From Syntrophorhabdaceae bacterium (GTDB lineage: Bacteria > Desulfobacterota > Syntrophorhabdia > Syntrophorhabdales > Syntrophorhabdaceae): 36,857 nucleotides of DNA. The position numbers and the translations under genes are program-made. The DNA lies in assembly GCA_035541755.1 (NCBI GenBank), contig DATKMQ010000041.1, forward strand, positions 1 to 36,857. The letters are read 5' to 3'. The notes beneath the pieces are model-generated. The model searched no databases. It was not told the DNA's origin and saw only the letters and a program-made list of their open reading frames with translations. This document shows positions 1 to 36,857 of the stretch, piece after piece (the stretch's first letter is position 1; each line of letters starts with the position of its first letter).

Positions 1-1213
1 GTGGTGTAAAGAAAAAGATAAGTTCTTGATTATAGATTGCTGGGACAATTTTGACTATTTTCAAATGAATCCAACCGGGAAAATCGATAAGCCATCAAAA
101 CCAATTCCGGTCCGACTCTTTGAAACCAGACTGGAAAAACTTAATGTCGCCGAAACAAAGAACGATACGGCGCTTATTGAGAAGACAATTAAGAAACTCC
201 AAGAAGATATTAGCGAGCTTCCGCCTAATAATGTCGTGATCCTCGATGCCAAAAGCAAATTAGAAAAACTTGACGCAACCTTTTGGCAAAAGCTTAATGA
301 TGACAAAAAACTTTATTTAGAGATAGAAATTGCTCCACTAATGCGGACACGCACGGGGGAAGATTTCAAAGCAATGAGCTTTGAACTTAAGGTTCTCCAC
401 TACTCCATAGCAAAGCTCGGTTCGAGCGATGAAAAAGACAAAAAAGTAAAGACCCTCGAAGAAGTCATAATTGAAATGGTTTCCGATCTGCCTCTTATGG
501 TCAACGTTGTTGCCAAAGAAAAAAACCTTATCGAAGAAGTGCTTCATAATAACTATTTGGCAAAGGCAAGCGATGAAGATTTGGAAGTCTTGATCCAGAA
601 AATAGCGCCACTCATGAAATACCGGGAAGAAGGGATTAAACCAGATCAGACTGCTGTGGATTTTCGGGACATTACCAAAGAAAAAGAGTACATTAAATTT
701 GGACCAGCCCATGAACGATTGACTATTCAAAAATATCGGGAAAAAGTCGAGGCACTTATCAAGAAACTGGAAGAAGAAAATGAAATACTACGAAAAATAA
801 AAAAAGGTGAAGAGATAACGCAAGAAGAAGTGGGAGAACTGGCAAATACCCTGGCTAAATACGAGCCCTATCCAACAGAAGAGAATTTACAAAAAGCCTA
901 TGACGCCCGGATGGTGAAATTCTTGGACCTCATTAAGTACATTATGGGTATTGGCGGACTGGTTACTTTTTCGGAAAAAGTGTCCGAGTCGTTTGCGGAA
1001 TTTATCGCGGAACATAACACAATGACCGCTAAGCAAATCCAATTTCTGCAAACTTTGCAAACGTTCATTATAGAGAATGGGAAATTAACCAAGAAAGACC
1101 TGGTGCGTGAGCCATTTACGAAGCTTCACGCTAATGGCTTTTTAGGACTCTTTCCACCGATGATGCAACAAGAAATTCTAAAATTTACTAATAACATCTT
1201 ACATTATGCTTAA
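1..1213 (+). CDS. hsdR: Type I restriction endonuclease subunit R, C-terminal part (5' end outside window)
   Basis: This is the motor and nuclease subunit of a type I restriction-modification system, which translocates DNA with an ATP-driven helicase and cleaves unmodified foreign DNA. Only the last ~403 codons are present: the reading frame is open from base 2, so the true start lies to the left. The first visible residues (IIDCWDNFDYFQMNP) match the conserved segment that follows the helicase core in HsdR. The rest is helical and rich in Lys and Glu, like the C-terminal domain that docks onto the methylase. The stop codon overlaps the hsdM start by 8 bases, so the two are translationally coupled. 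Base composition is AT-rich, unlike the genes beyond position 6740. Family assignment is strong because hsdM and hsdS follow directly. Confidence 0.9.
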   Translation, partial: WCKEKDKFLIIDCWDNFDYFQMNPTGKIDKPSKPIPVRLFETRLEKLNVAETKNDTALIEKTIKKLQEDISELPPNNVVILDAKSKLEKLDATFWQKLNDDKKLYLEIEIAPLMRTRTGEDFKAMSFELKVLHYSIAKLGSSDEKDKKVKTLEEVIIEMVSDLPLMVNVVAKEKNLIEEVLHNNYLAKASDEDLEVLIQKIAPLMKYREEGIKPDQTAVDFRDITKEKEYIKFGPAHERLTIQKYREKVEALIKKLEEENEILRKIKKGEEITQEEVGELANTLAKYEPYPTEENLQKAYDARMVKFLDLIKYIMGIGGLVTFSEKVSESFAEFIAEHNTMTAKQIQFLQTLQTFIIENGKLTKKDLVREPFTKLHANGFLGLFPPMMQQEILKFTNNILHYA

Positions 1214-2726
1214 TGCAACCCTTAAATCATCAATCGGACGGCTTTGGGATAAATTTTGGAGCGGTGGTATTTCTAATCCGCTGACGGCTATTGAACAAAT
1301 ATCCTATTTGCTTTTCATGAAGCGATTAGATGAGTTGGACATAAAGAAGAAACACGATTCAGAATTTACCGGGGAAGGCTATGAATCAATCTTTGAAGGG
1401 GAGAATGAAGAATTGAGATGGAGCCACTTCCGGCAAATGGAAGGCGGGGAGATGCTCACGCACATCCAAAGTAAAGTCTTTCCATTTCTCAAGAATTTAG
1501 GAACAGAAGAGAGCCACTTTGCTAAGCATATGGGCAATGCTGTTTTCATAATTTCCAAACCCTCGCTCCTAGTTGAAGCTGTGAGCATCATTGATGACAT
1601 TTTTGAAGAGATTTCCAAGCAAGAATCAGAAGGACAAGGTTTCCAAGATACACAAGGCGATTTATATGAGTACTTACTTTCAGAAATTACAAGCGCCGGT
1701 AAGCTTGGCCAGTTTCGCACTCCACGCCATATTATCCAGCTCATTTGCGAACTGGTTGATCCTAGACTAGGAGACACCATTTGTGATCCGGCTTGCGGTA
1801 CAGGAGGATTTTTACTTGGCGCGTATCAACACATTATTACCGCACATACCAGCAAGGAACACCAACAGACCGATGAGAATGGGCTGACTAGGGGTCTTCT
1901 TGGCGATAAGCTCACCAACGAAAAACAATGGAAACATCTTAAAGAAAAAACGTTCTACGGATTCGATATGGACGAAAGTATGGTCCGAATCGGTCTAATG
2001 AACCTCATGATGCACGGAATATCTAGCCCAAATATTGAACAAAGAGATACGCTTTCGAAAAAATATAATGAAGATAGTCATTATGATGTAATTATGGCTA
2101 ATCCTCCCTTTAAGGGCAGTATAGATAAAGGTGATATTAATGAATCGCTTTCCCTTGCCACAACTAAAACCGAGCTCCTGTTTGTAAATAGAATTATTAA
2201 TTCTCTCAAGATTGGTGGCCGAGCGGGCATGATTGTGCCGGATGGCGTTTTGTTCGGGTCAAGCAATGCTCATAAGCAAGCTAAGAAGATGCTGCTTGAT
2301 GATTGTGAGTTGCAATGTATTGTGTCGATGCCCAGTGGTGTGTTTAAGCCCTATGCCGGAGTGAGCACGGCTATTTTGATATTTGTTAAAAGAGGCCAGA
2401 CAGGAAAAGTCTGGTTTTATGACATGCAATCCGACGGATTCAGTCTGGATGATAAACGCACAAAGATAAACGGCGGCGGCGATCTACCAGATATCGTAGA
2501 AAAGTGGAAGCATCGAAAGAAACAGACCGAAAACGATCGAAGCAGCAATTTCTTTTGGGTCGAGAAGAAAGAAATTGAAAAGAATGGCTTTGATTTGAGT
2601 ATCAATCGTTATAAAGAAGCGGAATATGAAGAAGTTGAATATGAAGATCCAAAAGTCATCTTGGCAAAAATTGAGGCGATCGAAGAAGAAATTATGGCGG
2701 GAATCAAGGATTTAGAGCAAGTATGA
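1206..2726 (+). CDS. hsdM: Type I restriction-modification DNA methyltransferase subunit M
   Basis: This is an N6-adenine DNA methyltransferase, 506 residues, a normal length for HsdM. Two HsdM with one HsdS form the modification enzyme that protects host DNA; adding HsdR makes the restriction complex. The N-terminal helical HsdM_N domain covers roughly residues 1-150. The S-adenosylmethionine-binding motif I (DPACGTGGF) starts at residue 194 and the catalytic NPPF motif IV is at residues 299-302, so the enzyme looks intact. The start codon overlaps the end of hsdR, and hsdS begins 7 bases after the stop. What is seen is the motifs and gene order; the recognised DNA sequence cannot be read from the protein. 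Confidence 0.96.
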   Translation: MLNATLKSSIGRLWDKFWSGGISNPLTAIEQISYLLFMKRLDELDIKKKHDSEFTGEGYESIFEGENEELRWSHFRQMEGGEMLTHIQSKVFPFLKNLGTEESHFAKHMGNAVFIISKPSLLVEAVSIIDDIFEEISKQESEGQGFQDTQGDLYEYLLSEITSAGKLGQFRTPRHIIQLICELVDPRLGDTICDPACGTGGFLLGAYQHIITAHTSKEHQQTDENGLTRGLLGDKLTNEKQWKHLKEKTFYGFDMDESMVRIGLMNLMMHGISSPNIEQRDTLSKKYNEDSHYDVIMANPPFKGSIDKGDINESLSLATTKTELLFVNRIINSLKIGGRAGMIVPDGVLFGSSNAHKQAKKMLLDDCELQCIVSMPSGVFKPYAGVSTAILIFVKRGQTGKVWFYDMQSDGFSLDDKRTKINGGGDLPDIVEKWKHRKKQTENDRSSNFFWVEKKEIEKNGFDLSINRYKEAEYEEVEYEDPKVILAKIEAIEEEIMAGIKDLEQV

Positions 2727-2733
2727 ATGTTAT

Positions 2734-3858
2734 ATGATTTTACAAAGAAAAAAACTTGGTGAAATTATTAAATTAGAATATGGCAAACCCTTGCCTGAAT
2801 CGGAAAGAAAGTTAAGGGGTTCCTATCCAGTTTATGGTGCCAATGGAATAAAAAGCTATAGCGATCTTAGCTATGTTAACCATCGCAGTATTATCGTTGG
2901 AAGAAAAGGATCGGCAGGTGAAGTAAATCTAACTGAAGAGAAATTTTGGCCTCTAGATGTTACATACTTCGTTACCTACGATGAGAAGAAGTACGATCTG
3001 GGGTTTCTATACAGACTTCTCTCGTCAATAAATCTACCAAAGTTAGCGAAAGGAGTTAAGCCTGGTCTCAATCGAAACGATGTTTATTCGATATCGGTTG
3101 AAATTCCTAGATTAATTGATGATCAGAAAAAAATCTCTCAAGTGATTGATGCAGTAGATACACTTCGGTCCAAACGTAGACAGGCGATTGAGCTTTTGGA
3201 TGATTATTTGAAGTCTGCATTCCTGAAAATGTTCGGAGATCCGGTAAAAAATCCGAAGAGATGGAAAACTGAAAGATTAAACGATGTCTGCGATCGCCTT
3301 AGCGACGGCCCGTTTGGATCAAAACTAAAAACTGAGCATTATGTAGATAACGGGATTAGGGTTATAAGGCTTCAGAATATTGGAATAAACAAGTTTAAGG
3401 ATAACGATAAAGCATTTATCTCGGAGACTTACTATAACAGTGACTTGAGCAAATATACGTGTAAGGCAGGTGAAATAGTTATTGCAACATTGGGAGATCC
3501 AAATATCAGAGCTTGTCTCATTCCTGATTATATTCATTTATCGGTTAATAAGGCCGACTGCATACATTGCATCCCTGACAATGAGTCAGTAAATTCTGAA
3601 TATCTGCTATCATTGCTAAATCTTCCGCAATTCCACCACTCATTTACCAGTTTAACTCACGGAGAGACCAGAACTAGAGTGAGTTCTGGTCAGCTCAAGA
3701 ATATTCAAATCCCGTTGCCCAAGATGGAACTTCAGAACAAATTCGCCGAAGTGGTTGTGAAGAGTAAAGAAACGAAACAAAAAATGCTCTCTCAATCCGA
3801 AGAACTAGAAAATCAATTTCAAGCCTTGATGCAGAAAGCATTCAAGGGGGAGTTATGA
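2734..3858 (+). CDS. hsdS: Type I restriction-modification specificity subunit S
   Basis: This is the DNA-recognition subunit of the type I system, 374 residues. It shows the usual plan of two target-recognition domains (about residues 5-125 and 170-320). They are separated by a conserved helix near 130-165 (around KISQVIDAVDTLRSKRRQA) and followed by a second helix at the C-terminus (LENQFQALMQKAFKGEL). These coiled helices set the spacing between the two half-sites. Each domain recognises one half of a bipartite site. The gene lies 7 bases after hsdM. The reverse transcriptase gene starts about 46 bases after its stop, on the same strand and with no visible terminator between, so it is probably in the same transcript. 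Confidence 0.94.
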   Translation: MILQRKKLGEIIKLEYGKPLPESERKLRGSYPVYGANGIKSYSDLSYVNHRSIIVGRKGSAGEVNLTEEKFWPLDVTYFVTYDEKKYDLGFLYRLLSSINLPKLAKGVKPGLNRNDVYSISVEIPRLIDDQKKISQVIDAVDTLRSKRRQAIELLDDYLKSAFLKMFGDPVKNPKRWKTERLNDVCDRLSDGPFGSKLKTEHYVDNGIRVIRLQNIGINKFKDNDKAFISETYYNSDLSKYTCKAGEIVIATLGDPNIRACLIPDYIHLSVNKADCIHCIPDNESVNSEYLLSLLNLPQFHHSFTSLTHGETRTRVSSGQLKNIQIPLPKMELQNKFAEVVVKSKETKQKMLSQSEELENQFQALMQKAFKGEL

Positions 3859-3904
3859 CCCATGACTAAACCAAAATTGACCAAGTGTGAACAAGAGTGA
3901 AAAC

Positions 3905-5404
3905 ATGAAAAACATCTTATTGTTATCAGCCAAGGAAGCAAAAGAGTTTTTCTTAAAAGAAGAAAGCTATTTTAATTTTGATTTGCCACCTTATTTCAAA
4001 TTCGATAATTTGTTGCAAAGCGTATCAAAAAAGATTAAGAACAAAAAATTATCTGATTTTTACAGCCCAAAATCAAAACCTCGTGATTTTGAGGATGTAA
4101 ATTATACGCTTATCACAAACAAAGATGGACGTTATGCTTGGCGGCCACTTCAATTAATCCATCCTGCGCTTTATGTTTATCTTGTTAATGAAATAACTGA
4201 GGATAAGAATTGGCAATACATCACAGACAGATTACGTGATTTAATTAAAAAAAGTAATGGCATCGAATGTAAAAGTTTACCCGTAATTTCTGCTTACTAT
4301 AAAAAGAACAAAGCAGCCCAAATAAAAAATTGGTCGGAGGAAGTAGAGAGAAAATCGATCATTTATAGTCTGGATTATGACTATCTTTTTCATACGGATA
4401 TTACAGATTGTTATGGATCAATATATACCCATTCAATTACCTGGGCTTTACATGATAAAGCTGTAGCCAAAAAAGAGCGCGAGAATAAAAAGCTCATTGG
4501 CAATATAATTGATTGGCAACTCCAGGCAATGTCAAACGGGCAAACAAATGGGATTTCGCAAGGAAGTGTTTTGATGGATTTTATCGCCGAAATAGTTTTG
4601 TACTATGTGGATAGTTTACTTGCTGATAAAATCAAGACTTTCAAAAAAGCAGATTATAAAATTATTAGATATAGAGACGATTACAGAATATTTAGTAATA
4701 ATCCACAGGTTGCAGAACAGATTATTAAAGAACTTACTGACATTCTTAACGACTTCGGAATGAAGATAAACTCTGCAAAAACCAAAGGTATAAATGATGT
4801 AGTGCATTCATCAATTAAACCGGACAAATTATTTTGGATGGTAAACGAGAACAAGTGTGATGATCTAAATAGTGAGATATTTTCCATTTCTGTTTTTGCT
4901 GAGAAATATCCAAATTCAGGAACTGTGGCTAAATTACTAATGAAATATTATGACAAGATATCAAAATCATCAAGAAAGGATATTAAGGCAAATATAAAAG
5001 TATTAATAAGTGTTATTACCGATATAGCTTTCAAAAATCCAAGAACATATCCGATAATTTCTGCCATCTTGAGTAAGCTGATTGATTTTATGCCAAAGAA
5101 AGATAGGGATCAGATAACAAGAAAAATTCTAAATAAGTTCAAAAAACTTCCCAATACGGGCATCATGCAACTTTGGTTGCAGAGAATAACCATCAAAACA
5201 AGCAGCAAATTTGATTATTCAGAAAAGTTATGCAGTAAGATAGATGACAATAGTGTTGTGATATGGAATTCCGATTGGCTTAAACCAAATTTGAGAAAGA
5301 TTATAGATTCATATGATCTGGTAGATAGGAAAATACTAGAAAGCTTAGGGGCCGTCATAAGTGATGAGGAAGTTTCTTTGTTTGATAAATTGGAGTATTT
5401 CTAA
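3905..5404 (+). CDS. Reverse transcriptase of the UG/Abi (defence-associated) kind
   Basis: A 499-residue RNA-directed DNA polymerase. Motif A is DITDCYGSIY with the catalytic Asp at residue 165. The motif B region is NGISQGSVLMDFIAE. Motif C is YRDD at residues 256-259, so both metal-binding Asp are kept. There is no maturase, HNH or integrase domain, and no group II intron structure was noticed around it. The ~220 residues after the palm are predicted to be all-helical, as in Abi/UG reverse transcriptases that carry a helical-repeat tail. I chose ATG 3905 because the alternative GTG at 3887 has no ribosome-binding site; the earlier start would add six residues. The gene follows hsdS in a type I restriction operon, which points to antiphage defence. 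I could not place it in a numbered DRT family by eye. Retron and diversity-generating-element roles look unlikely, as no template repeat or msr-msd was seen. Confidence 0.9.
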   Translation: MKNILLLSAKEAKEFFLKEESYFNFDLPPYFKFDNLLQSVSKKIKNKKLSDFYSPKSKPRDFEDVNYTLITNKDGRYAWRPLQLIHPALYVYLVNEITEDKNWQYITDRLRDLIKKSNGIECKSLPVISAYYKKNKAAQIKNWSEEVERKSIIYSLDYDYLFHTDITDCYGSIYTHSITWALHDKAVAKKERENKKLIGNIIDWQLQAMSNGQTNGISQGSVLMDFIAEIVLYYVDSLLADKIKTFKKADYKIIRYRDDYRIFSNNPQVAEQIIKELTDILNDFGMKINSAKTKGINDVVHSSIKPDKLFWMVNENKCDDLNSEIFSISVFAEKYPNSGTVAKLLMKYYDKISKSSRKDIKANIKVLISVITDIAFKNPRTYPIISAILSKLIDFMPKKDRDQITRKILNKFKKLPNTGIMQLWLQRITIKTSSKFDYSEKLCSKIDDNSVVIWNSDWLKPNLRKIIDSYDLVDRKILESLGAVISDEEVSLFDKLEYF

Positions 5405-5468
5405 TAACCATCATCTAATTAATTATTGACCGTCTGAGATGAAAGCTGAGAGAGAAGTATAAATAAAA

Positions 5469-5503
5469 CAAGGGGCGTTCTCAGTTAAGAAGCCCCTTTT
5501 TGT
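5469..5503. terminator. Bidirectional rho-independent terminator
   Basis: GGGGC at 5472-5476 pairs with GCCCC at 5492-5496 around a 15-base loop, with A-T pairs extending the stem. A T-run (5497-5501) follows on the plus strand. On the minus strand the hairpin is followed by a T-rich stretch (complement of 5461-5471). It sits between the ends of the convergent reverse transcriptase and primase-like genes and can stop both transcripts. Confidence 0.75.
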
Positions 5504-6295
5504 TTACGCAAATCGATAGAACGTTTTAAGGAGCGCGATGTTGGAATAAGCAACCTCGCGTTTATCACCTGGCCATTCAAACACGATACGGTCGCAGTGA
5601 GACAAAAGCTGATATTGGTTAAATGACAGGTAAGGAAGCCCGAAATTACAGACAGACTGTTTTCCGCTGTGGATTATCCGCAGGCAGTCAAACATATCCC
5701 TTGTAACCCAGACTTCCTCCCTGGGGTCGATACGGTTAAATCCGTAAAGATAACTTTCAGGGTTAAACGATGAGTGGAATTTTGGTATCCCCTCATAACT
5801 GGGTTTGTCGCCAAGTTTATCCGGCGCTTTACTTCCGTAATAGGCAACCTTCAGCCCTTGCTCATTAAACACCGTAAAAACGATATAACCGGAAAGCATT
5901 GTTTTGCCTTTGGGTTTTCCCACACCCATTTCTTCGCAGAGTTCTTGGTTAAGCCCCTGCTTTGCCATTTCCTCGCACCATTCCAGGGTATAGGTAAGAT
6001 TCAGCTCTTGCTCAATATGCTTGTCGGCATAGGTAGCCTTGTCGAGTAAAAGGTTCTTGGCATCCTGAAACTCGATCTGTTTAATCTTGGAGGCAATAAA
6101 TATTATATTGCTTCCCAGCTTGCAGGCAGGGCAATAGGAGACGTTTTTCTTATCCCCATAACATCGTATTGAGCTTTCTTTTCCACAAAAGATACAAGGG
6201 AAATTTAAGTAGCTTCCGTTGCGTTTAAATTCCAATCCGAGAAGGGTTAAAGCCTTTTCGGTGTCAATTGTTTGCATTGCTTCATTGTATTTCAT
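5504..6295 (-). CDS. DnaG-like primase with CHC2-type zinc finger and degenerate Toprim region
   Basis: A 263-residue protein resembling the N-terminal half of bacterial and mobile-element primases. The zinc ribbon is C34-x2-C37 ... C55-x2-C58, followed by the LGSNIIFIASKI helix usual in CHC2 fingers. A Toprim-like segment occupies about residues 190-250, but the expected catalytic Glu in the first strand is missing (VTRDMFDCLRI) and the usual Asp-x-Asp becomes EWPGD. It may therefore bind DNA or nucleotides without acting as a normal primase. It is far shorter than chromosomal DnaG (~600 residues) and lacks the helicase-binding domain. It is the third gene of an overlapping operon: its ATG lies inside the stop of the preceding small gene (ATGA). 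Similar proteins are common on integrated plasmids and islands. Function in this island is inferred only. Confidence 0.75.
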   Translation of the reverse strand: MKYNEAMQTIDTEKALTLLGLEFKRNGSYLNFPCIFCGKESSIRCYGDKKNVSYCPACKLGSNIIFIASKIKQIEFQDAKNLLLDKATYADKHIEQELNLTYTLEWCEEMAKQGLNQELCEEMGVGKPKGKTMLSGYIVFTVFNEQGLKVAYYGSKAPDKLGDKPSYEGIPKFHSSFNPESYLYGFNRIDPREEVWVTRDMFDCLRIIHSGKQSVCNFGLPYLSFNQYQLLSHCDRIVFEWPGDKREVAYSNIALLKTFYRFA

Positions 6296-6447
6296 TTCTT
6301 GCCTCCTTTGACTAGCTTTAGGCGTCTTCTGACCAGCAGAACAATTATTTCTGAATTGGTGTACCAGAATAAGGAAGTGTCTTTGCCGTCTTTGATGGTT
6401 CTTTGAGGTTCTCCTAAAACCTGTTTGATTTTTTGGATGGTTTTCAT
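6292..6447 (-). CDS. Small protein of unknown function (51 aa) in the primase operon
   Basis: Not recognised. The product begins MKTIQKIKQVLGEP and ends VRRRLKLVKGGKK; it is strongly basic, with a short hydrophobic strand (EIIVLLV) before a Lys/Arg-rich tail. The start overlaps the stop of the upstream 48-codon gene by one base (TAATG), and its own stop overlaps the primase-like start (ATGA). The two precise overlaps are the main reason to believe it is translated. A basic protein this small next to a primase-like gene could bind nucleic acid, but that is a guess. Confidence 0.65.
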   Translation of the reverse strand: MKTIQKIKQVLGEPQRTIKDGKDTSLFWYTNSEIIVLLVRRRLKLVKGGKK

Positions 6448-6593
6448 TACTCGTCCGATAAAGCTTTGAGAACTGCCCGGTAAATTATCTTGAGCAATCT
6501 TTGTTTTTCCACGGGGTGAAGGATGACGTTAGGATGGTCCGGCTTGGTTATGGTTAGTTCTCCGTCAATGTAGGTTAAAATGCAGTCGTCCAT
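6447..6593 (-). CDS. Small protein of unknown function (48 aa), first gene of the primase operon
   Basis: Not recognised. The product begins MDDCILTYIDGELTITKPDH and ends YRAVLKALSDE: a likely beta-hairpin followed by a helix. A perfect ribosome-binding site (AGGAGG, five bases before the ATG) decides the start. The stop is shared with the start of the next gene by one base. It lies about 70 bases from the 3' end of the tRNA-Arg gene, which is transcribed in the same direction, so readthrough from the tRNA promoter could express the operon. No separate promoter was convincing. Confidence 0.65.
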   Translation of the reverse strand: MDDCILTYIDGELTITKPDHPNVILHPVEKQRLLKIIYRAVLKALSDE

Positions 6594-6600
6594 GAGTTCC

Positions 6601-6665
6601 TCCTAAGAGTACCCAACGAAACTACCCAACATTTTAAAGGGGGGATTGTAAATGGTTGATAGAAG
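6601..6665. other. Island/tRNA junction with two GTTGGGTA direct repeats
   Basis: This short gap between the small-gene operon and the 3' end of tRNA-Arg is where a tRNA-targeting island would be joined to the chromosome. On the minus strand it carries two copies of GTTGGGTA 13 bases apart (plus strand about 6609-6630). The repeats could be operator or recombinase arm sites. No second copy of the tRNA 3' end is present in the window, so the attachment core cannot be defined. Confidence 0.4.
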
Positions 6666-6739
<74 letters not shown>

Positions 6740-6748
6740 GTGGTTGTA

Positions 6749-6777
6749 ATTATAGACGTTTTGCTCTCTCTTTTCAA
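6749..6777 (-). promoter_or_regulatory. Sigma-70-type promoter of tRNA-Arg
   Basis: On the minus strand TTGAAA (complement of 6772-6777) and a perfect TATAAT (complement of 6749-6754) are separated by 17 bases. The -10 box ends 9 bases before the mature tRNA 5' end, so the precursor leader would be very short. Confidence 0.75.
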
Positions 6778-6797
6778 TCGCAAAACACGTGAAGAAC

Positions 6798-6888
6798 GCC
6801 TTACAGGCCGCATCCCCTCTTGAACGGGGCTTAAGGCGACATCCCAAGTATCCAGAGAGGCCATTTGCTATCGGTTTGGCCCCTTAAG
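6798..6888. other. Possible structured RNA or leader with alternative hairpins
   Basis: Within the ~280-base gap between tRNA-Arg and the bS22-type gene, GCCTTA (6798-6803) can pair with TAAGGC (6832-6837), enclosing CCCC/GGGG (6814-6817 with 6826-6829). The same strand of that stem, CTTAAGG (6830-6836), can instead pair with CCTTAAG (6882-6888), enclosing GGCCA/TGGCC (6859-6863 with 6877-6881). The two folds exclude each other. No coding region was found here. Whether it is transcribed is unknown. Confidence 0.35.
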
Positions 6889-6931
6889 TTGCTTCTATTT
6901 ACCCACATAGTCCAGGGCTCTCATAATATTC

Positions 6932-6960
6932 TTGCAAAAAAACCTGAGTAAGGTTATCTT
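6932..6960 (+). promoter_or_regulatory. Candidate promoter for the bS22-type gene
   Basis: TTGCAA at 6932-6937 and TATCTT at 6955-6960 are 17 bases apart, 65 bases upstream of the small ribosomal protein start. The -10 box is imperfect. Confidence 0.4.
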
Positions 6961-7024
6961 GTTAGCGTTCGCGATTTCCGGTTTACTTAAGATGCGTCCT
7001 TTTTAAACATGACGAGGTGACTGA

Positions 7025-7117
7025 ATGGGCAGTGTAATGAAGTGGAGAAAAAAGAAAATCAGGAAACACAAATACAGAAAACTAAGAAGAAGAACGAGAC
7101 ATCAACGGAGAAAGTAG
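7025..7117 (+). CDS. bS22/AURKAIP1-COX24-type small ribosomal protein (30 aa)
   Basis: The 30-residue product starts MGSVMKWRKKKIRKHKYRK and ends in an Arg/Lys-rich tail (RTRHQRRK). This matches the compact family that contains the mycobacterial 30S protein bS22 and the AURKAIP1/COX24 domain: an MGSV start, then alternating basic clusters with the conserved RTR-x-QRRK ending. In that family the peptide binds 16S rRNA near the decoding centre. A ribosome-binding site (GAGGTG) lies about 8 bases before the ATG. The gene is convergent with nfo and their 3' ends overlap by 16 bases. It is easily missed by gene finders because of its length. Function follows from family likeness, not from context. 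Confidence 0.8.
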   Translation: MGSVMKWRKKKIRKHKYRKLRRRTRHQRRK

Positions 7118-7914
7118 GAGCGCATAACGCGCATATTTTCTTCATCCATGTTGCCCATCTTGGGGGTTTCCATGACGCCCCCCAGATGGGCAAACCTTTT
7201 GTCGTTAATAAGAGATCGAAAAAAACCCTTCCCGATTTGGCCCTTGCCGATATGCCAGTGACGGTCTATCCGGCTCGCAAGGGCAGTCTTTGAATCGTTG
7301 AGGTGAAAGACGCCTATTTTGTGAGGCCCGAGCTTCTCCTCCACGCCGGTGAGAAACGCATTCCATGTCTTTTTTACACGTATGTCGCAGCCTGATTGAA
7401 ATAAGTGCGCCGTATCGATACAAATAAAGACCATCTCCTTTCTCTCCACACGTTCATAGATTAAGGCAAGCTCGTCCGCATCTTTGCCGATGGCCGTACC
7501 CTGGCCGGACGAATTCTCAAGCAAAATTTTCAGGTCGTGCCGTTCATGCACCCTGTTTATCGATTCCGCGATCATATTGACGCCGGTCGTCTTGTCCGTC
7601 CTCGTCCCGCAGTGTGCCACAAGGCCATCAAGACCAAGTGTAGCACAGAGCCCGGCCTCGTGCACAAAGGCTTTGAGATTGCGCTCGTCCTCATCGATCT
7701 TCGCAAGATTCGGCAAATAGGAGAGATGGCCGAAGACCATGATCTCTTTGTGGAGCTTGCGAAACGCATCAATTTCTTCATCCTTCCACGTTTTATACTC
7801 CCATGACCGGGGGTTCTTGAGAAAGACCTGGATTACCTGGCAGCCAAGCTTTTTCGCCTGCTCGAAAGTGCGTGCGAAGCCTTTTGATATGGGCATATGA
7901 AAACCTATTTTCAT
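7102..7914 (-). CDS. nfo: Endonuclease IV (AP endonuclease)
   Basis: A 270-residue TIM-barrel enzyme that cuts DNA 5' to abasic sites in base excision repair, using three metal ions. The start MKIGFHMPISKGF, the HCGTRTD segment, the metal-binding FHLNDSK motif and the late RHWHIGKGQIG motif are the usual endonuclease IV signatures, in order. I chose the ATG at 7914 because the conserved N-terminal strand begins there; an upstream extension in the same frame (to 8004) has no family character. The 3' end overlaps the convergent bS22-type gene by 16 bases. The gene is divergent from the phosphofructokinase gene, with ~100 bases between them. Chromosomal GC content resumes here. Confidence 0.93.
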   Translation of the reverse strand: MKIGFHMPISKGFARTFEQAKKLGCQVIQVFLKNPRSWEYKTWKDEEIDAFRKLHKEIMVFGHLSYLPNLAKIDEDERNLKAFVHEAGLCATLGLDGLVAHCGTRTDKTTGVNMIAESINRVHERHDLKILLENSSGQGTAIGKDADELALIYERVERKEMVFICIDTAHLFQSGCDIRVKKTWNAFLTGVEEKLGPHKIGVFHLNDSKTALASRIDRHWHIGKGQIGKGFFRSLINDKRFAHLGGVMETPKMGNMDEENMRVMRSYFLR

Positions 7915-8013
7915 TAACTCTCGCTTTCTGACCGCGCCCATTCTGTGTGGGCCGTAACAGGATATGATAAAAAGTCTTGCAAATAAAGCGAGAAAGATGC
8001 ACAATTAGAAAAT

Positions 8014-9258
8014 ATGGACAAAGGCCTTATGGGAATAGTCGTTGGTGGCGGGCCCGCGCCGGGCATCAACGGGGTCATCAGCGCTGCCACGATTGAAGCC
8101 ATCAACCAGGGCGGAAAGGTCGTCGGCATTGTGGGCGGCTTCAAAAGTCTCTTTGAAGGCACGAGTAAGATCGTCCCGCTCAGCATCGATGATGTTTCGA
8201 GAATCCATGCCACAGGCGGGTCCATATTGAGGACCTCCCGCGACGCCCCGGAAAACGCCAAAGCAAAGTTCGAAACGCTGATGACCACGCTTAAAGGTAT
8301 CGGCATCAAATACCTCATCACCATAGGCGGAGACGGCACCCTCTATATGGCGAACTGGATCGAGAAGGAGGCGCGCGGCTCTATTAGCGTAGTCCATACT
8401 CCAAAGACCATAGACAACGATATACCACTTCCCGGCGGCTTCTCCACTTTCGGCTATCAAACGGCGCGCCACGTGGGAGTATACATCGTCAACAACATCA
8501 TAGAAGACGCGCGGACCATGGGGCGATGGTATTTCATCACCACCATGGGCAGACATGCCGGTCACCTTGCGCTCGCCATGGGCAAGGCCGCGGGCGCCAC
8601 CGTATCGCTCATACCGGAAGAATTTCCCGGGAAACGGCTCTCCTTCAAGAAGGTCGCCGACATTCTCGCCGGTTCCATCATCAAGAGAATCTCCATGGGC
8701 AGGGATTATGGCGTGGCTATCCTTGCTGAAGGTATATCGGAAAAATTCGATCTGGAAGAACTGAAAACGTCCGACGAGGTTGAAAAGAATGAAGCAGGCG
8801 AGCTGAGGCTTTCCCAGATCCAGTTGGGAAGGCTGCTCAAGAATTCAGTCAATCAGACGCTCGATTCAATGGGGCTGAAGGTCGGTATCGTGGACAAGAA
8901 CATCGGCTACGAGTTGAGGGCCGCAAACCCGATTCCGTTCGATGTGGAATACACCCGCGATCTCGGGTTCGGCGCCGTGCAGTTCCTGCTTAGAGGCGGC
9001 TCCGGATCCATGATTGTTTCCTATGAGGGCAACATCCGGCCCGTTCCGTTCGTCGAGATGATCGATTATTCCACAGGAAAAGTAAAAATCAGGAAGGTCG
9101 GAACCGACACGGAGACCTATCAGGTCGCACGAAAATATATGATAAGGCTCGAACAGGAAGATTTTCAGGATGAAAAGCTCGATAGGCTCGCAAAGGCTGC
9201 CAATATGGAGCCGGAAGCATTCAAATCCCGCTTTGAGTATGTCCTTTCCACCGATTAA
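8014..9258 (+). CDS. 6-phosphofructokinase (PfkA-like family)
   Basis: A 414-residue phosphofructokinase that phosphorylates fructose 6-phosphate in glycolysis. The N-terminal loop is GGGPAPGINGVI, the phosphate-donor loop is GGDGT at residues 105-109, and the catalytic motif is PKTIDND starting at residue 130. At the two positions that usually separate ATP from pyrophosphate enzymes (E. coli G104 and G124) this protein has Gly108 and Lys131. Gly at the first is typical of ATP use and Lys at the second is typical of the pyrophosphate and longer families. Substrate preference is therefore undecided. The length exceeds bacterial PfkA (~320) and fits the group of longer PFKs in anaerobes. It precedes the HD-GYP gene by ~55 bases. 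Confidence 0.9.
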   Translation: MDKGLMGIVVGGGPAPGINGVISAATIEAINQGGKVVGIVGGFKSLFEGTSKIVPLSIDDVSRIHATGGSILRTSRDAPENAKAKFETLMTTLKGIGIKYLITIGGDGTLYMANWIEKEARGSISVVHTPKTIDNDIPLPGGFSTFGYQTARHVGVYIVNNIIEDARTMGRWYFITTMGRHAGHLALAMGKAAGATVSLIPEEFPGKRLSFKKVADILAGSIIKRISMGRDYGVAILAEGISEKFDLEELKTSDEVEKNEAGELRLSQIQLGRLLKNSVNQTLDSMGLKVGIVDKNIGYELRAANPIPFDVEYTRDLGFGAVQFLLRGGSGSMIVSYEGNIRPVPFVEMIDYSTGKVKIRKVGTDTETYQVARKYMIRLEQEDFQDEKLDRLAKAANMEPEAFKSRFEYVLSTD

Positions 9259-9312
9259 AACTGCCCGCTCTTTAGAACCCCGGAAGGTCCATGTACAGGA
9301 GAGACCTCGCTC

Positions 9313-10554
9313 ATGACGGATGAACAGCATAAACTCCAGGAAGTCCTGAACATCGGGCTCGAAGTCACACAAATAAAAGATATCGACATCCTCCTTGAGA
9401 GGATTCTCGTGAAGGCCCGCCAGTTCACGAACGCCGACGCCGGCTCCATATATATCAAGGAAGACGATACGCTGCGTTTCAGATACACGCAGAATGAAAC
9501 AGAGCAGAAAAAACTGCCCGCGGGCAAGAGGCTCATCTACTCCACGTTTTCGATTCCGGTAAATAGCAAATCAATCTCAGGGTATGTTGCCGATACGGGA
9601 GAGATGCTCAATATTGACGATGTCTACAGTCTGGGAAATGGGGTACCGTATTCCTTCGATCCGTCCTATGACAGGATCACCGGCTATCGGACTACATCCG
9701 TGCTCACGTTGCCGCTTCGGACTTACGCCAATGAAGTGGTCGGCGTTCTGCAGCTCATTAACGCCAAAGGAGGTGCGAACGAGATCATCTCCTTCGCGCG
9801 AAGCGACGAGCCCTACATCATGCACTTTGCAAATAACGCCGCTATAGCCATAGAGCGGGCACTGATGACGCGCGACATTATTCTCAGAATGATCAAGATG
9901 GCCGAGTTGAGAGACCCTATGGAGACGGGCTCGCACGTAAACAGGGTTGCGTCTTACGCCGTTGAGATCTATGAAATTTGGGCGAGGGAGCACGGCTTCG
10001 GGACCCAGGAAATAGAGCGGAATAAGGATGTGCTCAAGGTGGCAGCCATGCTCCACGATGTGGGCAAGGTGGCCATAACGGACCTGATCCTCAAGAAACC
10101 GGCCCGTCTCGACAGCTATGAATACGAGGTGATGAAACAGCACACCTATCTTGGCGCACAGCTTTTCTCGCATCAGCGCTCTGATTTCGATAGAGCAGCT
10201 TTTCTCGTAACCCTTAATCATCACGAACGCTGGGACGGCCAGGGATATCCCGGCCATATTGATTACGTCACCGGAGAGGCCCTCGCCGGTCTTCAGGATA
10301 TCAATGGCAGGGCACTCGGCAAAAAACAAGAGGAAATACCTGCTTTTGGCCGCGTAGTAGCCGTAGCGGATGTCTTCGATGCACTAAGCTCGGGCAGGGC
10401 ATACAAAGAGGCCTGGGAAGAAGAACGTGTGATCGAAACCATGAATAAAGAACGGGGCAGACATTTCGATCCGGAAATGCTCGACATCTTCTTCTCCATT
10501 CGAGACGTGATCAGAAACATCATGCACCTCTATCCCGATAAGACCGAAGAGTAA
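9313..10554 (+). CDS. GAF-domain HD-GYP phosphodiesterase (c-di-GMP signalling)
   Basis: A 413-residue cytoplasmic signalling protein. An N-terminal GAF sensor covers about residues 15-185, followed by an HD-GYP domain (about 190-410) that hydrolyses cyclic di-GMP. The metal-binding His248-Asp249 lies in MLHDVGKVAITD. HHE is at 303-305 and is followed by RWDGQGYP (306-313). The late VADVFDALSSGRAYK motif is also present, so the enzyme should be active. There is no membrane segment. It probably shares a transcript with the upstream phosphofructokinase. A PAS-GGDEF cyclase with the opposite activity is encoded at 19789-20721. The ligand of the GAF domain is unknown. Confidence 0.92.
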   Translation: MTDEQHKLQEVLNIGLEVTQIKDIDILLERILVKARQFTNADAGSIYIKEDDTLRFRYTQNETEQKKLPAGKRLIYSTFSIPVNSKSISGYVADTGEMLNIDDVYSLGNGVPYSFDPSYDRITGYRTTSVLTLPLRTYANEVVGVLQLINAKGGANEIISFARSDEPYIMHFANNAAIAIERALMTRDIILRMIKMAELRDPMETGSHVNRVASYAVEIYEIWAREHGFGTQEIERNKDVLKVAAMLHDVGKVAITDLILKKPARLDSYEYEVMKQHTYLGAQLFSHQRSDFDRAAFLVTLNHHERWDGQGYPGHIDYVTGEALAGLQDINGRALGKKQEEIPAFGRVVAVADVFDALSSGRAYKEAWEEERVIETMNKERGRHFDPEMLDIFFSIRDVIRNIMHLYPDKTEE

Positions 10555-10591
10555 GCTCGGGGGCTCATCCTCAACAAAGTTCTGGGAAGCC

Positions 10592-12025
10592 TCAGTTGGC
10601 TCGCGCCGATTGGTCGCTGGTGTCGGTCGCGCTATCTGAGCGTTTGATAGGGATAAAAAATATCTTCACGCTCTTGCTATCAACCCCGAAAAGACCCGAG
10701 AGGAATTCAAATCCCGGCCCTTCTTTATCCTTTTTGAGACTGAGTATAAAGGCAAACCGCGTTTTCCAGGTCTCATCCGTCCGTTCGTAAGTATAGAGGC
10801 CGTAGCACAGGTTCGTCGTGGTTCGATCGGACGTCTTTTTGCGCTCGTAGAGGGTGATGAGCGGCTTGATAATCCGGTCAAAGCCCCGGTCCCTGAAGGG
10901 CAAAATCGAGGGGAACAGGAAGGTTGCATCCTGGTTCTTTGCCTGGTATTCGAAGAAAGGCCAGACATTGAAAAAGACGCCCCTGTCATCCTCCATATAG
11001 CGGTTGATCACAACGATGCTGCGCTGGAAAAACCGTTCATCCTTCACGTAGAACTCGTATTCCCTGTAGATGGGCCAGAGGAAACTGAAGGTCCTGTCTT
11101 TTCCTTTTGTCTCTTTGGAGATGATGGGGAAATAGCTGTATCCGTTGTCTTCCTCACCGGCGGTTTTTGAAAAGATGGGCCAGAGGATATTCCACTTTTC
11201 TTTGTCCGGGTCCCTGGAGTAGGTGAAAAATGGCCAGAGCACCGCTTTGTACTCTCTTAGCCGCGACGTGGAGCGAAGATAAAAAGGTATGGCAAAAAAG
11301 GAGTCAATGGGCTCATCAGTGTCGAGGTTCTTCTCGTCCTTGAAAAAGATGGGCCAGAGATAAAAACGTGTCCTTCTCACACCGGGTCTCAGATGGTCCC
11401 CGTATAAGGGCCACGCCTTGAATCCCCGATCGGTGCCTCCGTAGGAGGCAAAGAAAGGCCAGAGCACGTTTGTCTTGGTTGCGCCGTCCGCCTCTATGTG
11501 GCTGTATAGTGGCCACGCGAAGAAATCTATCTCATCCTGCGAGAACCTGTTATAGAGGTACCCGTAAAATGGGAAAAACCCGCCATAGCTTCCTTTCTTT
11601 TCCGATCCGCCGCCGAAAAACAATAGAAATGCCGCATCGCTTTCTGTCTCACTCTTTTTGGAAAGATAGATAGGCACGAAGTATGATTTCTCAGGTGTAC
11701 TCTTACCGAGCGGAAAAAGGTAATGCAGAGTGCCTCCCTCCTCCGAGTCATAGGAGGAAAGAAAGGGCCTCACGACAAGGTGCTTGCCACCGCCCTCTTC
11801 ATCATATGAGACGAGCGGGCCGAGATATCTCTTTTCGTTGCCGAGCTCCCACGAGAGCGGCCAAAAAGCAAGTAGTGTGCACGGCAGGAAGACAAAAAAG
11901 AGAATCAGAGAAGAACAACAGAGTAACAGCAACCGCGATCGCGTTTGAAGGCCACTCGTATTCCGGCGAAGGAGAGGGCCGGTTTCATGACCACAAATAC
12001 AACAAGGCGGATTGATATTGAGCAT
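10592..12025 (-). CDS. Repeat protein rich in Trp-Pro-Phe/Ile/Leu motifs, unknown function
   Basis: Not recognised as a named family. After a Cys-containing N-terminus and one hydrophobic segment (about residues 33-55), the 477-residue product is built of many repeats around WPFF, WPIF or WPLY, such as NVLWPFFASYGG and NILWPIF. They are spaced irregularly at roughly 20-45 residues and separated by charged loops. Alternating aromatic strands with charged turns suggest a beta-rich envelope protein. The start overlaps the mlaD stop by one base (TGATG), so it is translationally coupled to a lipid-transport operon. A part in outer-membrane lipid handling is inferred from position only. An upstream TTG in frame adds one residue and is less likely. 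Confidence 0.75.
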   Translation of the reverse strand: MLNINPPCCICGHETGPLLRRNTSGLQTRSRLLLLCCSSLILFFVFLPCTLLAFWPLSWELGNEKRYLGPLVSYDEEGGGKHLVVRPFLSSYDSEEGGTLHYLFPLGKSTPEKSYFVPIYLSKKSETESDAAFLLFFGGGSEKKGSYGGFFPFYGYLYNRFSQDEIDFFAWPLYSHIEADGATKTNVLWPFFASYGGTDRGFKAWPLYGDHLRPGVRRTRFYLWPIFFKDEKNLDTDEPIDSFFAIPFYLRSTSRLREYKAVLWPFFTYSRDPDKEKWNILWPIFSKTAGEEDNGYSYFPIISKETKGKDRTFSFLWPIYREYEFYVKDERFFQRSIVVINRYMEDDRGVFFNVWPFFEYQAKNQDATFLFPSILPFRDRGFDRIIKPLITLYERKKTSDRTTTNLCYGLYTYERTDETWKTRFAFILSLKKDKEGPGFEFLSGLFGVDSKSVKIFFIPIKRSDSATDTSDQSARAN

Positions 12026-13008
12026 CAAAAGAAGGTGCCGAATATCGTTCCCAGAATGGTTATGGGCGTCATCTCCTGTAACCCTTCGGCGCCCTTTTGC
12101 AGCTTCTTCATGGCTTTCTCGGTCTCATTATAAAGGCTATCATCCTTGGCAAGCTTTCCTAAACTGCCCTCACCTTTTTTCACGCCTTCGGTGAGCTCTT
12201 TAATATTGCCCGCCGCGTCTTTCACGTCATTGTACAGCGTATCATCTCTTACAAGTTTTCCGAGCGTACCCCTTCCTTCCTCGATCTCGTTGGAAATGCT
12301 TTTGAGCGCAGAGACCGTATCTCTCGTGTCATTGTACAGCGTATCATCCTTGACGAATTTTCCCAATGTGCCCTTGCCTTTCTCAATGTCATCCGATATG
12401 GCCTGCATGTTCTTCACTATGCGGGTGACGTCGTTTTTGTTGGCAGACACGAGTTCCTTGAAATCACCGCTTGCAACCTGCATATTTTCGATGCTTTTCT
12501 TGAGCTCGACTTTTTCCTTTTCTCCGATGATGCCCTGGAATTCTCCCACCGTTTCGCCGAAATTCTTTGCGGCCACATCCACACGGGCAAAGATCTCATT
12601 CATGTCGGGCTGGGCGATGACGTTCGTGATCCTGCCTCCATCTGCAAGATAGGTCTGATGTGATCCCGGAATGATCTCAAGATATTTGTCGCCGAGCATC
12701 CCCTGTGTTTTCACGCTCACCGTGCTGTCGTCCGGTATCTTGACATTTTCCTTGATGAAGAGTGTGGCGACGGCCTTGTATCCTTCAAGGTCAATGCGTG
12801 TTACCTTACCTACCACCACTCCTGCGATTTGCACGCCGGAACGCGGATCAAGGCCGTTTGTGTTGCTGAAGGTGACCTTCAGCTCATAGCCGTGTCCTCG
12901 AAACATGCCGAACTTGCCTATCTTGAAGGACATATAGAACAGGCCGATGATGGCAATGAATACGAGAAGACCGACCTTGACCTCAGGGGAAATTTTACTG
13001 CTGTTCAT
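12025..13008 (-). CDS. mlaD: MlaD-family (MCE domain) lipid-transport protein
   Basis: A 327-residue periplasmic substrate-binding component of an Mla-type phospholipid ABC transporter. One membrane helix (residues 12-30) is followed by an MCE domain (about 38-118) with the typical GLDPRSGVQIAGVVVGKV segment and LGDKYLEI end. The C-terminal part is a long helical extension, much longer than in E. coli MlaD (183 aa). It contains three near-identical 16-residue units (211-226, 245-260, 279-294; pattern G-x-G-T/S-LGK-x3-DD-T/S-LYN) with a 34-residue period. Its start overlaps the end of mlaF by 14 bases. No mlaC or mlaB gene is nearby, so the helical tail may take part in bridging the periplasm, as proposed for other long MCE proteins. 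Confidence 0.88.
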   Translation of the reverse strand: MNSSKISPEVKVGLLVFIAIIGLFYMSFKIGKFGMFRGHGYELKVTFSNTNGLDPRSGVQIAGVVVGKVTRIDLEGYKAVATLFIKENVKIPDDSTVSVKTQGMLGDKYLEIIPGSHQTYLADGGRITNVIAQPDMNEIFARVDVAAKNFGETVGEFQGIIGEKEKVELKKSIENMQVASGDFKELVSANKNDVTRIVKNMQAISDDIEKGKGTLGKFVKDDTLYNDTRDTVSALKSISNEIEEGRGTLGKLVRDDTLYNDVKDAAGNIKELTEGVKKGEGSLGKLAKDDSLYNETEKAMKKLQKGAEGLQEMTPITILGTIFGTFF

Positions 13009-13768
13009 GATTACCTCCTATAAATCCCGGTATTCTTGTCGCTTGCAAAAACTCCTGCGTTGCCTTCTGCCCGCTCCTTCTTATCTCCTGGGGCGTCCCG
13101 TATTCAACGATCTTTCCATCCGCAAGCATGGCAACTCTATCGGCGATTCTGAACATACCGAGAATGTCGTGGCTGATGACCACATACGTTTTCTTGACGG
13201 TTGATTGGGTCTCTTTAATGAGGTCGAGTATTGAAAGCGATATAATCGGGTCGAGCGCGCTCGTCGGCTCATCGAAAAGAATGATCTCGGGCTCGAGAAC
13301 CAGCGCGCGCGCCAGACCAACTCTTTTCCTCATGCCGCCCGAGAGTTCTGCAGGCATCTTTTCCATGAATCCGATGAGGCCTACCTGCCTCAATCGTTCC
13401 TCGACGGTGTGCTCGATCTCTCTTTCCGATAGCCTTCTGTGCTCCTTAAGCGGGAACGCCACATTTTCGAAAACATTCATGGAGTCGAACAAAGCTGCCT
13501 CCTGGAAGAGCATGCCAAAGCCTTTCCTCACTTCGTTGAGTTCCTTCTCGCTAAGCTTGGTGATATCCTTTCCGTCGATCCAGATCTCTCCCGAATCGGG
13601 TTTCAAAAGGCCGATCAAGTGCTTTAAGAGTACACTTTTACCCCCGCCGCTCTGGCCGATGACCACGGTTATCTTTCCCTTTTCTATTTCGAGATTGATA
13701 CCATCCAGGACCTTCTGATCGCCGAAGCTCTTATGGATATCGATAATGTTAATGGCCCTGTTTTCCAT
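12995..13768 (-). CDS. mlaF: MlaF-type ABC transporter ATP-binding protein
   Basis: A 257-residue cytoplasmic ATPase that powers the Mla-type lipid transporter. Walker A is GQSGGGKS (residues 38-45), the signature is LSGGMRKRVGLARAL, Walker B is IILFDEPTSALDP and the switch His lies in VVISHD. These residues and the RKRVGLARA form are typical of the MlaF/MkL branch. The gene starts one base after mlaE ends and overlaps mlaD, so the three are clearly one unit. Confidence 0.93.
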   Translation of the reverse strand: MENRAINIIDIHKSFGDQKVLDGINLEIEKGKITVVIGQSGGGKSVLLKHLIGLLKPDSGEIWIDGKDITKLSEKELNEVRKGFGMLFQEAALFDSMNVFENVAFPLKEHRRLSEREIEHTVEERLRQVGLIGFMEKMPAELSGGMRKRVGLARALVLEPEIILFDEPTSALDPIISLSILDLIKETQSTVKKTYVVISHDILGMFRIADRVAMLADGKIVEYGTPQEIRRSGQKATQEFLQATRIPGFIGGNHEQQ

Positions 13769-13769
13769 A

Positions 13770-14543
13770 TCAGAACATAAGAGAAGTCAGGATATAGTCG
13801 GCGATGAGGATGCTGACGCTCGCGATGACGACGGCCTCAGTGGTGGCCTTTCCCACCCCTTCTGCCCCGCCCCGCGTGTTATAGCCTTTATAGCAGGAAA
13901 CAACACTGAATATGAGGCCGAAAACCGCCGCTTTGACAAGACCATTATAGATATCGCCGAGATCAAGATTCCTTTCGATCCTGTTCATAAAGGCGCCTTC
14001 GTTGATCCCCAGGAGACCGACGCCCACCAGATAGCCTCCTATGATACCGATGAAATCCGAGACGATCGTGAGGATGGGCAGCATGAGGAAGGACGCGACC
14101 ACTCGCGGCACCACGAGATACTTGACCGGGCTCAAGGCCATCACGGTGAGTGCGTCTATCTGCTCGGTGATCCGCATGGTTCCGAGCTCGGCCGCCATTG
14201 CCGAACCGGCCCTTCCCGTCACCATAAGACCCGTCAATACGGGTCCCAGCTCGCGCGTCATGCTCAAGGCCACAATCACACCCACGAGCCCCTCAGCGCC
14301 AAATTTCTTGAAACCGTACGATGACTGCAACGCAAGCACCATGCCGGTAAACATGCCCGTGATAATGACCACGACAAGCGAACGGACACCCACAAACTCC
14401 ATCTGTTTGAAGATATAATCGAACTTGAAAGGTCTCCGAAAACCGAAATAGAGGCACGTAAGGAACATAAGCGTAATGCCGCCCAATTCCTTGAGTGCCT
14501 GAAGCAGGGGTGATGTGATCGTTCGAAGAACCTTCTTAAACAT
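13770..14543 (-). CDS. mlaE: MlaE-type ABC transporter permease
   Basis: A 257-residue inner-membrane permease of the MlaE (DUF140) family. It shows the conserved ELGPVLTGLMVTGRAGSAMAAELG segment around residues 105-130, the EQIDAL turn and about five hydrophobic spans. The start MFKKVLRTI at 14543 overlaps the end of alr by 8 bases; the longer open frame upstream is an artefact of that overlap. With MlaF and MlaD it forms the core transporter that moves phospholipids between inner and outer membranes. Confidence 0.92.
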   Translation of the reverse strand: MFKKVLRTITSPLLQALKELGGITLMFLTCLYFGFRRPFKFDYIFKQMEFVGVRSLVVVIITGMFTGMVLALQSSYGFKKFGAEGLVGVIVALSMTRELGPVLTGLMVTGRAGSAMAAELGTMRITEQIDALTVMALSPVKYLVVPRVVASFLMLPILTIVSDFIGIIGGYLVGVGLLGINEGAFMNRIERNLDLGDIYNGLVKAAVFGLIFSVVSCYKGYNTRGGAEGVGKATTEAVVIASVSILIADYILTSLMF

Positions 14544-15651
14544 AGACCCTGGGCACCCTCTTGGATATTTTGCAGAGAATCTCGTATGGGATAGTCCCTG
14601 CGTACCGGGCAAGCTCATCGGCAGTCACGGCTTGACCCCCATCCCTGCCGAGCAAGACCACTTCGTCCGCAACATCGACCCCATTTATATCCGTAATATC
14701 TACAAGTATCCAGTCCATGCACACTGTGCCAACAATACTGCATTTCCTTTGCTTTATCAACACAAAAGCTTTGTTGGAAAGGGCCCTCGGGTATCCGTCG
14801 GCATAGCCCACCGGCACGTAAGCGACTTTCGTATTCCGGCTCGTGATAAACGTTCTTCCGTAGCTTAAGCTATATCCCGCGGGAACATCGCGGACTAAAG
14901 CCACTCTCGACACAAATTTCATGACCTGCTTTATCGGAAACGTTTGAGCGAGTTCAATCGAGGGATGAGAGCCATAGAGGCCTATACCCGCGCGAACCAT
15001 ATCAAAATGGGCGTCCGGATAATTGATAATGGCCCCGCTATTTGCCATATGGGCTATCTTCGGCCGTATTCCTGCGGCGATAAGCGCCGCCTGCGCCTCA
15101 CGAAACAAGGCCACCTGTTTCAATCCATAGTCGTCTCGCGTCTCCGAGGCGGAGAAATGACTCATGAGTCCTTCGCACGCCACGTTCCCCATGTTCTTGA
15201 GCGATTGCCCCACAAAGGCCATATCGGCAACGCTGAAGCCGAGCCTGCCCATGCCCGTGTCGATTTTGATGTGTGCTCTCACCGGCCTCGTCAAAGACGG
15301 ACTCTCTTCTCCGATTCTTTTGAGTGTCTTCACATCGTAGAAAACAAGGCTCAGGTCGTTCATTACCGCCGGCTCCAGGGCGTCCCAGGGGAAAGGCCCG
15401 CTCATAACGAGTATAGGAGTCTTTATGCCGGCAACGCGTAATTGTATGCCTTCTTCCACACTTGCAACCCCGAGATAATCTACGTTCAACCTTTCAAGGC
15501 GCCTGGAGACCTCGATGGCCCCGTGACCGTAAGCATCGGCCTTGACCACACAGAGCATCTTCACCCCGGCGGCAAGACGGGACCTCGCGATCGCAAGGTT
15601 TTCTTCCAATGCCCCTAAGTCGATGTATGCGATAGCCCTTGAAACGCCCAT
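14536..15651 (-). CDS. alr: Alanine racemase
   Basis: A 371-residue PLP enzyme that converts L-alanine into D-alanine for peptidoglycan. The cofactor Lys is K37 in VVKADAYGHG; other signatures are VDYLGVASVEEG and the SLSYGRTF segment that holds the catalytic Tyr. I placed the start at 15651 (MGVSRAIAYIDLGALEENL), where the family homology begins; the open frame continues upstream into hemL with no family similarity. The gene begins 13 bases after hemL and ends inside the mlaE start. Confidence 0.94.
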   Translation of the reverse strand: MGVSRAIAYIDLGALEENLAIARSRLAAGVKMLCVVKADAYGHGAIEVSRRLERLNVDYLGVASVEEGIQLRVAGIKTPILVMSGPFPWDALEPAVMNDLSLVFYDVKTLKRIGEESPSLTRPVRAHIKIDTGMGRLGFSVADMAFVGQSLKNMGNVACEGLMSHFSASETRDDYGLKQVALFREAQAALIAAGIRPKIAHMANSGAIINYPDAHFDMVRAGIGLYGSHPSIELAQTFPIKQVMKFVSRVALVRDVPAGYSLSYGRTFITSRNTKVAYVPVGYADGYPRALSNKAFVLIKQRKCSIVGTVCMDWILVDITDINGVDVADEVVLLGRDGGQAVTADELARYAGTIPYEILCKISKRVPRVYV

Positions 15652-15664
15652 ACGATTATCCCCT

Positions 15665-16960
15665 CTACAACAAGCCCTTAAGATTTCGAAATACCTTCTC
15701 ATAGGCGTCAAGCGTTCTTGCAATCTCACCATCGCCGTGGGCGACGGTGAGAAAAGCGGCTTCAAACTGGCTTGGCGCGAAAAAGATGCCCTCTTCGAGC
15801 ATCTCTTTAAAAAAGAGTTCATAGGCTTTTCTGTTCGAACCGGCGGCGGCCTCGTAGTCTTTAACCTGCTCGTGCGCAAAGAACCCGGTGAACATTCCTG
15901 TGATGCTATTGACCATGAAGGGAATCCCCTCGGCGCGGGCCCTCTCGAGCACGCCCGATTTGAGGTCATCGCCCCGCTTATCGATGAGTTCGTAGAATTC
16001 CTTGTGCGCTTTCAGATAATCGAGCACGTAGATACCTGCACGGACGGCGATGGGATTGCCCGACAGGGTCCCTGCCTGATATACGTCACCCGCGGGTGCT
16101 ATCCTCTGCATGATTTCTTTTTTCCCGCCGAAAGCCCCGATGGGGAAACCTCCGCCGATTATCTTTCCCAGGCATGTTATATCCGGCCGAATTCCGTAAC
16201 GCTCCTGTGCGCCCCCGTAGCCCACCCTGAATCCGGTAATCACTTCGTCAAAGATGAGGAGGATGCCTTTCGCGTGACAGATCTCGCTCACCCCTTTAAG
16301 GAAACCCTCCTCGGGAAGTATGACGCCCATGTTTCCCATGACCGGTTCAAGGATGATGCAGGCAATATCCTGGGTCTTATCGGCAATGGCCTCTACGCTC
16401 TCGAGGTGGTTGAATTCCGCTACATAGGTATGCCTCGCCAGGTCTTCGGGCACGCCTTTGCTGTCAGGTATACCGAAGGTGGCAAGCCCTGAACCCGCTT
16501 TAACGAGCAGGCTGTCCACATGACCGTGATAACACCCACGGAACTTGATGATCCCGTTCTTCCCCGTGACGCCGCGTGCGAGTCGTATGGCGCTCATCGT
16601 CGCCTCTGTGCCCGAGCTCACGAGTCGCGTCTGTTCCATGGAGGCAAAGGCCTCATGAATCCGTTTCGCGAGTTCTACTTCGTAAGGATGACAGGCGCCA
16701 AAGCTCGTGCCCGCCGAAAGCGCTGATTTCACCTCTTCAATGAGACCGGGCTCTGCGTGCCCGAGAATCACTGCACCCCAGGATGCCACGTAGTCAACAT
16801 AGCGGTTGCCATCGACGTCAAAAAGATATGCCCCTTTGGCGCGTTCCACATAGAACGGCTCTCCGCCAACCGAGGCAAATGCCCTGACAGGGCTATTCAC
16901 ACCGGCAGGGATAATCCGTTTGGCTTCTTCATAGAGTCCGTGAGACCTCTCTCTATTCAT
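15665..16960 (-). CDS. hemL: Glutamate-1-semialdehyde 2,1-aminomutase
   Basis: A 431-residue PLP enzyme producing 5-aminolevulinate, the first dedicated tetrapyrrole precursor of the C5 pathway. Signatures are the start PAGVNSPVRAF, SSGTEATMSAIRLAR, KFRGCYHGHVDS, FDEVITGFRVG and the cofactor Lys K266 in CLGKIIGGGFPIGAFGG. The ATG at 16960 overlaps the preceding AhbA/B-like gene by 8 bases; an upstream TTG would add four residues. Pairing with a siroheme-decarboxylase-like gene suggests coordinated heme synthesis. Confidence 0.95.
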   Translation of the reverse strand: MNRERSHGLYEEAKRIIPAGVNSPVRAFASVGGEPFYVERAKGAYLFDVDGNRYVDYVASWGAVILGHAEPGLIEEVKSALSAGTSFGACHPYEVELAKRIHEAFASMEQTRLVSSGTEATMSAIRLARGVTGKNGIIKFRGCYHGHVDSLLVKAGSGLATFGIPDSKGVPEDLARHTYVAEFNHLESVEAIADKTQDIACIILEPVMGNMGVILPEEGFLKGVSEICHAKGILLIFDEVITGFRVGYGGAQERYGIRPDITCLGKIIGGGFPIGAFGGKKEIMQRIAPAGDVYQAGTLSGNPIAVRAGIYVLDYLKAHKEFYELIDKRGDDLKSGVLERARAEGIPFMVNSITGMFTGFFAHEQVKDYEAAAGSNRKAYELFFKEMLEEGIFFAPSQFEAAFLTVAHGDGEIARTLDAYEKVFRNLKGLL

Positions 16961-17408
16961 GGCGCACCGCAAATGACGTCTTCTTAAACTCCCGTTTGCT
17001 CATGAGAATCTGATAGTCCATTATACCCGTTTTGCGAGCCATGCGTTCTATGATCTTCATGCAAGCCTCATAACTCACGCCGTGAACCATGGTATAGAGA
17101 TTGTAGGCCCAGTATCCGCCGCCGTCTCTCTCATAACAGTGACTCACCTCGTTAAAGGAAGCCATGATGTCGCCTATCCTCTCAATCTCACTTTGATCGA
17201 CCCTCCAGACGACCATCGCATTGTGCGTGTAAGAGACTTTCCGGTGGTTGAGCACCGCCGCTATCCTCCGCACCTTGCCCGAGGCCTTCAAATCATTAAG
17301 ACGAAGGATCAATTCCTTCTCCTCCATGCCCATTGCTTTTGCCATTTCACGGTATGGCCGCCCGGTCAGAGGAAACTCGGATGGTATATCAGCGAGAACG
17401 CTTTTCAT
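16953..17408 (-). CDS. AhbA/AhbB-like siroheme decarboxylase subunit (Lrp/AsnC-type fold)
   Basis: A 151-residue protein with an N-terminal winged helix (residues 5-60, PLTGRPYREMAKAMGMEEKE) and a C-terminal AsnC-like domain. The segment VRRIAAVLNHRKVSYTHNAMVVW and the ending ILMSKREFKKTSF are characteristic of siroheme decarboxylase and NirD/L/G/H proteins rather than amino-acid-responsive Lrp regulators. The family decarboxylates siroheme to 12,18-didecarboxysiroheme on the alternative heme route of sulfate reducers and related anaerobes. It usually works as a pair; only one partner is seen here. The gene opens the run that continues into hemL. ATG 17408 was preferred; an in-frame ATG six codons upstream is possible. 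Confidence 0.8.
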   Translation of the reverse strand: MKSVLADIPSEFPLTGRPYREMAKAMGMEEKELILRLNDLKASGKVRRIAAVLNHRKVSYTHNAMVVWRVDQSEIERIGDIMASFNEVSHCYERDGGGYWAYNLYTMVHGVSYEACMKIIERMARKTGIMDYQILMSKREFKKTSFAVRHE

Positions 17409-17595
17409 ACCACTATTTTGACACATCCCCCAAAGTCTTTTCAAACAAATTCAGGCCGCATCCGTGCACGATCCCTATCCTTTCAAAAAAGAACTTTACT
17501 TTGTCCTCAAGAACATGTTGTAACTATTGACGGTCTTGGTGCTTTTAGGGGCCAACACAGGACCGCCGACGGTCATACACGGAAAGGAGTCAGGC

Positions 17596-18759
17596 ATGAC
17601 GAAGGCAGCCTCGAGAATTGAACAAATACCGCCCTATCTGTTTGCCCGGATTGATAAAAAGAAGGCAGAGGCGAGAGCACGGGGTATCGATCTCATCGAT
17701 TTATCCATCGGCGACCCCGATATTCCCACCCCGCGCAATATTATCGAAGCCATGCACAAAGCCGTGGATGATCCAAAAAATCACCGTTATCCGAGCTACG
17801 AAGGTATGTTTGAGTTCAGGAAGGCCGCGGCGGACTGGTACAAGAAAAGGTTCAACGTTGACCTTAATCCGGCAACCCAGGTGGTGACCCTCATCGGTTC
17901 AAAAGAGGGCATCGCCCATATGCCCTGGGCGTACGTGGAGGCCGGCGATTATGTGCTCGTTCCGTCACCGGGCTATCCCGTATACAAGATCGCTACCGTC
18001 TTTGCGGGCGGCACGCCTTATATGATGGACCTTAAAGAGGAGAACGGATTTCTCCCGGCTCTCGAAGAGGTGCCGGAAGAGGTCCGTGCAAAGGCCACGC
18101 TCCTGTTTCTCAACTATCCGAATAATCCCACCGGGGCCGTAGCCGACGATGCCTTCTATGAGAAAGCGCTCGCCTTCGCAAAGAAATACAACATCCTTCT
18201 TTGTCACGACGCGGCCTATAGTGAAATCGCATATGAAGGGTACAGACCGCGAAGTATATTTGAATTCGACAGGGAAAAGAAATACTCCGTAGAGTTCCAT
18301 TCCCTGTCAAAAACATACTGTATGACGGGCTGGCGGATCGGTTTTGCCGTGGGCAATGAAGAGGCCATATCGAATCTCGGAAAGCTCAAGACAAATATAG
18401 ATTCAGGCGCTTTCCAGGCGATCCAGTATGCAGGTATCGAGGCCATGACGGGCGATCAGAGCTTCGTCGCCCAAATGAATGCGAGACTTAAGATGAGGCG
18501 AGACATGGTTATTGAGGGTCTTGGTGCCATCGGTATTGTTACGCCCAAACCGAGGGCCACTTTTTACATCTGGGCCAGGGTACCGAAGGGCATCAGCTCG
18601 GCCGATTTTTGCGAAACACTCATCGAAAAGACAGGTATCGTGGTCACACCTGGCAGCGGTTTCGGCGACGCGGGGGAAGGCTATTTCCGCATCTCCATCA
18701 CAACCGATGAGGAACGCATAGGTGAAGCCATGTCCCGGCTCAAAACCCTTTCTATCTGA
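17596..18759 (+). CDS. dapL: LL-diaminopimelate aminotransferase
   Basis: A 387-residue fold-type I PLP aminotransferase that makes LL-diaminopimelate directly from tetrahydrodipicolinate. It shortens lysine and peptidoglycan precursor synthesis, and is typical of deltaproteobacteria, chlamydiae and plants. Signatures are LSIGDPDIPTP, the FLNYPNNPTGAV segment and the cofactor Lys K239 in SLSKTYCMTGWRIGFAVG. The ATG at 17596 is preceded by AAGGAG at a good distance; the longer open frame upstream is not supported. The stop overlaps the next gene by one base. A general aspartate aminotransferase is the main alternative, but the sequence fits DapL better. Confidence 0.88.
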   Translation: MTKAASRIEQIPPYLFARIDKKKAEARARGIDLIDLSIGDPDIPTPRNIIEAMHKAVDDPKNHRYPSYEGMFEFRKAAADWYKKRFNVDLNPATQVVTLIGSKEGIAHMPWAYVEAGDYVLVPSPGYPVYKIATVFAGGTPYMMDLKEENGFLPALEEVPEEVRAKATLLFLNYPNNPTGAVADDAFYEKALAFAKKYNILLCHDAAYSEIAYEGYRPRSIFEFDREKKYSVEFHSLSKTYCMTGWRIGFAVGNEEAISNLGKLKTNIDSGAFQAIQYAGIEAMTGDQSFVAQMNARLKMRRDMVIEGLGAIGIVTPKPRATFYIWARVPKGISSADFCETLIEKTGIVVTPGSGFGDAGEGYFRISITTDEERIGEAMSRLKTLSI

Positions 18760-19553
18760 TGGGGCCACGCAACATCATCGAGATCAAAAACGCTCACGTA
18801 TATCGCGGGGAAACCAAGGTATTCAACAGGTTCTCCCTTGAGATACGTGCAAGGCAGAGCGTTGCCGTCATAGGCCCTAACGGCGCCGGAAAGACCACAC
18901 TCCTCAAATTATTAACACGGGAACTGTATCCGCTTAACCAAAAGGGAAGCTATGTGCGCATCCTGGGTGAGACGCTCTGGAATGTCTGGGAACTCAGGGC
19001 GCATCTCGGAATCGTCTCGTCCGATTTGCAGGAACACTATATAGGTGACGCACAGGGCATTAACGTGCTCCTTTCGGGACTCTATTCAAGCGTGGACATA
19101 TGGTCCCACCAGAGGTTCACAAGGGCCGATATGAAAAGGGCAGAGGAAACGCTTCAACTGCTGGAAGTGCCCCATTGCCGCAACAAACGCTTCTCGGATA
19201 TGTCCACCGGGGAACAACGCCGGCTGCTGCTCGGCAGGGCTCTAATCCATGATCCCGACGTGCTGGTTCTTGATGAGCCCACGAGTGGCCTCGACGTAAA
19301 GGCCTGTTTTCAATATATGGAGATTGTCCGCAACCTCATGCGGGCCGGCAAGACCGTTGTGCTCGTGACACATCACATTCACGAGATTCCGCCCGAAATA
19401 ACACGAATAATACTGCTGAAAACCGGCAAGGTAATGGCCGACGGAGAAAAATCACGCGTGCTCACGAGCCGCAATCTTACAAAGCTATTCGGAATCCCCG
19501 TCGAGCTCATCAGAGTAGATGGCCTGTACCAGATCATGCCTGCGGCAAAATGA
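18759..19553 (+). CDS. ABC transporter ATP-binding protein, partner unknown
   Basis: A 264-residue soluble ATPase with Walker A GPNGAGKT (39-46), signature MSTGEQRRLLLGRAL, Walker B DVLVLDEPTSGLD and switch region VVLVTHHIHEIPPE. The sequence resembles single ATPases of the ModF/YlmA-like branch. No permease gene is adjacent, so it may serve a transporter encoded elsewhere or act as a regulator. The start is inside the dapL stop (TGATG), giving translational coupling. It is convergent with the DGC/Cys-rich unit, and its stop lies 5 bases from the end of the small Cys-rich ORF. Confidence 0.85.
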   Translation: MGPRNIIEIKNAHVYRGETKVFNRFSLEIRARQSVAVIGPNGAGKTTLLKLLTRELYPLNQKGSYVRILGETLWNVWELRAHLGIVSSDLQEHYIGDAQGINVLLSGLYSSVDIWSHQRFTRADMKRAEETLQLLEVPHCRNKRFSDMSTGEQRRLLLGRALIHDPDVLVLDEPTSGLDVKACFQYMEIVRNLMRAGKTVVLVTHHIHEIPPEITRIILLKTGKVMADGEKSRVLTSRNLTKLFGIPVELIRVDGLYQIMPAAK

Positions 19554-19557
19554 AGGC

Positions 19558-19767
19558 TCAAGCCGTCTTATATTCTCCCGCCCTCCAGCACGAACGCAAA
19601 AAAGGACAGTCCCTGCATAATTCGACCTTGTTTTCTTTTATGAGGTAAGGCTTGCCGGTCATATCGGTGATGTTGTTTCGATCCATCTCAATGATACACG
19701 GCGGCGTTTTCGATTTGCAGCCATGTCTGTTGTCGCAGTTTATGCAGAATCCTTTTTCCGGCTTGAT
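19558..19767 (-). CDS. Possible small Cys-rich protein (~69 codons) without a standard start codon
   Basis: The minus strand reads open from 19767 to a stop at 19558. It encodes two Cys clusters: CINCDNRHGC near the N-terminus and CRDCPFLRSCW near the C-terminus, with a further Cys between. This is the pattern of a metal-binding or iron-sulfur mini-protein and is unlikely to arise by chance. However, there is no ATG, GTG or TTG between the upstream in-frame stop and the first cluster. The best start is an ATC preceded by AGGGGG. It lies 21 bases after the diguanylate cyclase stop. It could start at a rare codon, be a decayed gene or reflect a base error. Confidence 0.45.
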   Translation of the reverse strand: MKPEKGFCINCDNRHGCKSKTPPCIIEMDRNNITDMTGKPYLIKENKVELCRDCPFLRSCWRAGEYKTA

Positions 19768-19788
19768 GCTCGCCCCCTTATCCGGCGG

Positions 19789-20721
19789 TCACGCGCCGTC
19801 GATATCCATGGAAACGCGGTTACGCCCTTCCGCCTTGCTCTTGTGCATGAGATCCTCCGCGCGCTTCGTCAGGGTCTCTTCCGTATCATCCTTTCGTGCA
19901 AGCGTTGCACCCACCGAGATCGTTACCCCTATGTTTTTTTCCGGCAAGAAGATATTCGATTTCTCCACGAGAAAGCGGACTTTATTCGCAACATTCAGAA
20001 GTTGTTCCCTGTCCGCATTCGGAATGAAGGCCACAAATTCCTCCCCGCCCCACCGGCTCACGTAGTCCGAGGAGCGTATCACGTTCACCATGGTTGTGGC
20101 CACGATCTTAAGCACCCTGTCACCGAAGTGGTTTCCATAGAGATCATTCATTTCCTTGAAACGGTCGATGTCCATAAAGAGAACACCGAAAGACCAGCCG
20201 TATCTCTGCCATTCGTTGAGCTTAGCAGCAAGGCTTAAGTTGCCGTATCTTCTGTTGCCGATCCTCGTCAGGGGATCGAGTAAGGCGAGTCTCTCCAGCT
20301 CCTTCACGCGCTCGACGAGCTCCGCCTTAGGGGAATTGTCGCTGAATATCTGGACGGCGCCGATAATTGAGCCGCTTTCGTCACGTATGGGACTCACCCG
20401 GATCATAACCGGAACCCGATGACCTTCCTTATGGTGCAGATACGCTTCGCCCTCGACCATTACACCCTCTGTCATGGCCTTTTCACAGGGACAACGATCC
20501 ATACAAAGATTAACCCCCTGGTCGTTCACATGCATGAGAACATCTTCCCAGCAATGCTTGCCGATTAATTCTTCCCTGGTAAAGCCGGTCAGACGCTCTG
20601 CCGACTCATTCCAGTAGATGATTGTCCGGTCCGGTTGAACAAAGTAAACCCCGTCATAGATGTTGTCGAGAATCATCCGATAGAATTCACCATCCAGAAG
20701 CATATCTTTTGATTTATCCAT
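19789..20721 (-). CDS. PAS-GGDEF diguanylate cyclase with Cys-cluster PAS domain
   Basis: A 310-residue cytoplasmic protein making cyclic di-GMP. The PAS domain (about residues 12-130) carries four Cys (57, 73, 77, 79). The GGDEF domain (about 145-308) has an active GGEEF motif at 225-229. An inhibitory RxxD site (R216-S-S-D219) sits the standard five residues before it, so product inhibition is expected. The ATG directly abuts the stop of tldD. The Cys cluster in the PAS domain could make it redox- or metal-responsive, which is inference. It acts in the opposite sense to the HD-GYP protein at 9313. Confidence 0.92.
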   Translation of the reverse strand: MDKSKDMLLDGEFYRMILDNIYDGVYFVQPDRTIIYWNESAERLTGFTREELIGKHCWEDVLMHVNDQGVNLCMDRCPCEKAMTEGVMVEGEAYLHHKEGHRVPVMIRVSPIRDESGSIIGAVQIFSDNSPKAELVERVKELERLALLDPLTRIGNRRYGNLSLAAKLNEWQRYGWSFGVLFMDIDRFKEMNDLYGNHFGDRVLKIVATTMVNVIRSSDYVSRWGGEEFVAFIPNADREQLLNVANKVRFLVEKSNIFLPEKNIGVTISVGATLARKDDTEETLTKRAEDLMHKSKAEGRNRVSMDIDGA

Positions 20722-22098
20722 TTACTGTTCCCTCCCGCCCACGACAATCTGCGGTATACGCAGTGTGGGTTGCGCGTCAGCCACAGGTACGCCCTGTCCT
20801 TCCTTGCCGCATGTCCCTATGCCGAAACCCAGATCGTTCCCGACCATATCTATCTCCTGAAGCACCTTGAGGCCATTGCCCATCATGGTTGCGTTCTTGA
20901 TCATCGGGCCCACAGCGCCTTTCTCGATAAGATAGCCCTCGGAAATCTCGAATACGAAATCTCCTCTCACGGTATCGACCTGACCGCCACCCATTTTCAC
21001 GACAAGCACGCCGTCGTCCACAGAGGCAACGATTTTAGCGGGGTCATCATTTCCAGAGAGTATCATCGTGTTGCTCATCCGAGGGATGGGCTTGAACCTG
21101 AAGGATTCTCTCCGGCCGTTGCCGGTGGATGCCTTCATGTACTTCATCGCGTGGAACTGGTCCATAAGGTAATTTTTGAGCACACCCTTTTCCACGAGCA
21201 GGGTCCGTTGAGCAGGCGTACCCTCATCGTCGTAAGCATAGGTGCCCCGCATAGAAGCAAGCGTGGCATCATCGACCACGTTGATTAAAGGTGAAGCGAT
21301 CTTCTTTCCGAGCATTCGCTTGTAGCAGGAAAGCCCTTCCATGGCGAGGTCAGCTTCGAGCCCATGGCCGATCGCCTCGTGGATCATGGTTCCTCCCGCC
21401 TCGGAGGCGAGCACAACGGTCTTCATCCCCATGGGGGCTTCGCGGGCAGACAAGAGGCTCGAAAGTCTCTTTACTGTTTTCGCCGCGAGCTCCTCGATGA
21501 GTTTGCCCGTGAAAAATTCAAACCCGTAAAATCCGCCTACCGCCTCATAGGAGGTTTGCATCTCACCGTTCTCTTCCCCCACAAGAAAAACGCTGAGCAC
21601 GATCTGGGTCCTATTGTCCCGGGTGAGCCCTGATTCGGTATTGCAGATACGGACCTTTTGACGCGTGTCCCGATAGACGACCCGCACCTGTTTGATCCTT
21701 CGTTCCATTTTCCGGATCATGGCCTCAAGACTCTTCACCAGAACGAGCTTCTTTTCCAAATCTACTTTCTCGGGATCGATGGACATGGGGAAGCTGTATC
21801 TGGCAACGGCCTCGTTCTCGGGGTATCTCTTTATTACGGTCTTTTCCCCCGAAAAGCGGGCGAGCTCACGTGCCATATCAACAAGATGGTCCTCCTGAAA
21901 GGAGTTCGTGGAGGCATAGAATGTTTTCCAGGGGCTTATAACCCTTAAGCCTACGCCCTTGTCTTGACCCTTCTCGAGCTTCTCAATTCTGCCCGATTCG
22001 AGCTCGATATGAGAGTATGTCCTCTCCTCAATAAATACATCGCTGTATATGCCGTGGCCTGACATTAAGGCCTTGAGCACCCTCTTTTCATCGAACAC
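20722..22098 (-). CDS. tldD: TldD-family metalloprotease
   Basis: A ~458-residue TldD/PmbA-family peptidase. In well-studied members TldD pairs with TldE to degrade small peptides in the cytosol. The zinc motif HEAIGHGLEAD (HExxxH form) and the conserved C-terminal GNGRRESFRFKPIPRMSNT and GxGTCGKEGQG regions are intact. GTG 22098 is preferred because GAGAGG lies six bases before it; a GTG at 22125 is possible and adds nine residues. No tldE/pmbA gene is seen beside it. The 5' end overlaps the DUF4911 gene. Confidence 0.9.
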   Translation of the reverse strand: MFDEKRVLKALMSGHGIYSDVFIEERTYSHIELESGRIEKLEKGQDKGVGLRVISPWKTFYASTNSFQEDHLVDMARELARFSGEKTVIKRYPENEAVARYSFPMSIDPEKVDLEKKLVLVKSLEAMIRKMERRIKQVRVVYRDTRQKVRICNTESGLTRDNRTQIVLSVFLVGEENGEMQTSYEAVGGFYGFEFFTGKLIEELAAKTVKRLSSLLSAREAPMGMKTVVLASEAGGTMIHEAIGHGLEADLAMEGLSCYKRMLGKKIASPLINVVDDATLASMRGTYAYDDEGTPAQRTLLVEKGVLKNYLMDQFHAMKYMKASTGNGRRESFRFKPIPRMSNTMILSGNDDPAKIVASVDDGVLVVKMGGGQVDTVRGDFVFEISEGYLIEKGAVGPMIKNATMMGNGLKVLQEIDMVGNDLGFGIGTCGKEGQGVPVADAQPTLRIPQIVVGGREQ

Positions 22099-22324
22099 GG
22101 GCAACCTCTCTGAGTTCAATGCCACAGTTAAGCATATCGTTCACAATCCCCTGTATATCATCTTCAAAGTCAGAAGAATAGATCAACTCTATCAGACCGT
22201 CCTTTCCGTCGATTACGGAAAAGATGCCCAGGTCTTCGTAGGACTCCAGTATGGCCTTAAAAAACCCTATGCCGTCGCGATTGATAATGAATCGTCTTGC
22301 CTGCTCCATTTTCGCTCTCGACAT
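22088..22324 (-). CDS. DUF4911-like small protein
   Basis: A 78-residue protein whose sequence (ARRFIINRDGIGFFKAILESYEDLG and onward) resembles the DUF4911 family found in deltaproteobacteria. It is a compact alpha-beta domain of unknown function. ATG 22324 is preceded by a purine-rich GGTGGGG; an earlier GTG at 22369 is possible. It lies between the HgdB-like gene and tldD and overlaps tldD, so it is probably co-expressed with both. Confidence 0.7.
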   Translation of the reverse strand: MSRAKMEQARRFIINRDGIGFFKAILESYEDLGIFSVIDGKDGLIELIYSSDFEDDIQGIVNDMLNCGIELREVARVR

Positions 22325-22388
22325 GATCCCCACCCGGAATCGATCTTCTTCTTCTGCCTCGCTTGCCACCTGAAATTCGAAATCCTCT

Positions 22389-23381
22389 TCATGGTCCGCT
22401 AAGCATCTCAATGAAGGCTTCGATCCGCAGTTTTGTCCGCGCATCAAGTTTTCTCGGCAAATCGCCCTCGATCGTTATGATCGGGACGTCGAGGACATCT
22501 CTCAGTATAACATCTTCTATGGCCCTGTAGCAAAAGGCCTGAACATAGTGGATCATGCCTTTGATGTTGCGCCGCGCTATCTCCTTACGAACATCATCGA
22601 GTCTTGCAAAGACTCCATAAGGGTACGTATAGTCGAGATACCTCTTAACAATGTCGGTCGATTCGTACGGCAATGAAAATTGTCTCTGCGTCTCGTTATA
22701 GACCACCTGCCCTCCCACGGTCTCGATGAATTCATAGAGATCGGTGAGTATGGGCGGTACCCCCATGTATCCGATACGTACGCCGCTTAACTTTTTCCTT
22801 CCATGGATTTTAGCCATGAAGGCCTCTGCCATGTCCTGATATCGCTCGTAGTCGCCGAGCATATCGGAGGCCCTGACGAGCCAGAGGTGGTTCTCGCCGC
22901 CGGTCACACGGCCTTCTCTCCAGGTCATCTCATCGATCGCGACAAGACTCTTACGGACTAACCTCATCCCATTTTCCACTCCGGGAAGCTTGCCGGGATC
23001 GACTGCAAGCTCATTCGCCAGCTTATCGATCTCGCGGGCAAGCACCTCTCGATCCCTGTCGTAGGGAAATGAGAAGGGTATGGTACGAATCCCCCGGTAC
23101 CGCAATATCTCGGCTAAGGCCTGGGTGTTGCTGCAATCGCCTTCCATCACGGTAATCACGGCGTCGATGCGACGCTCCATGACCACGCCATATATGCCCT
23201 TCACCCAGTTGCACATGCTTTTAGGAAAACCATCTGCCTCTGCCCGATCGATGAAACGTCCGGGATTTTCGTCGGTGATAAAGATATTGTTAAGATCTAA
23301 GGGCCGGTGTCCCGCCGCGAATACAAGCTCTACCGGTATGGTTGTGGTAAATCCAATCGTCGCTTTTTCCGCTTTTTTCAT
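22389..23381 (-). CDS. HgdB-like protein (2-hydroxyacyl-CoA dehydratase D-component family)
   Basis: A 330-residue protein of the family that includes 2-hydroxyglutaryl-CoA dehydratase subunits, class I benzoyl-CoA reductase subunits B/C and many stand-alone proteins of unknown role. It begins with the family pattern (FTTTIPVELVFAAGHRPLDLN). Cys57, Cys83 and Cys284 (in SMCNWV, EGDCSN and QAFCYRAIED) are placed like the ligands of the [4Fe-4S] cluster in the family. It is shorter than the catalytic subunits (~380-420). Neither a second subunit nor an ATP-dependent activator (HgdC) is encoded nearby. A role in benzoyl-CoA reduction should not be assumed, because the class II reductase at 33519 is a different enzyme type. 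Confidence 0.82.
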   Translation of the reverse strand: MKKAEKATIGFTTTIPVELVFAAGHRPLDLNNIFITDENPGRFIDRAEADGFPKSMCNWVKGIYGVVMERRIDAVITVMEGDCSNTQALAEILRYRGIRTIPFSFPYDRDREVLAREIDKLANELAVDPGKLPGVENGMRLVRKSLVAIDEMTWREGRVTGGENHLWLVRASDMLGDYERYQDMAEAFMAKIHGRKKLSGVRIGYMGVPPILTDLYEFIETVGGQVVYNETQRQFSLPYESTDIVKRYLDYTYPYGVFARLDDVRKEIARRNIKGMIHYVQAFCYRAIEDVILRDVLDVPIITIEGDLPRKLDARTKLRIEAFIEMLSGP

Positions 23382-23398
23382 GTTTCTACAGTTGTACG

Positions 23399-23881
23399 CT
23401 ATTTATGTTTGTGGTCTATAATGCGCTTAAGTTCCATCTTGAACTCTTCATCCTCTTTCTTCTCTCGCAATAATCTGCGGCCTTTCTCATTTAGATAACG
23501 CTGGCCCTTGACTTCGCTATTTTGCAGGGAATCGGCCCACGCTCTTATCTGGCGAGAAATTCCCTCGGCAGATAGTTTCAAATTTGAAATTTCTAATCTC
23601 ACATTTTGAAAGGCTGCAAGCCTTTCAAGGAGGCAGAGCATGGATCGCGTCTCTCCTGCCGAACCACGGGCGATATACAGAAACATCAGAAGCTCCTGGG
23701 TCGTGCCGCGCTCAAAACCTTCGGCGATGTTGTTCGACACAGAGGCCGCCGCTCGCTCTATTTGATCGCGCAAGCTGTATCGTTTCTTGAACTGCTCCCT
23801 CTCCGTCAGTTCATAGACCTTTTCCGCGAGATCAACCGCAGCCTGCCACACCGGCAAATCTTCGAACCTTTCGTACGTCAA
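23399..23881 (-). CDS. Four-helix bundle protein (23S rRNA intervening-sequence / S23 family)
   Basis: A 160-residue protein with the hallmark pattern FEDLPVWQAAVDLAEKVYELT ... LRDQIERAAASVSNNIAEGFERG ... LYIARGSAGETRSML of the four-helix family first found in 23S rRNA intervening sequences. Such proteins are small, basic and form pentamers; their role is not known. The start appears to be TTG, preceded by GGGAGG. The gene is free-standing, not inside rRNA, and is surrounded by repeated AT-rich palindromes. One of these (23576-23589) lies inside its coding region. It sits in an accessory patch between ksgA and the HgdB-like gene. Confidence 0.9.
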   Translation of the reverse strand: MTYERFEDLPVWQAAVDLAEKVYELTEREQFKKRYSLRDQIERAAASVSNNIAEGFERGTTQELLMFLYIARGSAGETRSMLCLLERLAAFQNVRLEISNLKLSAEGISRQIRAWADSLQNSEVKGQRYLNEKGRRLLREKKEDEEFKMELKRIIDHKHK

Positions 23882-23919
23882 TAGGCCTCCCTTTGTCCTC
23901 CCCGTGGTCGGAATTCCAG

Positions 23920-23935
23920 ATTTGAAATTTCAAAT
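23920..23935. repeat. AT-rich palindrome, unit of a dispersed repeat
   Basis: ATTTGAAATTTCAAAT is a perfect 16-base palindrome, flanked symmetrically by GAATTC at 23911-23916 and 23939-23944. Related copies lie at 23576-23589, 24014-24036 and 24328-24347, all around the four-helix gene and the type ISP remnant. They could be transcript ends or mobile-repeat scars. Confidence 0.6.
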
Positions 23936-24013
23936 TTCGAATTCTCTCGTCCCCTTGATTCTCCTCATTTCCCAATCCCAATCTTAAATATTTTCGCGTC
24001 ACGCGGTTCTTTC

Positions 24014-24036
24014 ATTTGAAATCTTAAATTTCAAAT
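24014..24036. repeat. AT-rich palindrome related to the one at 23920
   Basis: Arms ATTTGAAAT and ATTTCAAAT are separated by a few bases. The right arm encodes the last codons of the type ISP remnant, so the repeat is fused to the gene end. Confidence 0.55.
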
Positions 24037-24258
24037 TGTTCTTCTATTCCCGGATAGAGCCCGTCGATCTTTTCCTGCACTACGAGTGTCCCTGCAATTG
24101 CCCTCACCACCCGGCAGTAGTGCCTGATATCCGAGGGTAAGCTGCCTCCCCCTCCTGTCTTTGAGCCACTTCTCTGAGAGGGCGGAATAGTAGCTCTCTT
24201 CCCGCGCATCACCCATGCCGGCGGTTTCCGCGATATTTCTCAAATAGGTCTTTAACAT
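24024..24258 (-). pseudogene. Remnant of a type ISP restriction-modification enzyme (internal deletion and frameshift)
   Basis: The minus strand starts at ATG 24258 with MLKTYLRNIAETAGMGDAREE, which resembles the start of the large single-chain type ISP restriction-methyltransferases. After only ~27 residues it jumps to a segment like the extreme C-terminus (KWLKDRRGR ... HYCRVVRAIAGTLVVQEKID). That ending is in a different frame: a one-base shift near the G-rich run around 24140-24150 breaks the reading. The helicase, nuclease and methylase domains, well over a thousand residues in intact relatives, are gone. The fragment follows ksgA downstream on the same strand. Assignment rests on remembered family ends, not on an alignment. 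Confidence 0.6.
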
Positions 24259-24327
24259 GAGGCTTGAAAACAATTTTAAATTGTTACGAAGAGTTTTACA
24301 AATACTTTCTCCGTGGCCCTTTTAGTC

Positions 24328-24347
24328 TGAAATTTCAAATTTCAAAT
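24328..24347. repeat. AT-rich palindromic repeat after ksgA
   Basis: TGAAATTTCAAATTTCAAAT is a further copy of the ATTTGAAATTTCAAAT-like repeat, located just downstream of the ksgA stop. The 24259-24350 gap otherwise shows no gene. Confidence 0.5.
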
Positions 24348-24350
24348 GTT

Positions 24351-25121
24351 CTATCTGTGGAGCCTCTCGTACATGTCAACGAAGGTCTCCGGCTCTATCT
24401 CTTCAGCGCGAATCGAGGGAGAAAAAGAAAGCGCCTTATAGAGCGCAGCGACGCGGTCTTCGTCATAATGCTTGAGAAGGGCATGCCTGAGATACTTGCG
24501 TTTGTTCTCAAAACACCGTCTCACGAAGCTCATGAAAGCGCGGTCGATGTGCCCCGTCTTATCCTTAAAGATCATGGAGAAATATGTGCTCTCCACTTTG
24601 GGAGGGGGAATAAAGAGGCCTGCCTTCAAGGTGAGGAGCACCTTTACGTCCGCCACGAGCCGGCAGACGACCGACAGAGCTCCGTAGGAGCGTGAATGGG
24701 ACAGACTCACCACTCTCTGACCGATTTCTTTCTGTGTGGTGAGATATGCACTATGAATTGAGGCCCGCTCCTCTATGAGTTTGAAGAGGATGGGACCAGT
24801 AATGCCGTATGGGATATTTCCCAGAACCTTTATCTTCCTGCCCTCGGCAAACCGGGCAAGTTCTACGCGGAGCACATCGGCGAAGATAACGCGTAAGTTT
24901 GGTTGGTCCCGCTTTAATGATTCGAGATGATCCTTAAAGGAGGTATCAAGCTCTACGGCAAAGACTTTGCCCGCCTTTTCGCATATGGCCCTGGTGAAAT
25001 CACCCTGACCCGCACCGATTTCGACCACCACGTCATCTTCTGCAATGTCCGCCAGGCGCACCATTTTTTCGAGTATCTTCTTGTCTTTAATCAGATTTTG
25101 CGAGAGGCTTTTCTTCAGCAT
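24351..25121 (-). CDS. ksgA: 16S rRNA (adenine1518-N6/adenine1519-N6)-dimethyltransferase
   Basis: A 256-residue S-adenosylmethionine-dependent enzyme that dimethylates two adjacent adenines in the 3' hairpin of 16S rRNA, a late step in 30S assembly. The start SLSQNLIKDKKILEKMV, motif I EIGAGQGDFT (34-43), motif II VFAVELD and the catalytic NIPY (102-105) are all present, and the length is normal. The start overlaps the tsaD stop by 7 bases. Confidence 0.95.
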   Translation of the reverse strand: MLKKSLSQNLIKDKKILEKMVRLADIAEDDVVVEIGAGQGDFTRAICEKAGKVFAVELDTSFKDHLESLKRDQPNLRVIFADVLRVELARFAEGRKIKVLGNIPYGITGPILFKLIEERASIHSAYLTTQKEIGQRVVSLSHSRSYGALSVVCRLVADVKVLLTLKAGLFIPPPKVESTYFSMIFKDKTGHIDRAFMSFVRRCFENKRKYLRHALLKHYDEDRVAALYKALSFSPSIRAEEIEPETFVDMYERLHR

Positions 25122-26122
25122 GAAGGTTTTCGTAAGCTCATCCTCGAGTATCCTTTGATATCAAGGGAAGAGATGATCCCTTTTTGAAAATAGGAGTAAC
25201 CGAGGCTCGCTATCATAGCGCCGTTGTCCGTGCAAAACCGGGGAGAGGAAAAGAACGTCTCGATGCCGCCTTTCACGCCCATCCGGGCGAATATTTCCCG
25301 TAAGGCACCGTTCGCCGCAACACCGCCGCCGACCACGATCCGTTTTACGCCGTTATCGGAAGCCGCTTTCAAAGTCTTGTGAGCAAGCACGTCAAAGGCC
25401 GCCTGCTGGAATGACGCCAGCACATGGGCCAGATTGGACTGGTCCACACTGTTCTTTTTCGTGTAAGTAATAAAGGCCGTCTTGAGTCCGCTGAAACTGA
25501 AATCGTAGGTATCATCATCAATCATGGGTCTCGGAAATGAGACGTAATCCGCTCGACCCTGTCGGGCATATGTCTCTATGATCTTGCCACCGGGATAGCC
25601 GAGCCCCAGATACTTGGCTATTTTATCGAACGCTTCCCCGGCCGCATCATCTCGCGTGGTACCGAGCACCTTGAAGCTGCACGCCTCCTCCACGAGGAGG
25701 ATGACCGTATGCCCGCCCGATACAACAAGTGCGATGAAGGGAAACTCGATCTTTCTTTCGAGAAACACACTCATGGCATGGGCTTCGACGTGGTTGACGC
25801 CGATGAGCGGCTTGTGAAGGGCAAGCGAGAGCCCTTTGGCAAAAGAAAGCCCGATGAGCACCGATCCGATAAGCCCCGGGCCGTTGGTCACGGCGATGAG
25901 ATCAAGGGCGTCAGGGCTAACTTCCGCCTCTCTAAGCACCGTATCGAAGAGGGAATCGATACGTTCCACATGCTTACGCGAGGCTATCTCGGGCACAACC
26001 CCTCCGAACGCGGCGTGGACATCAACCTGACTTGATACGATGTCGGCCCTTATGCGTCTTTCGTGATCAAGGATTGCCAGCGAGGTGTCGTCGCAGGAGG
26101 TGTCAATACCGAGAATGAGCAT
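25115..26122 (-). CDS. tsaD: tRNA N6-threonylcarbamoyladenosine transferase subunit
   Basis: A 335-residue ATPase-fold protein that, with TsaB and TsaE, transfers the threonylcarbamoyl group onto A37 of tRNAs reading ANN codons. Signatures are the start ILGIDTSCDDTS (CDET in most homologues), GPGLIGSVLIGLSFAKGL, the metal-binding H111-x-E-x-H115 in NHVEAHAMS, VSGGHT and SFSGLKTA. All active-site residues are present. It starts ~100 bases after ppiD and is coupled to ksgA. Confidence 0.95.
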   Translation of the reverse strand: MLILGIDTSCDDTSLAILDHERRIRADIVSSQVDVHAAFGGVVPEIASRKHVERIDSLFDTVLREAEVSPDALDLIAVTNGPGLIGSVLIGLSFAKGLSLALHKPLIGVNHVEAHAMSVFLERKIEFPFIALVVSGGHTVILLVEEACSFKVLGTTRDDAAGEAFDKIAKYLGLGYPGGKIIETYARQGRADYVSFPRPMIDDDTYDFSFSGLKTAFITYTKKNSVDQSNLAHVLASFQQAAFDVLAHKTLKAASDNGVKRIVVGGGVAANGALREIFARMGVKGGIETFFSSPRFCTDNGAMIASLGYSYFQKGIISSLDIKGYSRMSLRKPSC

Positions 26123-26223
26123 AATGAATACTTACAGGGGTTGCGTCCGACCGAAAAACGCACGGCCCGCTCGGAACCCTGGCACAAACCCTGTATTGTT
26201 TGAAAGCGCTATGGTGAGTGCGA

Positions 26224-27618
26224 TCATTGCTCTTTCGCTTCGTAGGTTATCTTCACCTTCGCCCTCATCTCAGCAAGGAAGGACTTGAAGAAATCGCTCT
26301 GATTTGTTGCTGCAAAATATTTGGTGTAGCTCTGTCTATCGCGATCCCACTCGGCTTTATCGGGTGTCTTTTCGTCCTTGTACGAAAAGACATAGTATTT
26401 GCCCGATATTTCGAGAGGCTTGTCGTAGACCGTATTTGAAGGGGAGAGCGAGAAGATACCGGATCTAAATTCCTGCGGTATTTCTCCTATCCCGGGAATA
26501 CTCTGAGAGCCTCTGGCGATGAACCCGGTCTCATGCCTGCCCGCAAGGGTCTTGCTCTTTACCGCGTCCTCAGCGGCAAGCTTTGCCATATCCCCCGATT
26601 TTTCCTTGACGACTCTTTCCTTGATTTTTGCAATCACGGAATTCTTGTCGAACGGCTTGCCCTCTTCGACGTCGACAAGCTGAAAGATGTAGGACTTGCC
26701 GCCTTCCCGCACAGGAAGCGAGATATCGCCCTTTCTCAATCCTTTAAGCCATTCCTCAATCTTGAGTGTCTTGAACCTCTTTACGAGCTCACCCTCTTTC
26801 ACGTTCCCTAAGTCGGTGACTGAGAGCCCTTTGTCCCGCGCATATGCATCCATGTCTTTGACTTTCAGAAGGTCCATGTAGATCGCGTCATCTTTGAGCT
26901 GTCCTGTCGTATCGACCACAAGTTCCTTGAGCCGATACGTATTCTCCGCTCTATAGGCTCCTTTTTCCTTTTCATAGAGGTCTTGGAGCTCTTTGTCGGT
27001 CACGTTCACTTTGTCTTTGAAGACAGCCGGATCGAATTCGGCGTAGGCCAGGTTTATTTTTCCCTTGTCCTTTACATAGCCGGCCCATACGTCCGATTCG
27101 CTCGCGAATGTGCCCGTGTCCTGAATCACGGCGGCCACCTTCTGTGCCACCCTGTCTCTCTTCCAGTCTTTCTCGAATTTATCAGGATCGATATTCTGGC
27201 TTGCGAGGACCGCGAGGTACTGCTCCCGGTTGAAAGCCCCGTCCCTTTGAAACGCAGGCACGCTCTTTAAGTATTCGGTAAATTCTTCGTCGCTCACCGT
27301 TATTCCCATTTCATCGGCCTTGACAAGCAGAACGTATTTATCGATGAGGCCGTCCATGACCTTTTTCTCGAGATTCAAGTCCTTGAGCGTCTTTTCGTCG
27401 AGTTTGTCCCTCAAGAGCATCCGGTAAAAGTCGAGTTGTTTGGTGTAGGCCTCCTGATATTCGTTACCGCTCACTTTGTATGGGCCAACCTTTGCCTTTA
27501 CGTTTTCTCTATCGGTTAATCTGCCGTATCCATACAGTCCGATAAAACTGACGATGATCATCCCGAAGAATACTTTGATCATCCAGCTCGTAGCATGTTT
27601 TCTCATGAATTTTAGCAT
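26224..27618 (-). CDS. PpiD-like periplasmic chaperone/peptidyl-prolyl isomerase
   Basis: A 464-residue membrane-anchored folding factor. One N-terminal helix (about 13-32) follows the MLKFMRKHATSWMIKVFF start typical of PpiD. A SurA_N-type chaperone domain covers about residues 40-190. A parvulin-type isomerase region (about 230-340) is weakly conserved, and a C-terminal helical segment follows. PpiD is usually ~620 residues, so this is a short form, perhaps with one reduced isomerase domain. GGGAG before the ATG supports the start. It diverges from mreB with overlapping promoters. Confidence 0.85.
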   Translation of the reverse strand: MLKFMRKHATSWMIKVFFGMIIVSFIGLYGYGRLTDRENVKAKVGPYKVSGNEYQEAYTKQLDFYRMLLRDKLDEKTLKDLNLEKKVMDGLIDKYVLLVKADEMGITVSDEEFTEYLKSVPAFQRDGAFNREQYLAVLASQNIDPDKFEKDWKRDRVAQKVAAVIQDTGTFASESDVWAGYVKDKGKINLAYAEFDPAVFKDKVNVTDKELQDLYEKEKGAYRAENTYRLKELVVDTTGQLKDDAIYMDLLKVKDMDAYARDKGLSVTDLGNVKEGELVKRFKTLKIEEWLKGLRKGDISLPVREGGKSYIFQLVDVEEGKPFDKNSVIAKIKERVVKEKSGDMAKLAAEDAVKSKTLAGRHETGFIARGSQSIPGIGEIPQEFRSGIFSLSPSNTVYDKPLEISGKYYVFSYKDEKTPDKAEWDRDRQSYTKYFAATNQSDFFKSFLAEMRAKVKITYEAKEQ

Positions 27619-27643
27619 CGGTTCTCCCGGTATTTATTGTTTA

Positions 27644-28758
<1,115 letters not shown>

Positions 28759-28770
28759 AAAAACAGTGCA

Positions 28771-29574
28771 TTGAAGAACTCTATAGCTATTATACTTGCC
28801 ATCTTCGTGCTTGCCGTATCGTTCCTTTCGTTTACCAACACGCCGCTCGTAGTCAAAACCTTCACGGGGGTCAAACAGGGCCTGGGACTCGCCATCGGGC
28901 CCGCTTTGAAGATCGTAGGCAAGCCGACCGGCTGGATAGGCAACGGGTTCGACCGGTATGTGAACCTCATCCACACCAAAGAGGAAAACGACCGCCTCAA
29001 AAACCGGGTCGATACGCTCCTTATGGAAAACCAGAAAATCCCCGAGCTTGAAAGAGAAAACAGAAGCCTCAAGGGGCTCCTCGACTTTGTGGAAAAAAAG
29101 CCCAATACCATGATCGCGGCGAAAGTCAGCGGAGAGGATCTGAAGAACTGGTTCCACTCTATCATCATCGATAAGGGAAGGAGTAGCGGCATACGTGAAA
29201 AGATGCCCGTGATCACGCCCAAGGGTCTCGTCGGCCAGGCGGTCGAGATCGACCAGTGGCATTCCAAGGTCATGGTCATTAACGACGTAAACTCTTCGGT
29301 GGACGTCAATGTGGAAGGGAAGAATACACGGGGACTTCTCGAGGGCACCGGCGAAACCACGTTGAAGCTCAGGTACGTGGTCAAGAACGATGAAATTGAA
29401 ATCGGAGATAAACTGAGTACCTCCGGCAAGGATAGCATCTATCCAAAAGGGATCCCCGTTGGCATTGTGATCACGGTCGACAGGAACAAAGCTGGCATCT
29501 TCTCAGACATAGATGTCATGCCTTTTAACAACTTCAAACAGCTTGATGAAGTGCTCATCGTGAAGAAACAATGA
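28771..29574 (+). CDS. mreC: Cell-shape protein MreC
   Basis: A 267-residue bitopic membrane protein. A membrane helix (about residues 4-24) is followed by a coiled coil (about 70-110, KEENDRLKNRVDTLLMENQ) and a C-terminal beta-rich periplasmic domain. It links MreB filaments to the cell-wall synthases. The start is TTG with no strong ribosome-binding site, so expression may depend on coupling to mreB. Its stop overlaps mreD (ATGA). Confidence 0.92.
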   Translation: MKNSIAIILAIFVLAVSFLSFTNTPLVVKTFTGVKQGLGLAIGPALKIVGKPTGWIGNGFDRYVNLIHTKEENDRLKNRVDTLLMENQKIPELERENRSLKGLLDFVEKKPNTMIAAKVSGEDLKNWFHSIIIDKGRSSGIREKMPVITPKGLVGQAVEIDQWHSKVMVINDVNSSVDVNVEGKNTRGLLEGTGETTLKLRYVVKNDEIEIGDKLSTSGKDSIYPKGIPVGIVITVDRNKAGIFSDIDVMPFNNFKQLDEVLIVKKQ

Positions 29575-30062
29575 AAGTCCTTGTCTTAAGCATTACGGGT
29601 CTCTTTCTCATGCTCCTGCAGGCATCAATCTCGTTCCATTTTTCAATCGATCTCTTTAAGCCCGATTTCGCAATACCGCTTGTAATTTACGTGACCTTTT
29701 TCATGGGGGCCGGGCCAGGTTTCGTGACTGTGCTCTGCGTGGGATTCATCGAAGAAAGCCTGTCTATAGCCCCCGCAGGTTCTATCATGTTCGTCTTGGT
29801 CTCGATCTTTCTCATTACTACCTTTATGAAAAATAAGCTCTACATCGATTCCAGGTACAGCTTTGCCGCTGTCTCAAGCGTGGCCATCGTGCTCGAGTCC
29901 CTTCTTATCCTCATGCTTTCGCTTCTTGCAAGGGGGGAAGCCCCGAACGCGCTGCATATCCTCCTGTATGCGATCCCGAGCGCGCTCTCTACCGGCCTCG
30001 TATCGCTTTTTATCTACACGTTCATCGAATATCTGAACGCTGCCTACCTGGACAGGGAATAA
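29571..30062 (+). CDS. mreD: Cell-shape protein MreD
   Basis: A 163-residue inner-membrane protein with about five hydrophobic spans and no soluble domain, as in MreD of other species. Sequence conservation in this family is low, so the call rests on hydrophobicity, length and position. It overlaps mreC by 4 bases and abuts mrdA. Confidence 0.88.
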   Translation: MKVLVLSITGLFLMLLQASISFHFSIDLFKPDFAIPLVIYVTFFMGAGPGFVTVLCVGFIEESLSIAPAGSIMFVLVSIFLITTFMKNKLYIDSRYSFAAVSSVAIVLESLLILMLSLLARGEAPNALHILLYAIPSALSTGLVSLFIYTFIEYLNAAYLDRE

Positions 30063-31874
30063 ATGAAGGAAGAAACCCCCTTAAACAAATATAAGTGGTG
30101 TAACCTTGTCCTTGTCATCACCATGACGGTACTCATGATCCGCCTCTGGGACCTGCAGATCATGAAAGGATCGGAGATGCGGAAACTCTCGGAGCAGAAT
30201 CGTATCCGGATAAAGAAGATAGCCGCTCCGCGTGGGATCATATACGACCGGACCGGGAAGGTCATCGCCGATACCCGTCCTTCTTTCAATATTTATGTGA
30301 CGCCAGAAGACATAAAGGACTTCAGCCAGACCATCGACGGTCTCGCAGGGCTCATAGGATGGAGTCGGGATGATGTTATCGACAAACTGAAAGCGGCGAG
30401 CGGAATGCCTCCTTCATTTCCCGTGAAAATAAAATCGGACATCCCCATGGATGAGGTCGCCAAGATCGAGGCGAACAGGGTCTACATTCCGGGCGTGAGC
30501 ATTCAGATTGAGCCTAAGCGAAACTACGTGTACGGGAAATCCTTTGCACATGTCATCGGCTATGTCTCAGAAATAAGCGATGAAGAATTAACCAACAAGA
30601 ACGAATATAAGAATTACTCGCCGGGCGATTATATAGGAAAGTATGGCCTGGAAAAGACCTACGAAAAGTATCTGAGAGGCATAGACGGGGAAAAACGCGT
30701 GGAAGTGGACGCCATGGGAAGGGAAGTGAGGACCCTTGACGTGGTCGAACCCATCGCTGGCAACAGTCTCTATTTGAACATCGACCTTGCCCTGCAACTC
30801 GTTGCCGACCACGCCCTGGAGAACAAACGAGGTGCTGCGGTGGCGCTCGACCCGAAAACGGGCGGTGTGATCGTACTCGCGAGCAGGCCCGGCTTTGATC
30901 CCAATCAGTTCACTTCGGGCATTTCCAAGGAAGACTGGAAGGCTATCGTTACCGACAAGGCGCATCCCTTACAGAACCGGGCAATTCAGGCGGGTTATCC
31001 GCCCGGTTCCACCTTCAAGGTACTCATGGCGATAGCGGCCCTGGAGGCAGGCGTTATCAACGAAACCACTACCTTCGTCTGTCGTGGAGGGTTCCCGTTT
31101 GGAAAGCGGGTCTTCAGATGCTGGCAGCCCAAGGGTCACGGAAGCATTGCGCTACGCAGGGCCATCGTGGAATCCTGTGACGTGTTCTTCTACAATGTGG
31201 GCCTCAAGCTCGGTGTCGACAGGATTCACGACATGGCTGACGCTATCGGTCTCGGCAAAGTAACCGGCATTGACCTGCCTGCCGAGCAAAAAGGGGTGAT
31301 CCCGTCCACACAGTGGAAGCAGCAGAGGTTCGGCGAGCCCTGGTATGAAGGGGAAACGGTCTCCGTATCCATCGGCCAGGGCGCGGTATGGTTGACTCCC
31401 ATACAGCTCGCCCAGTTATCCTCCTTCGTTGCCAACGACGGAAAGAACTTCAAGCCGCAAATCGTCAATCGTATCGTATCCACGACAGGCCAAGTGGTCA
31501 AATCTTTTACACCGGTCCTTAACGCAGACATCAAGCTGAAACCTGATACGCTGAGGATCGTAAAGGACGGCATGCGGGGGGTTGTGAATGAGCCGAGCGG
31601 CACCGCCTACAGTTCGCGGGTGGCCAATGTGCCCATGAGCGGCAAAACGGGGACGGCGCAGGCAGGATCCATGGATAAAGGGGCCCATCTCGGCGACCAC
31701 GCATGGTTCATCGCCTACGCCCCTTCAGACGATCCTTCTCTTGCCATGTCTGTGCTCGTGGAGTTCGGCGGACACGGTGGCTCCCAGTCGGCCCCCATCG
31801 CCAAAGCCATAACGGAGAACCTCTTTAAGACAAAGACCGAGATAAAGGAAGCAAAGGTACATGAGAATCGATAG
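30063..31874 (+). CDS. mrdA: Penicillin-binding protein 2 (peptidoglycan transpeptidase)
   Basis: A 603-residue class B penicillin-binding protein that crosslinks peptidoglycan for cell elongation together with RodA. An N-terminal membrane helix (about 12-30) is followed by a PBP dimerisation domain (RGIIYDRTGKVIA) and a transpeptidase domain. The nucleophile is Ser316 in PGSTFK, the second motif is SCD at 371-373 and the third is KTGT starting at Lys528. All three are intact. It overlaps rodA by 14 bases. Confidence 0.96.
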   Translation: MKEETPLNKYKWCNLVLVITMTVLMIRLWDLQIMKGSEMRKLSEQNRIRIKKIAAPRGIIYDRTGKVIADTRPSFNIYVTPEDIKDFSQTIDGLAGLIGWSRDDVIDKLKAASGMPPSFPVKIKSDIPMDEVAKIEANRVYIPGVSIQIEPKRNYVYGKSFAHVIGYVSEISDEELTNKNEYKNYSPGDYIGKYGLEKTYEKYLRGIDGEKRVEVDAMGREVRTLDVVEPIAGNSLYLNIDLALQLVADHALENKRGAAVALDPKTGGVIVLASRPGFDPNQFTSGISKEDWKAIVTDKAHPLQNRAIQAGYPPGSTFKVLMAIAALEAGVINETTTFVCRGGFPFGKRVFRCWQPKGHGSIALRRAIVESCDVFFYNVGLKLGVDRIHDMADAIGLGKVTGIDLPAEQKGVIPSTQWKQQRFGEPWYEGETVSVSIGQGAVWLTPIQLAQLSSFVANDGKNFKPQIVNRIVSTTGQVVKSFTPVLNADIKLKPDTLRIVKDGMRGVVNEPSGTAYSSRVANVPMSGKTGTAQAGSMDKGAHLGDHAWFIAYAPSDDPSLAMSVLVEFGGHGGSQSAPIAKAITENLFKTKTEIKEAKVHENR

Positions 31875-32967
31875 ACGAAGACTTTATCACCTGGATTGGT
31901 ACCTCATTATATGCGGTCTCATGCTTTTCGGGATCGGCACCATGAACCTCGTGAGCGCAACAAGCTCTTTCTACAGCGGTTCCTACATCTACATCATGAA
32001 ACAGCTCGTCGCCTTTATCGCAGGTGTGGCGCTCATTTTCATCATCACCTATTATGACTACCGGGTGATAGCATCCCAGGCCAAGTGGTTCTATGCGGGA
32101 GGGATCTTATTCGTTATCCTCGTTCTCATCATCGGATTGGCAGCCGGCGGGGCCAAGCGCTGGATCAGCTTCTTCGGCATCAGCTTCCAGCCTTCGGAAT
32201 TCATGAAACCTATCCTTGTCATCTTACTCGCCCAGATGCTCTACGAGAAGAAGAGACAGAATACCTCGCTCGGCTTGAGGGACATCGTGAAGCCACTCCT
32301 TTGGACCATTGTCCCCGTCGCCTTCGTTGTTCTGCAGCCAGACCTCGGTACGGGCATCATCATGCTCCTCTCCTGTTTTGCAATCCTCTGGTTCGTCGGA
32401 CTCAAGAAATCGACCTACGCGGTTCTCTTCACCGTGGGCGCCATCTCGCCGTTTCTCTCCTGGCGGTATCTCATGAAGCCGTATCAGAAAATGAGGGTTT
32501 TGAGTTTCATCAACGTTGACGCTGATCCGGCCGGATTCGGTTACCACGCCAAGCAGGCAATGATCGCAGTGGGTTCAGGGAAGTTCTTCGGAAAAGGGTT
32601 CATGCAGGGAACCCAACACAAGCTGCAGTTCATCCCGGAACACCACACTGACTTCATATTCACGGTCTTCGGTGAAGAGTGGGGCTTTATCGGAAGCGTG
32701 GTACTCTTCGGGCTTTTTATCGCCTTTATCCGCCGTTGTCTCAAGGTAGCTATGAATGCCCACGATGAACTCGGTTCGCTTATGGCTTTCGGCGTGGCCT
32801 CTATCATATATTTTCAGTTTACCATTAATGTGCTCATGGCAATACACCTTGCGCCCGTGGTCGGCATCCCCCTGCCCTTCATCAGCTACGGCGGGTCCTC
32901 GCTCGTCTCCACCCTCGCCTGTGTGGGCATTCTCTTGAACATCAACACGCGGCGGTACATGTTCTGA
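31861..32967 (+). CDS. rodA: SEDS-family peptidoglycan glycosyltransferase RodA
   Basis: A 368-residue polytopic membrane enzyme that polymerises lipid II, partner of PBP2. The catalytic region around LQPDLGTG, the RWISFFGISFQPSEFMKP segment and the C-terminal GIPLPFISYGGSSL motif are characteristic of SEDS proteins, and the ISYGG motif with a preceding hydrophobic span fits RodA rather than FtsW by context. About ten hydrophobic spans are visible. It closes the shape operon; no clear terminator follows. Confidence 0.95.
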   Translation: MRIDRRRLYHLDWYLIICGLMLFGIGTMNLVSATSSFYSGSYIYIMKQLVAFIAGVALIFIITYYDYRVIASQAKWFYAGGILFVILVLIIGLAAGGAKRWISFFGISFQPSEFMKPILVILLAQMLYEKKRQNTSLGLRDIVKPLLWTIVPVAFVVLQPDLGTGIIMLLSCFAILWFVGLKKSTYAVLFTVGAISPFLSWRYLMKPYQKMRVLSFINVDADPAGFGYHAKQAMIAVGSGKFFGKGFMQGTQHKLQFIPEHHTDFIFTVFGEEWGFIGSVVLFGLFIAFIRRCLKVAMNAHDELGSLMAFGVASIIYFQFTINVLMAIHLAPVVGIPLPFISYGGSSLVSTLACVGILLNINTRRYMF

Positions 32968-33255
32968 TGCGGTGGGACCACCCCTTGAACCTCAACAATC
33001 AGGGGCAGGTACGGTCAGGCGCGAAAGGCAGGGGGTTAAGCCCGTGTCATACGAAAGCGCCACTTTTCATACGAATCTGTGACCTTATTTGAACGTGGCG
33101 GGGCGCTAAACACACGACGGAAAAATCGATGTAATGATTCCTTAGGTATTGCTGTCATTTGCGCCTTTGTAATAATTAGTCGGTATTTGTCATAAATGGT
33201 GTGAAATTACTTTGAAAGAGCGTTGTGAAGCTTGTGAATTATTTCATTTTATGTC
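32968..33255. other. AT-rich intergenic DNA before the bam operon
   Basis: No convincing gene was found. TCATACGAA occurs twice (33047-33055 and 33067-33075), 20 bases apart, which is two helical turns. The stretch becomes AT-rich from about 33110, as expected of a regulated upstream region. No sigma-54 motif was recognised. Confidence 0.5.
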
Positions 33256-33284
33256 TTGACAGGAAGTCTCCAATTTGTTAATTT
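33256..33284 (+). promoter_or_regulatory. Promoter of the bam operon
   Basis: TTGACA (33256-33261) is a perfect -35 box; TAATTT (33279-33284) lies 17 bases on. The predicted transcript starts about 230 bases before bamB, leaving a long leader. Confidence 0.7.
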
Positions 33285-33300
33285 AATTGTACGTTGGAGA
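33267..33300. promoter_or_regulatory. Inverted repeat overlapping the bam promoter (candidate operator)
   Basis: TCTCCAA (33267-33273) and TTGGAGA (33294-33300) are perfect inverted arms separated by 20 bases. They bracket the -10 box, the right place for a repressor. The binding protein is unknown. Confidence 0.45.
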
Positions 33301-33309
33301 TGATCAGCG

Positions 33310-33522
33310 TTGCAGATAATCAAAGACAAAAAGCAAGGTTTCAATCATTTTAGGGCTCCATTCGGATCACCAGATCATTCCCTGAGAAAGGGCAGATTCG
33401 GCTTATGGGACTTCTCCGCCTTAGCAGACTGGCGCATAGATGTGAGTCCAGTCAAGGCAACAGGCATCAAGCCATTTACCAGCGCAACAACAACACTGAA
33501 AAGTAGAGAGGATACAACATGA
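33310..33522 (+). other. Possible leader ORF (70 codons) overlapping bamB
   Basis: A TTG-initiated frame, ten bases after a GGAG, runs to a stop that overlaps the bamB start (ATGA). No family was recognised and the composition is unremarkable. It could be a translated leader peptide or an accident of the non-coding leader. Only the overlap argues for translation. Confidence 0.25.
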
Positions 33523-35543
33523 GGTACGGAGAGACAGGATTTAATTTGGAAATCGATCTTACCCGGGGAAGCATTGAACGGGTAGAAACAGACCCGAAAG
33601 ATACTGAGCTCTATCTTGGAGGTCTCGGCACAAACGCCAAGATATTATGGGATAGGGTCCCCGCCGATGTTGATCCTTTTTCTCCCGATAATATCCTGAT
33701 ATTCAGCACCGGCCTTCTCTGTAGCACACCGGCCCCCGGCGCCAATCGTACGATTGTCGCTACTTACTCCCCTCAGACTCTGTTCATGGCGTATTCCATG
33801 ATGGGGGGCGTATTTGCGCCGGAGCTCAAATTCGCCGGCTACGACAAACTGATTCTGCGCGGCAAGTCCCCGAATCTCGTCTACATCTGGATAAACAACG
33901 ACAAAGTTGAGATACGCGACGCCTCCCATTTGCAGGGCAAAGGCGCTGTTGAAACTCAGGAACTCATCAAGAAAGAGTTGAAGCAACCCGAAGCCCAGGT
34001 CGCTGCGATCGGGCTTGCCGGTGAAAACAGGGTCTACATGGCCTCTATTGAACAGGGCCGCTCCAGCGCCAGCCGTCTGGGAGTCGGAGCCGTCATGGGA
34101 AGCAAAGGAGTAAAGGCCATAGCGGTCCGCGGCACCAAGGACATCAACCTTGCAAGGCCGGAGGAATTCGTCAAGCTCTGTAACGAGGCCCTCGAATATA
34201 TAAAATTCAGAAATGAAAGACCGGTCCCCAACGTGATGACGATTCTGCAGGGTCTCGGATCACCCCAGGAAATGAAACATACCGATGAGAAGTGGCACAC
34301 GGAGAACTTCATGTGGGGGAATGCCCGTACCCGCAGGAAGGACTTCTGGAACGACGACATAGAAAAGAAATGGGAATCGACCCAGCTTACTGCCCGCAAG
34401 CGTCTGATCAGTTGCTACAACTGTCCTATGAAGTGCGGGGCCATTATCTCGTTGCCTAACATGCCGACATACATGATGAAATGTTTTTCAAAACTGACCT
34501 ATACCATGGCGGCTTACGTGGAAGACCTTGATTTCGCCTTCAGGATTGCCCAGCGCGCTACCGAGTACGGGCTGGACGGGTTCTCAACCCCGCAAGCCAT
34601 GGCCTTTGCCGTCGAGCTCTATGAGGCCGGCATTCTGACCGATAAAGACTTCGCCGGAACCGATACGTATGAAGCGTGTCCCTCCGACAACGAAGGCAGA
34701 TTCTACTGGCTGCTCGACAGAATTGCCCGACGGGAAGGCATCGGGGACATTCTTGCCAACGGCACGTACTGGGCGGCAAAAGCCATCGGGCACGGCGCGG
34801 AAGAATATGCGCATAATAATATCAAGAAGCACGAGCAACTGCCCTTAAAGCTCGGCATGCTCAATCCGGTCTACTTTCTCATGTACGCTACGGGCGAGAA
34901 AGCAAACATTACCCAGATTGAGGGGCAGTTCCCACAGGCACCGTTTATGACCATGGAGGAGAGACAAGAGTTTATCAATGACTGGATCCAGGTTCCCGAT
35001 GAGAAGTTCAAACAGTATGTTCTCGATTGGGAGCCCCGCGGAGAGCGCTCGAACCCATACTATCCGACCCCCGAAATAGCTACCGATATTGTGGATTGGC
35101 AGGAAATGATGCACTTTATCGACGATTCTCTCGGGGTGTGCGCCGGGTTGTCGTCATTCCCGCTCAAGCCTCCCTACCATATCCACAACTATCCGAAATT
35201 TATCTCAGCGGCCACCGGTATGGATGTGGATGAGGAGGGTCTTAAGAAAATATATAGGAGGAACCGGAATCTCGTACGGGCAATCAACGTGAGACGAGGC
35301 TTAAGAAGGGCCGACGAAAAGCCGCCCGAAGACCACTGGAAGAAACGGTTCCCCGAACTCGAACAGAAGCTCCTCGATACGTACTATAAATTCAAAGGAT
35401 GGACGCTCGACGGAATTCCTACTAAAGAGACTTTGCTGGAATTAGGGCTTGATTATGTGGCGGAGGATTTCCAGGAGAGGGGTGTTACTATGGACGAGAC
35501 CGCTCAGGTCGAAAAGGCCCTGGCACAGCAGGGGAACAAATAA
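33519..35543 (+). CDS. bamB: Class II benzoyl-CoA reductase, tungsten active-site subunit BamB
   Basis: A 674-residue member of the aldehyde:ferredoxin oxidoreductase family. In the class II reductase complex this subunit dearomatises benzoyl-CoA to a cyclic dienoyl-CoA at a tungsten bis-pterin site, without ATP. The N-terminal GGLGTNAKILWDRVP and GLLCSTPAPGANRTIV segments form the cofactor domain. The [4Fe-4S] ligands are C299-x2-C302-x3-C306 with a late Cys at 541. Overall the sequence follows the BamB pattern of Geobacter (MRYGETGFNLEIDLTRG start; EKWHTENFMWGNARTRRKDFW) more closely than true aldehyde oxidoreductases. GAGAGGA before the ATG supports the start. bamC follows 20 bases later. 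This is the key enzyme for aromatic degradation in strict anaerobes. Confidence 0.9.
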   Translation: MRYGETGFNLEIDLTRGSIERVETDPKDTELYLGGLGTNAKILWDRVPADVDPFSPDNILIFSTGLLCSTPAPGANRTIVATYSPQTLFMAYSMMGGVFAPELKFAGYDKLILRGKSPNLVYIWINNDKVEIRDASHLQGKGAVETQELIKKELKQPEAQVAAIGLAGENRVYMASIEQGRSSASRLGVGAVMGSKGVKAIAVRGTKDINLARPEEFVKLCNEALEYIKFRNERPVPNVMTILQGLGSPQEMKHTDEKWHTENFMWGNARTRRKDFWNDDIEKKWESTQLTARKRLISCYNCPMKCGAIISLPNMPTYMMKCFSKLTYTMAAYVEDLDFAFRIAQRATEYGLDGFSTPQAMAFAVELYEAGILTDKDFAGTDTYEACPSDNEGRFYWLLDRIARREGIGDILANGTYWAAKAIGHGAEEYAHNNIKKHEQLPLKLGMLNPVYFLMYATGEKANITQIEGQFPQAPFMTMEERQEFINDWIQVPDEKFKQYVLDWEPRGERSNPYYPTPEIATDIVDWQEMMHFIDDSLGVCAGLSSFPLKPPYHIHNYPKFISAATGMDVDEEGLKKIYRRNRNLVRAINVRRGLRRADEKPPEDHWKKRFPELEQKLLDTYYKFKGWTLDGIPTKETLLELGLDYVAEDFQERGVTMDETAQVEKALAQQGNK

Positions 35544-35563
35544 GCGAACAGGTGGTAAATGAT

Positions 35564-36097
35564 ATGGCAGAGAAAATAAAGAAAAAGGTTAAAACGATCA
35601 AGGTTGATCTTGATAAATGTAACGGCTGCCGGGCCTGTGAGGTGATATGCTCTGCATTTCACTCCAACCCCAAATATAGCAGCAACAACCCTGCGAGGTC
35701 TCGTGTGCGTCTGGTGCGTGACCCCATAAAGGACATATATGTCCCGGTATATGCCGGCGAATACAGCCCCGCTGAATGCATGGGCAGGGACAAATACATC
35801 ATCGACGGTAAGGAATACGAGGAATGCGACTTCTGCAGGGCCGTTTGTCCGTCACGGGACCGATTTAAAGAACCGGATTCCGGTCTTCCCTTGAAGTGCG
35901 ACATGTGCGAAGGCGAGGAACAGCCTCTGTGCGTCAAATGGTGCGTTGCCGAAGCCTTAACGGTCGAAGAACGGGAAGAAGAGGCCGAAGAAGAGGCAAA
36001 GCCCGAGGATGCCGAGATGGCGCTCAAGTCGATGATAGACAAATACGGTTTGGAGAAGATAGCAGATACGGTTGCCCGAATGTCGCAGAAGGGCTAA
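35564..36097 (+). CDS. bamC: Class II benzoyl-CoA reductase iron-sulfur subunit BamC
   Basis: A 177-residue ferredoxin-like electron-transfer protein. The first cluster motif (CNGCRACEVICSAFH) lies near the N-terminus. Further Cys groups (CDFCRAVCP; CDMCEGEEQPLCVKWC) supply more [4Fe-4S] clusters. An acidic tail of Glu-rich repeats follows. In the Bam complex BamC connects BamB to the BamDEF electron-input module. ATG 35564 is preferred because AGGTGG stands eight bases upstream; GTG 35552 would add four residues. It is cotranscribed with bamB and bamD. Confidence 0.88.
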   Translation: MAEKIKKKVKTIKVDLDKCNGCRACEVICSAFHSNPKYSSNNPARSRVRLVRDPIKDIYVPVYAGEYSPAECMGRDKYIIDGKEYEECDFCRAVCPSRDRFKEPDSGLPLKCDMCEGEEQPLCVKWCVAEALTVEEREEEAEEEAKPEDAEMALKSMIDKYGLEKIADTVARMSQKG

Positions 36098-36121
36098 TAC
36101 CTCGAGAGGATTACAAAGATA

Positions 36122-36857
36122 ATGGAGACTTTACCCTTAGATCCCTTTAAAGTAGTAATAGACGGCATTAAAGAATCAGGTGGAGATGCCTTCAAGTTCT
36201 GCTATCAATGCGGTAAATGTGAGACTCTCTGCCCCTGGAATTATGTACGGCAGTTCCCCGTGCGTAAAATTATCAATCAGGCGAAATATGGCGTCGTCCC
36301 CTTCGAATCGGAAGATGTGTGGCTTTGTGCCACCTGCGGAAAGTGCCCTCCGAGGTGCCCCCGCGGCGTAAAGATCATCGATGTGATGAGGGCGATACGC
36401 AGGCTCCTTGTGCCGGACGGCGTAGTCCCGGCGAGCATCCCGAGTCTTCGCAGCACCATGACGAATATTGCAAGCGTGGGCAATCCCTGGGGACAGGAAC
36501 CGAATGAACGGGCAAACTGGGCACAGGAGCTGGGTGTTAAAGAGTTCGATGAGACTACCGAGGTGCTCTATTTCCCCTGCTGCTATCCGAGCTATGACCC
36601 GAGGCTCAAAAAAGTGGCAAAGGCTACCGCTACGATCTTGAGCAAAGCCGGGGTGGATTTCGGGATACTCGGTTCCAAGGAGATGTGCTGCGGTGAAAGC
36701 GTGCGAAAGGCCGGCAACGAGACCCTGTTCAAACGCCTGGCCAGAGAGAACATCAAGACCTTCATCGATAGCGGAGTAAAGAAAATTGTCGCATCTTCCC
36801 CCCATTGTTACCATACGTTCAAAAACGAATATTCCGAGTTCAAGGCCAATTTTGAAG
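36122..36857 (+). CDS. bamD: Class II benzoyl-CoA reductase subunit BamD (HdrD-like), 3' end outside window
   Basis: The frame is open from ATG 36122 to the window edge (245 codons). Two ferredoxin motifs, C27-x2-C30-x2-C33-x3-C37 and C69-x2-C72-x2-C75-x3-C79, are followed by a CCG domain (PCCYPSYDP ... MCCGE) and SSPHCYHTFK. This is the architecture of heterodisulfide-reductase subunit D and of BamD, which passes electrons inside the Bam complex. It starts 24 bases after bamC. A second CCG domain would lie beyond the end. BamD is chosen over general HdrD because of the operon. Confidence 0.85.
   Translation, partial: METLPLDPFKVVIDGIKESGGDAFKFCYQCGKCETLCPWNYVRQFPVRKIINQAKYGVVPFESEDVWLCATCGKCPPRCPRGVKIIDVMRAIRRLLVPDGVVPASIPSLRSTMTNIASVGNPWGQEPNERANWAQELGVKEFDETTEVLYFPCCYPSYDPRLKKVAKATATILSKAGVDFGILGSKEMCCGESVRKAGNETLFKRLARENIKTFIDSGVKKIVASSPHCYHTFKNEYSEFKANFE

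Follow-up and report, generated by a model that had tools for sequence, protein, structure and literature searches.

The Abi-P2 polymerases are known from P2-like prophages. In E. coli, Abi-P2 is the product of a single prophage gene and confers resistance to phage T5 (PMC11077055). Work on the solved protein (PDB 7R08) has established that Tyr61 primes DNA synthesis whereas Tyr46 does not, and that the Y61F substitution abolishes activity; the trigger of Abi polymerases and the role of the random DNA that they make are still open questions (PMC9508834). A separate line of research concerns defence genes lodged within the operons of type I restriction systems (hsd). The type I enzyme of EcoprrI silences PrrC, whose gene is part of the same operon, and the phage protein Stp releases it (PMC3874165; PMC2610378). 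TgvAB, found in a type I operon on VPI-2 of V. cholerae, protects without HsdR activity (PMC11411939), and in E. coli (EPEC) darTG2 is located between hsdS and hsdR, at a site regarded by the authors as a potential recombination hot spot (PMC12255303). HEPN genes have also been reported within hsd operons, AbiA has been noted in an operon with restriction-modification genes (PMC3710099), and an AbiK has been noted in a restriction-modification neighbourhood (PMC8934634). In the literature on Abi-P2 and restriction, taken without the 2022 UG/Abi survey of Mestre and colleagues, we found no account of Abi-P2 beside type I operons.

The stretch of DNA analysed here (the window) comprises 36,857 nucleotides of contig DATKMQ010000041.1 (assembly GCA_035541755.1) from a Syntrophorhabdaceae bacterium of the phylum Desulfobacterota. 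ORF calls and profile searches give the gene order hsdR-hsdM-hsdS-RT, all on the + strand, where RT is a reverse transcriptase gene at 3905-5404. The contig begins inside hsdR, so that only the C-terminal part of this gene is present (2-1213; PADLOC REase_I, E=1.9e-29, profile positions 712-1095 of 1107; Pfam EcoEI_R_C, 6.6e-25). Next comes hsdM, coding for a type I N6-adenine methyltransferase (1206-2726; Pfam N6_Mtase, 1.9e-62, and HsdM_N, 2.3e-15; PADLOC MTase_I, 3e-180) and sharing its first 8 nt with the end of hsdR. It is followed by hsdS, whose product is a specificity subunit with two target-recognition domains (2734-3858; Pfam Methylase_S, 7.4e-24, in two stretches; PADLOC Specificity_I, 5.5e-70). 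When the assembly was searched with PADLOC families for further HsdR pieces, only the piece in the window was matched; a search with the HsdR of a relative gave no match and carries no weight. As the contig boundary removes the 5' part of hsdR, the restriction half of the operon may be dead.

Two candidate start codons can be proposed for the RT, ATG at 3905 (499 aa) and GTG at 3887 (505 aa), placing it 46 or 28 nt after hsdS, respectively. The ATG start (MKNILLLS) agrees with the consensus start of the family and is preceded by a GAG-like Shine-Dalgarno sequence, as judged by eye. Counted from this ATG, the distance is exactly that given, as about 46 bases on the same strand, by the original prediction made from the sequence of this locus. 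The gap itself (3859-3904, + strand) holds a mini-ORF of 12 codons at 3863-3901.

The RT proves to be a typical member of the Abi-P2 family. Its match to the PADLOC AbiP2 model reaches 653 bits (E=6.7e-197) and spans residues 5-501 of 505 against model positions 2-485 of 489, while RVT_1 is the only Pfam domain found in it. Among solved structures, its best relative is Abi-P2 (7R08, E=1.2e-89), and identity to the Abi-P2 proteins of P2-like prophages (7R08; P2-EC30, P2-EC58) amounts to 34-35% over 98-99%. The strength of the AbiP2 match rules out a new RT class. The next PADLOC families are Drt6, Drt4 and UG14 at 165-179 bits; AbiK gives 91 bits. DRT4 and DRT6 are the next closest RT families by both profile and structure and have no operon context in common with the window RT; membership in either of them is excluded by score, the curated Drt4 model giving 133 bits against a cut-off of 450. 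AbiA and AbiK are Abi polymerases as well but represent different RT families, AbiA with a HEPN domain and AbiK forming hexamers.

The predicted priming tyrosine, Y36 in GTG numbering or Y30 counted from the ATG (3992-3994, + strand), corresponds to Tyr61 of 7R08 and is a tyrosine in all 44 family members covering this position, but in none of five outgroup RTs. It sits in an LPxY motif, and the equivalent of Tyr46 of 7R08 is a variable residue before this motif. The catalytic YRDD motif is encoded at 4670-4681 on the + strand (residues 262-265, GTG numbering). The motif A aspartate, D171, as well as D264 and D265 of YRDD are kept in all rows that cover them; for the two YRDD aspartates this means all 45 covering rows. 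The original prediction had described an intact YRDD reverse transcriptase of the Abi type, and these residues, along with the nearly full-length AbiP2 match, bear this description out. Since the priming tyrosine, the YRDD motif and the motif A aspartate are all intact, the RT is very likely an active, protein-primed and template-independent polymerase, judging by homology. The AlphaFold2 model (mean pLDDT 73.7, pTM 0.74; helices after residue 305) is consistent with the Abi-P2 identity, in that it predicts an RT lobe and an alpha-helical C-terminal lobe without a thumb, as in Abi-P2. The top PDB match to the model is again 7r08 (Foldseek E=2e-23; VIA Z 27.9 over 394 residues, rmsd 20.4), where the high rmsd indicates that the RT and helical lobes are oriented differently in the model and in 7R08. 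In other words, the window RT shares with Abi-P2 of P2-like prophages the full-length homology, YRDD, the priming tyrosine and the helical C-terminal lobe. What differs is the setting: the prophage proteins are encoded by single genes in a variable spot of P2, whereas the window RT closes a type I operon.

A terminator scan detected no terminator-like site on the + strand between hsdS and the RT, as had been foreseen, and the gap region (3856-3910) folds at only -2.5 kcal/mol. The first hairpin followed by a T run (GGGGC...GCCCC, then TTTTT; -15.6 kcal/mol by folding) comes 3' of the RT at approximately 5468-5503, within the 99 nt separating the RT from the next downstream ORF; its loop is too long for the rule of the scan tool. 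This strong hairpin and T run suggest that the operon ends with the RT, and the likely terminator could possibly serve both convergent genes. Promoter-like matches within the region are uninformative (16 versus 17 expected). Going by spacing, hsdS and the RT are probably co-transcribed in the window. The idea that the RT might be a DRT2-type or other DRT templated by a non-coding RNA can be discarded. As originally predicted, a gap of 46 nt leaves no room for such an RNA; no stable fold was seen in it, the Rfam search of positions 1-8000 returned only a tRNA, and the RTs of relatives overlap the preceding gene.

Both hsd and RT genes are carried by a low-GC island (window positions 1-6664), in which the GC content is 32-44% versus about 51% to the right of the tRNA-Arg(TCT) gene (6665-6739, - strand; ARAGORN and Rfam). 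The island begins at the 3' end of this tRNA gene, and its opposite end lies beyond the edge of the contig. The 3' end of a tRNA gene is a usual entry point for integrative elements. A search for an attachment-site copy of the tRNA-Arg 3' end returned only the tRNA itself and one site with two mismatches on another contig, which means that the boundary of the island cannot be drawn. Between the RT and the tRNA gene, convergent with the former, there is an ORF of 263 aa with a DnaG/CHC2-like zinc ribbon (5504-6295, - strand). It resembles part of a primase from an integrative or satellite element.

To put the locus into perspective, Abi-P2 loci were collected from genome contigs, viral contigs, random genome draws and plasmid, phage and E. 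coli records. The random draws were genomes from the phyla of some of the initial matches, for which wider stretches were fetched, and hsd genes were called with profiles built on Pfam-verified members. After near copies and fragments had been dropped, 36 rows were left, 30 of them usable (about 2 kb or more on each side). A type I operon on the same strand is present at nine of the 30, namely the window and loci L002, L003, L004, L005, L008, L012, L112 and L113, while the remaining 21 (P2 prophages, plasmids, Bacteroidota) are without hsd. None of 20 other RT loci from the phylum of the window is hsd-linked (Fisher p 0.007 against 9/30), a control set in which several loci have short flanks and most RTs are not of the UG/Abi kind. 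Six or seven of the nine linked loci came from searches seeded with the window protein, and for this reason 9/30 should not be taken as a population estimate. Of eight usable loci from the random draws, two are hsd-linked (L112 and L113), and Bacteroidota contribute none of four. A search for hsdM relatives in viral contigs yielded a single locus that contributed nothing further. When the hsd label is mapped onto an IQ-TREE phylogeny (41 rows), a minimum of four changes is required, and well-supported branches force three of them; shuffled labels average 8.3 changes. The trait is thus clustered, but it has been gained or lost several times. The recurrence of hsd linkage, set against its complete lack at the other RT loci of the phylum, makes a chance neighbourhood unlikely. 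The original prediction had asked whether relatives of this RT repeatedly sit after hsdS. With nine of 30 loci in type I operons compared to none of 20 controls, with five HsdM lineages involved and with no fewer than those four label changes, the lack of any preference for hsd neighbours that would have told against it was not observed. The placement of Abi-P2 in type I operons therefore looks like a recurrent arrangement, one that we did not find described in the literature covered above.

How the RT is fitted into the operon varies among the relatives. The commonest order is hsdM-(x)-hsdS-RT-hsdR (L004, L005, L012 and L112; with an extra gene in L113, and also in L003). The RT start overlaps the stop codon of the preceding gene by 4 nt in four loci, this gene being hsdS in L005 and L112 (ATGA), hsdM in L008 and an AbiJ_NTD4-like gene in L113. 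In L004 and L012 the RT overlaps or abuts the end of hsdS, and in L003 it overlaps an uncharacterised ORF. On the other side, hsdR begins 1-130 nt after the RT in L003, L004, L005, L112 and L113. The linkage is loosest in L002, where 2.4 kb containing further genes of that strand separate hsdS from the RT behind it. In the window the spacing of 46 nt is looser than these overlaps and the order is different, with the RT last and hsdR first. The overlaps of start and stop codons point to one transcript and coupled translation in the relatives concerned, and a shared RT-hsd transcript is very likely there, as far as gene layout can tell.

The HsdM proteins fall into five lineages with less than 45% identity between them (L004/L012/L005/L112; L113; L002; L008; the window), and the associated HsdR proteins are of a HindI-like, a second and an EcoEI-like kind. 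Between the window and its nearest relative, L008, 62% identity is shared by the RTs but only 32% by HsdM and 22% by HsdS. The difference between the RT and HsdM values indicates that the RT changed its restriction partner, or that the partner changed around the RT. The RTs of L002 and L009 are very similar, and hsd is present at L002 only.

Several loci of the collection have neighbours of other kinds. L009 (6320-8775), whose closest relative is the hsd-linked L002, carries its Abi-P2 RT downstream of a same-strand TIR gene of the CAP12/Pycsar type, at a distance of 107 nt. On a Pediococcus plasmid (L080, 6933-11421), an MmeI-type (type IIL) restriction-methylation enzyme is encoded 200 nt after the RT on the same strand, and in L111 (9048-15636) the genes after the RT, on its strand, code for a methylase of the Eco57I type and a ResIII helicase, another restriction-like set. 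On an Enterococcus plasmid (L082, 9793-10194) an N-terminal fragment of HsdM (Pfam HsdM_N, 1.6e-15) is found 338 nt behind the RT and may be what is left of an hsd operon. The P2-like prophage pro147 (L083, 2272-5557) has two adjacent RT genes on opposite strands, one of them Abi-P2 and the other annotated as another RT.

Nor is Abi-P2 the only guest of type I operons. In viral contigs the gap between hsdS and hsdR is occupied by Abi_C (L127, L128, L141), by Abi_2 with SIR2_2 (L132), by SIR2_2 (L133), by an M78 peptidase with DUF4411 (L127) or by an integrase (L144). The Abi_C protein, 245 aa long, recurs just before hsdR in its three loci, and a similar Abi_C-type protein is encoded in L003 two genes before hsdR, adjoining the Abi-P2 RT. 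Taken together with prrC, darTG2, tgvAB and the HEPN cases, the Abi_C, Abi_2 and SIR2 occupants make Abi-P2 one among a number of guests of the abortive type in hsd operons. A guest with such activity would fit a second line of defence that backs up restriction. Like the window RT, TgvAB and DarTG2 are defence genes of foreign origin that have entered an hsd operon and are expressed as part of it, but their enzymes are different ones, a GmrSD-like restriction activity and DNA ADP-ribosylation, respectively. PrrC of EcoprrI, a type IC system, is likewise an abortive effector within an hsd operon, as the window RT and its eight linked relatives would be. Several of these relatives share its position between hsdS and hsdR, whereas the window RT follows hsdS at the operon end. 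PrrC is, moreover, a tRNA anticodon nuclease with an ABC ATPase (HEPN) architecture, which is absent from the window RT.

The original prediction went further and suggested that RT and restriction enzyme may act together, the RT for example sensing restriction failure, which is so far a conjecture. The likeness to PrrC raises the question of whether the RT is a guard of the restriction enzyme, either held inactive by HsdMS(R) or sensing it, so that an anti-restriction protein of the Ocr, ArdA or Stp type would free it to make protein-linked DNA and stop the cell. The commonest order in the relatives is the layout of an embedded abortive effector, as for prrC in EcoprrI, and recruitment has taken place independently into five HsdM lineages. 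However, a partner that binds the enzyme would be expected to track a single HsdM lineage, and the window RT, last after hsdS in an operon that starts with hsdR, does not have the embedded position. In addition, Abi-P2 at most loci has no hsd neighbour, and that of P2 works in E. coli without hsd. Five unlike HsdM partners and many hsd-free Abi-P2 genes argue against an obligate complex, and we consider a guard of this kind unlikely. Equally doubtful is the broader proposition that Abi-P2 polymerases in hsd operons are, as a class, restriction guards, which would answer with protein-linked random DNA, and so end the infection, when the type I enzyme is lost or inhibited. In that case the PrrC principle would have been invented twice, independently, the second time around a polymerase instead of a nuclease.

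At the other extreme, hsd operons, and above all the gap between hsdS and hsdR, might simply gather unrelated defence genes, the RT being there for transfer and expression only and the pairing meaning no more than membership of a defence island. This would agree with the variety of occupants of the gap in viral contigs, with the suspected recombination hot spot that houses darTG2 and with the occurrence of Abi-P2 next to MmeI-type and Eco57I/ResIII systems. Nonetheless, the codon overlaps and the recurrence of one polymerase family across lineages exceed what a loose island neighbourhood would give, and other RTs of the phylum show no such linkage, which leaves mere hitchhiking rather improbable. 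A decaying island in which the RT or the restriction enzyme is inactive would account for the incomplete HsdR, with no other piece of it found in the assembly, and for the primase-like zinc-ribbon fragment alongside. Yet the frames of hsdM, hsdS and the RT are open over their full length and keep their conserved motifs, and HsdR breaks off exactly at the contig end, as expected for an assembly matter. We therefore give very little credence to a mere remnant.

The explanation that we favour, with moderate confidence, is that a restriction operon has taken up a self-sufficient Abi-P2 abortive-infection polymerase as its second layer. The gene identity, the intact motifs, the operon-like spacing and the recurrence of the linkage in several lineages are direct observations. 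A type I operon, acquired horizontally and located at tRNA-Arg, would have gained the Abi-P2 gene at its end, and this gene would probably be transcribed with hsdRMS. By homology, its product, with an RT-like lobe and an alpha-helical lobe, would form trimers and, needing no template, synthesise single-stranded DNA whose sequence is undefined, primed by the hydroxyl group of Y30 in the protein itself. If a phage escaped restriction, this activity would be expected to abort the infection, as for the homologues. Most likely the RT acts by itself and with its own trigger, while the operon would supply shared expression and shared transfer. That hsd is not needed for its function follows from Abi-P2 standing alone in P2 prophages and plasmids and from the T5 resistance that it confers in E. 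coli. On the other hand, the tight codon overlaps in four relatives would be unneeded if the independence were complete. Defence in this recruited arrangement would have two layers, presumably restricting first and aborting second.

The arrangement adds a polymerase to the abortive effectors inside hsd operons, next to PrrC, DarTG2, Abi_2 and Abi_C. If Abi-P2 is repeatedly wired into restriction operons, restriction failure or anti-restriction proteins become a concrete candidate for its trigger. More generally, hsd operons with abortive effectors look like ready-made two-layer defences.
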